Shown: positions 1 to 60,000 of the stretch, piece after piece
How the letters are laid out: every line of letters begins with the position of its first letter
How positions within the stretch are numbered: the stretch's first letter is position 1
Origin: [Candidatus Thermochlorobacteriaceae] bacterium GBChlB
Lineage (GTDB): Bacteria > Bacteroidota > Chlorobiia > Chlorobiales > Thermochlorobacteraceae
Direction: 5' to 3'
Assembly (NCBI GenBank): GCA_000724175.1
Contig: JPGV01000024.1
Span: 30,516-90,515 of the forward strand
Length of the DNA stretch: 60,000 nucleotides
Notes under the pieces: generated by a model
Told to the model about the DNA's origin: nothing
Seen by the model: only the letters and a program-made list of their open reading frames with translations
Database searches by the model: none
Made by a program: the position numbers and the translations under genes

Positions 1-2650
1 CGGTCTTAACCGATTCAATCCCAAAACACGGACATTCACACATTTTTTATCCGACCCAAGCAATGCAGAAAGTTTAAGCGATAACGATGTATTTTCACTG
101 TGCGGCGGCGCAGCAAACGAACTTTGGGTTGGCACTATTGGAGGCGGGTTGAACCGCTTTAACCTCCAAACACAAGCTTTTACGCGCTATGTTCGCACAA
201 CCAGCGCGACATCTCTGAGCAGCAACGCTGTCATTGCGCTGATGCGCGACGCTGCTGGCGCCGTTTGGATAGGCACAGATAACGGCGTAAACCGATTGGA
301 CTTAGGAAAAGAAAAGTTTGATAAGTTCACTGCGTTTGGTGCAGTTGCCTCGCTCAACATTCAGAGCATCTATGAAGACACACGCGGCGTGCTTTGGCTT
401 GGCACAGACGGAAACGGACTCTTTAGCCTTGACCGAAAAAATCGCACCTTCAAAAATTACATGAGCAAACCCGACGGCGTTAGCCTGCAAGACAACCGAA
501 TTTTTTCTATTTATGAAGACCGCGCTGGCGTCTTGTGGATTGGCGCTTTTGGCGGGCTTTTGCATCAGTTCGACCGCAGCAGCGGTAAGTTCAAAACTTA
601 CTCGCTCAAACAAGCCTTCGCCTTCGGGGCAACTCTTGAAAACAATGCCGTCAGTGCTATCTACGAAGACCGAAGCGGCACGCTCTGGATTGCGACCGAA
701 GGCAGCGGACTGTTCAGCCTTGACGCGGCGCGCCGACAAGTGAGGTCGTTTTCAGTCATCGCTAACGATACGACAAGCATTAGCAGCAATGTGGTTCAGT
801 GCATTGTCGCGGACCGCGCGGGCGCAATTTGGATTGGAACGGCGCAGGGCATTTGTCGCTACGATGCCACAACTGATAAATTTGCTCGATACTTTTCTAG
901 CATCATCGCGGGCAGTGGATTGCTAAATAACGATATACTCTCGCTCTACGGCGACGCATCAGGCAACCTCTGGATTGGCACATTGGGCGGCGGACTCAGT
1001 CGCTTTACACCTCAGACAGGCACCGTCGTTACCTTCTCGGAAGCCGACGGACTCATCAACGACGTCGTCTATGGCATTCTGGAAGACGCGCGCGGCAATC
1101 TTTGGTGCAGCACGAACCGCGGACTGAGCAAATTCAACCCTCAAACAAAATCGTTCCGAAATTACGACATGCGCGATGGGTTGCAGGGAAATCAGTTCAA
1201 TCAAGGTGCGTTCTTCAAGTCGCCGAGCGGCGAACTGTTTTTCGGCGGCGTCTCCGGACTCAATTCGTTTTTTCCTGAAAAGGTGCAAGACCATTCGTTT
1301 GAGCCGCCCGTGTCTATCGTCGATTTCAAAATTTTTGATAGACCTGTCGACGATGCTCGGCTCGATTCTGTTATTCAACTCTCCTATGCGCAAAACTTTT
1401 TTTCCTTCGAGTTCGTCGGTCTTAACTTTCGCTTTCCTGAAAAAAATCGATATGCCTACAAATTGGACGGGTTTGATAATGACTGGGTGGATTGCGGCAC
1501 GCGGCGTTACGCCGCCTACACGAACCTCAATCCAGGCGAGTATGTCTTTCGAGTGAAAGCGTCGAACAACGACGGCGTTTGGAACGAGCGCGGCGCAACG
1601 GTTCGGCTGATTATCACACCGCCGTTCTGGCAAACAGCGTGGTTTAGAGTGTTCGCAGTCGTCGGCACGATTGGTGTCAGCGTGTTTCTGTATCGGAAGC
1701 GCATCAGCGATATTGAGTTGCGCAATCAACGCCTTGAGTCAGAAGTGGCACAGCGCACAGCCGAGCTACAACAAAAGAACCAACTTGTGGAAGTGCAGCG
1801 CGATGAATTGAAACATGCGCTCGACGAACTCAAACACACCCAAGCACAACTCGTTCAATCTGAAAAGATGGCGTCGTTGGGACAACTCACCGCCGGCATC
1901 GCACACGAAATCAACAACCCGATTAACTTTGTCTCTGCCAGCATCAAGCCGCTTCGGCGGAACATCTCGTCGGTCTTATCTATCACTCAGAAATATGATG
2001 ACCTTCTTTCGGCGTCGGAACTTGCCCATGTCGCCGAAGAGATTCGGCGATACAAAAACGACTTAGAGTTCGAGGTGGTCGTCGAGGAACTTCAAACGAT
2101 TTTGCGAAACATTGAGAACGGCGCGAAACGCACCACTGAAATCGTCCGAAGCCTGCGCAACTTCAGCCGACTCGATGAAGATGTCTTGAAATGTATGAAC
2201 ATTCACGACGGCATTGATTCAACTTTGGAACTTTTGACGAACCAACTCAAAAACCGCGTTGAGGTTGTTAAAAACTACGGCGATATTCCCGAAGTGGAAT
2301 GTTATCCAGGTCAACTCAATCAGGTCTTTATGAATGTGTTGGCAAACGCCGCTCAAGCTATTGAAGGCAATGGCAGCATTTTTATCACGACAGCCCGCGT
2401 CCAAGATACCGTCAGGCTGTCGTTCAAAGACACCGGCAAAGGCATCAGTCCCGACGTGAAAATGAAGATTTTCGACCCGTTCTTTACAACGAAGAAAATC
2501 GGTGAAGGCACCGGATTGGGACTGTCCATTACTTTCGGGATTATTAAAAAACATCACGGTACAGTAGAAGCCCGTAGCGAGGGCGTTGATAAAGGCGCGG
2601 AGTTCATCATTACGCTGCCGATTGTGCAGCCAATGAAAACCGCGGACTGA
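1..2650 (+). CDS. Sensor histidine kinase with two-component-regulator propeller (5' end outside window)
   Basis: The frame is open back to base 2, so the true start lies upstream. The visible part begins with repeated propeller blades, each ending in a LWIGT-type motif (LWVGTIGGGL, VWIGTDNG, LWLGTDGNGL, LWIGAFGG, LWIATEGSG, IWIGTAQG, LWIGTLGGGL). A Y_Y_Y domain follows (YAYKLDGFDNDW, YTNLNPGEYVFRVKASNNDG). One membrane helix near base 1640 leads into a coiled coil. The H-box is GQLTAGIAHEINNPINFV and the ATPase domain carries DTGKGISPD and GTGLGLSI. This is the periplasmic-propeller kinase architecture common in Bacteroidota, but it lacks the fused receiver and AraC domains of classical hybrid systems, so output must pass to a separate protein. 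The receiver-GGDEF gene 59 bp downstream is the obvious candidate partner (inference). Confidence 0.93.
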   Translation, partial: GLNRFNPKTRTFTHFLSDPSNAESLSDNDVFSLCGGAANELWVGTIGGGLNRFNLQTQAFTRYVRTTSATSLSSNAVIALMRDAAGAVWIGTDNGVNRLDLGKEKFDKFTAFGAVASLNIQSIYEDTRGVLWLGTDGNGLFSLDRKNRTFKNYMSKPDGVSLQDNRIFSIYEDRAGVLWIGAFGGLLHQFDRSSGKFKTYSLKQAFAFGATLENNAVSAIYEDRSGTLWIATEGSGLFSLDAARRQVRSFSVIANDTTSISSNVVQCIVADRAGAIWIGTAQGICRYDATTDKFARYFSSIIAGSGLLNNDILSLYGDASGNLWIGTLGGGLSRFTPQTGTVVTFSEADGLINDVVYGILEDARGNLWCSTNRGLSKFNPQTKSFRNYDMRDGLQGNQFNQGAFFKSPSGELFFGGVSGLNSFFPEKVQDHSFEPPVSIVDFKIFDRPVDDARLDSVIQLSYAQNFFSFEFVGLNFRFPEKNRYAYKLDGFDNDWVDCGTRRYAAYTNLNPGEYVFRVKASNNDGVWNERGATVRLIITPPFWQTAWFRVFAVVGTIGVSVFLYRKRISDIELRNQRLESEVAQRTAELQQKNQLVEVQRDELKHALDELKHTQAQLVQSEKMASLGQLTAGIAHEINNPINFVSASIKPLRRNISSVLSITQKYDDLLSASELAHVAEEIRRYKNDLEFEVVVEELQTILRNIENGAKRTTEIVRSLRNFSRLDEDVLKCMNIHDGIDSTLELLTNQLKNRVEVVKNYGDIPEVECYPGQLNQVFMNVLANAAQAIEGNGSIFITTARVQDTVRLSFKDTGKGISPDVKMKIFDPFFTTKKIGEGTGLGLSITFGIIKKHHGTVEARSEGVDKGAEFIITLPIVQPMKTAD

Positions 2651-2709
2651 ACAGCGCTTTTTGTGGCAACCGCTTTATCGCCGTATCTTATTGGTTCATC
2701 TGAAAAACT

Positions 2710-3807
2710 ATGCCGACGACGCAAAATTCAAAGCCTACGATTCTCTACATCGACGACGAACAGGACAATTTGGACGTCTTTAAATCCACGTTTCGACCTT
2801 ACTACAACATTTACACTGCGCTCGACGCTGTCTCTGGCAGGGAACTTCTCAAAAATGACACGTTAGGCATTGACCTCATTGTCTCTGACCAACGCATGCC
2901 GATTATGACCGGCATTGACTTCTTTGCCTCGATTGTTTCTGACTATCCCGACATTATGCGGATTTTGCTGACAGCCTATACCGATGTTAACGCCGCGATT
3001 GACTCCATCAACCGAGCGAAAGTGTATCGTTATATCGTTAAGCCGTGGGAAGAAGAAGAACTCAAAACAGCGATTGACCAAGCGTTGGAGTTTCAACACT
3101 TGAATCGCAAGAATAAAGAACTGCTCCAGCAGCTCGCGGAATACAACAAGACGTTGGAACAAACAGTCGCCGAGCGAACCGAAGAGTTGCGACTTGCCAA
3201 TGAACTGCTGCGAAAAATCAATGACGAAAAGGAACTGATGATTGAGCAGTTGAAAGCGACAAATGAAGAGAAGTCGCGCCTGCTTATTCAAACGCGCGAG
3301 CAGGCGATTCAACTTGAAAACTTGGCGCGGCAAGACGCCCTGACGAAATTGGCAAATCGCCGGCACCTCGAGATTTCGCTCAATTACGAATTTGAACGCG
3401 CCAAACGTCACAACCGTCTGCTGACCATTGCGCTCTTGGACATCGATCATTTCAAGCAGGTCAATGATATGTTCTCCCATCAAATTGGCGACGATGTGCT
3501 GCGGCAGTTGGGTCAAATTTTGCCCTCCTGTGTCAGAGCCAGCGACTTGGTGGCACGCTATGGCGGCGAAGAATTCGCGCTGGTTTTTTCCGACACGGGA
3601 TTGGACGAGGCAAGGAATGTCTGTGAGCACATTCGCCAGACAATTGAAACTCATACATGGAGCGAGTTGCATCCCGACCTAAAACTCACGTGCAGCATCG
3701 GGCTAAGCACAGACACATCGGTCTCGAACTATGAAAAAATGCTTTCGCTCGCCGACGCTAAACTCTACGAAGCCAAACGCTCAGGCAGGAACCGCGTCGC
3801 TGTCTGA
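2710..3807 (+). CDS. Response regulator with GGDEF output (diguanylate cyclase)
   Basis: This 365-residue protein has an N-terminal receiver with acidic pocket DDE near residue 15, phosphoacceptor D60 (LIVSDQRMP) and conserved K111 in RYIVKPWEE, resembling RpfG-type receivers. A long coiled coil spans about residues 125-205. The C-terminal GGDEF domain has active-site GGEEF at 285-289, and an RxxD inhibitory site (RASD, 276-279) lies exactly five residues before it. It should make cyclic di-GMP when phosphorylated and be subject to product inhibition. It sits just downstream of a propeller kinase on the same strand, which suggests a cognate pair. Its stop is only 11 bp from the stop of the convergent phosphohexomutase gene, with no terminator visible between. 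Confidence 0.94.
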   Translation: MPTTQNSKPTILYIDDEQDNLDVFKSTFRPYYNIYTALDAVSGRELLKNDTLGIDLIVSDQRMPIMTGIDFFASIVSDYPDIMRILLTAYTDVNAAIDSINRAKVYRYIVKPWEEEELKTAIDQALEFQHLNRKNKELLQQLAEYNKTLEQTVAERTEELRLANELLRKINDEKELMIEQLKATNEEKSRLLIQTREQAIQLENLARQDALTKLANRRHLEISLNYEFERAKRHNRLLTIALLDIDHFKQVNDMFSHQIGDDVLRQLGQILPSCVRASDLVARYGGEEFALVFSDTGLDEARNVCEHIRQTIETHTWSELHPDLKLTCSIGLSTDTSVSNYEKMLSLADAKLYEAKRSGRNRVAV

Positions 3808-3818
3808 GCCTTTCACGG

Positions 3819-4106
3819 CTATCGTTTTCGCCCGCCGCCTTTGGCTCTCGATGCTTTTGCTTTGACGCCTTTGGTCTTAACTGCCTTCACGACAGGTTTA
3901 CTGGTGGATGTTTTTGTGGTGCCTGCCGACGATTTTTTCGCGCTCGACTTTTTCACTGTAAGTTTTTTGACGGCTGTTTTTTTCGTCGCCGCTTTTTCTC
4001 CAATGTTTTTTTTCGCGTCGGCTTTCGGAGCAACGGATTTTACCATTGCAGATTTTTTAGAGGCCAACTTCTTTGCAACGGGTGATTTTTCCGCAACAGT
4101 TTTTCT
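3819..4106 (-). other. Lys/Ala-rich histone-H1-like tail of the phosphohexomutase
   Basis: This segment encodes roughly 95 residues of low-complexity, strongly basic sequence with repeated AKK, VKK and SAKK units, ending in GGGRKR. It follows the completed mutase domain without a linker. Tails of this composition bind nucleic acid in bacterial H1-like proteins; that it does so here is inference. Confidence 0.75.
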
Positions 4107-5510
4107 TTCGGCAAAGAGCGTTGGGTCTGTCTTCGCTAATCCTTGCGCAAATCGCAACGCCGCTTGCACCTTCGCGTCCGAATCTGCTTCAGCGTAAAGC
4201 CGCAACACAGGCTCTGTTCCCGACGGACGGATTAACAGCCAGCCGCCCTCAAAAAAATACTTGTATCCGTCAAGGTCATCGAATGCGGTTACAGCCATTC
4301 CTTCAATAGCGCTGAATACGCCGGATTGTGCAAGCTGAATCGCGTTTTGTTTTTCAACATCAGTCAGGCGCGCATCAATGCGGTCGTAGGTAAAGTAGCC
4401 GTATTCGGCATAGAGTTCCTCGACTAATTCAGTGAGTGTTTTTTTACGCTTTGCCATAATTTCCAAGACAAGCATTCCGATGTAAATGCCGTCGCGTTCT
4501 GGCAAATGCGCCGTAATACCGATGCCGCCCGATTCTTCGCCGCCGATGAGAATGTCTCGCGTTGTCATGAGCTTTCCGACGTGCTTAAAGCCAATTGGGA
4601 GATTGTGCAGCGTGAGGTTATGCTTGGCGCAAATTTTATTGATGACCTCCGTGAGTGCGTAGGTTCTTGCCACTTCGCCACGCAAGCCTTTTTCTTCGAC
4701 CAGATACTTTAAGACGACGCAAAAAATTTTGTGCGAATCGACATACTCGCCGCGCTCGTTCATCATACCGATTCGGTCAGCGTCGCCGTCGGTCAGAATT
4801 GCAACATCCAGTTTCCTCGCATTGAAAACCGGTGTGAAGTCGGCGAGGTAATTCGGAATCGGTTCAGGATTGATGCCGTCGAAGGTCGGGTTCTCTTCGC
4901 AGTGGTAGTCGACGACTTGCTCTCCCAAGAGCGTTGAGACAATGCCTTGTCCAGCGCCGAACATGGCGTTATGCGCCACGCGAAAACCCGCCTGCCGAAT
5001 CGCCGCAAGGTCAAGTTCCGAGGCCAGATAGTCGATATACGCTTGCTTTATATCGGTCGGCTCAATGAGCGCGTCGCGTTTTTGGACGATGTAGTTTTTA
5101 TCCTGCTTCGGCAAGAGTGCCTCGATTTCAGCAATTTGTTCAGGATGCGCCGAGCCGCCGTAATCAGCTTTAACTTTGAAGCCGTTGTAAGTTGGTGGGT
5201 TGTGAGACGCCGTTATTACAATGCCGCCCGCAAGTTGATGTTTTTTAACATAGTATGATACGGCGGGCGTGGGCAAAAATGCGTTTGAGAGAAACACTTT
5301 TATGCCCAACGATGAACTGACATCGGCGACGAAGTGCGCAAATGATTTAGACATAAACCGTGTGTCGTAGCCAATGCAAATCCCTCGCTCGATGTTGCGA
5401 TGGGTTTTGAAGTATGCTCCTGTGGCAAGTGCAGCAAGTTTGAGAGCCTCGTAAGTGTAATCTTTGGCGATAATGCCGCGCCAGCCGTCTGTTCCAAATT
5501 TGATTTGCAT
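3819..5510 (-). CDS. Phosphoglucomutase/phosphomannomutase with histone-H1-like C-terminal tail
   Basis: The first ~465 residues form a complete alpha-D-phosphohexomutase. The phosphoserine loop is ITASHNPP (Ser102), the metal loop is DGDADR (241-246), the sugar-binding loop is GGEESGG (about 323-329), and the phosphate-binding motif RPSGTEPVLR lies near 428. It interconverts hexose 6- and 1-phosphates for cell-envelope sugars; substrate preference cannot be read from sequence. The unusual part is the last ~95 residues (about 469-563, bases 3819-4106), made almost entirely of Lys, Ala, Ser, Thr and Val in AKK/VKK repeats like bacterial histone-H1-like proteins. Such a tail is not part of the enzyme family. 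It is divergent from lpxB, with about 36 bp between start codons. Confidence 0.92.
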   Translation of the reverse strand: MQIKFGTDGWRGIIAKDYTYEALKLAALATGAYFKTHRNIERGICIGYDTRFMSKSFAHFVADVSSSLGIKVFLSNAFLPTPAVSYYVKKHQLAGGIVITASHNPPTYNGFKVKADYGGSAHPEQIAEIEALLPKQDKNYIVQKRDALIEPTDIKQAYIDYLASELDLAAIRQAGFRVAHNAMFGAGQGIVSTLLGEQVVDYHCEENPTFDGINPEPIPNYLADFTPVFNARKLDVAILTDGDADRIGMMNERGEYVDSHKIFCVVLKYLVEEKGLRGEVARTYALTEVINKICAKHNLTLHNLPIGFKHVGKLMTTRDILIGGEESGGIGITAHLPERDGIYIGMLVLEIMAKRKKTLTELVEELYAEYGYFTYDRIDARLTDVEKQNAIQLAQSGVFSAIEGMAVTAFDDLDGYKYFFEGGWLLIRPSGTEPVLRLYAEADSDAKVQAALRFAQGLAKTDPTLFAERKTVAEKSPVAKKLASKKSAMVKSVAPKADAKKNIGEKAATKKTAVKKLTVKKSSAKKSSAGTTKTSTSKPVVKAVKTKGVKAKASRAKGGGRKR

Positions 5511-5546
5511 GTTTGAGTGGTATTTTGTGCCAAAATTAAGAAAGAC

Positions 5547-6695
5547 TTGGCAAAGAAATTATTTTTATTGGCTGGCGAGGCATCAGGCGATTTACACGGC
5601 GCGGGCGTTATGCGCCAACTCCTGACACGCTTGCCCGCCCTTGACGTGTTCGGCATCGGCGGCAATCATTTGAAGTCGCTCGGCATGCGGCAACTCTATC
5701 ACGCAGAGCAAGTGAACGTTATGGGCTTCGTCGAGGTGGCAAAACATTTTTCATTCCTGCGCGGCGTTCTCAACCATGTAAAATCCGCCGTGAGGCACGA
5801 ACAGCCCGACGCAGCATTGCTGATTGATTATCCGGGAATGAACCTTCGACTGGCAGAATTTCTTTGCGGCGAGGGCGTTCCAGTCATTTACTACATTGCG
5901 CCGCAAGTTTGGGCATGGAAAGAAAATCGCGTCGCGCTGCTCAAAAAATTTGTAACGCGCCTGCTCGTTGTGTTCGAGTTCGAAGTCGAGTTTTTTCGCG
6001 CGCGCGGGGTCGAGGCCACCTTCGTCGGGCATCCGATTTTGGAAGAGCTTTCGGAACTGCAGTTGCCGTCGAGGCTTGATTTTACAAGGGGTTTGGGCGT
6101 ATCAGAACATCAACATTTTTTAGGGCTTTTGCCCGGCAGCCGCGCGCAAGAAGTCGAGCGAATGTTGCCAGAAATGCTGCGCGCCGCGGCGTCGCTCGAG
6201 AAGACATTTGGACTTTGCTCGCTGCTCGGCGTGGCGCCAACGATTCCCGCATCGCTCTACGACCGAATTTTATCCGCCTCGAGCGTTCAGCCACACCGCG
6301 TTTCCGCTTACGAGACGATGCAGTTCAGCGACCTTGCGTTGGTAACCAGTGGCACGGCAACGCTCGAGACGCTCTGCTTCGGGACGCCGATGATTGTACA
6401 TTACAAAACGGCGGCACTCAATTACGCCATTGGAAAACGCTTGGTGAAGATTCAAAAAATTGCGCTGGCGAACATCATCGCCGAAGGCTTAGAGGGCAAC
6501 AAAAAACTTGTTCCCGAATTGATACAACAAGAGATGACTGCCGAGAACATTACTCGAACTGCAACGCAGATTTTGCGCGACCCTGCGGCGCTGGCAGAGA
6601 CACGCTCGCGGCTCTTAGCAGCGAAAACTAACTTGGGCAGTTTGCGACCCTCTGTTGAAGTCTCGCGTGTTATTTTAGAAACGTTGAACGTGTAG
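5547..6695 (+). CDS. lpxB: Lipid-A-disaccharide synthase
   Basis: This GT19-family protein starts with the typical LpxB N-terminus KKLFLLAGEASGDLHGAG and continues with YYIAPQVWAWKENR, FVGHPILEEL and SGTATLETLCFGTPMIVHYK. It condenses UDP-2,3-diacylglucosamine with lipid X to give the disaccharide core of lipid A at the inner membrane, so the organism makes lipopolysaccharide. The reading frame is open to a GTG at 5517, but the TTG at 5547 gives the family-typical start (about MAKKLFLLAGEASGD) and is preferred. At about 382 residues it is normal length. It is transcribed divergently from the phosphohexomutase and is followed 45 bp later by proline dehydrogenase. Confidence 0.95.
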   Translation: MAKKLFLLAGEASGDLHGAGVMRQLLTRLPALDVFGIGGNHLKSLGMRQLYHAEQVNVMGFVEVAKHFSFLRGVLNHVKSAVRHEQPDAALLIDYPGMNLRLAEFLCGEGVPVIYYIAPQVWAWKENRVALLKKFVTRLLVVFEFEVEFFRARGVEATFVGHPILEELSELQLPSRLDFTRGLGVSEHQHFLGLLPGSRAQEVERMLPEMLRAAASLEKTFGLCSLLGVAPTIPASLYDRILSASSVQPHRVSAYETMQFSDLALVTSGTATLETLCFGTPMIVHYKTAALNYAIGKRLVKIQKIALANIIAEGLEGNKKLVPELIQQEMTAENITRTATQILRDPAALAETRSRLLAAKTNLGSLRPSVEVSRVILETLNV

Positions 6696-6740
6696 ATTTG
6701 TTTAATTCGTGCGTCTCGTTCATCTGTAATCTGTGCGACT

Positions 6741-7946
6741 ATGATTGACATTTTTCCAAAAACTGGTGCGCCGCTCGCTGCTCAATACAATTTCAGCAAT
6801 ACCGAAATTGCGTTCAAGCATAAGAGCGACAGCGACCTGCGGCGAATGTATTGGCTCTTCAAAGCGATGAACAACAAGGCGCTGACCCGCGTCGGCACCT
6901 CGCTCGTGAGCCTATTGATGAAACTGCGCCTTCCGATTGACGGCATTGTGAAAGCCACGCTGTTCAAACAATTTTGCGGCGGCGAAACCGACGCCGAGTG
7001 TGACGCCACCATTCAAACGCTGGCGCAGTCGGGCATCGGCACCATTCTCGACTACTCCGTCGAAGGCGAGCATACCGAAGCAGGCTTTGACGCAACGGCG
7101 AACACCGTGCTTTCCAACATTCATCGCGCCACGACAGACAACCGCATTTCCTTCGCTGTCTTCAAAACGACGGGACTTGCGCGATTCGAATTGCTCGAAA
7201 AACTTAGTTCCAAAAACACACTAACTGCTGATGAAGAGGCTGAAGTGGCGCGCGTGAAAGAGCGCGTCGAGCGCATTTGCCGTGCCGCGTTCGAGGGCGG
7301 CGTCTCGGTGATGGTTGATGCGGAGGAATCTTGGATTCAAGACGCCATTGACGCGCTGGTGCTCGATATGATGCGCCGTTACAACCGTGAGCGTCCAATT
7401 GTGTTCAATACGATTCAACTGTATCGAAAAGACCGCTTGGCGTTTCTGAAATCATTGTTTGAACAAGCCGAGCGCGAGGGATTTCATTTGGGCGTCAAAC
7501 TCGTGCGCGGCGCGTATATGGAAAAAGAGCGCGAGCGAGCAAAATCGTTAGGATATTCATCGCCGATTCAAGAGACGAAGGCAGAAACGGACAAAGATTA
7601 CAACGCCGCCATTGATTTTTGCATTGCACACCTTGACCGCATTTCCGTCTGCGCTGGCACGCACAACGAACAAAGCAGCTTACTCTTGGCGGGACTTGTC
7701 GAGACGCGGGCGCTGCCAAAAAATCATCCACATGTGTTTTTCTCCCAGCTCTACGGCATGGGCGACCACATTAGCTATACGCTTGCCGCTCGCGGGTTCA
7801 ATGTCGCCAAGTATGTGCCTTATGGCGCGGTGCGCTTCGTGCTGCCCTATCTCATTCGCCGCGCCGAAGAAAACACGTCTCTTTCGGGCTATGTGAGCCG
7901 AGAGCTGCGCCTTATTATGGACGAGCTGAAACGCCGAAAATTATGA
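6741..7946 (+). CDS. Proline dehydrogenase
   Basis: This 401-residue stand-alone enzyme is of the PutA/ProDH beta-barrel family. Diagnostic stretches are the FAD- and proline-binding KLVRGAYMEKER, the adjacent DYNAAIDF, the CAGTHNEQS strand, the FSQLYGMGDHISYTLA segment, and the C-terminal PYGAVRFVLPYLIRRAEEN with its paired arginines. It oxidises L-proline to pyrroline-5-carboxylate using FAD and feeds electrons to the quinone pool. No P5C dehydrogenase is fused or adjacent, so the second step of proline catabolism must be encoded elsewhere. It lies 45 bp after lpxB on the same strand. Confidence 0.93.
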   Translation: MIDIFPKTGAPLAAQYNFSNTEIAFKHKSDSDLRRMYWLFKAMNNKALTRVGTSLVSLLMKLRLPIDGIVKATLFKQFCGGETDAECDATIQTLAQSGIGTILDYSVEGEHTEAGFDATANTVLSNIHRATTDNRISFAVFKTTGLARFELLEKLSSKNTLTADEEAEVARVKERVERICRAAFEGGVSVMVDAEESWIQDAIDALVLDMMRRYNRERPIVFNTIQLYRKDRLAFLKSLFEQAEREGFHLGVKLVRGAYMEKERERAKSLGYSSPIQETKAETDKDYNAAIDFCIAHLDRISVCAGTHNEQSSLLLAGLVETRALPKNHPHVFFSQLYGMGDHISYTLAARGFNVAKYVPYGAVRFVLPYLIRRAEENTSLSGYVSRELRLIMDELKRRKL

Positions 7947-8027
7947 CGCCTTAGAAAGTTGCAGACGCCGATGGCCGCTCGCAGGATTTGCTTTTCTGTT
8001 TAACACATAGCTGAGTGTTGCAATCAT

Positions 8028-9155
8028 TTATTTTTCGTCTATCGAGAGAAACTTCTCGATTTGTCGGAAAATCATCTCGCTCAGTCCGCGCACTTTTTTC
8101 ACGTCGTCAATAGACTCGAACTTACCGTATTCTTGGCGGTAGCGTACGATGCGCTCGGCGAGTGCGCGATTGATTTTCGGCAGCCGAATGAAGTCCTGCA
8201 CGCCCGCCGTGTTGATATTGATTTTCTCGCCCTCCGCAATCGGCGGCTTGATGTCAAACGCTTCATCGATGACTCTGTCCAAGTCGGCTTGTGGGTTGTC
8301 GGGCGTTGCGCCGCCGAAACGAATCGTCAATGAGAGTTGGTGCGACAGCCCCAAGTCAGGGTGTGTGGTTACAGCGTAATCAATGTCTGCAAGCGCGTAG
8401 TGAATGCCAACGCCGCCCGTGAGCCGTTGCGGTTCGGTGCTAAAACCTGCTCGTAGCGACAGATACTGCACGGCGTCAAATTCCACGCCCGACTTGACGG
8501 TGAGTGGAAATCGCACGTCTTTTTCCAAATCGACGACGGCGCGCAAATTTTTGAGCAATCGATACGATACGCCCGCCGTGTAGATTTGCGCCAACACTTC
8601 ATTTGAAATTCCAATGGTCGGTCGGTTGAGATTCGTTGCGGAAAAGCCTATCGAGAGTTCAGGCGTTACCAAAAACAACACACCGATGTCAATGCCGAAT
8701 GCACCTGCGCTGCCGTAGTTTTGAATGGACGTGTTATGATAGCGCAGCGTTCCACCGTAGAAAAACTTTCGCTCAAACGAATTGGCGTAAGCAATCGAGA
8801 AGGCAGTTTCATTGTAAAGTTGAAATCCGAAGCGACGCGCGGCAATGCCGAATGCGCCTAAATTTTCAGGCAACGATAACGGGTCGGCATAGCTAACGGT
8901 CACGTGCAAGAGTTCCGAAAGTCCGTAGGGCTGCGCGACAAACGCGCTGGCTTCTCGAAACGGCATCAAGGCAAGCCCAGCTGGGTTGTAGAAAATCGCA
9001 TAGCTTGAATTGGCAAGCCCGGTGAACGCGCCGCCCATGCCGATAATTCTGCCGCTCTTATCCAACTTATCATCGCTCGCCAACGCTTGATTTAACAGGC
9101 AAAGTGAGACGCTTAGGACTATCGCGTAAATTTTCATGGTGCGTGGGAATTTCAT
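8028..9155 (-). CDS. PorV/PorQ-like outer-membrane barrel fused to a helix-hairpin-helix domain
   Basis: The N-terminus is a signal peptide (ending about NQALAS). It is followed by GRIIGMGGAFTGLANSSYAIFYNPAGLALM, which resembles the start of PorV/UPF0164 outer-membrane barrels seen with type IX secretion; the repeat of alternating aromatic strands continues to about residue 280. From about residue 307 the protein changes to ININTAGVQDFIRLPKINRALAERIV and then SIDDVKKVRGLS, a tandem helix-hairpin-helix of the ComEA type that usually binds DNA. An internal ATG at 9137 (MKIYAIVLSVSLC) is an alternative start. The barrel-HhH fusion suggests DNA binding at the cell surface or periplasm (inference). 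It is divergent from gcvT. Confidence 0.82.
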   Translation of the reverse strand: MKFPRTMKIYAIVLSVSLCLLNQALASDDKLDKSGRIIGMGGAFTGLANSSYAIFYNPAGLALMPFREASAFVAQPYGLSELLHVTVSYADPLSLPENLGAFGIAARRFGFQLYNETAFSIAYANSFERKFFYGGTLRYHNTSIQNYGSAGAFGIDIGVLFLVTPELSIGFSATNLNRPTIGISNEVLAQIYTAGVSYRLLKNLRAVVDLEKDVRFPLTVKSGVEFDAVQYLSLRAGFSTEPQRLTGGVGIHYALADIDYAVTTHPDLGLSHQLSLTIRFGGATPDNPQADLDRVIDEAFDIKPPIAEGEKININTAGVQDFIRLPKINRALAERIVRYRQEYGKFESIDDVKKVRGLSEMIFRQIEKFLSIDEK

Positions 9156-9308
9156 TTTTTGAAATGGTTTTTTATCAGGTCAAAATACGGCGATGGGTGT
9201 AAAGGAAAAAACCGCGTTTGTTCATTGCACATTAAAATTCGTATTTTCAGCCCTCTCTATCCAAATACATAACGCACACGCACGCAACCAATTAAACTCA
9301 CTCTTCTC
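9156..9308. promoter_or_regulatory. Divergent intergenic region between barrel-HhH gene and gcvT
   Basis: These 153 bp separate two divergent start codons and must hold promoters for both. The region is AT-rich with pyrimidine-rich tracts. I see no glycine-riboswitch-like fold ahead of gcvT and no clear operator palindrome. Confidence 0.4.
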
Positions 9309-10427
9309 GTGAAACGCACACCGCTATACCCTGTTCATCAATCGATGGGCGCAAAACTTATCGAGTTCGGCGGGTTCGAGATGCCTGTTCAATACGAGGG
9401 CATTCTTGCTGAACATCGTGCGGTTCGACAAGGCGTGGGCGTCTTCGATGTCTCGCACATGGGAGAGTTTTTCGTGCGCGGCAAACAAGCGACGGAATTT
9501 TTACAGCGTGTTCTTACCAACGACCTCTCGCAACTGGACGCAGGCAGAGCGCAATACAACTTGATGCTCTACGAGGGACATCATGATTTTCCAGATGGCG
9601 GCACGGTCGATGACCTTATTGTCTATTGCATCGCGCCTGAGGAGTATCTGCTCATTGTCAATGCCAGCAATATCGACAAAGACTTTGCTTGGCTCGATAG
9701 TCATCGGCTGCCGTATGTCTCGCTTACAAATCGCTCCGACGAGCTTTCGCTGCTTGCGGTGCAAGGGCAATACGCCGAAGCCACGCTGCAACCGCTCACT
9801 GACGCCGTTCTAAGCGATGTCAAATACTACCGTTTCATTAAAACTGTGCTTGCGGGCGTCGAGATGTTTGTCGCACGCACCGGCTACACGGGTGAAGACG
9901 GCTTCGAGATTTGTTTTGAAAACGCACATGCGGATAAAATTTGGAACGCGCTCTTCGAGGCGGGGAAAAAATTCGGCATCAAACCGATTGGATTAGGCGC
10001 GCGAGATACGTTACGTTTGGAAATGGGATACGCGCTCTACGGACACGAACTTGATGAACGCACCAATCCGATTGAGGCTGGACTTGGATGGGCGACGAAG
10101 TTGTCAAAAAGCGCGTTCAACGGAAAAACTGCCTGTGCAAACGCCAAAGCTTCGCCGACCCGTCGGCTTATTGGCTTTGAACTTAGCGGTCGCGCGATTG
10201 CGCGACAAGGTTTTGAGATTTGCACTGCCGACGGCGAAAAAATCGGTGAGGTTCGAAGCGGCACGCTGTCGCCGAGCCTTGAACAGCCAATTGGAACAGG
10301 CTATGTTGAGGCTGCATACAGTGCGGTCGGCTCAAAAATTTTCGTCAAAATTCGAGAACGGCTCGAGGAGGCGACCATCGTCAAACCGCCGTTTCTCAAA
10401 AAAGAACGCGCTGCCGCCGTGTTCTGA
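9309..10427 (+). CDS. gcvT: Aminomethyltransferase (glycine cleavage T protein)
   Basis: This 372-residue protein starts at GTG 9309, giving MKRTPLYPVHQSMGAKLIEFGGFEMPVQY, a canonical GcvT N-terminus. Further family motifs are GVFDVSHMGEF, FLQRVLTNDL, GYTGEDGFEI, GLGARDTLRLEMGYALYGHELDE and the C-terminal GTGYVEA. It transfers the aminomethyl carbon from the lipoyl H protein to tetrahydrofolate, releasing ammonia, in glycine cleavage. No gcvH or gcvP lies in the window. comB follows after 21 bp, so the two are probably co-transcribed. Confidence 0.95.
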   Translation: MKRTPLYPVHQSMGAKLIEFGGFEMPVQYEGILAEHRAVRQGVGVFDVSHMGEFFVRGKQATEFLQRVLTNDLSQLDAGRAQYNLMLYEGHHDFPDGGTVDDLIVYCIAPEEYLLIVNASNIDKDFAWLDSHRLPYVSLTNRSDELSLLAVQGQYAEATLQPLTDAVLSDVKYYRFIKTVLAGVEMFVARTGYTGEDGFEICFENAHADKIWNALFEAGKKFGIKPIGLGARDTLRLEMGYALYGHELDERTNPIEAGLGWATKLSKSAFNGKTACANAKASPTRRLIGFELSGRAIARQGFEICTADGEKIGEVRSGTLSPSLEQPIGTGYVEAAYSAVGSKIFVKIRERLEEATIVKPPFLKKERAAAVF

Positions 10428-10448
10428 CGACACAAACTTCTGCTCTGC

Positions 10449-11219
10449 ATGAAAATTGATGTTTTTTTTACTCCTACGGGCTTCGACGACGCTTACTTGC
10501 GCGAGCGCATTGCCGTCGTCATTGATGTGCTTCGCGCCAGCACCAGCATCATCGCTGCCCTTCAAAACGGCGCGAAAGAAATCATTCCCGTTGAAGAAAT
10601 CGAGGAGGCGCACAACGCCGCATCGAGCCTTTTTTCGGAACGCCCGTTGCTCTGCGGCGAGCGGCAGGGAAAACTTATCGACGGGTTCGATTTGGGCAAT
10701 TCACCTGAAGAATTTTCAAGCGACACTGTTTCGGGAAAATCGCTCGTCTTTTGCACCACCAACGGCACGCGGGCGTTAGTCAAATCAAAGGAAGCCAAAT
10801 CTGTTGTCGTCGCGGGCTTCAACAACATCAGCGTCGTCAAAGAATTTATTTTGAAACTCGAACACGCCGACAACCACTTGGCGATTATTTGCGCGGGCAA
10901 AGACAACCGTTTTTCCATCGAAGACGCCCTCTGCGCAGGACTCTTGGTCGATAAATTGCTCGCCGACAAAAAAACACAGTTGCCGCTCTTACCTTCCGAT
11001 TCGGCGTATGCGGCGAAAACGCTCTACGAAAAATATCGCGGCAATGAACTCGCTGCGCTCAAAGACGCTGAACACGGCAAGTATCTTGCCTCCATCGGCT
11101 TTGCCAAAGACATTGAGACGGCAGCCAAAATTGACTCCTCGCAAGCCCTGCCGATTCTCGAAGACAACGCCCTTCGACTCTACAAACTTGAAGCGAGAAA
11201 ATTCAAGCGCGTTGATTAA
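10449..11219 (+). CDS. comB: Probable 2-phosphosulfolactate phosphatase (ComB family)
   Basis: This 256-residue protein matches the ComB family throughout: VVIDVLRASTSI near residue 25, CGERQGKLIDGFDLGNSP, a TTNGTRAL loop, IICAGKDNRFSIEDALCAG, and SAYAAKTLYEKYRGN. In methanogens ComB makes sulfolactate for coenzyme M. In bacteria the family is widespread and may serve other sulfonate or phosphatase functions, so the exact substrate is uncertain. Its last 24 bases and three following bases are repeated exactly 989 bp downstream, which bounds an inserted two-gene segment (see findings). Confidence 0.88.
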   Translation: MKIDVFFTPTGFDDAYLRERIAVVIDVLRASTSIIAALQNGAKEIIPVEEIEEAHNAASSLFSERPLLCGERQGKLIDGFDLGNSPEEFSSDTVSGKSLVFCTTNGTRALVKSKEAKSVVVAGFNNISVVKEFILKLEHADNHLAIICAGKDNRFSIEDALCAGLLVDKLLADKKTQLPLLPSDSAYAAKTLYEKYRGNELAALKDAEHGKYLASIGFAKDIETAAKIDSSQALPILEDNALRLYKLEARKFKRVD

Positions 11220-11222
11220 CTT
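11196..11222 (+). repeat. 27-bp direct repeat, copy 1 (comB 3' end)
   Basis: This copy includes the last seven sense codons and stop of comB plus three bases. It is identical to 12185-12211. Together the copies bracket an inserted segment of about 962 bp. Confidence 0.9.
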
Positions 11223-11234
11223 CCTGCGGCAAGC

Positions 11235-11739
11235 ATGGCTGAAAAATTCCGATTTCCTGACGCCAAACGGCTTGCAAGCATCTTCGGCGTATCAGAGCAG
11301 GTGTTTCATCGGCGCATCAAACCGCGAATTAAATCGGACTTTTCTCGTGAATTACAAATAATAGACATACTACATTGAAAATCCGTTCAAAAAAGGCAAA
11401 GAAAGGCGGCTCAATAGGCATTTACACGCAACGGCGCACCGAGCATCAATCTTATGCAAGGCGCGTGAGTGTAACCTCACCCTGTCGCTCTGCGACATCC
11501 CTCTCCTTACAAAAGGAGAGGGACGTTTTGGCGAAGCCAAAACAGGGAGAGGTCAAGGATAAGGCTTTGCAGTTAAGATAAATCAAGCACTTCTTGATGT
11601 AGTAAGTCTAATGAACACGGGCAATCCCGACGTAGGGGTGGACGAAAATTTCTGCATCGTTCTGCGACATCCAGAGAGCGGCGCAATTTTGCAAACAGGC
11701 GTGCCGCTACATGCCTATCAATCGGAGCAACCACAATGA
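11235..11739 (+). pseudogene. Small hypothetical gene interrupted by a palindromic insert
   Basis: A 47-codon ORF starts at ATG 11235 with MAEKFRFPDAKRLASIFG and FHRRIKPRIKSDFSRELQ, then stops at 11376-11378. About 230 bp later a second piece in another frame, from around ATG 11611, reads NPDVGVDENFCIVLRHPESG and ends at TGA 11737-11739. The two pieces look like the N- and C-terminal halves of one small protein: an HTH-like head followed by a short beta-rich tail. The material between carries a multi-hairpin palindromic element. The stop overlaps the next gene's ATG (ATGA), as in a coupled pair. I cannot assign a function. That the pieces were once one gene is inference from length, order and pattern. 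Confidence 0.55.
11474..11553. repeat. Palindromic element with three internal hairpins inside an outer stem
   Basis: An outer stem pairs 11474-11483 with 11544-11553 (9 of 10 bp). Inside are three hairpins: 11485-11488 with 11492-11495; an 11-bp perfect stem 11498-11508 with 11513-11523 and a four-base loop; and an 8-bp perfect stem 11525-11532 with 11536-11543. The whole can fold as a four-way junction in either strand, like REP/MITE-type intergenic repeats. Confidence 0.85.
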
Positions 11740-12185
11740 TTAAAGTTTCCGCATATTGCTTGATTTCAGGACGCGCGTTTTCGCCAACGCTGGCACAACA
11801 AAAAACAGGATTGTCGCTTTCGGAAATGCATTCGGTCGGCGACGTCGGCACGCTTGGAAAGTATAAACACAAGCCATTTGATTTCGGTTTTGCCCGCCTC
11901 GACGACGACCTCTCGACGGTTGATGTTACATCGTTTAGCAAGTGCGCGTTGGTCAAAGACCTTCTCTTGCATCTTGACACGCTGCGCGATTGTGGCGCGG
12001 AGCAAATTGTCTTGCACTACGACGTCGCTTATCTCGACCAATGCAACATCGAACTCCACTCCGAAGACCTGAAAATACTGTCGTCGACAGGCATTGATGT
12101 TACATTCACGTGCTACCGCATTTCGTCTCAGGATTCGGCAACGGACGCTGCCGCCCCACATTCCGAAAGCGCGTTATCGCCGTAA
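11736..12185 (+). CDS. DUF4279-like hypothetical protein (cassette gene)
   Basis: This 149-residue protein begins MIKVSAYCLISGRAFSPTLAQ, has a central KHKPFDFGFARLDDD segment and ends with an alternating strand-helix pattern (LHLDTLRDCGAEQIVLHYDV, GIDVTFTCYR). The overall layout resembles DUF4279, a small domain of unknown function often near immunity- or toxin-type genes; the match is by pattern only. The ATG overlaps the stop of the broken upstream small gene. The final A of its TAA stop is the first base of the downstream 27-bp repeat, so the gene fills the cassette to its edge. Confidence 0.6.
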   Translation: MIKVSAYCLISGRAFSPTLAQQKTGLSLSEMHSVGDVGTLGKYKHKPFDFGFARLDDDLSTVDVTSFSKCALVKDLLLHLDTLRDCGAEQIVLHYDVAYLDQCNIELHSEDLKILSSTGIDVTFTCYRISSQDSATDAAAPHSESALSP

Positions 12186-12211
12186 GAAAATTCAAGCGCG
12201 TTGATTAACTT
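12185..12211 (+). repeat. 27-bp direct repeat, copy 2 (comB 3' end)
   Basis: Identical to 11196-11222, with no intact gene attached. It is probably the original comB 3' end left downstream of the insert. The leader of ftsK follows. Confidence 0.9.
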
Positions 12212-12329
12212 GCGCCCGCATACAGTCGCTCTCTAAGCATTGCATCACGCTCAGAACAGCGGACGGCTATCAAAGACTCACTTAAAGTTTTTGACAACTT
12301 TTCGCGGAGCATTTTCCGAAAAACTCGAT

Positions 12330-15317
12330 ATGATGCAATCTCAACTTGAAAACGAAGCAGACCTTCTCGCCGCTTCTACCAACGATTCAACTGCGTCTCT
12401 GAAATCGCCGTCCTCCAAAGAGCCTCTCTCGAAAGAGCCGCCGAAGCCGCGTTCAAAATCGGCGCGTGGCAAAAAGAAAAAGTCGTCGTTTTTCGCCGAC
12501 CTTTACGCCAAGCGCAGCCATGAACTTTGGGGCATCGCATTGATGCTCGTCTCGACGCTCTTACTCGTCGCCGTGTTCGCCTACACCACCGAAGACGACG
12601 CAACGATTGAGAACATTGCGCTCCACGAAATTTTCACTGAAACAGGACGGCTTGCCGCGTCGCACTTAAAAAATCCGTTAGGGTTTTTCGGGGCGAAGCT
12701 ATCGAGTTTTCTCGTCAAATCGGTTTTAGGCTATCCAACAGCGCTCATTGTGTTGCTGTCGGGCTATTGGGGCTGGGCATTGTTCCGACGCAACGGCTTT
12801 GAAAAAGCTAGCTACGCCACAGTCTACGGCGTTCTCTTCGCTCTGCTGACCAGCTCGATTTTTGGACTTACCCATTTCACATTCAGCGAAGCAATGTCGG
12901 GCGCAATCGGGCGGTTCGTTGCATCGATGCTGCAAACCGTCGTTGGGGCGTTTGGCGCGTGGACGGCACTCTTGGCGCTGCTCGGCGTAACCATTGTGCT
13001 GTCCATCGACCTTGATTTGCAAAAGACCGCCGACCGCATCGCGTTTCTTTTCCGCGACAAGGCTTACAGCGCAAAGGCGAAATTTCAAGAGTGGCATGCT
13101 GTCCGCGAGGAACATCGCCGCCGTAAGAGGGAACTTGTTGAACGCCTGAAAGATGCACTGACGATTGAGGGAGACGACACCGACGCTGCTCCCTCGTTAA
13201 AGATCGATGCCGTGCACGTTGAGTTGACACCCACAATGCCACTTGGGTCGCCAACGCTGACACCAGACCCCTTGCAGCAGCACGCCGTCGCGCCTGATCC
13301 GCCACCAATTGAGAAAAAAACGCCCATCGTCAAAACAAGCAACGATGTGCCGCTCGTCATTAAACAAACAAGCGACGATTCTTTCGGGCTTGCGGACGCG
13401 ATGCGCGAAGAAAAACTGACGCACAAAATCAGTGCACCTGTGACGACGCCAACCGCAATTGACCACCCCGCATCGCAAGCAACATTGAACACAGCGCCAC
13501 TGACACCAGAGTCGACACGCCTCGACGAGCCAAATTCAATTAGCCATGCCGTCAAAGGCAATTCTGTCGGTGTCAGCTCCGACACGCCCGATATGCCGCC
13601 GCTCTATGCTGCTACAAATTGGGCAAGCGCGCTGTATGAAGGTAACGACACTCCGACGGAATCATCAACGCGCGACGCTGCCGACATTGACGACGACCTT
13701 GATGATATCTTGAAGCCGTTTTTGAAGTCCGAAAAACCAAACGATGAAATTCAGGCAGAGCCGAAAGTCCTACTCAAAGAAGCCGTGCATGAGGAAACCG
13801 CCGACTTGGACGAGCGAGACCTGACGCTTGAAACCAAAGCCGCCGCAGTCTATCGCTTCCCGTCGGTTGATTTGCTCATTGAACCTGAACCTGACAGCGA
13901 CACGGTCTCGATAGAGGAACTTGAAGAAAACAAACGCAAACTTTTAGAGAAACTGCGCATCTACAAAATTGACATCGTGCGCGTGGAGGCGACGGTCGGA
14001 CCGCGCGTGACGCTCTTCGAACTGGAACTTGCGCCCGATGTCAAAATCAGCCGCATTGTAACCCTGCAAGACGATTTGGCAATGGCAATGTCGGCACGCG
14101 GCATTCGAATCATCGCGCCTATTCCGGGCAAGAACGCAGTCGGCGTCGAGATTCCCAACTCAAAGTCGCGCATGGTTCGAATTAAAACGATGCTCAACAG
14201 CGAGAAATTTAAACACTCCAAGTTTCAACTGCCCGTTGCGTTTGGCAAAACCATTTCAAACGAAATTTTCATTGATGACCTTGCCAAAATGCCCCACTTG
14301 CTTGTTGCAGGCGCCACAGGGTCGGGCAAATCCGTTGGCATTAACACAATTCTCACCAGTTTGATTTACTTCTGCTCGCCCGAAAAAGTCAAGTTTCTTT
14401 TGATTGACCCTAAGCGCGTCGAGCTGTTTCCGTATCAACTCTTGAAAAATCATTTCCTCGTCAAGTTCCAAGACTTGGAAGAACAAATCATCACCGACAC
14501 GAGCAAAGCCGTTTATGCCCTGAAATCGGTCGAAAAGGAAATGGACATACGCTACGACCGGCTGGCAAAGGCAGGGGTGCGTAACCTTCAAGCATTCAAC
14601 GAAAAATTTCCCGACGAAGCACTGCCGTTCATCGTCGTGGTCATTGACGAGCTTGCCGATATGATGATTACCGCAGGGCGCGATGTCGAAGAGCCGATTG
14701 CACGATTGGCGCAACTTGCCCGCGCCGTTGGAATCCACTTGGTTGTGGCAACGCAACGACCGAGCGTCGATGTCATTACGGGCGTTATCAAAGCCAATTT
14801 TCCAGCGCGGATTGCTTATCAGGTCGCCAGTAAAATCGACTCGCGCACGATTTTAGACAGCATGGGCGCAGAGCAACTGCTTGGCAATGGCGATATGCTC
14901 TACTTGCCCTCGTCGCACCCAAAGCCGATTCGCATTCAAAACGCTTTCGTCTCAACCGAAGAGGTCGAAGCCCTGACCGCGTTTGTCTATTCGCAAAAAG
15001 ACATGAACCTTGCCTATCCATTGCCCGCGCCCGATATGAAAGCACTGGGCAAATCCGACGATGATGCCGACGAGGGTAACGGCGGCGGCTTAGAGCGCGA
15101 CAAAATGTTCGAGGAAGCAGCACGCTTGGTGGTTCGGCACCAACAGGGCAGCGTCTCGCTCTTGCAACGTCGCTTGAAATTGGGCTTCGGTCGAGCGGCG
15201 CGCATTATGGATCAGCTCGAGGCGCACGGCATCGTCGGCAAGCAAGACGCCAGCAAACCGCGCGACGTCTTGATGGGCGAAGAATCGCTCGAACTGTTTT
15301 TACGCGACTTGGAATAA
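12330..15317 (+). CDS. ftsK: DNA translocase FtsK
   Basis: The frame is open from TTG 12240, but ATG 12330 (MMQSQLENEAD) is the likelier start, giving 995 residues. A charged N-terminus precedes about four membrane helices (roughly bases 12530-13020). A long acidic, Pro/Thr-rich linker follows to about 13860. The motor domain has Walker A GATGSGKSVGIN near residue 660, Walker B VVVIDELADMM, and VATQRPSVDVITGVIKANFP. The C-terminal winged-helix gamma domain (SVSLLQRRLKLGFGRAARIMD) reads KOPS-like sites. It pumps DNA during division and drives dimer resolution at dif. The last 64 bases before the final two codons are duplicated downstream beyond a toxin-antitoxin pair. Confidence 0.96.
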   Translation: MMQSQLENEADLLAASTNDSTASLKSPSSKEPLSKEPPKPRSKSARGKKKKSSFFADLYAKRSHELWGIALMLVSTLLLVAVFAYTTEDDATIENIALHEIFTETGRLAASHLKNPLGFFGAKLSSFLVKSVLGYPTALIVLLSGYWGWALFRRNGFEKASYATVYGVLFALLTSSIFGLTHFTFSEAMSGAIGRFVASMLQTVVGAFGAWTALLALLGVTIVLSIDLDLQKTADRIAFLFRDKAYSAKAKFQEWHAVREEHRRRKRELVERLKDALTIEGDDTDAAPSLKIDAVHVELTPTMPLGSPTLTPDPLQQHAVAPDPPPIEKKTPIVKTSNDVPLVIKQTSDDSFGLADAMREEKLTHKISAPVTTPTAIDHPASQATLNTAPLTPESTRLDEPNSISHAVKGNSVGVSSDTPDMPPLYAATNWASALYEGNDTPTESSTRDAADIDDDLDDILKPFLKSEKPNDEIQAEPKVLLKEAVHEETADLDERDLTLETKAAAVYRFPSVDLLIEPEPDSDTVSIEELEENKRKLLEKLRIYKIDIVRVEATVGPRVTLFELELAPDVKISRIVTLQDDLAMAMSARGIRIIAPIPGKNAVGVEIPNSKSRMVRIKTMLNSEKFKHSKFQLPVAFGKTISNEIFIDDLAKMPHLLVAGATGSGKSVGINTILTSLIYFCSPEKVKFLLIDPKRVELFPYQLLKNHFLVKFQDLEEQIITDTSKAVYALKSVEKEMDIRYDRLAKAGVRNLQAFNEKFPDEALPFIVVVIDELADMMITAGRDVEEPIARLAQLARAVGIHLVVATQRPSVDVITGVIKANFPARIAYQVASKIDSRTILDSMGAEQLLGNGDMLYLPSSHPKPIRIQNAFVSTEEVEALTAFVYSQKDMNLAYPLPAPDMKALGKSDDDADEGNGGGLERDKMFEEAARLVVRHQQGSVSLLQRRLKLGFGRAARIMDQLEAHGIVGKQDASKPRDVLMGEESLELFLRDLE
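15245..15308 (+). repeat. 64-bp direct repeat, copy 1 (ftsK 3' end)
   Basis: Identical to 15992-16055. After this copy the gene ends ttg gaa taa; after the other copy it would end ctt gag taa. These are different codons for the same residues (Leu-Glu-stop). Confidence 0.93.
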
Positions 15318-15352
15318 CGTAAATTCACGGATTAACTCTTAACCGCAACGAT

Positions 15353-15556
15353 ATGCTTGTTCAACGAACCGACGACGAAGTGATTATCCGACTTTCTGCG
15401 TCCGTCGATACTCAAGAATTGCAACGGCTCTTGGATTATCTGAGATACAAAGAGGCGACATCAACATCGCGAGCGACGCAAGCCGATGTGGATAAACTGT
15501 CGAGACTCGTCAAAAAAAACAGGCGAGCAAAGAATCGCAGGAAATTTGCTAAGTGA
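15353..15556 (+). CDS. Antitoxin of a PIN-domain toxin-antitoxin pair
   Basis: This 67-residue protein begins MLVQRTDDEVIIRLSASVDT, a short beta-type N-terminus, followed by helices (QELQRLLDYLRYKEA) and a basic tail (KKNRRAKNRRKFAK). Small size, position immediately before a PIN gene and a GTGA overlap with it mark it as the antitoxin. Family assignment beyond that is uncertain. In such pairs the N-terminal part usually binds the promoter and the C-terminal part neutralises the toxin (family knowledge). It starts 35 bp after the ftsK stop. Confidence 0.8.
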   Translation: MLVQRTDDEVIIRLSASVDTQELQRLLDYLRYKEATSTSRATQADVDKLSRLVKKNRRAKNRRKFAK

Positions 15557-15984
15557 AAATCATTATCGACACAAATGTTATTTTTAGCGCGTTGCTCAAT
15601 ACCAATGGGATAATTGGCGAACTTCTCTTTAACTCAAAAGACGTTCTCGAGTTTTACAGTTGCGCCTATATGCGCGACGAAATTCACCGACACTGGGAAA
15701 AGCTCAAAAAAATCTCGCGCTTATCCGATGCCAACCTCAACGCCTCATTTGATTTGCTCCTAACCAAAATTTTGTTCATCGACGAAGGGTTGATTCCGCC
15801 TGACGTCTGGCTCGAAGCCGAGCTACTGGTGAAGGATATCGACATTGATGATATTGACTTTGTCGCGCTTACGATTCATTTGGGAGGCGGGCTGTGGACG
15901 GGAGACAAAACTCTCTACGGCAGACTCAAAGCGAAACAATTTTCACATGTCTATACTACGACTGAACTTGCTTTGCTCCGTTAA
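15553..15984 (+). CDS. PIN-domain toxin (VapC-like endoribonuclease)
   Basis: This 143-residue PIN protein starts at GTG 15553, overlapping the antitoxin stop. Visible catalytic acids are Asp in KIIIDTNVIFSALL near residue 6, Glu in MRDEIHRHW near 42, and the aspartates of DIDDIDFVALTIHLGG with GDKTLYGRLK near 100-120. PIN toxins cleave RNA and are held in check by the cognate antitoxin. The stop is only 7 bp before the second ftsK 3'-end repeat, so the toxin gene lies at the edge of the inserted segment. Confidence 0.9.
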   Translation: MKIIIDTNVIFSALLNTNGIIGELLFNSKDVLEFYSCAYMRDEIHRHWEKLKKISRLSDANLNASFDLLLTKILFIDEGLIPPDVWLEAELLVKDIDIDDIDFVALTIHLGGGLWTGDKTLYGRLKAKQFSHVYTTTELALLR

Positions 15985-15991
15985 TATGCAT

Positions 15992-16063
15992 AGACGCCAG
16001 CAAACCGCGCGACGTCTTGATGGGCGAAGAATCGCTCGAACTGTTTTTACGCGACCTTGAGTA
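15992..16063 (+). repeat. 64-bp direct repeat, copy 2, with orphan ftsK stop
   Basis: Bases 15992-16055 repeat the ftsK 3' end exactly and continue to an in-frame stop at 16061-16063 through synonymous variants of the last two codons. No start or upstream ftsK sequence is attached, so it is a non-coding relic. Confidence 0.93.
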
Positions 16064-16110
16064 ACCGTAACACTTTAATTAGAAATCACATCTGCCTTTG
16101 TGCCGCGATG

Positions 16111-16479
16111 TTACGTGCCGATGTAGCCAGCAACTGCCTTAGCCACCTCATTGAATTCAAACGGCTTATTCATTACGTAAACTTGGTTGTTGTTTTGGAA
16201 CACATCTAATTCGCCAGTTTTTGCGTTTCCAGTCATAAGAATCACAGGAAGGGCGGGCGCAGTGTTTACCAGCCATTTGGTCAGTTCTATGCCATTAAGT
16301 TTCGGCATATTCCAGTCGGTCAAGACCAAATCAATACCGCCGCGGTGTTCCTGATAAATGCGTTGTGCATCTTGTCCATTGAACGCACAAAACACGGTGT
16401 ATTGAGACTCAAAAAATTCGGCGAGAACATCGCAAAGCAACTCGTCGTCATCGACGATTAAAATGGTCTTTTTGGGCAT
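16111..16479 (-). CDS. Single-domain response regulator (CheY-like)
   Basis: This 122-residue protein is a receiver only. It has the acidic pocket VDDDE near residue 10, phosphoacceptor Asp in LVLTDWNMPKLNG near residue 55, the Thr of ILMTGNA, and conserved Lys in VMNKPFEF. There is no output domain, so it acts as a phosphate relay or by binding a partner protein. Several stand-alone kinases in the window could feed it, but none is adjacent. It is divergent from the XRE gene. Confidence 0.93.
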   Translation of the reverse strand: MPKKTILIVDDDELLCDVLAEFFESQYTVFCAFNGQDAQRIYQEHRGGIDLVLTDWNMPKLNGIELTKWLVNTAPALPVILMTGNAKTGELDVFQNNNQVYVMNKPFEFNEVAKAVAGYIGT

Positions 16480-16631
16480 ACAGAGGTGAGTTCAGGTTTT
16501 AACAATGTTACATTAAACAGAGAGACAGAGTAAAAATCTCTTGACAATACTGACATGCGTATCGAAACATAAGATAATTTTCTCTTTGGTGAAAGAACAA
16601 TGAAATATTGGAAATTTTGGTTATTTTTCTG
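16480..16631. promoter_or_regulatory. Divergent intergenic region between receiver and XRE genes
   Basis: These 152 bp are clearly more AT-rich than the flanking genes and must carry promoters in both directions. A TTGACA hexamer is visible at 16541-16546, but no well-spaced -10 box follows it. XRE proteins often bind their own promoter region, so an operator here is plausible but not identified. Confidence 0.4.
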
Positions 16632-17015
16632 ATGGAAGCAGCAGAGGTTCACATCGGCAGGCGAATACGACAAATTCGCAAGAATATGAACCTGACGCAG
16701 ACAAATTTCTCAAGTATCTTACACACCTCCATAGGGTTCATCAGCGAAGTAGAGCGTGGAAAGAAGCAGCCCGGATTTGACCTAATTTTTTCACTTAAGC
16801 GAAATTTTAACATCTCTACAGACTGGCTTTTGACTGGCAAAGGGACTATGTTTGGAGCTCAAAAAACCGGAAATACAGAGGAAGCCTCTGTTAAACACGA
16901 TGCACAGGTTCGTCAACTGGAAGCCGAGAAGCAACTGCTGCTCGAGCAAAACCTACAACTTAAAGCGCAGGTAGAAGTGCTGAAGGAATTGATTGTCAAG
17001 TTGAAAACGTCGTAG
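16632..17015 (+). CDS. XRE-family HTH transcriptional regulator
   Basis: An upstream TTG at 16608 is in frame, but ATG 16632 is favoured (MEAAEVHIGRRIRQIRKNMN), giving 127 residues. The HTH is clear: LTQTNFSSILHTSIGFISEVERGKKQPG, the Cro/CI-type fold. After NFNISTDWLLTGKG, which resembles phage-type repressors, comes a C-terminal coiled coil (VRQLEAEKQLLLEQNLQLKAQ, written here in part) that probably dimerises the protein. Its last 20 bases overlap the 3' end of the convergent bestrophin gene. Confidence 0.88.
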   Translation: MEAAEVHIGRRIRQIRKNMNLTQTNFSSILHTSIGFISEVERGKKQPGFDLIFSLKRNFNISTDWLLTGKGTMFGAQKTGNTEEASVKHDAQVRQLEAEKQLLLEQNLQLKAQVEVLKELIVKLKTS

Positions 17016-17955
17016 GGGTCGGGCTTGGTGGCGCAAGGGCTTCGAGTTCTTTTCCCTCAATGGTTTCGCGCACAGGGTCGCCGTAAGCTGCGTTCAATAG
17101 GTCTTTGACGTTGCGGACGATATTTTCTGCAATGTCGTCGGTCGGCAAGTCGTCTTCGTCTTTGCCAAATGGGTTTTCAATGATTTCGGCAATCATTTCT
17201 ATACCGACCATCACATAAAAGACGAACGGCACAATGATGACCGACGCCCAGCCGAAGTCATGCACCAATCCAAAGGGCAGGGTAAAGAGGTATGCCGCGA
17301 TAAAGCGTTTGATGAGCATTGAGTATGAGAACGGGATGGGCGTTTTTTTGATGCGTTCCATTCCGCCGATGGCATTGATGAGTTCATCATAATTTTGCGA
17401 GAGCGTCAAGAACTGTTCAGCGGAGAGTTTATCATTGCTTCTCAAGCTATGCATTTCGCGCCCTAAGAGTTTTGCAATAGCGAGCGGCAGGTGCGGCGAG
17501 GCGGATAAATCTCTGCGTTGGGCCTCATCGAAGGATTCAAGCGCGCTTTCGGAGATTTCGCTGCGCAGGTGCGACGGCACGCTGCGGGCAAATGCACAAA
17601 TCAGCGACGCCAGTTTATGCCGTTCCTCGAATGCGTTGGGGTCTAAAAAGGCGTCCGATTTTAGCGCAAGGCTGCGCGAGGCATTGACTAATGTTCCGAA
17701 GAGCCGTCGCCCTTCCCACCATCGCTCGTAGGCAGTATTCGTGCGAAAGACCAAGACTAATCCCAGCACCACACCCAACAAGGTATGAACCGTGAGCGGC
17801 ATCTCAAGTTTGTAGAGCGCCAGAGTTAAATCGAGATAGCAGATTGCTGCTGTAAACAGCGCGATAAACCCCATGTTTGGCAGTTGCCGTCGCAACTGTC
17901 CTGCCCTTAGATTGAACAGAAAAGAGAACCAAACTTTGTCGTCGTATTGAATCAT
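16996..17955 (-). CDS. Bestrophin-family (UPF0187) anion channel
   Basis: This 319-residue membrane protein has the family signature of hydrophobic helices plus FRTNTAYERWWEGRRLFGTLVN near residue 70, then LPFGLVHDFGWASVIIVPFVFYVMVGIEMIAEIIENPFG near 230-270, including the conserved acidic/pore-exit segment. Bacterial homologues form pentameric anion or cation channels in the inner membrane. Role here is unknown. It lies 26 bp downstream of purA on the same strand, and its 3' end overlaps the convergent XRE gene by 20 bp. Confidence 0.9.
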   Translation of the reverse strand: MIQYDDKVWFSFLFNLRAGQLRRQLPNMGFIALFTAAICYLDLTLALYKLEMPLTVHTLLGVVLGLVLVFRTNTAYERWWEGRRLFGTLVNASRSLALKSDAFLDPNAFEERHKLASLICAFARSVPSHLRSEISESALESFDEAQRRDLSASPHLPLAIAKLLGREMHSLRSNDKLSAEQFLTLSQNYDELINAIGGMERIKKTPIPFSYSMLIKRFIAAYLFTLPFGLVHDFGWASVIIVPFVFYVMVGIEMIAEIIENPFGKDEDDLPTDDIAENIVRNVKDLLNAAYGDPVRETIEGKELEALAPPSPTPTTFST

Positions 17956-17981
17956 CGCAACTTGATTGATATGATGGTTAT

Positions 17982-19283
<1,302 letters not shown>

Positions 19284-19298
19284 TCAGTAATTCAAAAA

Positions 19299-19556
19299 TT
19301 ATGATCGATATACCTCTTTGCGATGACCGATTTTGATAATGGTAACGATGCGGATTTTATCGGCGATGTCGTAAATGATTCGGTAATCGCCGACGGCTAT
19401 CCGATACGTTTCGCTTGCTTCTAATTTTTTGCACCCGCGCGGGCGCGGATTTTCTGCCAAGTCACCAATCGCCGAAACAATACGCTCAATCGTTTGAGTC
19501 GGCAAAGCAAAGAGTTCTTTTTTCGCCTTTTTTGAAAATGAAATCTCGTAAGTCAT
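19299..19556 (-). CDS. RelE/ParE-type toxin
   Basis: This 85-residue protein has the RelE/ParE fold signature: MTYEISFSKKAKKELFALP, TQTIERIVSAIGDLAENPRPRGCKKL, then ETYRIAVGDYRIIYDIADK and a final IVTIIKIGHRKEVYR strand. Such toxins cut mRNA at the ribosome or inhibit gyrase. Its ATG overlaps the antitoxin stop by four bases, the usual coupled arrangement. Confidence 0.92.
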   Translation of the reverse strand: MTYEISFSKKAKKELFALPTQTIERIVSAIGDLAENPRPRGCKKLEASETYRIAVGDYRIIYDIADKIRIVTIIKIGHRKEVYRS

Positions 19557-19804
19557 GCCGCGCGCGACTTTCGGCGTTTGTTCATCTTCACGCCTCTTTT
19601 TTCCAACTCGCGTTTGACATCTTCAAACGGAATCGTCTCGCCGCGCGCGATTTCTTTTTGAGCGGTTCGCGCGGCTTTCAGTGCGGCGCGGTCGCAGAAA
19701 TAGGTATCAATGATGTCGAGCATCCATTCGTAGGTTTTCACATCCAACACCACGCTCGTCCTCTCGCCTTTTTCATTGACGATATACTTCTCTTTGATGT
19801 TCAT
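19553..19804 (-). CDS. Antitoxin paired with RelE-type toxin
   Basis: Start chosen at ATG 19804 (MNIKEKYIVNEKGERTSVVLDVKTY); an in-frame TTG lies at 19816. The protein is about 83 residues with an N-terminal strand-helix segment typical of Phd/YefM-like antitoxins and a basic Lys/Arg tail. It begins 25 bp after engB and runs with it and purA on the same strand, so the pair is inserted tightly in a housekeeping operon. Unlike the two cassettes near ftsK, no duplicated engB end is visible here. Confidence 0.82.
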   Translation of the reverse strand: MNIKEKYIVNEKGERTSVVLDVKTYEWMLDIIDTYFCDRAALKAARTAQKEIARGETIPFEDVKRELEKRGVKMNKRRKSRAA

Positions 19805-19829
19805 TGGGTCAGACAAATTGAGTTTTTGT

Positions 19830-20405
19830 TCAAATAAATTCGGATAGTTTTTTCAGCAGTTCGTGTTTGCCAGCGCCTGTGGCAGACGCTGTGTCAATCA
19901 TAAATTCGTAGCCCTCGAATGCGGTTTCGGCGTCGCGCCGCGTTTTCTCTTGCTCCGACGCTTTGAGTTTATCGATTTTCGTTCTGGCGATTGCATACCG
20001 TCGTCCGTAGAACGATAGAAACTGCTGCATCTCCAAATCGTTTTGCATCGGCGAGTGCCGCGCGTCAATCAAAAGAACGACAAGTTTCAATTCTTTGCGC
20101 GTTTGCAGATACGATTCCAAAAACGCCTTCCATTCATTTTGCAATGTTTTGCTCACTTTGGCGTAGCCGTAACCCGGTAAATCTACGAAATAAAATTTTT
20201 GATTGATTCGAAAGAAATTCAGTTCGCGCGTCTTGCCCGGCGTCGCGCTGGTTTTCGCCAAACCTTTTTTGCCCATCAGCATATTGAGCAGCGAGGATTT
20301 TCCGACGTTGGAGCGTCCGGCAAACGCGATTTCTGGAAAGCCGTCTTTCGGCAACCCGTCCTGTTTAACAACGCTTTTGAAAAATTCGGCGGAGAGAATT
20401 TTCAT
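19830..20405 (-). CDS. engB: Ribosome biogenesis GTPase EngB (YsxC/YihA)
   Basis: The frame extends upstream to 20576, but ATG 20405 ([19 protein letters not shown]) gives the family-typical 191 residues and avoids overlap with the divergent gene. GTPase motifs are G1 [13 protein letters not shown]3 [10 protein letters not shown], and the G4 region [10 protein letters not shown] (TKxD). EngB assists assembly of the large ribosomal subunit. It is divergent from the DUF309 gene, with 36 bp between starts. Confidence 0.94.
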
Positions 20406-20441
20406 AAATTTCAGTTGTAGATTTATCATTTGTTTATTTGG

Positions 20442-20828
20442 ATGAGCATTGACGACCATTATGCCGCTTTCTTGAAAGGCATCGACGAATATAACGCTGC
20501 GATGTTCTTTGAGTGCCACGACACATGGGAAGAAATCTGGCAAGAGATTTACGGCAAAGATAAACGCTTTTTGCACGGGTTAATTCAAACGTCTATTGGC
20601 CTCTATCACTTCACGAATAAAAACACCAAGGGCGCGCGCAGTATGTTTGCTAAAGCCTTTTCAAAGTTGGAGCATTACCAGCCTGTATATCGCGGCATTG
20701 ATGTTTCCGAAATGATGCAGCATATTGAGACCGTTTGCTTTCCTGTCATCGAGCGTCTCGAGCAAGGTGACGATGTGGTGCTGACCAACTCAATGCTGCC
20801 AAAAATTATTCTTCAATCATCAACTTGA
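20442..20828 (+). CDS. DUF309 family protein
   Basis: ATG 20442 ([18 protein letters not shown]) is preferred to the in-frame TTG upstream. The 128-residue protein carries the DUF309 hallmarks [13 protein letters not shown] and [18 protein letters not shown], with conserved His and acidic residues that suggest metal binding. Function is unknown. Its TGA overlaps the cysS ATG by one base, so the two are translationally coupled. Confidence 0.88.
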
Positions 20829-22255
20829 TGCTTTACATCTACAACACACTCACGCGCACAAAGGAAGAGTTTAAACCACTCGCAGAAGGAGAGGTAAAAA
20901 TTTACGTCTGCGGTCCGACAGTTTATGGGCACTCGCACATTGGTCATGCGAAAAGCTACGTTTCTTTTGATGTAGTGGTCAGGTGGTTCAAGCACTTGGG
21001 CTATAAAGTTAAATATGTTCAAAACATCACAGATGTTGGTCATCTAACCGACAACGCCGATGCAGGCGACGATAAAATTGCTGAACAAGCCAAACGCGAA
21101 AAGTTAGAGCCGATGGAAATTGCGCAGGCTTATACGCGCAGTTACTACGAAGACATGGACGCACTTGGCGTTCAGCGACCGAACATTGCACCGACGGCTG
21201 CTGGACATATTCCCGAACAAATTGACCTCATCAAAACGCTCATCGAGAAAGGCCATGCCTATGAAGCAAACGGCAATGTTTATTTTGACGTCAGTTCGTT
21301 TGCAGGCTACGGCAAACTTTCGGGCAGAACAAATCAGGGCGACCTTGAAACAGGAACGCGCGTTGCCGTGCGCGGCGATAAAAGGAATCCGAGCGATTTT
21401 GCGCTCTGGAAAAAAGCCGAGCCGAACCATATTATGAAATGGACTTCGCCATGGAGCGTTGGCTATCCGGGCTGGCATATTGAATGTTCGGCGATGTCGA
21501 TGAAATACTTAGGCGAGACGTTCGATATTCACGGCGGCGGCTTGGAAAATCAATTCCCGCATCACGAGTGCGAGATTGCGCAGTCGGAAGCAGCAACAGG
21601 CAAGCCGTTTGCGCGGTATTGGATGCACAACAATATGGTTACCGTTGGCGGCGTGAAAATGGGAAAATCGCTCGGCAATTTTACAACCATCAAAGACGCG
21701 CTGAAAAAATTTCAGCCGCTTGTCATTCGGTTTTTCATTTTGCAATCGCATTACCGTTCCACGCTTGATTTTTCCGATGAGGCGCTTCGTGCGGCTCAAA
21801 ATGGTCTGGAGAAACTGCACGACACCTACAATCGCTTGAAGCAATCCGCGTCGGGGAACGGCGGCATTGACCTGAGCAAATTTGAGATGGCAATTCACAA
21901 TGCGATGAACGATGACTTCAACTCGCCACTTGCGATTGCTGCCCTGTTCGATTTATCGCGCGACATCAACACGGCATTATCGGGTGCTGGGCTTTCGGAG
22001 GCTGCAAGAAACCAAACGGTTCGATTTATGGACACTTATGCGGGAAGTGTTCTTGGCATTCTCCCGAGCTTAGCCGCACAACGCACTGCATCTGTCGATG
22101 TACTGCCCAAGGTGATGGATTTGGTGCTTGAGCTTCGCAAAGAGGTTCGCGCTAAAAAAGATTTCGCCGCAAGCGATTTAATTCGTGACAGACTCAAAGA
22201 GGCGGGGATTGAAGTGAAAGACGGCAAAGACGGCGCAACATGGCGACAGTTGTAA
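20828..22255 (+). CDS. cysS: Cysteinyl-tRNA synthetase
   Basis: This class I synthetase of 475 residues has zinc ligand and HIGH region [32 protein letters not shown] with zinc-binding Cys and His residues, [24 protein letters not shown], and the KMSKS loop as KMGKSLGNF. The C-terminal DALR-type domain and an anticodon-binding end ([23 protein letters not shown]) are complete. The start ATG overlaps the DUF309 stop. Confidence 0.97.
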
Positions 22256-22261
22256 CTTGCC

Positions 22262-23419
22262 TTAGATATGCTCTTCCAACTGCTTGCGCTTGAGCATATC
22301 GACGATGTGCTTGACATCTTGCGACTGACCGCGTCTGCAAATTAACAGCGCGTCCTCAGTTTCAACGACCAAAATGTCATCAACATCAACCACGGCAATG
22401 GTTTTGTGCTTCGGCTTTACCGCCAGCACATTTTTTGAATTATACATAAACACCTTTTCATCTTCAGGCGTGTCAGACAATTTGAACTTCATAATTTCGT
22501 CCCAACTACCTGCATCCGACCAATCAAACGCGCCTTCCAAGACATACACCGACTCGGCTTTTTCCATCACGGCGTAGTCAATTGATATTGGGTGCACCCA
22601 ACTGTAGACGCTTTCTATCGTCTTTTTTTCTTTGCGCGTGCCAACGGCATCCATGATTACCTGCATATCCATATACAGTTGAGGGATACAGCGTTGCATT
22701 TCGCGCGAGATGCTCTCTACTCGCCATACGAAGATGCCGCTGTTCCACAGGAAATCGCCGCTCGCTAAAAATCCTTTTGCCGTTTCATAGTCTGGCTTTT
22801 CAGCGAAGGTTCTGACTTTGTGGGCGTGAATGCCGAAACGGACTTTGATGGAGGTGGAAATTTCTTCATGATTTTCTTCAGCTTGAATGTAGCCGTAGCC
22901 AGTTTCAGGTCGGTCGGGCTTGATGCCGATGGTTACCAGTGCACCAGTGCATTCTGCTACCTCAATGGCTGCGCGCAGCGTTTGGCGAAACATCTCCTCG
23001 TTTTGAATCAGGTGGTCTGCGGGAAACGTGCAGACAACCGCGTTTGGGTCTTGCTTTTTGATAAACGCCGTTGCCAAGGCGATACAGGGCGCGGTATTTC
23101 GCCCAGTGGGTTCAACCAAAATGTTTTTTCTTGGAATGGTCGGCAGTTGTTTTCTCACCAGTGCTTTGCCGGTTTTGTTCGTTACGATGAAAATGTTTTG
23201 GGTCGGCACAACACCGCTTAAACGCGCAACGGTTTTTGCAATCATCGTGCCGTCGCCGAAAATATCCAAAAATTGTTTCGGCAGTTTTCTACGCGATAAG
23301 GGCCAGAGCCTTGACCCAATGCCCCCCGCCATAATCACTGCATAAACATTTTGCGAACTTACTCGGGGAGATTCTGTGCGCGAATTCGGAATAGCGAGAT
23401 TACTGAACTCTTGCATCAT
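22262..23419 (-). CDS. Mannose-1-phosphate guanylyltransferase
   Basis: The frame runs to 23545, but tandem ATGs at 23419 and 23416 (MMQEFSNLAIPNSR) are the likely start and avoid overlap with rsmG. The nucleotidyltransferase signature is VIMAGGIGSRLWPLSRRKLPKQF, then VEPTGRNTAPCIALA, FPADHLI, PETGYGYIQ, FAEKPDYETA and DYAVMEKAESV. It makes GDP-mannose from mannose-1-phosphate and GTP for surface glycans. No phosphomannose isomerase domain is fused. The 3' end is 6 bp from the convergent cysS stop. Confidence 0.93.
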   Translation of the reverse strand: MMQEFSNLAIPNSRTESPRVSSQNVYAVIMAGGIGSRLWPLSRRKLPKQFLDIFGDGTMIAKTVARLSGVVPTQNIFIVTNKTGKALVRKQLPTIPRKNILVEPTGRNTAPCIALATAFIKKQDPNAVVCTFPADHLIQNEEMFRQTLRAAIEVAECTGALVTIGIKPDRPETGYGYIQAEENHEEISTSIKVRFGIHAHKVRTFAEKPDYETAKGFLASGDFLWNSGIFVWRVESISREMQRCIPQLYMDMQVIMDAVGTRKEKKTIESVYSWVHPISIDYAVMEKAESVYVLEGAFDWSDAGSWDEIMKFKLSDTPEDEKVFMYNSKNVLAVKPKHKTIAVVDVDDILVVETEDALLICRRGQSQDVKHIVDMLKRKQLEEHI

Positions 23420-23505
23420 TAAAACTAAGTTGTAATTAAGCGGTTTTATTGCAGCAAGCCTCAAATTACATATCTTAGCGGAAATTTCAACCCTTTTCCG
23501 CGCCG

Positions 23506-24159
23506 ATGACTCGCGCCGAGCTTCACGATGTTGTTGCGCTGTCACGACAACAGGGCATCGAGCTTTCCGCCGCTCAACAAGAACAACTTTGGCGATATGC
23601 GGAACTGCTTTTGGACTGGAATGAAAAAGTCAATCTCATCAGCCGCAAAGATGAAGCAGGTGTTCTCTCGAAGCATGTGCTTCACTCGCTCTCGATAGGT
23701 TTTTTTTATGCGTTCAAACCAGGCGAGCGGGTTTTGGACATCGGCACAGGCGGTGGGCTGCCGGGCATTCCGCTGGCAATTGCCTTTCCCGAGACGCTGT
23801 TTCTACTCATCGATTCGATTGGCAAGAAAATTACCGCGTGTCAATCCATGATTACAGAACTCGGCTTGAAGAATGTCGTTGCTCAACAATGCCGTAGTGA
23901 CGAATTGAAGCACGTCAAGTTCGACGTGATTGTCAGCCGACAAGTTGCGCCTATGCTTGAACTCTGCGAGTGGTCTCGACCGTTGCTTAAATCTGGCGGG
24001 ACGATGCTCTGCCTCAAAGGCGGCAATCTGGAAAAAGAAATTGGAGAAGCACTGGTTGATGGCGCGGAACGCTTGTCATTCCCCGAACACATCGAGCAAC
24101 ACTCGATTGCGTTTCTTGGCGAGCGGTTCGCGGATAAGGTTGTCATTATCGCAACTTAA
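23506..24159 (+). CDS. rsmG: 16S rRNA (guanine-527-N7)-methyltransferase
   Basis: This 217-residue protein (RsmG/GidB) has QQEQLWRYAELLLDWNEKVNLISRKD, the SAM-binding loop VLDIGTGGGLPGIPLAIAFPE, and DVIVSRQVAPMLELCEWSRPLLKSGG with MLCLKGG. It methylates G527 of 16S rRNA. It is divergent from the guanylyltransferase gene with 86 bp between starts. Confidence 0.95.
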   Translation: MTRAELHDVVALSRQQGIELSAAQQEQLWRYAELLLDWNEKVNLISRKDEAGVLSKHVLHSLSIGFFYAFKPGERVLDIGTGGGLPGIPLAIAFPETLFLLIDSIGKKITACQSMITELGLKNVVAQQCRSDELKHVKFDVIVSRQVAPMLELCEWSRPLLKSGGTMLCLKGGNLEKEIGEALVDGAERLSFPEHIEQHSIAFLGERFADKVVIIAT

Positions 24160-24275
24160 TGTTTTTTACCAATGAATCTGCCAAAAAAATCGCTACCTTT
24201 ATACATATTTTCAACCTTTCAACTGTCGTCTCTCTGGCGGCAATGTCAACAGCATAGTTCTACTGCTGCTCATCC

Positions 24276-25451
24276 ATGAAGATTCTCGTTGTCGATGACG
24301 AAGAAGACGTTCAAAAACTAATTCTGCGGCATTTTCGTCAAGAAATTCGAAACAAAGAATTTGAATTTTGCTTTGCCTCCGACGGCACTGAGGCGCTGGA
24401 CGTCTTAAAAGCGCAGCCAGATATTTCCATCATCATTACCGACATCAATATGCCGAAGATGGACGGGCTGACGTTGCTGACGCAAATCAACGAGCTGCGC
24501 AGCGAGCGACAGGCCATTGTCGTCTCAGCTTACGACGACCTTAAAAACATTCGCACGGCGATGAACAACGGCGCGTTTGATTTCGTCGTTAAACCGATTG
24601 ACTTGCAGGACTTCACCATCACGCTGCGCAAAACCATTTCGTATATCAAGGCGATTTCAGAAGTCCAAACCCGCAACACCGAACTGACGCTGGCAAACGA
24701 CGTGTTGCGCCAAGCCAATGAATTGAAATCGCAACTCTTGGGCATTGCGGCGCACGACCTTCGCAACCCGCTTCAAATTGTATTGGGTTTCTCGAGTTTA
24801 ATTATCGAGGCAACGAGAAACTGCTCAATTAAAACGCTCGGTGATGTTGAGCCAGCGATGCAGAACTTTCGTCAAATGGGCGAGACGATTCAGGGCGCAG
24901 CAGAGCGCATGATTCACCTCATCAAGGAACTGCTCGATAACGCCGAATTGGAAAGCGGCAAACTTGCGCTCAAAAAAACGCATCGCAACATCAGCGAAAT
25001 CGCCGCTGCTGTGATTCAACAAAGCCAGCTTCAGGCATCACGAAAAAATCAGCGCATCTTTCTCTCCGCTGAGGAGTATTGCATCGCACACGTCGATTGG
25101 AGCAAAATGCTGGAAGTAATCGACAACCTGCTCTCCAATGCCATCAAGTATTCGCCCAGCGACAAAAACATTTGGGTCGATGTGCGGCGTATTGCCGAAG
25201 ACGGGTTGCCGCCGCGCATTCAGTTGTCCATCCGAGATGAAGGACAAGGGCTGACAGACGGGGATAAAGAGAAACTCTTTGGCGCCTTTCAACGGCTTTC
25301 GGCACGACCGACAGGCGACGAATCGTCAATCGGTCTTGGCTTGCACATCGTCAAGCAACTTGTCGAACTGCACGGCGGCACAGTTCGCGCTGAATCACTG
25401 GGGCGCAATCATGGCTCGACGTTCATCGTCGAGTTGCCAGCCAGTATGTAG
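24276..25451 (+). CDS. Receiver-histidine kinase (N-terminal receiver)
   Basis: This 391-residue soluble protein has a receiver first (VVDDEEDVQKL; phosphoacceptor in SIIITDINMPKMDG; Lys in DFVVKPIDLQ), a short coiled coil, then an H-box LLGIAAHDLRNPLQIVLGFSSL and ATPase boxes LLSNAIKYSP, RDEGQGLTDGDKEKLF and GLGLHIVKQLVELHGG. It should be phosphorylated by another kinase and in turn relay phosphate, so it sits mid-pathway. The catalytic core closely resembles that of the propeller kinase at 29732-32938 (same FQRLSA-PTG-ESS motif), suggesting recent common origin. Confidence 0.93.
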   Translation: MKILVVDDEEDVQKLILRHFRQEIRNKEFEFCFASDGTEALDVLKAQPDISIIITDINMPKMDGLTLLTQINELRSERQAIVVSAYDDLKNIRTAMNNGAFDFVVKPIDLQDFTITLRKTISYIKAISEVQTRNTELTLANDVLRQANELKSQLLGIAAHDLRNPLQIVLGFSSLIIEATRNCSIKTLGDVEPAMQNFRQMGETIQGAAERMIHLIKELLDNAELESGKLALKKTHRNISEIAAAVIQQSQLQASRKNQRIFLSAEEYCIAHVDWSKMLEVIDNLLSNAIKYSPSDKNIWVDVRRIAEDGLPPRIQLSIRDEGQGLTDGDKEKLFGAFQRLSARPTGDESSIGLGLHIVKQLVELHGGTVRAESLGRNHGSTFIVELPASM

Positions 25452-25466
25452 CTGCTTTAAGGGCAA

Positions 25467-27611
25467 ATGATGCTTTTCAACCACAAAACCACCGTTGCTA
25501 TGTCCACTGTTTCCGTCAGCGTTGAACCTACTCCGCTTGTCGATTTAAGCGTAGAGCCGATTCGCTTTCCAAGAACTTTGATGACCTCGAGCCGCGAAGA
25601 ACTCGACATAGAGTTAACCGTCGATGGTGATTTTCCCTCAGACCTGACAGGTCATTTGTTTTTGCTCACGCCGTGCGGCACCGTCGAGGAAGGCGCCACG
25701 TCGCAGCCGAACAATGTGATGCTCGGCGGCGACGGCATGATTTACCGTTTGGATTTTGAGAACGGAAGAGTCAAGCTCACCTCTCGCCTCGTCAAAACGC
25801 CGAGTTTTTATGCTGATGTCGCAACGCACTTTAAGTCGGAATACGCATCGCTGCGCTTCAACGACGCGGGCATCGGACGGCTCTCGCTTCCGCTCGGCAT
25901 ACGCGATACGGCGAACACGGCGTTCACCGTGATGAAATTTCCAAACGACAAGATGTATCGTATGGTCATTGCTGCCGATAACGGTCGGCCCTACGAAATC
26001 GATGTGTCGTCGCTTGAAGTCGTTACCCCGATTGGCTCATTGGATGAATGGCGCGAGCTGTTGGGCAACGGGATTAGGCTATTCGGTCGGTCGTTTTTCA
26101 GTCAACCGTTTCCGCTCGTGATGACGCCGGCGCATCCGCAATTTGATTCCGTCAAAGGAAAATTCATTACGGTCAATTACGGTCGCGCGCTCTCCTATGC
26201 GCTGCGAGCAATTCTGACGACGGCGCAAGATGCCGACAACATTTGGGAGGCAGCATCATTGTTATTGCGAAATCTTCCAAAGTTGCTTTTCTATGCCATC
26301 GTTGATGTTCCATTTTTGATTTTCCGTTGGCTTCGCACGCTCTTCGGCAGCAACGAGACGGTCGATTACACGTATTTGATGGAGTGGGACGGCGAGACGG
26401 AGTTTGAGCGGTGGAAATTGGTTCTGCCCAACGGCAAGCCCGTGGTTATCATTCAGACATTGCATCAACTGGCGGTTACAGAAGATTATATCGTTCTGCT
26501 CGATGCGGCGTTCAAGTTCACGGCTGACCAACTCTTTAACGAGATTCCTTTTCTGCGCACAGATTGGGTTGAACGGCTGGTACGCGGCTTTTTGACAGGC
26601 GCGCAGCAAAATGAAACAACGCTCTACCTCGTCAAACGAAGCGATCTGAAGCACGGTCAAAAGATGACGCTTGGCTCGGAAGGTACGGCTGACGCGCCCG
26701 CGATTGTGGCTCAGAAAATTGTACTGCCGCCCGAAGCCATTCATCTTTTGGCGAATTACAAAAATCCTAACGACGAAATTACGATTCACTTGACGCATAA
26801 TTGCGCGGCAGATTTCGCCGAGTGGGTTCGGGAATACGATACAACTGTGCTGCCGCCGAATGAGCCAACGCCTCCTGAACTTCGCGGCATGGTCGCCGTC
26901 GGGCAAATGGACGTGGGCAGATACGGCCGGTATGTTATTGACGGCAGCACTGGCTCTGTTAAAAGTTCGGCGACCGTGTCCTCAATCGACGTGCCGCACA
27001 CCTTGAACGTCGGGCTTTACGCTTACCGCGACACTTTGCCCGACGGGACGCCCATGCCAACGATTGATAACATCTTTTGGACAGCGGGCGGCTACTACAA
27101 AGAATTAATGACGACATTCATTTACGACACATACAAAAACTACGAATATCGAACTGTGCCGCTTGATGTCATACACAAACTTTTGTCGGAGGGCAGACCC
27201 TGTAATTTGTGCCGACTCGATACAAAGACGATGCAGATTGCAGATTACTACCAATTCGAGAATCCGTATATGGCGCTTTCGCCGCAATTCGTGCCGCGCG
27301 TGCCAGCGACGACTGTTGAGCTATCCACCGATGGCTACATCGTTTGTTTCGTCGCGTCGGATAAAGATGGGCAGCAGATTTGGGTGTTCGATGCCGCGAA
27401 TTTGAAACAGGGCGCAATTTGTAAATTCGCGCACGACAAATTGTTCTACGGATTTTCGCTGCACACCGCATGGCTGCCGAGAATTCAACCGCGCGAGGCG
27501 TCGTATTTTATTTCGCCCGAAGAAGATTTCGCGCCGCGCGTTACAGCGACGAACAATCCGTTGATTGAAAAACTTTTCCGAGAGGAAGTTTACCCGAAAT
27601 TTAAACCGTGA
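25467..27611 (+). CDS. Carotenoid oxygenase (RPE65/CCD family), large form
   Basis: This 714-residue protein begins at ATG 25467, preceded by an AAGGG-type ribosome site. Family signs are GDGMIYRLDFENGRVKLTSRLVKT and four histidines in the expected order for the non-haem iron: H223 (TPAHPQFD), H333 (IQTLHQLAVTEDYIVLLD), H511 (DVPHTLNVGLYAY) and H666 (GFSLHTAWLPR). These enzymes cleave conjugated double bonds of carotenoids or related compounds. It is more than 200 residues longer than usual, with a hydrophobic stretch near residues 270-290 (LLFYAIVDVPFLIFRWL) that may dock it to a membrane. It lies between two kinase genes on the same strand. Confidence 0.85.
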   Translation: MMLFNHKTTVAMSTVSVSVEPTPLVDLSVEPIRFPRTLMTSSREELDIELTVDGDFPSDLTGHLFLLTPCGTVEEGATSQPNNVMLGGDGMIYRLDFENGRVKLTSRLVKTPSFYADVATHFKSEYASLRFNDAGIGRLSLPLGIRDTANTAFTVMKFPNDKMYRMVIAADNGRPYEIDVSSLEVVTPIGSLDEWRELLGNGIRLFGRSFFSQPFPLVMTPAHPQFDSVKGKFITVNYGRALSYALRAILTTAQDADNIWEAASLLLRNLPKLLFYAIVDVPFLIFRWLRTLFGSNETVDYTYLMEWDGETEFERWKLVLPNGKPVVIIQTLHQLAVTEDYIVLLDAAFKFTADQLFNEIPFLRTDWVERLVRGFLTGAQQNETTLYLVKRSDLKHGQKMTLGSEGTADAPAIVAQKIVLPPEAIHLLANYKNPNDEITIHLTHNCAADFAEWVREYDTTVLPPNEPTPPELRGMVAVGQMDVGRYGRYVIDGSTGSVKSSATVSSIDVPHTLNVGLYAYRDTLPDGTPMPTIDNIFWTAGGYYKELMTTFIYDTYKNYEYRTVPLDVIHKLLSEGRPCNLCRLDTKTMQIADYYQFENPYMALSPQFVPRVPATTVELSTDGYIVCFVASDKDGQQIWVFDAANLKQGAICKFAHDKLFYGFSLHTAWLPRIQPREASYFISPEEDFAPRVTATNNPLIEKLFREEVYPKFKP

Positions 27612-27615
27612 CGAT

Positions 27616-29724
27616 ATGAGCGTGCGTTTGGTTGCTGTTTGTCTTTTTTTTGAACTCGCCGTTGCACCCACTGTTTTTGGGCAAGTGCAGACGGTTCTCC
27701 TGAACGATGCACGAGCCGAGTATGAGTTGGGCGTGCGGGTTGAGTATCTCATTGATGCCGACCGACAATTGACGATTGACGACGTGCGCTCGCCCGATGT
27801 TTCCTCGCGATTTCAACGCTCGCTGGTCGATGCGCCGAACTTCGGATTAACAAACGACGTTATTTGGTTTCGATTTGCCGTCAAAAATGAGACGCACGCC
27901 GACGAGTGGCTCTTGCATCTGAAATGGGCATTGCTTGATTGGGTTGACTGTTACGTCATCGATTCAACCCATGTATTACGACAATTGGGCGCTGGGACAG
28001 ACGTGCCGTTTTCAGAACGATTGGTTTTGCATCGTCAGCTTGTCTTTCCCATTGACGTGCCGACGGGCGTGACACGCACCGTATATTTGAAGGTTCGCAC
28101 CCGAAACGCTTTTGAGGTCCCGCTATCGATTTCTCCGCAAGCCGTGTTCCGCGACAATGCGTATTGGGAGCAATTTTTATTCGCGTTCTACTACGGCATT
28201 ATGGCGGCGATGATTCTGTATAATCTGTTTCTGTTCATCTCGGTACGCGACGTCGGCTACCTCTACTATGTGTTGTATGCGACTGGGTTTGTGTGCGTGC
28301 AGATGTTCATCGACGGGTATCTCTTTCAATTTTTTTCGCCCAACTTACCGACGCTGCATCAAATTTGGGGACGCTTTGCTATTGGGTTTGCTGGGGTGAT
28401 GTGGTCTCGATTCGCTCAAGTTTTCTTGTCGACCCGGCCAAACTTGCCGACCATGCACCGTGTTCTTGACGGATTTGTTGCGTGCTTCATCGTCAGCATG
28501 GCGTTCTCGATACTGTATCCAAGCATCTATAGCCTTGCCGTCGCCGCAACACTTGTGATGCTCTTGATGCCGACACTTTTTTGGGCTGGTGTGCTGCGCT
28601 GGCGACAAGGCTATGCGTCGGCGGCATTTTATACATTGGCGTTTGTTACATTTTTCGTCGGCGCAGTGGTTTATGGACTCAAGACGTTTAATCTTGTTCC
28701 GATTACGCCGCTGACCAACTATATGATGCAAATCGGCTCGGCGATGGAAGTCATTTTGCTGTCTCTCGCGCTTGCTGATCGGTTCAACCAACTTAAAAAA
28801 GAAAAAGACCTTGCCCTTCGTCGACAGCTTGAAGCCAAATTTGAAAGCGACCGCGCCAAAGACGAAGCTGAAATCGAGCGACTCAAAAATGTTGAATTGG
28901 CGAGAGCGCTGTCGGAACTGAAAGCCGCACAGGAGCAACTTGTTCAACAAGAAAAGCTCGCTGCGTTGGGACAACTCACGGCTGGCATCGCGCACGAGAT
29001 TCAAAACCCGTTGAACTTCGTCAATAATTTTTCGGAGGTCTCGAAAAAACTCGTGTCGGAACTCAAAGCAGAATTGGAACGTCCTGACAACATTGATAAA
29101 ACCTACGTCGATGAGATTTTGCACGACATTGCCGATAACGCACATGTCATTGCGCATCATGGCAAGCGCGCGTCATCGATTGTCACATCTATGCTTCGGC
29201 ATGCCCGCGTTGAACACAACGAGCGCACGGAAACCGACCTCAATACGCTGATTAAAGAATACCTTGCCATCTCCTATTACAGCTATCGAGCGAAAGACCG
29301 TAACTTCAATGTGCGAATGACCACAGCGTTTGACGAGACATTGCAACCGCTTAAAATTTCGTCTCAGGATATTGGGCGCGTTTTTCTCAACATTATCCAA
29401 AATGGCTTTTACGCAGCGCATCAAAAAGTGACGGCGCTCAAATCGTCGGGAAAACTCAACGGATATGCGCCGGAACTTAGCATTACAACGGCTCAACAGA
29501 ACGGCAAGGTCGTTATTCGTATCCGCGACAACGGCATCGGCATTGATGAAAATGTCAAAAAGAAACTCTTTGAACCGTTTTTCACCACAAAAAAAGGAAA
29601 CGAAGGCACGGGTTTAGGATTGTCAATTTCAAACGATATTATTAAGGCGTATGGCGGCGCGATTTCCGTCGAGAGCGTTGCAGGCGAATACGCCGAGTTC
29701 ATCATCACATTGCCGAAAACCTAA
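27616..29724 (+). CDS. 7TMR-DISM sensor histidine kinase
   Basis: ATG 27616 is preferred to upstream in-frame codons because it gives a signal peptide (SVRLVAVCLFFELAVAPTVFGQ). A periplasmic 7TMR-DISM extracellular domain follows (VIWFRFAVKNETHADEWLLHL; VYLKVRTRNAFEVPLSI), then seven membrane helices from about residue 190 to 390. A coiled coil leads to H-box GQLTAGIAHEIQNPLNFVNNFSE and the ATPase boxes NIIQNGFYAAHQK, IRDNGIGIDENVKKKLFEPF and GTGLGLSISNDI. The extracellular domain is thought to bind carbohydrate-like ligands in this family (family knowledge, not shown here). The next kinase gene starts 7 bp after its stop. Confidence 0.92.
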   Translation: MSVRLVAVCLFFELAVAPTVFGQVQTVLLNDARAEYELGVRVEYLIDADRQLTIDDVRSPDVSSRFQRSLVDAPNFGLTNDVIWFRFAVKNETHADEWLLHLKWALLDWVDCYVIDSTHVLRQLGAGTDVPFSERLVLHRQLVFPIDVPTGVTRTVYLKVRTRNAFEVPLSISPQAVFRDNAYWEQFLFAFYYGIMAAMILYNLFLFISVRDVGYLYYVLYATGFVCVQMFIDGYLFQFFSPNLPTLHQIWGRFAIGFAGVMWSRFAQVFLSTRPNLPTMHRVLDGFVACFIVSMAFSILYPSIYSLAVAATLVMLLMPTLFWAGVLRWRQGYASAAFYTLAFVTFFVGAVVYGLKTFNLVPITPLTNYMMQIGSAMEVILLSLALADRFNQLKKEKDLALRRQLEAKFESDRAKDEAEIERLKNVELARALSELKAAQEQLVQQEKLAALGQLTAGIAHEIQNPLNFVNNFSEVSKKLVSELKAELERPDNIDKTYVDEILHDIADNAHVIAHHGKRASSIVTSMLRHARVEHNERTETDLNTLIKEYLAISYYSYRAKDRNFNVRMTTAFDETLQPLKISSQDIGRVFLNIIQNGFYAAHQKVTALKSSGKLNGYAPELSITTAQQNGKVVIRIRDNGIGIDENVKKKLFEPFFTTKKGNEGTGLGLSISNDIIKAYGGAISVESVAGEYAEFIITLPKT

Positions 29725-29731
29725 GCAATGT

Positions 29732-32700
29732 ATGCGCCCTCTTTTTTTCCTCGTGATGCTTTTTTCTGCTTATGCCGCAGAAGCGCTCGACCCGACCAAG
29801 CGGCTCTCGCAGTATAAATTGGATTCGTGGGACAAGTCCGCAGGGCTGGTTACGTCTGGCATCAACGATTTGCTTCAAACATCCGATGGCTACTTTTGGA
29901 TTGCCACCTTTTCAGGTCTCTATCGTTTCGACGGCGTGGTCTTCACGCATTTCCATCGCGCCAATACGCCTGCCATTGTCATCGAGGATATTCGCCGTCT
30001 CTGTGAAACGCCCGACTCAACGCTTTGGATTGGCGTCAATGGCGGCGGACTGCTCTCTTACAAAAACGGCTTGTTCACTCGCTACTCGACTGCCGACGGC
30101 CTGCTCTCCAATGTCGTCTTGGGCTTGCTGGTTGATGCCTCGCGCCAACTTTGGGTAGCAACAAACCTTGGCGTTCAGCGCTTTGAAAACGGCAAGTTTG
30201 TCCCAGTTACAACCATCGACGGACAACACATCTCTCCGTATAAAGCCATGCTGAACGACCGCAATGGTCAGATTTGGTTTGGCTCATCGGGCTTATATCG
30301 GTTCAACGGCGAGCGACTTGTGCCACATCAGGCGGTCTCAGGTCTGGTCGTAACGCGGCTGTATCACGACCGCAACGGCACTCTATGGATTGGCACCGTA
30401 GGCAAAGGCGTTTTCACCTTGAAGAACGACAGTCTCGCGGCTTTCGGCGCATCGGTCATCGGAAATGAAAACGTGTGGGACATTGAAATTGACCCAGATA
30501 ACAACGTTTGGATTTCCACCGACAATGGGCTCTTTCGATATAATGAACAGGTCGGGTTTTCGTCGCTGTCCGAAAAGAACGGACTCAACGGCAATGTCAT
30601 CTTTGAAATTTTTCTTGACCGCGAAGGCGGGATTTGGATTGGCGGCTATCAAGGCGGATTGCAACGCCTTTCTGACGGAAAGTTTCTCAACTACACGACC
30701 AAAGAAGGCATTGCGAGCGGAAATGTCTATTGTGTCTTTGCCGAGCCAGACGGCGGGCTTTGGATGGGTGGCACGGGCGGGATTGCCTTCGTCAAGCAAA
30801 ACATTGTAGCTACTTATCCTGCCAGCGCAACACTGCCGTTTAATTCCGTGCGTGCCATTCATCGCAGCAAAAATGGCACGCTTTGGGTTGCAACTTACGG
30901 GAAGGGATTGTTCAGTTTTGACAATGGCGTCGTTCAACCGTTCCGATTCGCATCGCTTGTATCGGCGTCTATGCGCGCGCTGCTCGAAGACCGCACTGGC
31001 GCTCTTTGGTTCACCATGAACGGCGGCATTGGACGCTGTCGCAACGACTCGCTCAAAGTTTTCACGGCGAAAGACGGGTTGGAAAATGAACGCGGCGAGT
31101 TGCTTTATGAAGACGCATCGGGCTTGGTTTGGTTCGGCACCGACGGCGGCGGACTCTACGCGGCGCGCGGCGACTCCATTGTAAAAAAATACACGACAAA
31201 AAACGGACTCGCGGCAGATGTCGTCTTCGGCATTCATCAAGATAAGCGCGGCGCAATGTGGATTTGCACCAACGGCGGATTAAGTCGCATCGCCAACGAC
31301 TCCGTTTTTACATTCACTACATCGCATGGGCTTCCAACCAATAACCTGTATTGCGTTCTGGAAGACGACGCCGAATCTCTTTGGATAAGCACGAGCGACG
31401 GCATCATGCGCGTTTCAATCGCCGCGCTGAACCGCGTGGCGGAACAAGCAGAACCATTCGTGGAAACAGAACTCTATACGACGGACGACGGTATGCCGAC
31501 CGAAGGGGGCACGACGCCTGCCACCGCCTGCAAAACCCGCGACGGTTGGTTGTGGTTTCCAACGGTCAAAGGCGCAGTCGGCATTCACCCAAGCAAGCTA
31601 CAGCGAAACACCTACAAGCCGCCGATTTACATTGCAACTTATCTTGCAGACGCAGACACGATAATCAACGGTCAAGCCATTGCACCGGGCAAACAGCGCC
31701 ACGAATTTCACTTTTCCGTGTTGAGTTTTCCTGCGCCTGCAAAAATGCGCGTCAGATATAAGCTCGAGGGCTTCGATAAATCATGGGTTGACGCCGGAAG
31801 GCTTCGGACAGCGACCTACACCAATCTTGCTCCCGGCGAATATGTCTTTAAAGTCGTAGGCAGCAACAACGACGGCGTTTGGAACGACATCGGCGCGGCG
31901 TTTGCGTTTCGAGTTCTCCCGCACTTTTATCAGACATGGTGGTTCATCGGGCTGTGCGTTGCTGCGACGATTGGCGGGAGCGTCGGCGCAGTGCACTATC
32001 GCACGCGGTTGCTTCGTGCGCGCCAAAAAGAATTGGAACGCGCCGTCGAGACGCGCACCGAAGAGTTGGCGCGACTCAATCAAGATTTGGTATCGGCAAA
32101 GAACGCCATTCAAGAAAAGAACCTCGCGCTCGAGCAGGCATTTCAATCCATTCAGATTTCCAAAGCAGAGACCGATGCTAAAAATGCCGAACTTGCTCAC
32201 ATCAATCGTGAACTGCGTGATGCTAATCAGCTTAAAAGCGAACTGCTTTCCATTGCCGCACACGATTTGAAAAATCCGCTTCAAAGTATTTTGGGATTTG
32301 CCCAACTCTTGCAAGAAGACGCGCCTATACAGTCGGTTTCACAGGCCGCCGAAGTGATTACACGCGCGTCTAAAAGAATGCTAAAACTCATCGGCGAACT
32401 TTTGGAAAGCGCGGCAATCGACGCAGGCAGACTTGAACTTCATCGACAGTTGATGGATTTCTCCGCACTTGCCGAAGTTGTTATTGAGCAAAACATAAGT
32501 CAAGCCCGCGCCAAATCTCAACGCATTCAAGCCGTGTTTGCCTCGAACCTGATAGTGCATATCGACCAAGAGCGAATAAAGGAAGTTCTCGATAACCTTG
32601 TCAGCAACGCCATCAAATATAGCCCGCACAACACCACCATTACCGTTACAACCGAGAGAGCCGTTTATCGTGGCACGTCTGGCGGCGCGCATGAAGTCGC

Positions 32701-32938
32701 TCGGCTGATTGTCAAAGATGAAGGACAAGGCTTAGACCAAGACGACTTTAAAAAAATGTTTGGTCGGTTTCAGCGTCTTTCGGCGAAACCAACGGGCGGC
32801 GAGAGTTCAACGGGCTTGGGGCTTTCTATCGTCAAGCAGCTTGTCGATTTACACGGCGGCAAAGTTTGGGCGGAATCCGAAGGCAGGGGCAAAGGCAGCG
32901 CGTTCTTCGTCGAGCTGCCATTGGAAAATTCTGTTTAA
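29732..32938 (+). CDS. Sensor histidine kinase with two-component-regulator propeller
   Basis: ATG 29732 gives a signal peptide (RPLFFLVMLFSAYAAEA), and the upstream in-frame start inside the previous gene is rejected. About 1068 residues: a propeller built from many LWIG-type blades (FWIATFSGLYRFD, LWIGVNGGGLLSY, LWIGTVGKGVF, IWIGGYQGGLQRL, LWVATYGKGLFSFD and more), a Y_Y_Y domain (YKLEGFDKSW, YTNLAPGEYVFKVVGSNNDG), one membrane helix, a coiled coil, H-box LLSIAAHDLKNPLQSILGFAQL, and ATPase boxes ending GLGLSIVKQLVDLHGG. There is no receiver or DNA-binding domain. Its kinase core resembles the one at 24276-25451. murQ begins 18 bp later. Confidence 0.94.
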   Translation: MRPLFFLVMLFSAYAAEALDPTKRLSQYKLDSWDKSAGLVTSGINDLLQTSDGYFWIATFSGLYRFDGVVFTHFHRANTPAIVIEDIRRLCETPDSTLWIGVNGGGLLSYKNGLFTRYSTADGLLSNVVLGLLVDASRQLWVATNLGVQRFENGKFVPVTTIDGQHISPYKAMLNDRNGQIWFGSSGLYRFNGERLVPHQAVSGLVVTRLYHDRNGTLWIGTVGKGVFTLKNDSLAAFGASVIGNENVWDIEIDPDNNVWISTDNGLFRYNEQVGFSSLSEKNGLNGNVIFEIFLDREGGIWIGGYQGGLQRLSDGKFLNYTTKEGIASGNVYCVFAEPDGGLWMGGTGGIAFVKQNIVATYPASATLPFNSVRAIHRSKNGTLWVATYGKGLFSFDNGVVQPFRFASLVSASMRALLEDRTGALWFTMNGGIGRCRNDSLKVFTAKDGLENERGELLYEDASGLVWFGTDGGGLYAARGDSIVKKYTTKNGLAADVVFGIHQDKRGAMWICTNGGLSRIANDSVFTFTTSHGLPTNNLYCVLEDDAESLWISTSDGIMRVSIAALNRVAEQAEPFVETELYTTDDGMPTEGGTTPATACKTRDGWLWFPTVKGAVGIHPSKLQRNTYKPPIYIATYLADADTIINGQAIAPGKQRHEFHFSVLSFPAPAKMRVRYKLEGFDKSWVDAGRLRTATYTNLAPGEYVFKVVGSNNDGVWNDIGAAFAFRVLPHFYQTWWFIGLCVAATIGGSVGAVHYRTRLLRARQKELERAVETRTEELARLNQDLVSAKNAIQEKNLALEQAFQSIQISKAETDAKNAELAHINRELRDANQLKSELLSIAAHDLKNPLQSILGFAQLLQEDAPIQSVSQAAEVITRASKRMLKLIGELLESAAIDAGRLELHRQLMDFSALAEVVIEQNISQARAKSQRIQAVFASNLIVHIDQERIKEVLDNLVSNAIKYSPHNTTITVTTERAVYRGTSGGAHEVARLIVKDEGQGLDQDDFKKMFGRFQRLSAKPTGGESSTGLGLSIVKQLVDLHGGKVWAESEGRGKGSAFFVELPLENSV

Positions 32939-32956
32939 AACCTAACGGCGTAATTT

Positions 32957-33868
32957 ATGTCGTCTTCAAAAAAACTGTTCAAAGAAATTTCCCAGTTGCT
33001 CACCGAACAGCACAATCCAGATACGCTTCGCATTGATGAACTCTCGTCGCTGGAAGTAGCACGGCTCATCAACAATGAGGATAAAAAAGTCGCGCTCGCC
33101 GTCGAAGCCTGTCTTTCCGACATTGCGCGGGCGATTGACCTCGTCGTTCAAGCCTTCAAACAGGGCGGACGGCTTATTTACATCGGCGCGGGGACATCGG
33201 GACGTTTAGGCATTTTAGACGCCTCCGAGTGTCCGCCGACATTCGGCGTCCGTCCCTCGCTTGTGCAAGGTATCATTGCGGGCGGCAAAAAGGCAGTCTT
33301 TCGTTCTGTCGAAGGCGCAGAGGACGACGCGACTGCAGGCGTCGCTGACCTCAAAAAAATTCATTTTTCCAAACAAGACGTTTTATGCGGCATCAGCGCC
33401 TCGAAACGCACGCCGTTTGTGCTGGGCGCGCTTGATTACGCACGCTCGCTTGGCGCAAAGACCATTTTCCTTACCTCTAATCCTAACGTCAAACAAAAAG
33501 CCACGGTGGTCATTCGACCCTTAGTCGGCGCGGAAGTCGTGATGGGGTCGACGCGAATGAAAGCCGGCACATCGCACAAAATGGTGTTGAATATGATTTC
33601 AACGGGCGCGATGATTTTATCGGGAAAAACATTTGGCAACTTGATGGTCGATTTGCAGCAAACCAACGCCAAACTCGTCGAGCGCACCAAACGCATTTTT
33701 ATGCTCGCAACGGGCGACGATTATGAAAGCGCGGAGCGCCATCTTGCTGCCGCCAAAGGCAAATTGAAACTCGCCATTCTTATGAGACTTTCGGGATTGG
33801 CGTATCCCGACGCGGTTAAGCGGCTTGCCTCAGCTGACGGGTTCATTAAAAAGGCACTTGCGCCATAA
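32957..33868 (+). CDS. murQ: N-acetylmuramic acid 6-phosphate etherase
   Basis: This 303-residue SIS-domain protein has LIYIGAGTSGRLGILDASECPPTFG, GIIAGGKKAVFRSVEGAEDD (with the catalytic Glu region), CGISASKRTPFVLGAL, and GSTRMKAGTSHKMVLNMISTGAMI. It cleaves the lactyl ether of MurNAc 6-phosphate to give GlcNAc 6-phosphate in cell-wall recycling. Its place 18 bp after a sensor kinase suggests co-transcription. No MurNAc kinase or PTS lies nearby, so the source of its substrate is not explained by the window. Confidence 0.95.
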   Translation: MSSSKKLFKEISQLLTEQHNPDTLRIDELSSLEVARLINNEDKKVALAVEACLSDIARAIDLVVQAFKQGGRLIYIGAGTSGRLGILDASECPPTFGVRPSLVQGIIAGGKKAVFRSVEGAEDDATAGVADLKKIHFSKQDVLCGISASKRTPFVLGALDYARSLGAKTIFLTSNPNVKQKATVVIRPLVGAEVVMGSTRMKAGTSHKMVLNMISTGAMILSGKTFGNLMVDLQQTNAKLVERTKRIFMLATGDDYESAERHLAAAKGKLKLAILMRLSGLAYPDAVKRLASADGFIKKALAP

Positions 33869-33934
33869 GCAGCTTGTAAAGCGCCACATGTCGTTGCATC
33901 TTTGCAGCGATTCTTTGAAACGAACTCACTGTTT

Positions 33935-34333
33935 GTGAAGACCGAACTTTTTTTACGCTTCGAGTTTCTCGCATCGCATTCGCTGTCCGTGCGAGAAGAA
34001 CCGCATTTGCATCTCTGGCGTGTCGTGGTTGCGCTTGGCGGTGAGCCGCAGAACGGCATGATTATTAGCCTTCCCGACCTTCGTGCTGCTTTTGCAGAGA
34101 TTCTCGCGCCGCTCGAACACACATTTCTCAATGACAACTGCTTGCTTGACGCCGACGCTCAACGCGCGCCAACCTGCGAGACGCTTGGTGCATTTTTTTT
34201 CAGCACATTTAGCGATGTCTTGCAGCGTCAATTCGCAGCACAAAATCCGACCGTCGCACTGCGCTCCGTCGAAGTCGCTATTTGCGAACCAACCGGCTTT
34301 GAATGGGGGTCGGCGAAACTTTCAAAAGAGTAA
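33935..34333 (+). CDS. 6-pyruvoyl-tetrahydropterin synthase / QueD-like protein, catalytically divergent
   Basis: GTG 33935 is chosen because it gives the usual start MKTELFLRFEFLASHSL; a TTG at 33902 would add 11 residues. Zinc-binding histidines are visible at H15 (ASHSL), H24 and H26 (PHLHLW). The pattern ISLPDLRAAFAEILAPLEHTFLND and PTCETLGAFFF also fits the family, as does the Glu-containing VEVAICEPTGFEW. The Cys normally four residues before the HxH pair is an Arg here, and the usual Asp before the catalytic His is Glu (LEH). It may therefore catalyse a different reaction or none. The stop is 2 bp from the convergent porZ-like gene. Confidence 0.75.
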   Translation: MKTELFLRFEFLASHSLSVREEPHLHLWRVVVALGGEPQNGMIISLPDLRAAFAEILAPLEHTFLNDNCLLDADAQRAPTCETLGAFFFSTFSDVLQRQFAAQNPTVALRSVEVAICEPTGFEWGSAKLSKE

Positions 34334-34335
34334 TA

Positions 34336-36600
34336 TCATCGACGAATCACCGCGATTTTTCCAAGCGCACTTTCGCGTCCGTCTTCGCTAATCGCCACAG
34401 CGATGTAAATGCCCGACGCCACATCGTTTCCATTTTTATCTTTGCCGTCCCACTCAGCGATGCTGCCGCCTGTCGCAGGCAGTTCGCGCACCAGCGCACC
34501 AGACACGGTTACGATTCTCACAAACGCATTGCGCGTTAAGCCTTCAATGGTGAGCCGTGTGGTCGAGGGCGCTCGATACGGATTTGGAAAAATTTTCAGC
34601 GTGCCGAAAGTCTCTCTTGGCTCAACGGCGTTGGTCGTCAGCGATGAAAGCCCCCTATCTGTTCCGAAATACATCACGCCCGTCCGTCGGTCATAGGCAA
34701 CGGAGCGCACATTGTTCGAGAGAAGCGGCGAGTTGTCAGCGGTGTATCGTTCTAAAATTCTTGTGCCGTCGGCGTTCATCACCCAAACGCCGTTTTGAGA
34801 GCCGAACCATTTTCGGTTGAGCGCGTCGATGGCGAGCGACGAGAGAAATTCATTGCGTAGGTCAAAGACGTTTGTGGCATTTGGAATGCGCTGCTGCAAT
34901 ACGCTGCCACCGTCGAAGACATACGCCGCACCTCTATCGGTAGCAAGCCAAATCGCGCCGTCTGCATCGACTTGAATATCGTTCACTCGATTGTTGGGCA
35001 GCGCGCCGAACCCTGACCGTTCATCGAGTAAAATCCATCGGTCGTCTTGAATGTTCTCTGGCGTGAGGTTATCATCGAAGACGACGACGCCGCGTCCGCT
35101 TCCATCGTTCTCGCCTGTAATCGCAATCCACTTTCGTCCGCTTGCGTCGAGAGCAATTTTGGAGGCTGAGACACCTCGTGGGAACTCGCGTCCGTCGCCG
35201 AAGCCCGTCGTGCCGTATTTTCGAATTTGACCGTTCGGCAAAAATTCATAAATCGGGTTAAGCGCGGTCAGCAAATTTGCAATCCAAATCGAGCCGGTCT
35301 CACTTATGGCCATTGACGGAAGCACGACGAAGTTTTCCGCTGTGCGAATGCCGACAAAGTCGGAGTTGGAGCGATTATAGACGCGCACGGCGTCAGTCTC
35401 GTCAAATTCCAGAAGCCCGCTTCCCCACGTTGAGACGAATGTTTTTCCATTGCGCGTAACCACCGCAGAGAACTGATTAGCGGGCGCGGTGTTCGGCGAG
35501 TTGATGTTTGTAAAATTCCGCCACTGTCCGTTGCTCAATCGGTAGAATCCTGCGGCGCCGTTGCTCGTTACAGACGAGCTTCCCCAAACGCGGCTTTGCG
35601 CGTCGATTACGACTACTTCAAATCGATTCGATAGCGGCGAGTTCGGCGCAAAACTCGCCAGCGCTGTTCCGTTGAACTCGATGAGCGATTGCCGTCTGTC
35701 CGAGATAAATGCGCCGCTTTGGTCGTCAATAGCGACGCTCGATGCTTGCGACAATGCTCCCGAGATGCGACGCGCTTCGCCTGTCGCTCCCTGTAAAATC
35801 AAGGCGTCAGAGGTTAGAACGGCGAGCGTTGCGCTGTTTGCCGACAGCGAGATGACGGCAGCTCCAATGTCTTGACGCGGCTGAAGCGTGGTTCCGATAA
35901 GCGAGAACACACCGCGCTCTGTGCCGACGACCACCTCTCGTTGAAACTCCGCCAGCGATGTTGCACGCCCTTGCGCAGTTATCGCCGTCCATTCTGTCGG
36001 TGCGACTAAGTTTCTCGATGTTAGACTCGCGGTTGCCACGCCTTGCACCGTTGCCGCCACAAGGCGCGTTCCCGATAAGAGAACGGCGTTCACCCGCGTT
36101 CCGCTTGGCAGCGCGCCCAGCCGCGTGTAGCTTTCTCGAAACTCGCGGCGCGACGGCACAAGCAGCGAAATTCCAAAGTCAGAGGCAACGAATACCGAAT
36201 CGGACTGAATCGAAAAATCTCGAATGGTTCGACTTGGAAATTGCGTTACTCGCGCAAGGTCGAGGTAGTTTGTGAAGGTCTCGTTTTCCGTATCCAAAAC
36301 GCTCACTGCGCCGCTCTCGTATCCAATCCACAGTTGGTTTCGTAGCCGATCGAGTTTCAGTGCCGTCACGCGCGTCTCAACCAGTCCTTCTGTATTTGTA
36401 AATGTTCGCGCTTGGCGCGTCGCCCGATTGAATCGATACAAGCCACCTTCTGTTCCAACCCAAACGATTTGATTTCGCTCAGCGGCGACTGACGTGGCAG
36501 TTTGTAATGATGTAAAACTTTTCCAAGTTCCGATGCCTTGCGCGAACATCGGCAGCGAGACTATGCACAGCAGACACGCAAGCGTCATGCGATAGAGCAT
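34336..36600 (-). CDS. PorZ-like secreted propeller protein with type IX sorting-type C-terminus
   Basis: This 754-residue protein has a signal peptide (LACLLCIVSLPMFAQG) and then GTWKSFTSLQTATSVAAERNQIVWVGTEGGLYRFN. Two-component-propeller blades continue to about residue 660, with no membrane helix, kinase or DNA-binding domain. The C-terminus is an Ig-like FlgD/CTD fold (LKIFPNPYRAP, ITVSG-like strand, EWDGKDKNGNDVASGIYIAV), as in proteins sorted by the type IX system. Length, start and layout match PorZ, the surface component that delivers A-LPS to the sortase. The match is by architecture; another propeller protein with a sorting domain is possible. Confidence 0.75.
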   Translation of the reverse strand: MLYRMTLACLLCIVSLPMFAQGIGTWKSFTSLQTATSVAAERNQIVWVGTEGGLYRFNRATRQARTFTNTEGLVETRVTALKLDRLRNQLWIGYESGAVSVLDTENETFTNYLDLARVTQFPSRTIRDFSIQSDSVFVASDFGISLLVPSRREFRESYTRLGALPSGTRVNAVLLSGTRLVAATVQGVATASLTSRNLVAPTEWTAITAQGRATSLAEFQREVVVGTERGVFSLIGTTLQPRQDIGAAVISLSANSATLAVLTSDALILQGATGEARRISGALSQASSVAIDDQSGAFISDRRQSLIEFNGTALASFAPNSPLSNRFEVVVIDAQSRVWGSSSVTSNGAAGFYRLSNGQWRNFTNINSPNTAPANQFSAVVTRNGKTFVSTWGSGLLEFDETDAVRVYNRSNSDFVGIRTAENFVVLPSMAISETGSIWIANLLTALNPIYEFLPNGQIRKYGTTGFGDGREFPRGVSASKIALDASGRKWIAITGENDGSGRGVVVFDDNLTPENIQDDRWILLDERSGFGALPNNRVNDIQVDADGAIWLATDRGAAYVFDGGSVLQQRIPNATNVFDLRNEFLSSLAIDALNRKWFGSQNGVWVMNADGTRILERYTADNSPLLSNNVRSVAYDRRTGVMYFGTDRGLSSLTTNAVEPRETFGTLKIFPNPYRAPSTTRLTIEGLTRNAFVRIVTVSGALVRELPATGGSIAEWDGKDKNGNDVASGIYIAVAISEDGRESALGKIAVIRR

Positions 36601-36661
36601 TCGAGAGCTGGTAAAATTGTTATTTTTGTGTTCAATTTAACACTTCTTACCGCGAAGTTTT

Positions 36662-37435
36662 ATGGGACAACCATTGCTGCGCGACCCCTTTGTCGCGCCG
36701 GAGATTTTTTCGTCGTTCCCGACTCTCGTTGCGTCGCAAAGCACGCGACACGGCGGCGAAAGTCCCGCGCCATTCGACTCGCTCAACCTCGGGCTGTCTA
36801 CTGGCGACGCGCACGACTATGTTCATCGCAACCGCGAGGTTTTTTTCGGCGAGCAGGAGATTGACATCAGCCAAGTAGCACTGTCGCATCAAGTTCACAG
36901 CGATGCTGTGCTATACGCCAAGTCGCCCGGCAAATACAATGGTTTCGATGCGCTTATCACCAACAAACGCCATGTATTTCTTGCCGTCTCAATAGCCGAT
37001 TGCGTTCCAATTCTCATTTACGACCATGCGGCGCAGGCGGTCGCGGCGGTTCATGCGGGTTGGCGTGGCACATCGAAACAGATTCTCTACAAAACGATGC
37101 GCACATTGCAAGCGACCTTCGGCACAACGGCGAACACTTGTGTTGCGTATATCGGCACATGCATCAGCGCCGCACACTATCAGGTCGATGCAGATGTCGC
37201 GGCTCATTTCAATAGCGATGTGAAAGTATACAGCGCACCGGAAGACAAATTTTATCTCGACTTAAAACTTGCCAATGTGGCGCAATTAAAATCGTTTGGC
37301 TTATCCGACGACCAAATTGAAGTTTCGCCATACTGCACTTATGCGGATTCGGCACACTTTTTCTCACATCGCTTCGCGACCCACCACACGGGCGGCAAAA
37401 CTGGACGCATGATGGCATGTATTGGTCTTCGCTGA
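36662..37435 (+). CDS. pgeF: Peptidoglycan editing factor / purine nucleoside phosphorylase-type (YfiH, DUF152)
   Basis: This 257-residue protein has family motifs STRHGGESPAPFDSLNLGLSTGD, LSHQVHSD, ALITNKRHVFLAVSIADCVPILIYD, AAVHAGWRGTSKQILYKTM and the C-terminal HTGGKTGRMMACIGL. The zinc-site residues His (SHQVHSD), Cys (ADCVP) and His (VHAGWRG) are all present. Family members act as purine nucleoside phosphorylase/adenosine deaminase and as peptidoglycan editing factor. It is divergent from the porZ-like gene and followed 26 bp later by a small barrel gene. Confidence 0.92.
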   Translation: MGQPLLRDPFVAPEIFSSFPTLVASQSTRHGGESPAPFDSLNLGLSTGDAHDYVHRNREVFFGEQEIDISQVALSHQVHSDAVLYAKSPGKYNGFDALITNKRHVFLAVSIADCVPILIYDHAAQAVAAVHAGWRGTSKQILYKTMRTLQATFGTTANTCVAYIGTCISAAHYQVDADVAAHFNSDVKVYSAPEDKFYLDLKLANVAQLKSFGLSDDQIEVSPYCTYADSAHFFSHRFATHHTGGKTGRMMACIGLR

Positions 37436-37461
37436 TTTTTTTAATCAATCTACGTTCATCA

Positions 37462-37962
37462 ATGAAGAACACTTTTCGTTATTTACTGCTTGCGCTTGTT
37501 TTTGCAACTACTTTTTCTGACGGGGTCTTGGCGCAATTTCGTCAGGGCACGAACATCTTGGGCGTTGGGCTCGGCTTTGGCGGTTACGGCGGCGTGAATC
37601 GCTCGGGCTTGGCGTTCAATACAGGCATTCCGATTGGCGTACAGTGGGAAATCGGCGTTAGCCCGAAACTTGGCGTCGGCTACTTCGGCGTCGGTGCACT
37701 TGGCGGCGTATATTTCTTTACGGGCGGGTCGTTTGTCGTCGCAGGTGCGCAAGGCAATTACCACTTTGACATTCCGACCGCGAAAAATTTAGATTTGTTT
37801 GCTGGCTTAAATCTTTTGTTTGCATTCAATGAATTTGCGAGCGGTGCAGGTTTAGGGCTTAACATCGGCGCAAGATATTTCTTCACGCCCAACATCGCTG
37901 GCTTTCTGCGGCTTGGCTACGGCTTTGGTTTTGCCATGATTGGCGTCGACTTTGGATTATGA
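37462..37962 (+). CDS. Small outer-membrane beta-barrel protein
   Basis: ATG 37462 gives MKNTFRYLLLALVFATTFSD followed by a signal-peptidase site near VLAQ; the in-frame ATG at 37417 lies inside pgeF. The mature part (about 145 residues) is rich in Gly and aromatics in alternating strands (GVGLGFGGYGGV, GVGYFGVGALGGVYFF, GLNIGARYFF, FLRLGYGFGFAMIGVDFGL) and ends in an aliphatic/aromatic strand, the mark of an outer-membrane barrel of about eight strands. No specific family is recognised. Confidence 0.8.
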   Translation: MKNTFRYLLLALVFATTFSDGVLAQFRQGTNILGVGLGFGGYGGVNRSGLAFNTGIPIGVQWEIGVSPKLGVGYFGVGALGGVYFFTGGSFVVAGAQGNYHFDIPTAKNLDLFAGLNLLFAFNEFASGAGLGLNIGARYFFTPNIAGFLRLGYGFGFAMIGVDFGL

Positions 37963-38030
37963 TGTCTGATAGACGCCTAAAAAACCTTGGTCTATGCGCG
38001 GATTCGGTAGCGCATCAAAGTGGTGTTTGT

Positions 38031-38093
38031 GTCATTCTGAACGAAGTGAAGAATCTCCGTTGTCAATGGATTCCTCGCGTTGCTCGGAATGAC
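38031..38093. repeat. Imperfect inverted repeat (intergenic palindrome)
   Basis: Two roughly 25-bp arms, 38031-38055 and 38069-38093, are imperfect inverted copies, each bounded by GTCATT/AATGAC, around a 13-base loop. It lies between the small barrel gene and the TonB receptor, whose genes converge, so it could also act as a terminator. Repeats of this type are common intergenic elements in Bacteroidota (family knowledge). Confidence 0.75.
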
Positions 38094-38152
38094 GACCACT
38101 CGATGTTGTGAAATCAAACACAAGTTGGATACACGCCCAGCAGATTCAGCTG

Positions 38153-40204
38153 TTAGTTTAGCCCAAAGCGATACGATGCTTTCAGCACAAACTCTCGAGA
38201 GGGCGCGGGTAAGGGCGCAGAAAAATTATTGTAAGGTTGAATGAACACGTAGTTCGATCCAAATAAGTCATAAACGCCCGCGCCAATATCGAGTCCGATG
38301 GGCGATTTGTAAAGCAAAAATACGTTCGCCAGAACCAGCGGCTGAAATTTTATCACTTGTGGGTTGCCATCGGAGTCAACTTCGTTTCCGTTTACGCCAT
38401 TGCGCTCGCTTAAATAGGTTAGCGACGGACTAATGGTCAGTCCTTCCGTAACTTTGAAACTGCTGTTGAGCGCGATTTTATGTGTGGCAAATCCCAGCAA
38501 GACATCGGGGTTACTCGGCACCGTGTAGGAAGCCACCAAATTTTTTCCTGCCGCTGAATAAAATGAGTAGCTCAAATTCACAAATCCCCACCGTTCTTTC
38601 AAGCGATACTCGACCTCGAGACCGCGCGTGCCAGTGCGGTCAAAGTTCCGATAGCCATCAGGGTTCTCTACGTCGTCGTCTGTTGAGGAAAAATATACAA
38701 TTGGCTGGTCGATTGTTATGTCAAACACATTGAGCGCAATCGACATTGTCTTCGTGATTTCATATCCAACCTCCGCCTCGAAGACGGTTGTAAATTCAGG
38801 CTTAATGCCGCTTGTCGTGTCGTTGCCCGAGATGATTATTCCACTACGAATATTCTCAAATGATGGGGCGCGGAAGGCGCGGCTTGCCAAAAACTTGATA
38901 TGCAGCTGGTCAATCACCCGCGTTAGACCGATGCGCGGCACAAACGCCGACCCAAATGCGCTTTGATTATCGAAGCGCGCACCAATAGTAAGGTTGGCAA
39001 TCGGCAGCGCAAACACGCCTTGTGCAAACCCAGCGATGTTGGTATAGCTAATGCTCCGTTGGTCTCGACTGACGCCGAAAAAATTTTCTTGTGGGTCAGC
39101 TGAGCCAACTGTTGCTGCGTCGTTAAAACACTCCGCGCCGAACAGCACGTTGATTTCCTTCGTAATATCCCAGAGGGCCGTTACGTTTGCCGTGATGCGT
39201 TCAGTGATTTTGTTGCCCGGGTTCGCGCCCTCAAATGTCTCAACGACGTCCCAAGGCAGTTGCCGCCGATAGGTTAGGCGCGGCGTTACAATTAATTTGC
39301 CGCCGGCGGCAATGTCATATTTCACATCAGCGATGTAGGTGCTGAAATTTTGCGGTACAGGTCTCTCGGTAATTGCGCCATACCCGTCCTGCGTAGTGGT
39401 TGAGAAACGGTCGGCAATAAACCGCACATCTAAGTTTTGGTATGACAAGCCAAAATTAAAATGTATCGGGTCGAGGAATGAGGCATTGGACATGTCAAAT
39501 GTATTTCCAGCGAAGTCCATATAGGTGCGGTCGCTGCGATTACCTTGTCCAATAAAACCGATCGCTGTTATGTTGAGGTCGCCGAATTTTTTACCGAAAG
39601 CCACGCTGAGGTTTCTGCGCCCAAATGTGCGCTGCATTTGTCCGTATTGTCCTGCAACCGTCATGCCAGAGATCTCGTCCGCATTTTTCGTGATGACGTT
39701 CATGACAGCCAGCGCAGCTTGACCGCCGTAGATTGCCGAGCCGGGACCGCGCACAATTTCAATTTTCTTGATGTGTTCAATCGGGAAATTGTTTCCGAAC
39801 TGTAAGGTGCCATAGAGATTTTCATTGAAATCTTGTCCGTCGATAAGCATTAAAATTTTGCCCTCGTGTCCCCAATTGCCGCGAATGCCCAGCCCTACCA
39901 CGCCAACCACATCCAGCCCGAATTCAAAGCCGGGCACCAATCGTAGCACATCAATTAATTCACGTGCGCCACTGTTTTTGATTTCGTCTTCGCTGATAAC
40001 GGTAACAATACCCGGCGTTTCGCGAGTGGTGAGGCTTTTTTTCGTTGCAACACTAATTGTTTGAATGTTCAAGAGTTCCTCGAGTGAGAGTTCCTCGAGC
40101 ACAAACTTCGTCGTGTCCTTTGTCTGCGCCGTCGCACTTTTAGCGACGCACAGTATTACAAGAGCCAGAATAGACAGAAAAACACATCGTAGTAGGTGAT
40201 TCAT
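38153..40204 (-). CDS. TonB-dependent receptor
   Basis: ATG 40204 gives a signal peptide (MNHLLRCVFLSILALVIL..ATAQ). The plug domain reads SVATKKSLTTRETPGIVTVISEDEI, then GARELIDVLRLVPGFEFG, LMLIDGQDFNENLYG, KIEIVRGPGSAIYGGQAALAVMNVITK, followed by a 22-strand-type barrel ending FVLKASYRFGLN (aromatic near the end). The EELSLEELLNIQTISVATK start is the pattern of receptors often found with YfiR-like proteins and signalling enzymes. The ligand is unknown. It lies 105 bp downstream of a TonB-C/YfiR fusion gene on the same strand, likely one operon. Confidence 0.93.
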   Translation of the reverse strand: MNHLLRCVFLSILALVILCVAKSATAQTKDTTKFVLEELSLEELLNIQTISVATKKSLTTRETPGIVTVISEDEIKNSGARELIDVLRLVPGFEFGLDVVGVVGLGIRGNWGHEGKILMLIDGQDFNENLYGTLQFGNNFPIEHIKKIEIVRGPGSAIYGGQAALAVMNVITKNADEISGMTVAGQYGQMQRTFGRRNLSVAFGKKFGDLNITAIGFIGQGNRSDRTYMDFAGNTFDMSNASFLDPIHFNFGLSYQNLDVRFIADRFSTTTQDGYGAITERPVPQNFSTYIADVKYDIAAGGKLIVTPRLTYRRQLPWDVVETFEGANPGNKITERITANVTALWDITKEINVLFGAECFNDAATVGSADPQENFFGVSRDQRSISYTNIAGFAQGVFALPIANLTIGARFDNQSAFGSAFVPRIGLTRVIDQLHIKFLASRAFRAPSFENIRSGIIISGNDTTSGIKPEFTTVFEAEVGYEITKTMSIALNVFDITIDQPIVYFSSTDDDVENPDGYRNFDRTGTRGLEVEYRLKERWGFVNLSYSFYSAAGKNLVASYTVPSNPDVLLGFATHKIALNSSFKVTEGLTISPSLTYLSERNGVNGNEVDSDGNPQVIKFQPLVLANVFLLYKSPIGLDIGAGVYDLFGSNYVFIQPYNNFSAPLPAPSREFVLKASYRFGLN

Positions 40205-40309
40205 TGTCGTTGCTGTTTTGGTTTTGGGCTTAAACTGAACTTGCTTAGCACGCAGCATACCGCTGGCTAACGATATGAGGCAATACCACGGGCTGCGGAG
40301 AACCCTTGA

Positions 40310-41614
40310 TTACTCGACTACGGTTGCCAGTTTCATCAAAGCATCGTTAAACGATTTTTGCTCGCGCTCCAAATTTTTCCGATTGACGATGATTTTAGAT
40401 TTGCCTTGTTCATCGGTGCCGATAGCAACCGAGACCAATCCCTGTTCAACGAATCGCTCGGTCGAGGTTACCGTCAGCACACCCGCTTTCAGCGCAATTG
40501 CTTGTATGGACTTTGCATTCACGCTTGGCAATAGATACAGCACATCAAATGCTTTGGCTGTTTCAGCTAATTTTGACTCTGGCACAAATTCGGCCTCTGT
40601 TTTTGCGGTCTGAAATTGCTTGACTAGTTCATTGCCGTCAATGTCTGCATCGGCTGCATAGACCACACCGATTTTCACTTTCGGTTTTTGAGCAAGCGAC
40701 TTTTCGTAGCCAAAAATTTTAGTAAACATTGCGGCTTGAAGCGGCAACAAACTTCGTTCAGTGCGGAACGTAACCAGAATGGTTACCACACCTGCAATGG
40801 GTTTTCCGCCTACGGTTGCCGGCTTGAATCGTAAGTCTTCGCTCAAGACTCTAAAGACCTCGTCGTTCAATATCGCGTTTGCTGTTTTGACCAGAGTTAC
40901 TTTGCTTGCAAATCCATTGCGATCCACGAACACTTTTGCGACGACATCGCCCTCGATTTTTTGCTCACGTGCAATGGAGGGATAAATGAGTTTCTCGTAT
41001 AGCGCATTCATACCGCCGATAATTTCAGGCTTGGTTTCAAGTGTTAGTTTCTCGCTTTTTTCAGCGTCTTCTGCATCTTGGAGCGCTTCCTTCAGGCGGC
41101 TATTGGCAGCAAGCGATGTATCGGTAGAGGCAATAATTGCCGGCTTTTCTGGCACAGGCGCAGGTTTTGGCTGTGGCAGTTTTGTTTCCGCAGGCTTCGC
41201 TGCGGGTTCAGCTTTGGCAAGGTCAGCGGGTTTCTTTTCAGCAGGTTCAGGGCGTCTGTCTTTCGGCTCTGGTTTAGCACGTTTTGCTTCGGCAAGGTCG
41301 GCTGGCGCAGCAGATGCCAAACGCACATCAAGCCGCTTCATAATACTTGCCTCGAATGTGACGGAACTTGACACTTGCGGCAAACCCGATTTGCTGACTT
41401 TGAGGGTGTAACTCCCCAACGGCACCGAAATAAACGCATAATATCCGCTCGCGTTACTTACTGCTGCCTGCGTTAAATCTGAATTGCTTAGTGAGACAAC
41501 CGCTGCACGCAGTGGATTTCCTTGGTCGTCTGTAATCAAACCGAGCAGCCTTCCCTGCGCAACCGCAAGCGTTGAAACCAACATCAACACGCTTACAAAG
41601 ACGGCTTTTTTCAT
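40310..41614 (-). CDS. Periplasmic fusion: carboxypeptidase-regulatory-like + TonB C-terminal + YfiR-like domain
   Basis: This 434-residue protein begins with a signal peptide (KKAVFVSVLMLVSTLAVAQG). A CarboxypepD_reg-like domain follows at about 21-100 (LLGLITDDQGNPLRAAVVSL; SNASGYYAFISVPLGSYTL), then a Pro/Lys/Glu/Ala-rich linker at about 103-170. A TonB C-terminal domain at about 205-290 contains YPSIAREQKIEGDVVAKVFVD and LRFKPATVGGKPIAG. From about 295 it reads AAMFTKIFGYEKSL, KVKIGVVYAADADIDGNELV, DVLYLLPSV and VLTVTSTERFVEQGLVSVAIG, which fits YfiR/DUF4154. YfiR proteins restrain membrane diguanylate cyclases in Pseudomonas. There is no N-terminal membrane anchor, so this is not a classical TonB. 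Confidence 0.82.
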   Translation of the reverse strand: MKKAVFVSVLMLVSTLAVAQGRLLGLITDDQGNPLRAAVVSLSNSDLTQAAVSNASGYYAFISVPLGSYTLKVSKSGLPQVSSSVTFEASIMKRLDVRLASAAPADLAEAKRAKPEPKDRRPEPAEKKPADLAKAEPAAKPAETKLPQPKPAPVPEKPAIIASTDTSLAANSRLKEALQDAEDAEKSEKLTLETKPEIIGGMNALYEKLIYPSIAREQKIEGDVVAKVFVDRNGFASKVTLVKTANAILNDEVFRVLSEDLRFKPATVGGKPIAGVVTILVTFRTERSLLPLQAAMFTKIFGYEKSLAQKPKVKIGVVYAADADIDGNELVKQFQTAKTEAEFVPESKLAETAKAFDVLYLLPSVNAKSIQAIALKAGVLTVTSTERFVEQGLVSVAIGTDEQGKSKIIVNRKNLEREQKSFNDALMKLATVVE

Positions 41615-41672
41615 GCGTTATGAACAGTGGTTAAAAAAAGCGTTTGAACCATGAATTTACTGCATTCCGTAT

Positions 41673-42707
41673 TTACTTGTTGTTAAGATTTGACAAAGTT
41701 GATTGGTCAATTCTCAGCATGGTCTCGACCGCAGCGATGATGCGCTCATCGTCAATATCGGTCATACAGCGAAAGTGTTTTTCGGGACAACGGTCGCGCC
41801 CAATGTGCGAGCAAGGTCGGCAGGTCAAGTTCTTTACTTCTAAAATACTATGCGGCGAGCGATACGGTAGAAATCCAAACTCGGCGACCGACGAGCCAAA
41901 GAGCGCGACAATCGGTTTTTGAAACGCGGCGGCGATGTGCATCAACCCTGTATCGTTGCAGAGCATTGCATCGGCGCGTTCAATCAAGGCTGCTGATTCC
42001 AAGAGCGAACATGTGCCTGCAAAATTCTTCACCTGCTCTTTTTGCGCGATGCTCCTGTAAATTTCTTCACCGATGGTCGAGTCCTCTTTTCCGCCCAAGA
42101 GCCAAATTTCCAACGCATATTTTTCAAGCAGCCGATTCAGAACGCTCGAAAAACGCTCTGCTGGAAATCGCTTCGTAAAATGCCGCGCGCCGTAAGCGAC
42201 TGCTAACACAGACGGTTTCGGGCGATTGCTATTTTGCTCAACCTGTTTTGCCGCAAACGCCTTTGAGGCGTCGTCTAAAAAAATCTCGCAGCCTTCGTTG
42301 TCGTCTGCCAATCCAAGCGGCGCGACCGCATTGATGTATCGCTCCGCCGTTGATGTATAGCCCGAATACAGATTCACTTTGAAATTGACGAGTAAAAACT
42401 TCTTCCAGTTTTCTTTCCTGTAGCGAAGTGTTGTGCGAGCGTAAGGTCGAAGTTGCGCCGAGTGTCTGTTGTGCTGCAAATCTATACAGATGTCGTAGAA
42501 CGATGCTTTATTGAATGTCTCTGGCGTAAATACCTTCGTCAGGTTTGGATTATAAAGAACGAGCGGCGCGAAAGCGGGCTTCGTTAAAAAGTGAATTTCG
42601 GCGTTAGGGAATTTTGCGCGAAGCCGACGCACGAGTGGGGTCGTTAGCACTACATCGCCGATGGACGACAACCGAATCACGAGAAGTCTATTGTGGCTCA
42701 TCGGCAA
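41673..42707 (-). CDS. Glycosyltransferase family 9 (heptosyltransferase-type)
   Basis: This 344-residue protein has the GT9 start RLLVIRLSSIGDVVLTTPLVRRLRAKFPNAEIHFLTK. Its C-terminal sugar-nucleotide region includes LGGKEDSTIGEEI, FAGTCSLLESAALIERADAMLCNDTGLMHIAAA and PIVALFGSS. A cysteine cluster (LTCRPCSHIGRDRCPEKHFRCM) near the end is a known feature of this subgroup. It probably adds heptose or a related sugar to the LPS core. MSHNRLLV at 42701 is an equally good start. It is followed after 58 bp by the divergent-domain fusion gene on the same strand. Confidence 0.9.
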   Translation of the reverse strand: MPMSHNRLLVIRLSSIGDVVLTTPLVRRLRAKFPNAEIHFLTKPAFAPLVLYNPNLTKVFTPETFNKASFYDICIDLQHNRHSAQLRPYARTTLRYRKENWKKFLLVNFKVNLYSGYTSTAERYINAVAPLGLADDNEGCEIFLDDASKAFAAKQVEQNSNRPKPSVLAVAYGARHFTKRFPAERFSSVLNRLLEKYALEIWLLGGKEDSTIGEEIYRSIAQKEQVKNFAGTCSLLESAALIERADAMLCNDTGLMHIAAAFQKPIVALFGSSVAEFGFLPYRSPHSILEVKNLTCRPCSHIGRDRCPEKHFRCMTDIDDERIIAAVETMLRIDQSTLSNLNNK

Positions 42708-42716
42708 CGCAGGACG

Positions 42717-45335
42717 TTAGCACACGAGTTTTGCATTTTCTGCATCGTGTTCGCAATGATCGATGCTGTTTTCGGGGCGAACCTCGACGGGTTCGGCTTT
42801 GACAATCAAGAGCGTGATGTCGTCGTGCTGTTCTGCGTTTCCAACGAAGTCAATCAGTGCGTTCTCGATTCGGCTAAGCATTTCGGAAGCCGGCTGATGT
42901 TTATCGCGCTCAATCAGTTCTAACAGCCGTTCCATTCCAAACTCATCGCCGTTGCTGTTCTTCGCTTCGGTTACACCGTCGGAGAAGAAAATGAACACAT
43001 CGCCTTCACGGTAGCAGAGTTTTTCTTCGGCGAGCGCATTGGCAAACCGTTCTCCGGCGTCCAGTCCAATGCCCATACCTGATGGTTTTACAATGTGCCA
43101 GCGGTCATCGGCGGTGGAATACCACAGCATGGGCAGGTGTCCGGCTCTGGCTACCACGAGCGTTTTTTGTTCGGTGTCGAATTGTCCGCAGAACATTGTA
43201 ACAAACGACCGTCGCATATCGCGCGAGAACAAGACGGCGTTTGCTTGTTCCAAGAGTGCTTTGGGCGAGAGCGTGCCGCCGTAGTTGAGTGTGCGCATAA
43301 TGCCTTGCACGCGCGCCATATACATTGCTGCCGAAATCCCTTTTCCGGCGACGTCGCCCACGAGGACGGTCAAGTGTTGAGCCAGCGACGGCTTGGCATG
43401 GCGCGACGATTCTAAAATCACATCGTAGTAGTCGCCGCCAACTTCGCCGGCTGCAATGTATGACCCAGCGACCACCAGCCCTTTCATCGCAGGAATTTCT
43501 TGCGGCAAAATTTCCTGTTGAACTTTTCGAGCAAATTCCAACTCGCGTTTCAGTCGTCGCTTTTCACTTTCTTCTTTGTTCAACCGCGCGTTCTCAAATG
43601 CGACTGCCGCTTGGCGCGCGACCGACTCAATGAACTTTACATCGTCCTCTTTGTAAGTTTCTTCGGAACGCTTTTCGGCAAGCAGAATGATTCCGATGGA
43701 CTTGTCTTTAATCACCAACGGCGCAACGAGTTGAACTCCTGCTTCTTGGATTCTCGACATTTGATTTCTTGCATCGGGTGGCACTTCATTCGGCAAGAGC
43801 AAATCGACGATAGGGACAGGCAGAAGCAGTTCAGAGCCACGACGATACAGTTCCTCGGCATCGTCCGCCGTCAGCACCGCGCAACTGCCTTTGGCGGTTT
43901 CCAGACGGTATCCATTACGCACTGCCAGACAAATCGCTGCGCCTTTGAGTTGCATCAGTTCAATGATTTCATTGGCGATGCTTTCGGCGAGTTCGCTGAC
44001 CGTAATTTTTTCCGCCAAGACTTCTGAGATTTCCGAGAGCGCGTTTCGATAATTGTATTTGCGCCGATGGAAGTAGGCGTCCAAGAGGTCACGCACTTTT
44101 TCGGACAGGAGCTTGAACGCCCACATCACGCCAATGCCGAACAGAATGAAGATAAACCGCTCGCCAATTTTGTTCGCCGCTGGATTTTCCGACCCTGTAA
44201 AAATCTGAATGCTCATCGTTGTAAATCGCACACCAACGGGCGTTGTCCATTCAAGCCGTGTGAGCCAAGAAACCACATTGATAAACGCTACGATAAGAAA
44301 AAACATAATGGCGGCATTGGTGACATGGTAGCTCAAACTGCGTTTGACAATGCGGGTAATGCCGAAGAACCGATACTTCGTGATGCTGTAAAAATATGCT
44401 GCTGGCACAACCGCCGCGAGCAGCAAGACATAGAGGGCGACTTTTCCGAACTCGTTGTAAAGCCACCACCCTATGCCGTTTGAGACACCAAACACGATGA
44501 GCGCATAGAAAATCCATCGTTGCGCTTTTTGAATATCGGGCTCTTGCAGCCATTTGATGCCGTAGAGTATTCCGATAGCGATGCTGAGATATGCGCAGTT
44601 CCACATCGCCAGTGGCGTTCTCGTTACATCAAACGCCAGCAATCCGACACATGTGGCTGCACCGACGATGTAAAACGCTCTCACGAGGGCGAGTTGCTTC
44701 TTGAAGTTCTTGCTTTGTTTTGGGAAGTAAAGCGAGGCGTGGACGGCAAAAGGCAGCCCAAAGAACATCGACATCCACCACAAGCCGCCAATAACGCCAG
44801 AGCCACCGGCGCCCGTTATCGCAAACGTGGGCGCAAGTGCAACGAGTGACGCCGCAAGCATTTGTGCACCCGATTGTTCAGGCTTCGATAAGCCGACTGA
44901 GACGCCGACGGCGATGGTTGCCAGCATCACTCCAAGCGAGAGCAATATCGCCCAGTCAATTCCGACGCGGGCGATTAAGACATTGAGCGTTAGTTGGTCG
45001 TTGCCGCGCTGCACAACATAGGTGATGTAGTCGCCCGGCTTGGTTTGCTTTAAAATCGCGTTCGCTTCTTTGGCGTTTTGAAAGGCTTGATTGTTGATGG
45101 AGAGAATCACATCGCCGATTTCCATGCCGGCGCGTTCCGACGCGCCATCGGGGACAATTGAGACGACCTTTACGCCGTCTTTGCTGTCCTGAAAAACATT
45201 CTCATCGGTCGGCGATGTAAAGATGCTCACCACATTGCCGATTTTGGCAACAGCAATGTAGAGCGCAAGGAACAGCAGCACTGCTTTGAAAGCCGTAGGG
45301 TATTTTGAACTTAGGTTCGTCATCGTGGCGTTCAT
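42717..45335 (-). CDS. SpoIIE/RsbU-type protein phosphatase with PDZ, membrane and GAF domains
   Basis: Start taken at ATG 45335 (MNATMTNLSSKYP); ATG 45368 upstream is also possible. The order is: one helix near the N-terminus, a PDZ domain (GAS-type EIGDVILSINNQAF, AILKQTKPGDYITYVVQRG), about eight membrane helices, a GAF domain (GAAICLAVRNGY to AAVAFENARL), and a PP2C-like SpoIIE domain (EFARKVQQEILPQEIP, VAGSYIAAGEVGGDYYDV, VLVGDVAGKGISAAMYMARVQ, FIFFSDGVTEAKN, DDITLLIVKA). Such phosphatases act in partner-switching control of sigma factors through STAS proteins. No STAS or anti-sigma gene is adjacent. Confidence 0.92.
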   Translation of the reverse strand: MNATMTNLSSKYPTAFKAVLLFLALYIAVAKIGNVVSIFTSPTDENVFQDSKDGVKVVSIVPDGASERAGMEIGDVILSINNQAFQNAKEANAILKQTKPGDYITYVVQRGNDQLTLNVLIARVGIDWAILLSLGVMLATIAVGVSVGLSKPEQSGAQMLAASLVALAPTFAITGAGGSGVIGGLWWMSMFFGLPFAVHASLYFPKQSKNFKKQLALVRAFYIVGAATCVGLLAFDVTRTPLAMWNCAYLSIAIGILYGIKWLQEPDIQKAQRWIFYALIVFGVSNGIGWWLYNEFGKVALYVLLLAAVVPAAYFYSITKYRFFGITRIVKRSLSYHVTNAAIMFFLIVAFINVVSWLTRLEWTTPVGVRFTTMSIQIFTGSENPAANKIGERFIFILFGIGVMWAFKLLSEKVRDLLDAYFHRRKYNYRNALSEISEVLAEKITVSELAESIANEIIELMQLKGAAICLAVRNGYRLETAKGSCAVLTADDAEELYRRGSELLLPVPIVDLLLPNEVPPDARNQMSRIQEAGVQLVAPLVIKDKSIGIILLAEKRSEETYKEDDVKFIESVARQAAVAFENARLNKEESEKRRLKRELEFARKVQQEILPQEIPAMKGLVVAGSYIAAGEVGGDYYDVILESSRHAKPSLAQHLTVLVGDVAGKGISAAMYMARVQGIMRTLNYGGTLSPKALLEQANAVLFSRDMRRSFVTMFCGQFDTEQKTLVVARAGHLPMLWYSTADDRWHIVKPSGMGIGLDAGERFANALAEEKLCYREGDVFIFFSDGVTEAKNSNGDEFGMERLLELIERDKHQPASEMLSRIENALIDFVGNAEQHDDITLLIVKAEPVEVRPENSIDHCEHDAENAKLVC
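44971..45014. repeat. 44-bp internal repeat, copy 1 (inside phosphatase gene)
   Basis: This stretch of the phosphatase gene, coding near VVQRGNDQLTLNVLIA just after the PDZ domain, matches 46251-46294 in the same orientation with about four to five mismatches. Confidence 0.8.
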
Positions 45336-45395
45336 TTTCTCCAAATTTCTGGACGCAAAAATACGCATTTACGTGCAAACCGACGGCTCGAAATG

Positions 45396-45423
45396 AAAAA
45401 GTCCTGCAGATGCAGGACTTTTT
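45396..45423 (-). terminator. Rho-independent terminator, near-perfect palindrome
   Basis: Thirteen-base arms (45396-45408 and 45411-45423) form a GC-centred hairpin flanked by A and T runs. It follows the stop of the DUF4397 relic at 45442 on the minus strand and could also work on the plus strand. Confidence 0.85.
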
Positions 45424-45441
45424 GTGTTGAACTTTTTTACA

Positions 45442-46074
45442 TCAATTATTCAGGTAACTGGTAAGGCCTAAGGCGGCTGGGTCGGGTGCGGTTCTTCCGA
45501 CCAGTCCTCTGGCAAACACCGTGTAAGCGCGACGCGGCACGACGCTAAGTGTTCCGCTTGCCACAGTATTTGCGCCCACGACCACATCAATTCTGAATGT
45601 GCCAGAATCCAGCGGCACGAACTCTCGCACTTGGCGGTAGGTTGTTTCACCAAAGAGTTCACGGTTTGTAATTCCTGCGCTGCTGGTTCTCGTTGCCAAT
45701 ACTCTGACGCCGGGCGCATTTGGAACAAGATGCGCAAAGCGCACCACGCCGTTTGTCGTTATGCGGTCAATAAAATCCGGGACATTGTCCAAGACAACAA
45801 TTGGGTTAATGCCTCCTGCTGTGCCAACCGTGTCAGAGATGAAGATGGTTGTAGCGCGCTGTGCTGGTGCATCTACGTTAATATCGGCAACGGGCGTTGG
45901 CGCCGGCGAATCATTTGGGCGCGGTGCATTTCCACCCGGCGAGGCAAATACTTTGAAATTTCGGTTTCCTGCCTCAATGCCGATGTATGGGGTGAATGCG
46001 TTGTATGCGAGCGGCGCGCCGCCGTAGGCTGCGGGGTTTGGCGAGCCAAGCGGGAACGGCGCGAGACGATTCAC
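45442..46074 (-). pseudogene. N-terminally truncated DUF4397 lipoprotein/secreted protein
   Basis: An open frame of about 210 codons encodes DUF4397-type sequence: AYNAFTPYIGIEAGNRNFKVFAS near the start and the second-repeat signature NGVVRFAHLVPNAPGVRVLATR, then REFVPLDSGTFRIDVVVGAN and VVPRRAYTVFARGLVG. The first part of the domain and any signal peptide are missing. The only in-frame starts are weak internal codons (GTG 46074). Immediately upstream on the same strand, in another frame, lies a fragment of an unrelated protein. A strong terminator follows. I read it as the 3' part of a gene broken by rearrangement; it is unlikely to be exported as it stands. Confidence 0.72.
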
Positions 46075-46290
46075 ATTGGTCGGTCTTCTAATGCTGCACG
46101 TGCAGGAATAGCTGGCCCGCGTTCTGTTAGGGGGAAAGATGCATGGTTTTCAGCTAACATTAAAATTGCCAGCCCTTTGTAGAAACGCGCTTGTGCCAAA
46201 GCGTTTTGGCGCTGTGGCGCCGTCAGCGAGGCATCCGCGGGAATAATGTTGCGATTAAGACATTGCGCGTCAGTTAGTCGTTGCCGCGCT
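46075..46290 (-). pseudogene. Fragment of a SusD-like or similar lipoprotein gene
   Basis: Read on the minus strand, 46245 down to 46078 encodes NIIPADASLTAPQRQNALAQ then ARFYKGLAILMLAENHASFP, and stops right at the edge of the DUF4397 relic. The helix pattern (ARFYKGLA) resembles SusD/RagB-type or TPR-like lipoproteins such as the one at 54907-56415. No start, signal peptide or downstream part is present. Family assignment is tentative. Confidence 0.5.
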
Positions 46291-46294
46291 GCGC
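46251..46294. repeat. 44-bp internal repeat, copy 2 (relic)
   Basis: Diverged copy of 44971-45014. In the phosphatase reading frame this copy contains a stop codon, so it no longer encodes that protein. Confidence 0.8.
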
Positions 46295-46380
46295 AATTCA
46301 GGCAACATCGCTTGTAGCTTATCGAGAAAAGAAATTATTTTCGCTTCTATTTACGTATTCCAACTTTTAATTCTTTGGCT

Positions 46381-47718
46381 ATGGGGCGCTATTCTCTTCT
46401 CGTCTTGGTTTTGTTCTCCGAGTTTTGTGTAGCACAAAGTATTGATAGTCTCTATCAATCTGGTTCTGATAATTTTGCACGTGGATTGCTCAATGCAGCG
46501 TTTGTCGATTTTACCAAAGTAATTTCCAAGTCGCCATCTAACGCACAAGCCTATCTCAAGCGTGGTCGGGTGCGACAAGCCGGCAAAGACACGTTGGGAG
46601 CTATCTACGACTACACCCAAGCTATTCGCTACGCGCCTGACAGCGTTGATGGCTACTACTACCGCGCAATGATTCAGCGCGACAGGGGCGATTATGTGCT
46701 TGCTAACCTTGATTTTACAAAGGCGCTTAGTTTGAAGCCCAACAACAGCGATATTTTCTATCAGCGCGGCATTTCTTGGGTTGGGCTCAACGAGTATGAA
46801 AAAGCAATCAATGATTTCAATGCAGTTTCAAAAGCGTCGCCTGACTATGCCGATGCCCTCTACCACCGAGGGTATTGTTATTTTCAACTCCAAAAGCCAG
46901 AGATTGCTGTCAAAGACTTGACCCTGTCTCTTTCCATCAATCCCAGTGCAGAGGCATATTACCAGCGCGGCCTAATCAAAAAGTTTTACAAAAAGTATGC
47001 TGACGCACTGCTCGATTTTGATGAAGCCTTGAAACTCAACCCTGACTATACGGTGGCGATTTATGAACGCGGCATTTTGCGTGTCAACGTAGGAAATAAG
47101 GAAGGATACAAAGACTTGACAAAAGCAGCTTTGGGCGGCTATGAACCTGCAGCCACCGCCTTGAAAATGTATAAATACTCTTCGCTCGACTCCATGCTTG
47201 TTTATCAAGCACCAGAAATCATTGTTGAAGCCATGAAGCCTGAATATCAACAGGCACTCCGCATTACCCTGCAAACCTCACAGGTTGCCGTTACGGCACT
47301 GTCGTTTTTCATTGGCAGCCCTGTTTCGGACGCACTCAATCGCAGCAAACTTCTTAAACCGGATAGCGACCTTGGCGATAATACCATTGCGGCTCGTCTG
47401 CCCGGTATGACGACTGTTGATGAAACTCGTTGCAATGAGCGGACCATTCAAAATGCAAGTTCTTCCCAAGTGAATATCTATTGCATCATCTTTTTACTTC
47501 GAAAGCAGGTTAATCTTTTGAAAGATGATATTGCAGAAGGATATATGAAAGATTTGGAGGATCTGGTCGTTCAGATTGACAATATTCGCATTTCGCCCGG
47601 CGGCTCGGACACGCAGAGAACACGCGAGTTGCTCATTATGATGCAGCCGATTTTCAATAAACTGCAAGCGCGGATTAACGCAATCAAGAAAATTACGTCG
47701 TTAGAAGAACGCGACTGA
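46381..47718 (+). CDS. Secreted TPR protein with conserved two-cysteine C-terminal region (paralog A)
   Basis: ATG 46381 is preferred to the in-frame TTG at 46375; it gives MGRYSLLVLVLFSEFCVAQS, a signal peptide. Residues about 25-270 are TPR repeats (AYLKRGRVRQAGKDTLGAIYDYTQAI, GYYYRAMIQRDRGDYVLANLDFTKAL, IFYQRGISWVGLNEYEKAI, and so on). From about 275 a non-TPR region begins SLDSMLVYQAPEIIVEAMKPEY, carries DETRCNERTI and SQVNIYCIIFLL, and ends in a helical stretch. The same layout occurs at 53498-54817. Both lie beside a SusC/SusD operon. The C-terminal region is not recognised. It converges on the susD-like gene, with a shared terminator. Confidence 0.85.
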   Translation: MGRYSLLVLVLFSEFCVAQSIDSLYQSGSDNFARGLLNAAFVDFTKVISKSPSNAQAYLKRGRVRQAGKDTLGAIYDYTQAIRYAPDSVDGYYYRAMIQRDRGDYVLANLDFTKALSLKPNNSDIFYQRGISWVGLNEYEKAINDFNAVSKASPDYADALYHRGYCYFQLQKPEIAVKDLTLSLSINPSAEAYYQRGLIKKFYKKYADALLDFDEALKLNPDYTVAIYERGILRVNVGNKEGYKDLTKAALGGYEPAATALKMYKYSSLDSMLVYQAPEIIVEAMKPEYQQALRITLQTSQVAVTALSFFIGSPVSDALNRSKLLKPDSDLGDNTIAARLPGMTTVDETRCNERTIQNASSSQVNIYCIIFLLRKQVNLLKDDIAEGYMKDLEDLVVQIDNIRISPGGSDTQRTRELLIMMQPIFNKLQARINAIKKITSLEERD

Positions 47719-47794
47719 TAAATTTTTCAAAAGTCAGCGGTTCATTCCAGCGAAAAAGCGGCGAACTCTGAGACTCGGCATAGACTCGAGAAAC

Positions 47795-47820
47795 AAAAGG
47801 CAGGTTTTTACCTGCCTTTT
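47795..47820. terminator. Bidirectional terminator between convergent genes
   Basis: A perfect 11-bp stem (47795-47805 with 47810-47820) and four-T loop carry A and T runs on both sides. It sits between the stop of the TPR gene (47718) and the stop of the susD-like gene (47840). Confidence 0.92.
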
Positions 47821-47839
47821 TCATTTTCTGTATGTTGGT

Positions 47840-49351
47840 TTATGGCAATACGTTGAGCCAGTCGCGTGCGCCGCTCGCTGTTCCAGGCCGTCCTGCATTT
47901 GCCGCGCCACCGAAAGTATACACTGGCAGCTGCAGCGTATTGAGTTCGGTTACGGGAATTGGCATCATCGTAACCGTGCCGCGCTGCAGAATGTCTCTAC
48001 GTCGGTTGTCTTTGAAGTGTAACGCAAAGTCTGTCAGCATCAACTCCAATTCTCGCTCTTTGAAAATCGCGTCCAACACTTGATCTCTTGTCGCCGATGC
48101 AGGTATGTCGTCTAAGCGACCAATCGCTTTTCTTCTGCCAGTTGGATCGTTCAAGATTGAAATTGCGCCCGTTAAATTTCCTGTCATGGCTTGCGCTTCA
48201 GCTCGTAGCAATCGATTGGTTTCGGCATACAAGAAGGTGCAAGGCTGCGGATACGGCAAATTGTATAGATTGTCATAACGGGCAAAGCGATAATGACTAC
48301 GCAACTGCGGACCGCGGGCGGGGTTGAAGAACGAGAGGTCGTTCTCATACCGGAAATACCGTGACGATGGTTGCATTCTGGCGTCAAGACTGCTGTCGGC
48401 TTGCCTCAGCGTGCCTGTTGCAGGATAACGCTTTGGATAGGTTGGATCTAAAAGGCGAATGACACGATGGTCAACTCTCCAATACCAACTCAAACCAGCG
48501 ATGCCTTGAATCCCGTTGTTCCAGTTGATGCCGTCGAGTGTAATCACATAGTCTTGTGTCATACCGTTATCGGTGTATGCAAGCACTCTTGCCCAGTTCG
48601 TTTGAGCGTTCTCAGCGGCAGTTCGGGCGTTTTGCGCTATAAAATTGGCCGCGTAAGTACTTGCCAATCGGCGTAATTGAGCGCTGGTGTAGGGTATTGG
48701 CGTATTGATGAAGTTGGCTGCGAGCGTGAAAGTTGAACGTCCGCAAATTGCAATCACCGTGTCAAAATTAACTAATGCGGCGTTCAACACAGCGCGGTAG
48801 TCCGAAAATTCTATACGCTGCGTTACGTCGGCAGTTTCGGAAACAATCGGAGCTTGATTGTATGTATTTGCCAGATACCCCAGTGCCATTGCTCTGACGA
48901 AATAGGCTCCTGCACGCACCATTTCGGTTTGCGCTCCCGTCGAGAGCCGTCTGCCTTGAACGTCAATTGCACGAATCACGTCGTTTGCGCTCGAGATTGC
49001 GGCATTCCATCGTTCATACGGGACGCGATTGTAACTCAAGTTTGAGTTTGCAACGGTGTTGTTGTATTGCGGTCTGGGCTCTTGCTTAAACTCCGACCAC
49101 CATCCGCCGACGTTGTTTGTCATCGTGATGTAGTCTGCTGTCCATTCTAAGTTTACGTTGATGAAATACGCCCCAAAGGGTGCATACAGCGACACAAATG
49201 AACCTGCTGTTACGCCAATGAGGTCGTTATCCCTCGCCAGCACTCGCTCAGTGTCGGGGTTGTTCGGGTTTTGCACGTCTAATCGCGCGCACCCGATAGC
49301 GGTGAGCAGCAGCGCACCGACGAATAGGTAAATAAAATGCTTCTTCTTCAT
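47840..49351 (-). CDS. SusD/RagB-family outer-membrane lipoprotein
   Basis: This 503-residue protein has a lipoprotein signal peptide (KKKHFIYLFVGALLLTAIGCARLD; Cys at about 21), followed by LDVQNPNNPDTERVLARDNDL, typical of SusD. The helical body includes RAGAYFVRAMALGYLANTYNQAPIV and the C-terminal half has FLYAETNRLLRAEAQAMTGN and IFKERELELMLTDFALHFKDNRRRD. SusD proteins cap the SusC barrel and bind ligand. It lies 37 bp after the susC-like gene, forming one operon. Ligand class (glycan, peptide or other) cannot be read. Confidence 0.92.
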   Translation of the reverse strand: MKKKHFIYLFVGALLLTAIGCARLDVQNPNNPDTERVLARDNDLIGVTAGSFVSLYAPFGAYFINVNLEWTADYITMTNNVGGWWSEFKQEPRPQYNNTVANSNLSYNRVPYERWNAAISSANDVIRAIDVQGRRLSTGAQTEMVRAGAYFVRAMALGYLANTYNQAPIVSETADVTQRIEFSDYRAVLNAALVNFDTVIAICGRSTFTLAANFINTPIPYTSAQLRRLASTYAANFIAQNARTAAENAQTNWARVLAYTDNGMTQDYVITLDGINWNNGIQGIAGLSWYWRVDHRVIRLLDPTYPKRYPATGTLRQADSSLDARMQPSSRYFRYENDLSFFNPARGPQLRSHYRFARYDNLYNLPYPQPCTFLYAETNRLLRAEAQAMTGNLTGAISILNDPTGRRKAIGRLDDIPASATRDQVLDAIFKERELELMLTDFALHFKDNRRRDILQRGTVTMMPIPVTELNTLQLPVYTFGGAANAGRPGTASGARDWLNVLP

Positions 49352-49388
49352 AATTCCTGTTGAAGTGTTAAGATTGTAAAATTCGCCG

Positions 49389-52300
49389 TTAAAATCTCAC
49401 TTGCAGTGTTCCTGTCACTGAACGGAACAACGGGTATGCAAATTGATCCACTCGGTAGGTTGTTGAGTTGTTTGCCAACGCCACTTCGGGCGAGTAGCCA
49501 GAGTAAGGTGTAAAGACAAACAGGTTTCTTCCAATCAACGAGAGGCGAATATCTCTGAAAAATCCGAGACCAATCGGCTCCAGTAATTCCTTTCCAAAGG
49601 TGTAGGACAAATTCACTTCACGAATCCATGTGTATGCACCAGACTCTACAAAGTGCTTGGTCGAGCTATTGCCGTTGTAAAGGCTGGAATAATATGTTGC
49701 TGTTTTCTTTCGCTCTTCTGGCTTTCCTGCTTGGTCAAGGTCGGCATGTCGCTCGCTGAAGTAAAGCAGTTGACGTGTTGCATTATAGATATTTCCGCCG
49801 AATTGGAAGTCTACCAAAACATAGAGCGACAGATTTTTCCAAGTGAATGTTCCGTTCAAGCCAGCAATAAATGCGGGATTGCCGTTGCCAATTTCAGCAA
49901 CGAGCGGTTGCTGAGTTTCTGTGTCAAGCAAGAGAAGTGCAATTTCGTCGACGGTGCCTTCGGCTGGGGTGTTTGCTGGAACCGTTGCGCTTGTTGGTCT
50001 GAATCGGCGAATCACATAGCCGTCAGAGTTTACCGTGAAGTCTTCACGTTTCAGGCCTGTGGGCTGTGCGCCGACGGGCGCGCGGAGGTTAATCACGTTT
50101 CCGTTTGCATCTGTAATGAGTTGGTCAAGCGACGTCGCGTGGATGTTTCCAAACATAATGCCGAGCGGCTGACCCTCCTGAATGCGGAACATATCGTTGG
50201 CAATAGCGATATTGCCTGCTGTTCCAAAAAGACCGTTGGTTGAAAATGGCGCTCTACCAAGCCGAGTTACTTCGTTCAGTGTACGGCTTGCGGTGATGTT
50301 TAAATTGAAGGCAAAGTCGTTCTCTTTGAACAGTTCACCGCCCAGTTGGAACTCCAGCGTGTTGGTTCTCAACTGACCAATGTTCTGGAACTGCTGTGTG
50401 AAACCCGAGAACGCTGGTAAAGGCACATTGATAATAGCGTCATCAATTGACGAGGCAGCATAGTTGAACTCGAAGTTAAATCGATTCAAGAACAGCACGT
50501 TTGTTCCTAACTCGAGTTCTTGGACCCTCGACGAGCGTAAGTTCCTATTCCCCAGCGCCACTTTTTGAGGCACGCCACCAGCAATGCTGAATGTCTCATA
50601 CTGTGCGGCAAATGGCGGACGCTGACCGGTTGTTCCAATAGTTGCGCGTATCTTCCACTCTTGAATGTTTGGAATTTGAACGTCTTGCGTGATGCGCCAA
50701 GAGCCACCGACGCGGAAGAAGTTTTGATAGCGTTGGTCTGCCCCGAAAAGCGATGTCCCATCGCGCCGTATGGATGCCTCGAGAATGTATTTTTCTTTGT
50801 AATCAAACATCGCGTTGAGGATGATATTTTCCGCGCGGACTTCCGTTGCTGACGATACAACATTCAGCGTCGTTCGGTCTAAGTTTTGGACTTGGAACAG
50901 ATCTTCCACAGCAAAGCTACTCCCGCTCGTTTGGTCAAAGCGGGTGGTGTAGTTCTCGTATTGGTATCGCAGCGTTGCTTTCACGCTCACATCGCTGAAC
51001 GTTCTGTTAAAGTAGAGCGAGCCTGTTCCAATCAATCCGTCCTCCAAGAAGTCGCTAATGGTCATACCACCGTTGGTATAGGCGGACATATTGGCGTTAT
51101 ATGTGCTTTTCTTGGTTGTTACCTGAAAGCCCTCGTTAGCACGGTCGTAAGAGAGTTGTGCTTCTGCACGGAGAAAATCTGCAAATTGGTAGCTCAGTAA
51201 AGCGTTTCCTAAGAACCGATTTCTGCGCACATCGAATCGCGTCTGGTTAAGCGAATACAGCGGGTTAATCGCGTTATTGCCCGATACGCCTTGCCTACCG
51301 GGTGCCGCCACTTGTCCCGGATATGCCCAGTAGGGCGAACCATCAGGATTGTTGATGTTCAAATCAAAATCTGGCTCGAGATACAAAATGCCGTAGAACG
51401 GTCCGCCCTGTTGGCGCTCCGTCGCATCTGGACCAGTTGAGTTAGCGTAGAACATTGACCCTGAAAGTTTCAGTTTGTCAATTCGATGGTCAATGTTCAA
51501 GCGAGCATTGTATCGTTGAAATGCAGGCGCTAATGGCAAAATGCCCGGCTGGTCAAACCGCTCGCCTGATGCCAGAAAGTTTGTGTTTTTCAGCGTCGAG
51601 CCGATAGAGGCATAGTTCGAGCTAACCACGAAATTTCTATAGAGTTCGGCTTGCTGATTTCGTGTGCCACCTAACGCTGCTGGATATGGATTGTCAAAAA
51701 TTTGGTCGGCTTCGAACGTGCGCTGAATGCCAGGAGCTGTGGCGTTTCCATCTAAGAAGTTTCCGTTGTTATCTAATCTCCATCTGTGTGAGTTGTTGAC
51801 AGGAAAGAACCTTTGTAAACTCGTCGATCCCCATTCACTTCGGAGCGTATATTCAGTTTTGTTTGGCGTATCGGCGCCACGCTTGGTGATAATCTGGACG
51901 ACGCCGTTTGCCGCTTGCGAACCATACAGCGACGCTGCCGCAGCCCCTTTCAAAATTTCAATTGTCTCAATGTCGTTGACGTTAATGTCGGCCAAGTTTG
52001 TTCCGGGTGGCGTTAAAATACCATCAATGATGATAAGAGGCGTTGAGGTGCCTTGAATGTTGGTTACACCTCTCAGTCGAATTTCGGGGGCAGTGCCTGG
52101 TACGCCCGACGGCTGCACAATTTGCACACCGGCGACTTTTCCGCGCAGGGCTGTCGCAGCATCTGATGCAGGCACTTCTTTCAGCACTTGCTCGTCAATT
52201 TTCCCAACGGAAAAGGTGAGCAATTTTGTTGATGTGCCTTCGGCAACGCCGGTTACGATTACCTCTGATTGTAATTTTGCATCAATCTCCATGGTTATGT

Positions 52301-52613
52301 TAATTACCGTGCGGTCACCAATGTTCACCTCTTGCGTCTTGTATCCAATGTATCGGAACACAAGCGTGTTTCTGCCTTCGGGCACACTGATTTTGTAGCC
52401 GCCGTTTATGTCGGTAACAGTTCCAATCGAGGTGCCTTTGACAACCACTGATGCGCCAATGAGCGCGGAATTGTCTTCCGCAGCTTTCACATTTCCAGTG
52501 ACGGTTCGCTCTTGAGCGCGTAGAGGCGCGCTAAACGCAATCATCAATAGCAGTAGCACCCTGCCCGCCCTAAGCGATGCTCTAAATGACTTGTAAAAAA
52601 TATCAATAAACAT
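49389..52613 (-). CDS. SusC/RagA-family TonB-dependent transporter
   Basis: This 1074-residue protein starts MFIDIFYKSFRASLRAGRVLLLL with a signal peptide, preceded by a good AGAGGAG ribosome site. A CarboxypepD_reg-like domain (VTGNVKAAEDNSALIGASVVVKG, GTVTDINGGYKISVPEG) comes first. The plug follows (ATALRGKVAGVQIVQPSGVPG, EIRLRGVTNIQGTSTPLIIIDGI, IETIEILKGAAAASLYGSQAANGVVQIITKRG). The barrel ends TGTLQVRF. It imports ligand together with its SusD partner, energised by TonB. It heads the operon with the susD-like gene. Confidence 0.95.
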   Translation of the reverse strand: MFIDIFYKSFRASLRAGRVLLLLMIAFSAPLRAQERTVTGNVKAAEDNSALIGASVVVKGTSIGTVTDINGGYKISVPEGRNTLVFRYIGYKTQEVNIGDRTVINITMEIDAKLQSEVIVTGVAEGTSTKLLTFSVGKIDEQVLKEVPASDAATALRGKVAGVQIVQPSGVPGTAPEIRLRGVTNIQGTSTPLIIIDGILTPPGTNLADINVNDIETIEILKGAAAASLYGSQAANGVVQIITKRGADTPNKTEYTLRSEWGSTSLQRFFPVNNSHRWRLDNNGNFLDGNATAPGIQRTFEADQIFDNPYPAALGGTRNQQAELYRNFVVSSNYASIGSTLKNTNFLASGERFDQPGILPLAPAFQRYNARLNIDHRIDKLKLSGSMFYANSTGPDATERQQGGPFYGILYLEPDFDLNINNPDGSPYWAYPGQVAAPGRQGVSGNNAINPLYSLNQTRFDVRRNRFLGNALLSYQFADFLRAEAQLSYDRANEGFQVTTKKSTYNANMSAYTNGGMTISDFLEDGLIGTGSLYFNRTFSDVSVKATLRYQYENYTTRFDQTSGSSFAVEDLFQVQNLDRTTLNVVSSATEVRAENIILNAMFDYKEKYILEASIRRDGTSLFGADQRYQNFFRVGGSWRITQDVQIPNIQEWKIRATIGTTGQRPPFAAQYETFSIAGGVPQKVALGNRNLRSSRVQELELGTNVLFLNRFNFEFNYAASSIDDAIINVPLPAFSGFTQQFQNIGQLRTNTLEFQLGGELFKENDFAFNLNITASRTLNEVTRLGRAPFSTNGLFGTAGNIAIANDMFRIQEGQPLGIMFGNIHATSLDQLITDANGNVINLRAPVGAQPTGLKREDFTVNSDGYVIRRFRPTSATVPANTPAEGTVDEIALLLLDTETQQPLVAEIGNGNPAFIAGLNGTFTWKNLSLYVLVDFQFGGNIYNATRQLLYFSERHADLDQAGKPEERKKTATYYSSLYNGNSSTKHFVESGAYTWIREVNLSYTFGKELLEPIGLGFFRDIRLSLIGRNLFVFTPYSGYSPEVALANNSTTYRVDQFAYPLFRSVTGTLQVRF

Positions 52614-52858
52614 TGCTTCTCCTCTGTTAAGGTTTGTTTGCTTTGTTGTGTTTCTGATAGCGTGCCATACCCTTTGATGATTTTAATCATGAAAAGTAGG
52701 CTTGTTCTGGTAGTGTTAGATAAAACAATCATTGGAAAATTACAAACTTTCCACGCCCTTCCTGTGGAGATACTTTTAGCAAATGATGTTTTTTTTCAAC
52801 GCAATTGTTGCTAATATCTGCCATTACTTATCTGTGCCTGAACATAATCCGTCCGACT
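52614..52858. promoter_or_regulatory. Divergent intergenic region upstream of susC-like operon
   Basis: These 245 AT-rich bases separate the susC-like start from a small secreted-protein gene. They include the susC ribosome site (around 52615-52625 on the minus strand) and presumably promoters both ways. A short palindrome GATGATTTTAATCAT at 52675-52689 is the only symmetric motif I see. No sigma/anti-sigma pair accompanies this operon. Confidence 0.45.
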
Positions 52859-53470
52859 ATGAAGAAGACCGTCCTGCTCCTCATCGCCTTATTTATGCTT
52901 GCTTCAAGCGACTTATGCTCGCAAACCATCAATTCTGCTGAGCCACAAGGTCGATTAATCATTAGGCTTGTTGCGCCGTCGCTCAACCTGACGCAGCGAG
53001 ACCAAATCATGCAACGGATTCAAGCACGATTCGGCGATGTCGGGGGAATGTTTGAGCAAGGCTCAGTTAACGATACAAACAACACGTATCTGACGATTGT
53101 TATTACGCCGACGCGTGTGTCGGCGACGACAGGCTCTTCCAGTAACAATGCACGAAGCGGACGAATTCTTTCTAATACACAAGACTATCTGACCATGCCG
53201 TTCAACGCGTCAACAAATCCAAATTCATTTTACGACATCATGCTCTCGTTCAAGTCGGGCGAGCGCGGGTCTCGCTTTATCTCCCGCTCCGAATCGCACG
53301 ATTTTGCCCGATACAACTCTTCAAGTTTAAGCGGACTCGGCAGGTTAGAGTGGTCGGCGATGCTCTCGGCAGTCAACGGCGCAGACCAATTCATTGCCGA
53401 TGCGATATACGCGTCCTTTCAGCAAAATATGTCCGTTCTATCTCAATCCCCAGGTGGGAATGAAGAGTGA
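52859..53470 (+). CDS. Secreted hypothetical protein
   Basis: ATG 52859 gives MKKTVLLLIALFMLASSDLCSQ, a signal peptide; the upstream in-frame start at 52805 is rejected. The mature part (about 180 residues) begins with RLIIRLVAPSLNLTQRDQIMQR, has a Ser/Asn-rich middle (VSATTGSSSNNARSGRI) and repeats of aromatic/Ser (SESHDFARYNSSSLSG). I recognise no family. It is divergent from the susC-like operon and converges with the second TPR gene 27 bp away. Confidence 0.72.
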   Translation: MKKTVLLLIALFMLASSDLCSQTINSAEPQGRLIIRLVAPSLNLTQRDQIMQRIQARFGDVGGMFEQGSVNDTNNTYLTIVITPTRVSATTGSSSNNARSGRILSNTQDYLTMPFNASTNPNSFYDIMLSFKSGERGSRFISRSESHDFARYNSSSLSGLGRLEWSAMLSAVNGADQFIADAIYASFQQNMSVLSQSPGGNEE

Positions 53471-53497
53471 GCTAAAAGAAGTCATGTGGCAATTTGG

Positions 53498-54817
53498 TTA
53501 CTCTGCCTTTCTTACAGCCTTTTGGTCGAGATGCTCCTGTAGGTCGTTCATAAGTTGCTGCACATTCACCAGCAGTTGAATCCGTCGCTGACGGTCTGCC
53601 GTCGCCGCAAGGTCTGAAACAGCGCCACGTAGCAGGTTGTCCTCCAAGACAGACAGTTCGTTGGCTATGTCTGAAATCTGCGCGACGATGTTGTCAGCGA
53701 TTGGGTCTCTCAACACTCGAATCTCATCTTTAAGCAATCTTGCTACACAAAGAATGTTCACCTCTGTCAATCGGCGCATCAACAGCGTTTGCTTGTTGCA
53801 CTCAACCGTGTTGAGCGAATTGATGGGACTTGGTGGTGTGGAGGGCAAGAATGTTGTCGGCGCAGAGACGCTAATGATTTTCGTTGCCAGCGCATTTTTG
53901 CCTCGTAACGCAAGCTGCTTGCTGTCTCGAATTGCCTCCTTGTATTCGGGCGTTTCTGCTTCTACCACCAGTTCTGGCGCCGCATACACATACAGCGAAT
54001 CTTCAAACTTTGCAGTTCGTCTCGTCTTTTTTCCCGGCTTCAAGCCTAATTTCCTTGCTAATACGGCGTCGGCAATGCCATCGCTTTTTTCTCCCATTTC
54101 AGTCTTGATAACGCCGCGCAAAAAATATGCATCGGCATAGCCCGGACGAAATTTCAACGCTTTGTTCAAATCGGCAAGCGCGTTGGCATATTGCTTTAAT
54201 TCCCGATAGACATTCGCGCGTTGATAATATGTTTCCGCCGATTCTTGCAACGAGAGCGATGCGGTGAAGTCTTCCAACGCGGCGGCAGGATTGCCTATGT
54301 CCGCTTTAACGAAGCCACGATAAAAATATGCCGTGCTCGATTCGGGCAAGCGCTTAACAACCTCGTCAAAGTCTTCTAACGCCGATTGCAACTCGTTGAT
54401 TGCCAAACGACTTCTGCCTCGCTGAAAGTAAAAGTCAGTGTTGTTTGGATTAAGGAGAATCGCTTTTGTGAAATCAATGTTGGCGCGCCCATTTTGCAGC
54501 ATTTCTTGCCTCAACAGCCCGCGATAGTAATAGCCTTCCGCAACGCTGGGCGCCACCGCAATGGCTTTGGAGTAGTCGCTAAGTGCGCCGGTCGTATCCT
54601 GAAAGTAAATTAGGCTTGTGTAGCCTTTTTGAATCCACGCCTGCCAATACGCTGTGTCCTTTGCAACCGCTTTGTTGAAAGCAACCAATGCTGCGGCGTA
54701 GTCACCTTTCTCAATGGCGGTTATGCCTGTCGCATAAAGTTCCTCTGGGGTTTGAGCGCTTAGGCTGTTCGTATAGACTACAACACAAACGAGCAGAATG
54801 TTCTTCCGTATGTTCAT
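53498..54817 (-). CDS. Secreted TPR protein with conserved two-cysteine C-terminal region (paralog B)
   Basis: ATG 54817 gives MNIRKNILLVCVVVYTNSLS, a signal peptide; the open frame continues upstream to 54850. TPR repeats run from about residue 25 to 260 (GYYYRGLLRQEMLQNGRANIDFTKAI, DFYFQRGRSRLAINELQSAL, TAYFYRGFVKADIGNPAAAL). The C-terminal region repeats paralog A's pattern: FEDSLYVYAAPELVVEAETPEY, then VECNKQTLLMRRLTEVNILCVARLL and a helical tail. The two Cys and the YxAPE-VEA motif are shared, while the Pro-rich linker between differs. It lies downstream of the second susCD operon on the same strand. Confidence 0.85.
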   Translation of the reverse strand: MNIRKNILLVCVVVYTNSLSAQTPEELYATGITAIEKGDYAAALVAFNKAVAKDTAYWQAWIQKGYTSLIYFQDTTGALSDYSKAIAVAPSVAEGYYYRGLLRQEMLQNGRANIDFTKAILLNPNNTDFYFQRGRSRLAINELQSALEDFDEVVKRLPESSTAYFYRGFVKADIGNPAAALEDFTASLSLQESAETYYQRANVYRELKQYANALADLNKALKFRPGYADAYFLRGVIKTEMGEKSDGIADAVLARKLGLKPGKKTRRTAKFEDSLYVYAAPELVVEAETPEYKEAIRDSKQLALRGKNALATKIISVSAPTTFLPSTPPSPINSLNTVECNKQTLLMRRLTEVNILCVARLLKDEIRVLRDPIADNIVAQISDIANELSVLEDNLLRGAVSDLAATADRQRRIQLLVNVQQLMNDLQEHLDQKAVRKAE

Positions 54818-54851
54818 GGGTTGTTCCCTTTGAAGTTGGCGGGATAACATA

Positions 54852-54885
54852 AAAACGGCGCCCCGAATTATCGAGACGCCGTTTT
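54852..54885 (-). terminator. Terminator after second susD-like gene
   Basis: A 9-bp stem (54852-54860 with 54877-54885) encloses a 16-base loop that can fold further, with A/T runs at both ends. It follows the susD-like stop at 54907 on the minus strand and separates it from the TPR gene. Confidence 0.8.
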
Positions 54886-54906
54886 GTTTGTCGTGGTTCT
54901 CAATCG

Positions 54907-56415
54907 CTACAAAATCGAGTTTCCGACCAGTGTGGAGACGAGCGCGTCGTTATCGGCAGGCACATCGGGGCGGCGTTGGCGCTCGTTGAGCGGATACGAG
55001 AATCGGAGAGGCGCTCTGCCGCCGCCGTCGTCGCGTCTTGGCAGCGTGTTGGTTCGGCGCATATCATGATAAGCCTGTCCTTCAAGGAAGAGCGCGATAT
55101 ACTTTTGACGCAGAATTTCTCGCACCACATCGAGCTGGGCAACGGTTCCGCCGTAGTTGCCTAATCCGCCAGCGGCTCTGAACCCGTTGAGCAATATCAC
55201 TGCGGAGTCAAGCTGTCCTGTGCGCGCTTGACATTCGGCACGAATGAATGAATTTTCTAAGGCGCTCAAGATGGGGAAACTCGTGCCGATATTGCCGTAA
55301 CCACCTGTCGCTCGGCTCAGAAATGCCGCGCCTGCTGGCGAGCGTTCCGATGAGTCGCGTTGTGTTGCGCCAGTGCGCGCCGAAAACCGAACAGGGACGT
55401 ATGCAAACCCGAAGAACGAGCCTCTGGCAGGCGATGATGTTGGAGCCTCGAAATACCGCGCAATTCGGGTATCTACTTTTCCGTCGTCGCCTGTTGCTCT
55501 TGTCAGTGAATTGGCTCTTACAGGATCAATGTTTTGCAAGATGTCCATGAAATACTTATCGGCGCGCGTTGGAAAGCCTTGCTCGTTGGTTGCAAATGTG
55601 CCGAAGTTCGCTTGCTCGTTAGGGTTAGACGCATTGGCAATTGCGCGCACGCTTGGAGTTGCACCAGCGAGTCCGGCGTTTGCGTTCGTCAAAGCGGCCG
55701 CGTAGTTTTTCACATGCAAGAAAAATCGCGCTTTGAGCGAGCGAGAGGCAGCAATCCAGTTCGTGCGGTTGCCTGAATAAATTAGGTCTTGCGTCAAGGT
55801 TACTGTTCCTGCGGTGAAGCGCGCAATTGCCGAGTCCAAGTTGGCTTGCGCGGTCGCGTAGGCTTCCGCTTGGCTAACAAACGGCGGCGCGTTGAAGCGA
55901 TTGGTGAAGTCGTCCGCGTCGGCAAGGCTTTGAATCGGAATGGATCCGAACAGCGCCGCAAGTTCTCCTAACGCCAATGCCTTATACCAAAAGGCGATGC
56001 CCATGTAGGTGTTGCGCAATTCGTTTGGCATTGACACATTGGGCGCGATGCGCAAAATGTCGTTGGCTAGTTTGACGACTTGGAATCCGCTCAACCAAAT
56101 GCCGTTGTATTCCTGCGATGTTGACTCAACATAGTCGTTCCATTGCAAAATTTGCGCCCGCCCGTCGGCATTGATGATTTGCCATGTCCAAATTGATGAA
56201 AACATCGCACGGTCGCCGGAATAAAAATCTCCAGCACCGGAAATCAACCCCACGGTCAGCGCGTTGAGTCCGTCGATTGTTCCAATAACCGCTTCGTTTG
56301 GCGCATTTGGCGAGTTATTCAAATTCGGGTCGATATTGCAACCGCTTTGTACCCAAAGGCTTACCGTTACCAGAACGGCGAGCGCGCTTAGTTTCAAGAG
56401 ATGCTTGGATTTCAT
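54907..56415 (-). CDS. SusD-like outer-membrane lipoprotein (second operon)
   Basis: ATG 56415 gives MKSKHLLKLSALAVLVTVSL and a lipobox ending SGC, then NIDPNLNNSPNAPNEAVIGTID; the frame extends upstream to 56466. The body has the SusD-2 pattern with ELRNTYMGIAFWYKALALGELAALFGSIPI, TNWIAASRSLKARFFLHVKNYAAAL, and the C-terminal REILRQKYIALFLEGQAYHDMRRTNTLP, which is a reliable SusD-like ending. About 502 residues. It lies 56 bp after the second susC-like gene. Confidence 0.92.
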   Translation of the reverse strand: MKSKHLLKLSALAVLVTVSLWVQSGCNIDPNLNNSPNAPNEAVIGTIDGLNALTVGLISGAGDFYSGDRAMFSSIWTWQIINADGRAQILQWNDYVESTSQEYNGIWLSGFQVVKLANDILRIAPNVSMPNELRNTYMGIAFWYKALALGELAALFGSIPIQSLADADDFTNRFNAPPFVSQAEAYATAQANLDSAIARFTAGTVTLTQDLIYSGNRTNWIAASRSLKARFFLHVKNYAAALTNANAGLAGATPSVRAIANASNPNEQANFGTFATNEQGFPTRADKYFMDILQNIDPVRANSLTRATGDDGKVDTRIARYFEAPTSSPARGSFFGFAYVPVRFSARTGATQRDSSERSPAGAAFLSRATGGYGNIGTSFPILSALENSFIRAECQARTGQLDSAVILLNGFRAAGGLGNYGGTVAQLDVVREILRQKYIALFLEGQAYHDMRRTNTLPRRDDGGGRAPLRFSYPLNERQRRPDVPADNDALVSTLVGNSIL

Positions 56416-56471
56416 AGTGTTTGATATAAAAAAATTAGTTAGTAAACTTCTGCATGACAGTTTCATTGACC

Positions 56472-59400
56472 TTAGTAAGTCAATTGAAGACCGAAACGCA
56501 GCGTGCGAACTTGTGCAAATTGGAACCAGTCAATGCCTCTCGCATTTTGGTTGCCGAAAGAGTTCACTTCCGGGTCATAGCCTGTGTATTGGCTGAAGAA
56601 TGTCGCCAGATTGCGACCAGAGAAAATGAACGAGAGTTGACCAATTCCAAAATCTTTCAAGATGTCCGAGTTATACTGAATAGACACGTCGCGCAGTCTC
56701 AAGAAACTGCCATCTTGGATGTGCGGCTCAGCAATCACGAACCCGCTTAGAAAGCCGCGATACAGCGTCGTCATTTGCACTTGTTGTCCGGGCTGATAGG
56801 TAACGCCGAAGGAACTAAGCGGCGATGTGCGGTTCGGGTCAACAATGATAGGCCGACCTTCAAATGTTGCAGGCTGCTCTCGGTCTCTCGTTGCTCCCCA
56901 CGTGCCGAAGTTAATCAAGCCGCCCTGCGTTCCATTAAAGACTCGGTTGCCAAAGATGCCGTCGAACAAGATGCTAACGGAGAGGTTCTTGAAGATTCTA
57001 AAGTCGTTGCGAACCGAGAGCGTATAGGCAGGAAATGGATTGGCGAATCCGAAAATCGGTTGTCCGTCTTGCACAGGTGCGCCAACCAGCCCAGTTATTG
57101 CGCCGTTGTTCGCCACATCAAACGACCCAAACGCGCCAGCAGTTACCAACCGTGAGTTCGGCGAGTTCGGCGCGACACTGATGACTCTGCCGTCAGAGTT
57201 GCGTTGCATCAGTCCATTCGGGCCAACTTGAACCCACGTTTGACCAGAACGAACGACCTCGCCGTTTTGGTCGCGAAGCCAGCCTGTTACTTGGAGCGCG
57301 CCAAAAGGTTGCCCTTCGTTGATGAATGCCGCTGACCCTGCAAAGCCGCCCAGTAAAATTGGTGCTGCACCAGAGAGCGAGTTTACAACATTGTTCAAGC
57401 GCGCATAGTTAATTGTCGCATTCCAACTCAGCTCGGGCGTATTGATGATATTGCCTTGAATAGACAACTCAAATCCGCTGTTAGTCATTGACGCTGCGTT
57501 TCTTAACACCGAGTTATACCCGGTTGATGCAGGTACTGGGAAGAGAACGATAATGTCGAAGACATTCGTTACAAAGTAGTTTGCTTCCACATTGATGCGG
57601 TTGTTCCAGAATCCCAAGTTAATGCCGAGTTCACGTTCAATCAGCCGTTCAGGCGTGATTGCCTGTGTTGCGCCGCCTGCTGTCGATGCGTTAATGCCAG
57701 TGTTTCCAAGTCGGTTTGCCCATGTTCCTCTGGCAAACGGTGGGGCTACGCCGCCGGAGCCATAGAGAAAGTTTGTCGCATATGGGTCGGGCTGAGTTGG
57801 CGAGCCAGACTCTCCGTAGGCCGCGCGAATAACCACATTGTCCAAAATGCCCTTCAAGCCTTCCATAAAACTCTCTTGTGTGAGGTTGTATGAAAAACTG
57901 GCCTTCGGGAAAAAGGCAAACGGCTGGTTCGTACCGAATGCTGATGAGCCATCACGACGAACACTCGCCGTAACTGCCAAACGATCGAAAATGTCGGCGG
58001 TGAGTTGAACGAACTGCCCCACCAAACGCGACTCCACCGCTGCCGACGATGCTACCTGCGTTGCACCCGAGTTTAATTGGCTGAAGAACGGTGAAATATC
58101 TGATGTTGAGGCTCCAATCAAATCACGTCGCAATGAAATGGATTGACCGCCAAGAACCAACGTAGCTTTAATATCCTTCGTGAAGTTGTATTTCACTGTC
58201 GCCGAGACTTCCAAATTTAACTGGTTGTCGAAGCGTGGGTCGGAGAGCACAGCGCCTGTTCCTGCCGGACCAAAGTTTGCGTCTCTTGCGCCCCGTGCCA
58301 AAGTGTATGTATTGGTTTGGTCATATCGGTCGACACCCAATTGTCCTCTAACCCCGGCGAAAAATCCCGATGCCGCATCCTGGTAAATATCCCACGAGAG
58401 CGTCGAGTTGTGAATAAACCGAGATAAGCGCGACACATAGGAGTTGTTCTCTTGAGTCCAAATCGGGTTATCATACGCCGCGTAGCGCCGCTGCGTGCCG
58501 TCCGGCTCTAAGGTGCGCGTGTTATCAAAATCTGGCGGCGTGCGCAATGCACTCAGATAGATGCCAGAGATGCTGTTTCCAACGGTCGGAATTAGCGTTT
58601 GAGAGGTGATGTAGTTATTTGATGTGCTGTATCGGACGCCCGGCAAGAGCGTAAATCCAACGTTGGCACGGAAATTATTTCTGTTCAAATCAGAGTTGCG
58701 AAACACTCCTTGATTTTGGTCAAATGTTCCACCGACGTAGTAGTCAAAGAACGACGTTGCTCCCGAGACACTCGCGGTTTGTTGCAGCGTATTCGGGGTG
58801 CGAAAAATCCCATTAAGTTGGTCGAAGGTTTGCGCGCCAGCAGGAAGTCTTGGTCCCCAAGAGAGAGTTACACCAGGAGTGCCTCTGGTTTGACCTGCAC
58901 GAGGCTCTTGATAAGCGTTAGTCCCACCTACGCCGTTAATGCCTTGTCCATACTCTTTTTGTAAATCAATAGAGCCAAGCGGGCTTGCCGTTTCGTAGAA
59001 TCCTGCGGCACTGATTTTAGTTGGTCTCTCGGTGCTGTTGTATTTGCCTTTCTTGGTCGTGATGATAATAACGCCGTTGCCTGCGACTGCGCCGTAAATT
59101 GCCGCCGCCGCAGGACCTTTCAACACTTCCATTGACTCAATATCCTGCGGGTTAATATCAATCGCGCGTGCGCCAGCATCAACGGCAGGCGTGTTTGGGC
59201 TTGTCTGCTGGTTGTCAATGATGACGCCATCAACGATATACACAGGCTCCGATGAACCGCGTGCGGACTTCGGTCCACGAATGGTGATAAAGGTCGAGCC
59301 GCCCGGCACGCCTGAGCCGCGCGTAACTTGAATGCCTGTTACTTGTCCAGATAAACCGTCAATCGCAGCCGGCGTGGCAATATTGTTAATCCGCTCGCCC

Positions 59401-59867
59401 GACACGGTTCCGACCGCTGCGCCTAATTTGCTTCTATCTACTTCGCCCGAAAGACCCAATACAACGACTTCGTCGCCTTGCGTCGCACGAACCTTAATCT
59501 CAAAGTTTACCGTCACAGTTTGGTTTGCTTCGACTGTTACAGTTTGCTTTTTGGTTTCATAGCCAACCAATTTTACCTCTATCGTGTGGGTTCCGACAGG
59601 TGCCTTGAAATTATACTCACCATTGATATTCGTAACACTACCGATTCTCAGCGCTGGAACGGACACGATTGCGCCCGGCAGCGCTTCCTTCGTTTCCGCA
59701 TCAATCACTTTACCTTGAATCGTTTGCGCCTGAGAGGCTTGTTGAGCAACGGCAAATTGAGCCATTAACATCAGCGACAAGATTGACCCTGCACCTATGG
59801 CGGCAAGATGTCGCAGGTGTAAAATTGCCCTTGCCCGAATGTTTACTACACTGAAAAGTTTAGGCAT
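56472..59867 (-). CDS. SusC/RagA-family TonB-dependent transporter (second operon)
   Basis: ATG 59867 gives MPKLFSVVNIRARAILHLRH and a long signal segment ending AVAQQ; the open frame runs to 59999 but the extra 44 residues look non-coding. About 1131 residues: CarboxypepD_reg-like domain (IQGKVIDAETKEALPGAIV; GSVTNINGEYNFKAPVG), plug (GLSGQVTGIQVTRGSGVPGG, FITIRGPKSARGSSEPVYIVDGVIID, IESMEVLKGPAAAAIYGAVAGNGVIIITTKKG) and a barrel ending LRFGLQLTY. It differs clearly from the first SusC in plug details and is not a recent duplicate. Ligand is unknown. Confidence 0.95.
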   Translation of the reverse strand: MPKLFSVVNIRARAILHLRHLAAIGAGSILSLMLMAQFAVAQQASQAQTIQGKVIDAETKEALPGAIVSVPALRIGSVTNINGEYNFKAPVGTHTIEVKLVGYETKKQTVTVEANQTVTVNFEIKVRATQGDEVVVLGLSGEVDRSKLGAAVGTVSGERINNIATPAAIDGLSGQVTGIQVTRGSGVPGGSTFITIRGPKSARGSSEPVYIVDGVIIDNQQTSPNTPAVDAGARAIDINPQDIESMEVLKGPAAAAIYGAVAGNGVIIITTKKGKYNSTERPTKISAAGFYETASPLGSIDLQKEYGQGINGVGGTNAYQEPRAGQTRGTPGVTLSWGPRLPAGAQTFDQLNGIFRTPNTLQQTASVSGATSFFDYYVGGTFDQNQGVFRNSDLNRNNFRANVGFTLLPGVRYSTSNNYITSQTLIPTVGNSISGIYLSALRTPPDFDNTRTLEPDGTQRRYAAYDNPIWTQENNSYVSRLSRFIHNSTLSWDIYQDAASGFFAGVRGQLGVDRYDQTNTYTLARGARDANFGPAGTGAVLSDPRFDNQLNLEVSATVKYNFTKDIKATLVLGGQSISLRRDLIGASTSDISPFFSQLNSGATQVASSAAVESRLVGQFVQLTADIFDRLAVTASVRRDGSSAFGTNQPFAFFPKASFSYNLTQESFMEGLKGILDNVVIRAAYGESGSPTQPDPYATNFLYGSGGVAPPFARGTWANRLGNTGINASTAGGATQAITPERLIERELGINLGFWNNRINVEANYFVTNVFDIIVLFPVPASTGYNSVLRNAASMTNSGFELSIQGNIINTPELSWNATINYARLNNVVNSLSGAAPILLGGFAGSAAFINEGQPFGALQVTGWLRDQNGEVVRSGQTWVQVGPNGLMQRNSDGRVISVAPNSPNSRLVTAGAFGSFDVANNGAITGLVGAPVQDGQPIFGFANPFPAYTLSVRNDFRIFKNLSVSILFDGIFGNRVFNGTQGGLINFGTWGATRDREQPATFEGRPIIVDPNRTSPLSSFGVTYQPGQQVQMTTLYRGFLSGFVIAEPHIQDGSFLRLRDVSIQYNSDILKDFGIGQLSFIFSGRNLATFFSQYTGYDPEVNSFGNQNARGIDWFQFAQVRTLRFGLQLTY

Positions 59868-60000
59868 GGTGTTCTGTTGTTTTGTTGTTTGAAAAAGTTC
59901 ACAGTTGCATCTTGTAGCGACGCAGTCCCAAATAAGTAAGAGTTTATTTGATGTTGTTGATAGAAGCGCCCATGCAGAACGCATACACGAATGTAGCACT

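Follow-up and report, generated by a model that had tools for sequence, protein, structure and literature searches.

The stretch of DNA analysed here, referred to as the window, comprises 60,000 nucleotides of contig JPGV01000024.1 of Candidatus Thermochlorobacteriaceae bacterium GBChlB and carries on its reverse strand, at 40310-41614, an open reading frame of 434 amino acids with an ATG start and zero internal stop codons. The encoded protein begins with a signal peptide assigned from hydropathy (residues 1-20; 41555-41614), followed by a CarboxypepD_reg domain (residues 23-99; 41318-41548; Pfam PF13620, E=1.4e-13), a charged linker whose sequence is rich in Pro, Lys, Glu, and Ala (residues 100-194; 41033-41317), a TonB_C domain (residues 209-284; 40763-40990; PF03544, E=5.8e-11), and a YfiR/DUF4154 domain (residues 292-430; 40325-40741; PF13689, E=7.9e-7). 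All three Pfam domains exceed their cut-offs, the DUF4154 (YfiR/HmsC-like) match scoring 29.7 bits (cut-off 24.9), confirming the three-domain architecture that an earlier note on this DNA had proposed. That note had also claimed that the protein has no membrane anchor, and this agrees with Kyte-Doolittle hydropathy of the whole chain, in which the N-terminal signal (residues 9-27) is the sole hydrophobic stretch and no internal anchor was detected. Judged by its sequence, the fused protein is exported, soluble, and devoid of a membrane anchor.

A gene for a TonB-dependent receptor (TBDR) of 683 amino acids follows on the same strand (38153-40204), with its start codon 105 bp downstream of the stop codon of the fused gene, or 51 bp if an alternative upstream in-frame ATG at 40258 is used. 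Pfam identifies a Plug domain and a barrel only, with no STN domain, and the best NCBIfam match is the TOL_0244 family, partial and below the cut-off. At the TonB-box position, residues 39-55 of the receptor (40040-40090, reverse strand) read LSLEELLNIQTISVATK, a signature of YfiR-linked receptors. Most YfiR-adjacent receptors carry a segment resembling LSLEELLNIxVxTxSK immediately ahead of the plug, and a pattern for it occurs in 30 of 41 of them (6 expected from shuffles) and in 1 of 24 other receptors of the window's own genome (1.9 expected), a contrast that is descriptive, the pattern having been composed after viewing the YfiR-adjacent set. Most YfiR-adjacent receptors also lack the CarboxypepD_reg extension carried by the genome's other receptors. 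The receptor beside the fused gene shares the trait of TBDR-YfiR clusters, combining adjacency with the pre-plug segment. Separately, a TBDR with a YfiR-type pre-plug segment and no YfiR gene near it was observed at L200:7726-9891 (genome G000, contig C19).

The TonB_C and YfiR domains were modelled separately; mixed alignments of separate proteins with the fusion were misaligned. AlphaFold2 models built with relatives reached a pLDDT of 93 for the TonB_C part and 95 for the YfiR part. In Foldseek searches, the TonB_C model matched TonB in its complex with FoxA (6i97_D) with an rmsd of 1.4 Å, and the YfiR model matched the Pseudomonas aeruginosa YfiR chains 4yn7, 4yn9, 4yna, 4zhu, and 5eb1 with TM values of 0.6-0.76. 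Profile searches against PDB sequences agree with both fold assignments, and the C-terminal third can be accepted as YfiR/DUF4154, as had been suggested, on the strength of both the profile match and the fold. P. aeruginosa YfiR has disulfides (PMC4887326), whereas residues 285-434 of the fused protein contain no cysteine.

In P. aeruginosa, YfiR is established as the bridge between a sensor in the outer membrane and an enzyme in the inner membrane (PMC3375315, PMC4887326). In this YfiBNR system, outer-membrane YfiB sequesters YfiR and thereby releases YfiN (PMC4887326). The site at which this YfiR contacts YfiB also accepts vitamin B6 and L-Trp (PMC4887326), and the top Foldseek matches of our YfiR model include two ABC-type binding domains, 3lkv and the Trp-containing 3lft, as well as a Rhodothermus marinus 'substrate-binding protein' (6k1x) that surpasses the YfiR chains by E-value. 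These matches would suit a ligand hand-off, in which the TBDR imports a ligand that the YfiR domain binds in the periplasm before signalling, while TonB_C only holds the protein near the receptor. The name of 6k1x is, however, a mere deposited label, and the TonB C-terminal fold in the same chain, together with the common pre-plug segment, fits protein-protein coupling at least equally well, so that we regard the hand-off as unlikely, though worth keeping in mind.

Pfam found no kinase, GGDEF protein, or other membrane transducer beside the fused gene among the neighbours scanned. Upstream, at 41673-45368, lie a heptosyltransferase gene and a gene for a PDZ-multi-TM-GAF-SpoIIE phosphatase (42717-45368). 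The phosphatase is encoded on the same strand, two genes upstream of the fused gene, and its PDZ domain is probably periplasmic, which would be compatible with a dedicated output of the locus; the two genes form a pair conserved in five relatives that have neither the fused gene nor the receptor, however, which makes that role very improbable and led us to reject both as dedicated partners. The phosphatase is probably a bystander. The GGDEF protein of the window, a REC-GGDEF regulator (2710-3807), was likewise rejected as a partner, as it goes with its own propeller-type histidine kinase directly upstream (pair at 149-3807). At 34336-36600 the window also encodes a protein with a PorZ N-terminal propeller domain (type IX secretion).

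The genome encodes seven CarboxypepD_reg plus TonB_C proteins, the fused one included, all of which seem from their sequences to be exported and unanchored. On contig 36, genes for a CarboxypepD_reg/TonB_C protein, a YfiR protein, and a TBDR follow one another in the same order as in the window, and contig 22 carries TBDR, YfiR, CarboxypepD_reg/TonB_C, histidine kinase, and response regulator genes. The contig-22 arrangement is repeated in another Chlorobiales genome (G009) and, with no recognised TBDR, in a further one (G012). The fused gene thus unites what elsewhere are two distinct genes lying side by side, which suggests that the CarboxypepD_reg/TonB_C and YfiR proteins work together. At the junction, the sequence ...VTFRTERSLLPLQAAMFTKIFGYE stands against QTGDAPTVIQAALFAKIFAYE in the contig-36 YfiR protein, and the YfiR signal peptide has been cleanly lost. 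Since the fused chain lacks this signal peptide and does not simply run through it in frame, a sequencing error is an unlikely origin, and we consider the fusion real and probably functional. YfiR was found in only 3 of 98 genomes of the class, and the fusion in the window's genome alone; scanning genome contigs with the fused protein gave just two weak TonB_C matches.

Some genes of the CarboxypepD_reg/TonB_C type have other surroundings. One in the window's genome adjoins a 1498-aa propeller-GAF histidine kinase (L065:4801-10277), and others, in four genomes and two families, are divergent from large CarboxypepD_reg TBDRs, with no YfiR (L064:6293-10205, L067:9661-13754, L070:4157-8200, and L075:9965-13954). 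Such YfiR-free relatives beside TBDRs, the number of secreted proteins of this type in the genome, and the close match of the TonB_C domain to receptor-bound TonB could all be accommodated if the fused protein were an accessory of transport, acting as an unanchored, TonB-like adaptor to aid or moderate the energy coupling of the receptor with no part in signalling. This explanation seems improbable to us, as it leaves unexplained both the YfiR domain and the recurrent linkage of YfiR and CarboxypepD_reg/TonB_C genes to kinases.

To place the locus in a wider context, YfiR loci of the phylum were compared. Of the 38 loci, 29 have a TBDR no further than two same-strand genes from YfiR, at least 23 have a kinase adjoining or fused to YfiR, and 20 have both a TBDR and a kinase; the loci, drawn from related genomes, are only partly independent of one another, and the kinase counts are lower bounds, two CHASE8-HAMP transducers having been missed by the kinase profile. 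Across these loci, TBDRs make up 30 of the 104 genes near YfiR and 1 of the 160 genes that are four or more genes away. Thirty YfiR-linked transducers were scanned, yielding 27 with HATPase/HisKA domains and three with GGDEF plus EAL; CHASE8, a periplasmic sensor family also found in YfiN, is present in 19 of the 30, and YfiR is part of the same chain in four. On plasmids of Alpha-, Beta-, and Gammaproteobacteria, the order TBDR-YfiR-transducer was found in all seven loci (three with a kinase, four with GGDEF), a sample in which three loci come from one genus, the receptor is in pieces in two, and a transposase lies between receptor and YfiR in one. The split receptors are those of the Pseudoalteromonas plasmid loci L205:1750-4899 and L206:2908-4968, each in two parts, and the transposase, of the IS30 type, is in L205. 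In two genomes, YfiR genes adjoin uvrA (L090:7600-11645 and L095:7535-11403).

The receptor-YfiR arrangement, probably one of signalling, is broadly conserved, and the receptor link is a more general finding than the fusion. The linkage to receptors claimed in the earlier note recurs in relatives, in clusters of the phylum, and on proteobacterial plasmids. Its signalling reading is supported by the linkage with receptors and transducers, but needs amending in that the usual YfiR-linked output in the phylum is a sensor histidine kinase, with GGDEF-EAL proteins taking this place in some Proteobacteria.

Several known systems resemble parts of this arrangement. In FecA/FecR/FecI, a TBDR acts as the sensor and a relay works in the periplasm, and a TBDR and a putative periplasmic relay are also present here, but the receptor has no STN domain, and neither FecR nor a sigma factor was found among the scanned neighbours. 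The TonB energy transducer shares the fold of the C-terminal domain, including its receptor-bound form, but has an N-terminal inner-membrane anchor that the exported, soluble fused protein lacks. With YfiBNR and HmsCDE the locus has in common a YfiR-family periplasmic domain and an apparent chain that starts at the outer membrane, crosses the periplasm, and ends at a membrane transducer. It differs from YfiBNR in having a TBDR in place of the OmpA-like lipoprotein YfiB, no protein of the YfiB type having been found among the neighbours scanned, in the fusion of YfiR to CarboxypepD_reg and TonB_C, in the missing disulfide cysteines, and in having no YfiN-type (CHASE8/PAS-HAMP-GGDEF) enzyme at the fused locus. 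The NCBIfam families TOL_0243 and TOL_0244 of Thalassolituus oleivorans also pair a YfiR-like protein with a TBDR under consecutive locus numbers, and TOL_0244, which is up sevenfold on a long-chain alkane, resembles OmpS, reported as required for alkane detection (PMC6304351). The matches in the window are partial and below the cut-off, however, the T. oleivorans pair has neither TonB_C nor a fusion, and its substrate is not transferable. Malone et al. (2012), in a text that makes no mention of TonB, presented YfiR and YfiN as a modular core whose outputs include kinases and GGDEF-EAL proteins and from which YfiB is frequently lost (PMC3375315). Among the open-licence papers searched, none was found to connect YfiR or DUF4154 to TBDRs.

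On balance, we favour, by a modest degree, a role of the fused protein as the periplasmic middle piece of a receptor-to-membrane signalling relay in which a TBDR replaces YfiB. The outer-membrane TBDR would sense a ligand, the soluble TonB_C domain would contact the pre-plug/TonB-box segment of the receptor, and the YfiR domain would convey the condition of the receptor to a transducer in the inner membrane, in the way that Pseudomonas YfiR acts on YfiN, so that signals would run from the outer to the inner membrane. The transducer would here most likely be a two-TM histidine kinase with a double-receiver regulator, both encoded at another place in the genome; in Chlorobiales, a cluster with the order TBDR-YfiR-CarboxypepD_reg/TonB_C-kinase-response regulator exists. 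Because the genome encodes a separate membrane-anchored TonB (L190), the fused protein need not be a motor, and a function of its TonB_C domain as a sensor is plausible. Counted against the relay are the lack of a kinase at the locus, the presence of the fusion in one genome, the Chlorobiales kinases, in which no CHASE8 domain is recognisable, and the resemblance of YfiR folds to ligand-binding proteins, which leaves room for a ligand-based route.

How outer-membrane receptors inform the cytoplasm by routes other than FecR/sigma is largely an open question, and so is what feeds many of the YfiR systems without YfiB. The TBDR-YfiR linkage suggests the missing outer-membrane input of these systems, and the conserved order of TBDR, YfiR, and transducer proposes an answer that is genetically testable, with the fusion suggesting that TonB_C makes the physical connection to the receptor. 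The modularity of YfiR and its transducers was itself already known (PMC3375315). More tentatively, there may be a widespread class of TBDRs with a distinctive pre-plug segment that signal via YfiR to kinases or c-di-GMP enzymes, where an unanchored TonB_C domain, in this case fused to YfiR, might read the receptor state as a sensor and not as a motor.

Candidate partners in trans of the fused protein are three kinase-regulator pairs of its own genome, on contigs 24, 2, and 9, whose predicted sensor regions resemble that of the contig-22 kinase (32-39% identity in the periplasmic part); none lies beside YfiR. Such a pairing is not specific, because relatives without YfiR hold several copies of this kinase family. 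Members of the family are found in cis with CarboxypepD_reg/TonB_C genes in four genomes, once without YfiR, in G010 (L140, contig C327), where the CarboxypepD_reg/TonB_C gene has as direct neighbours regulators and a kinase from this sensor family.
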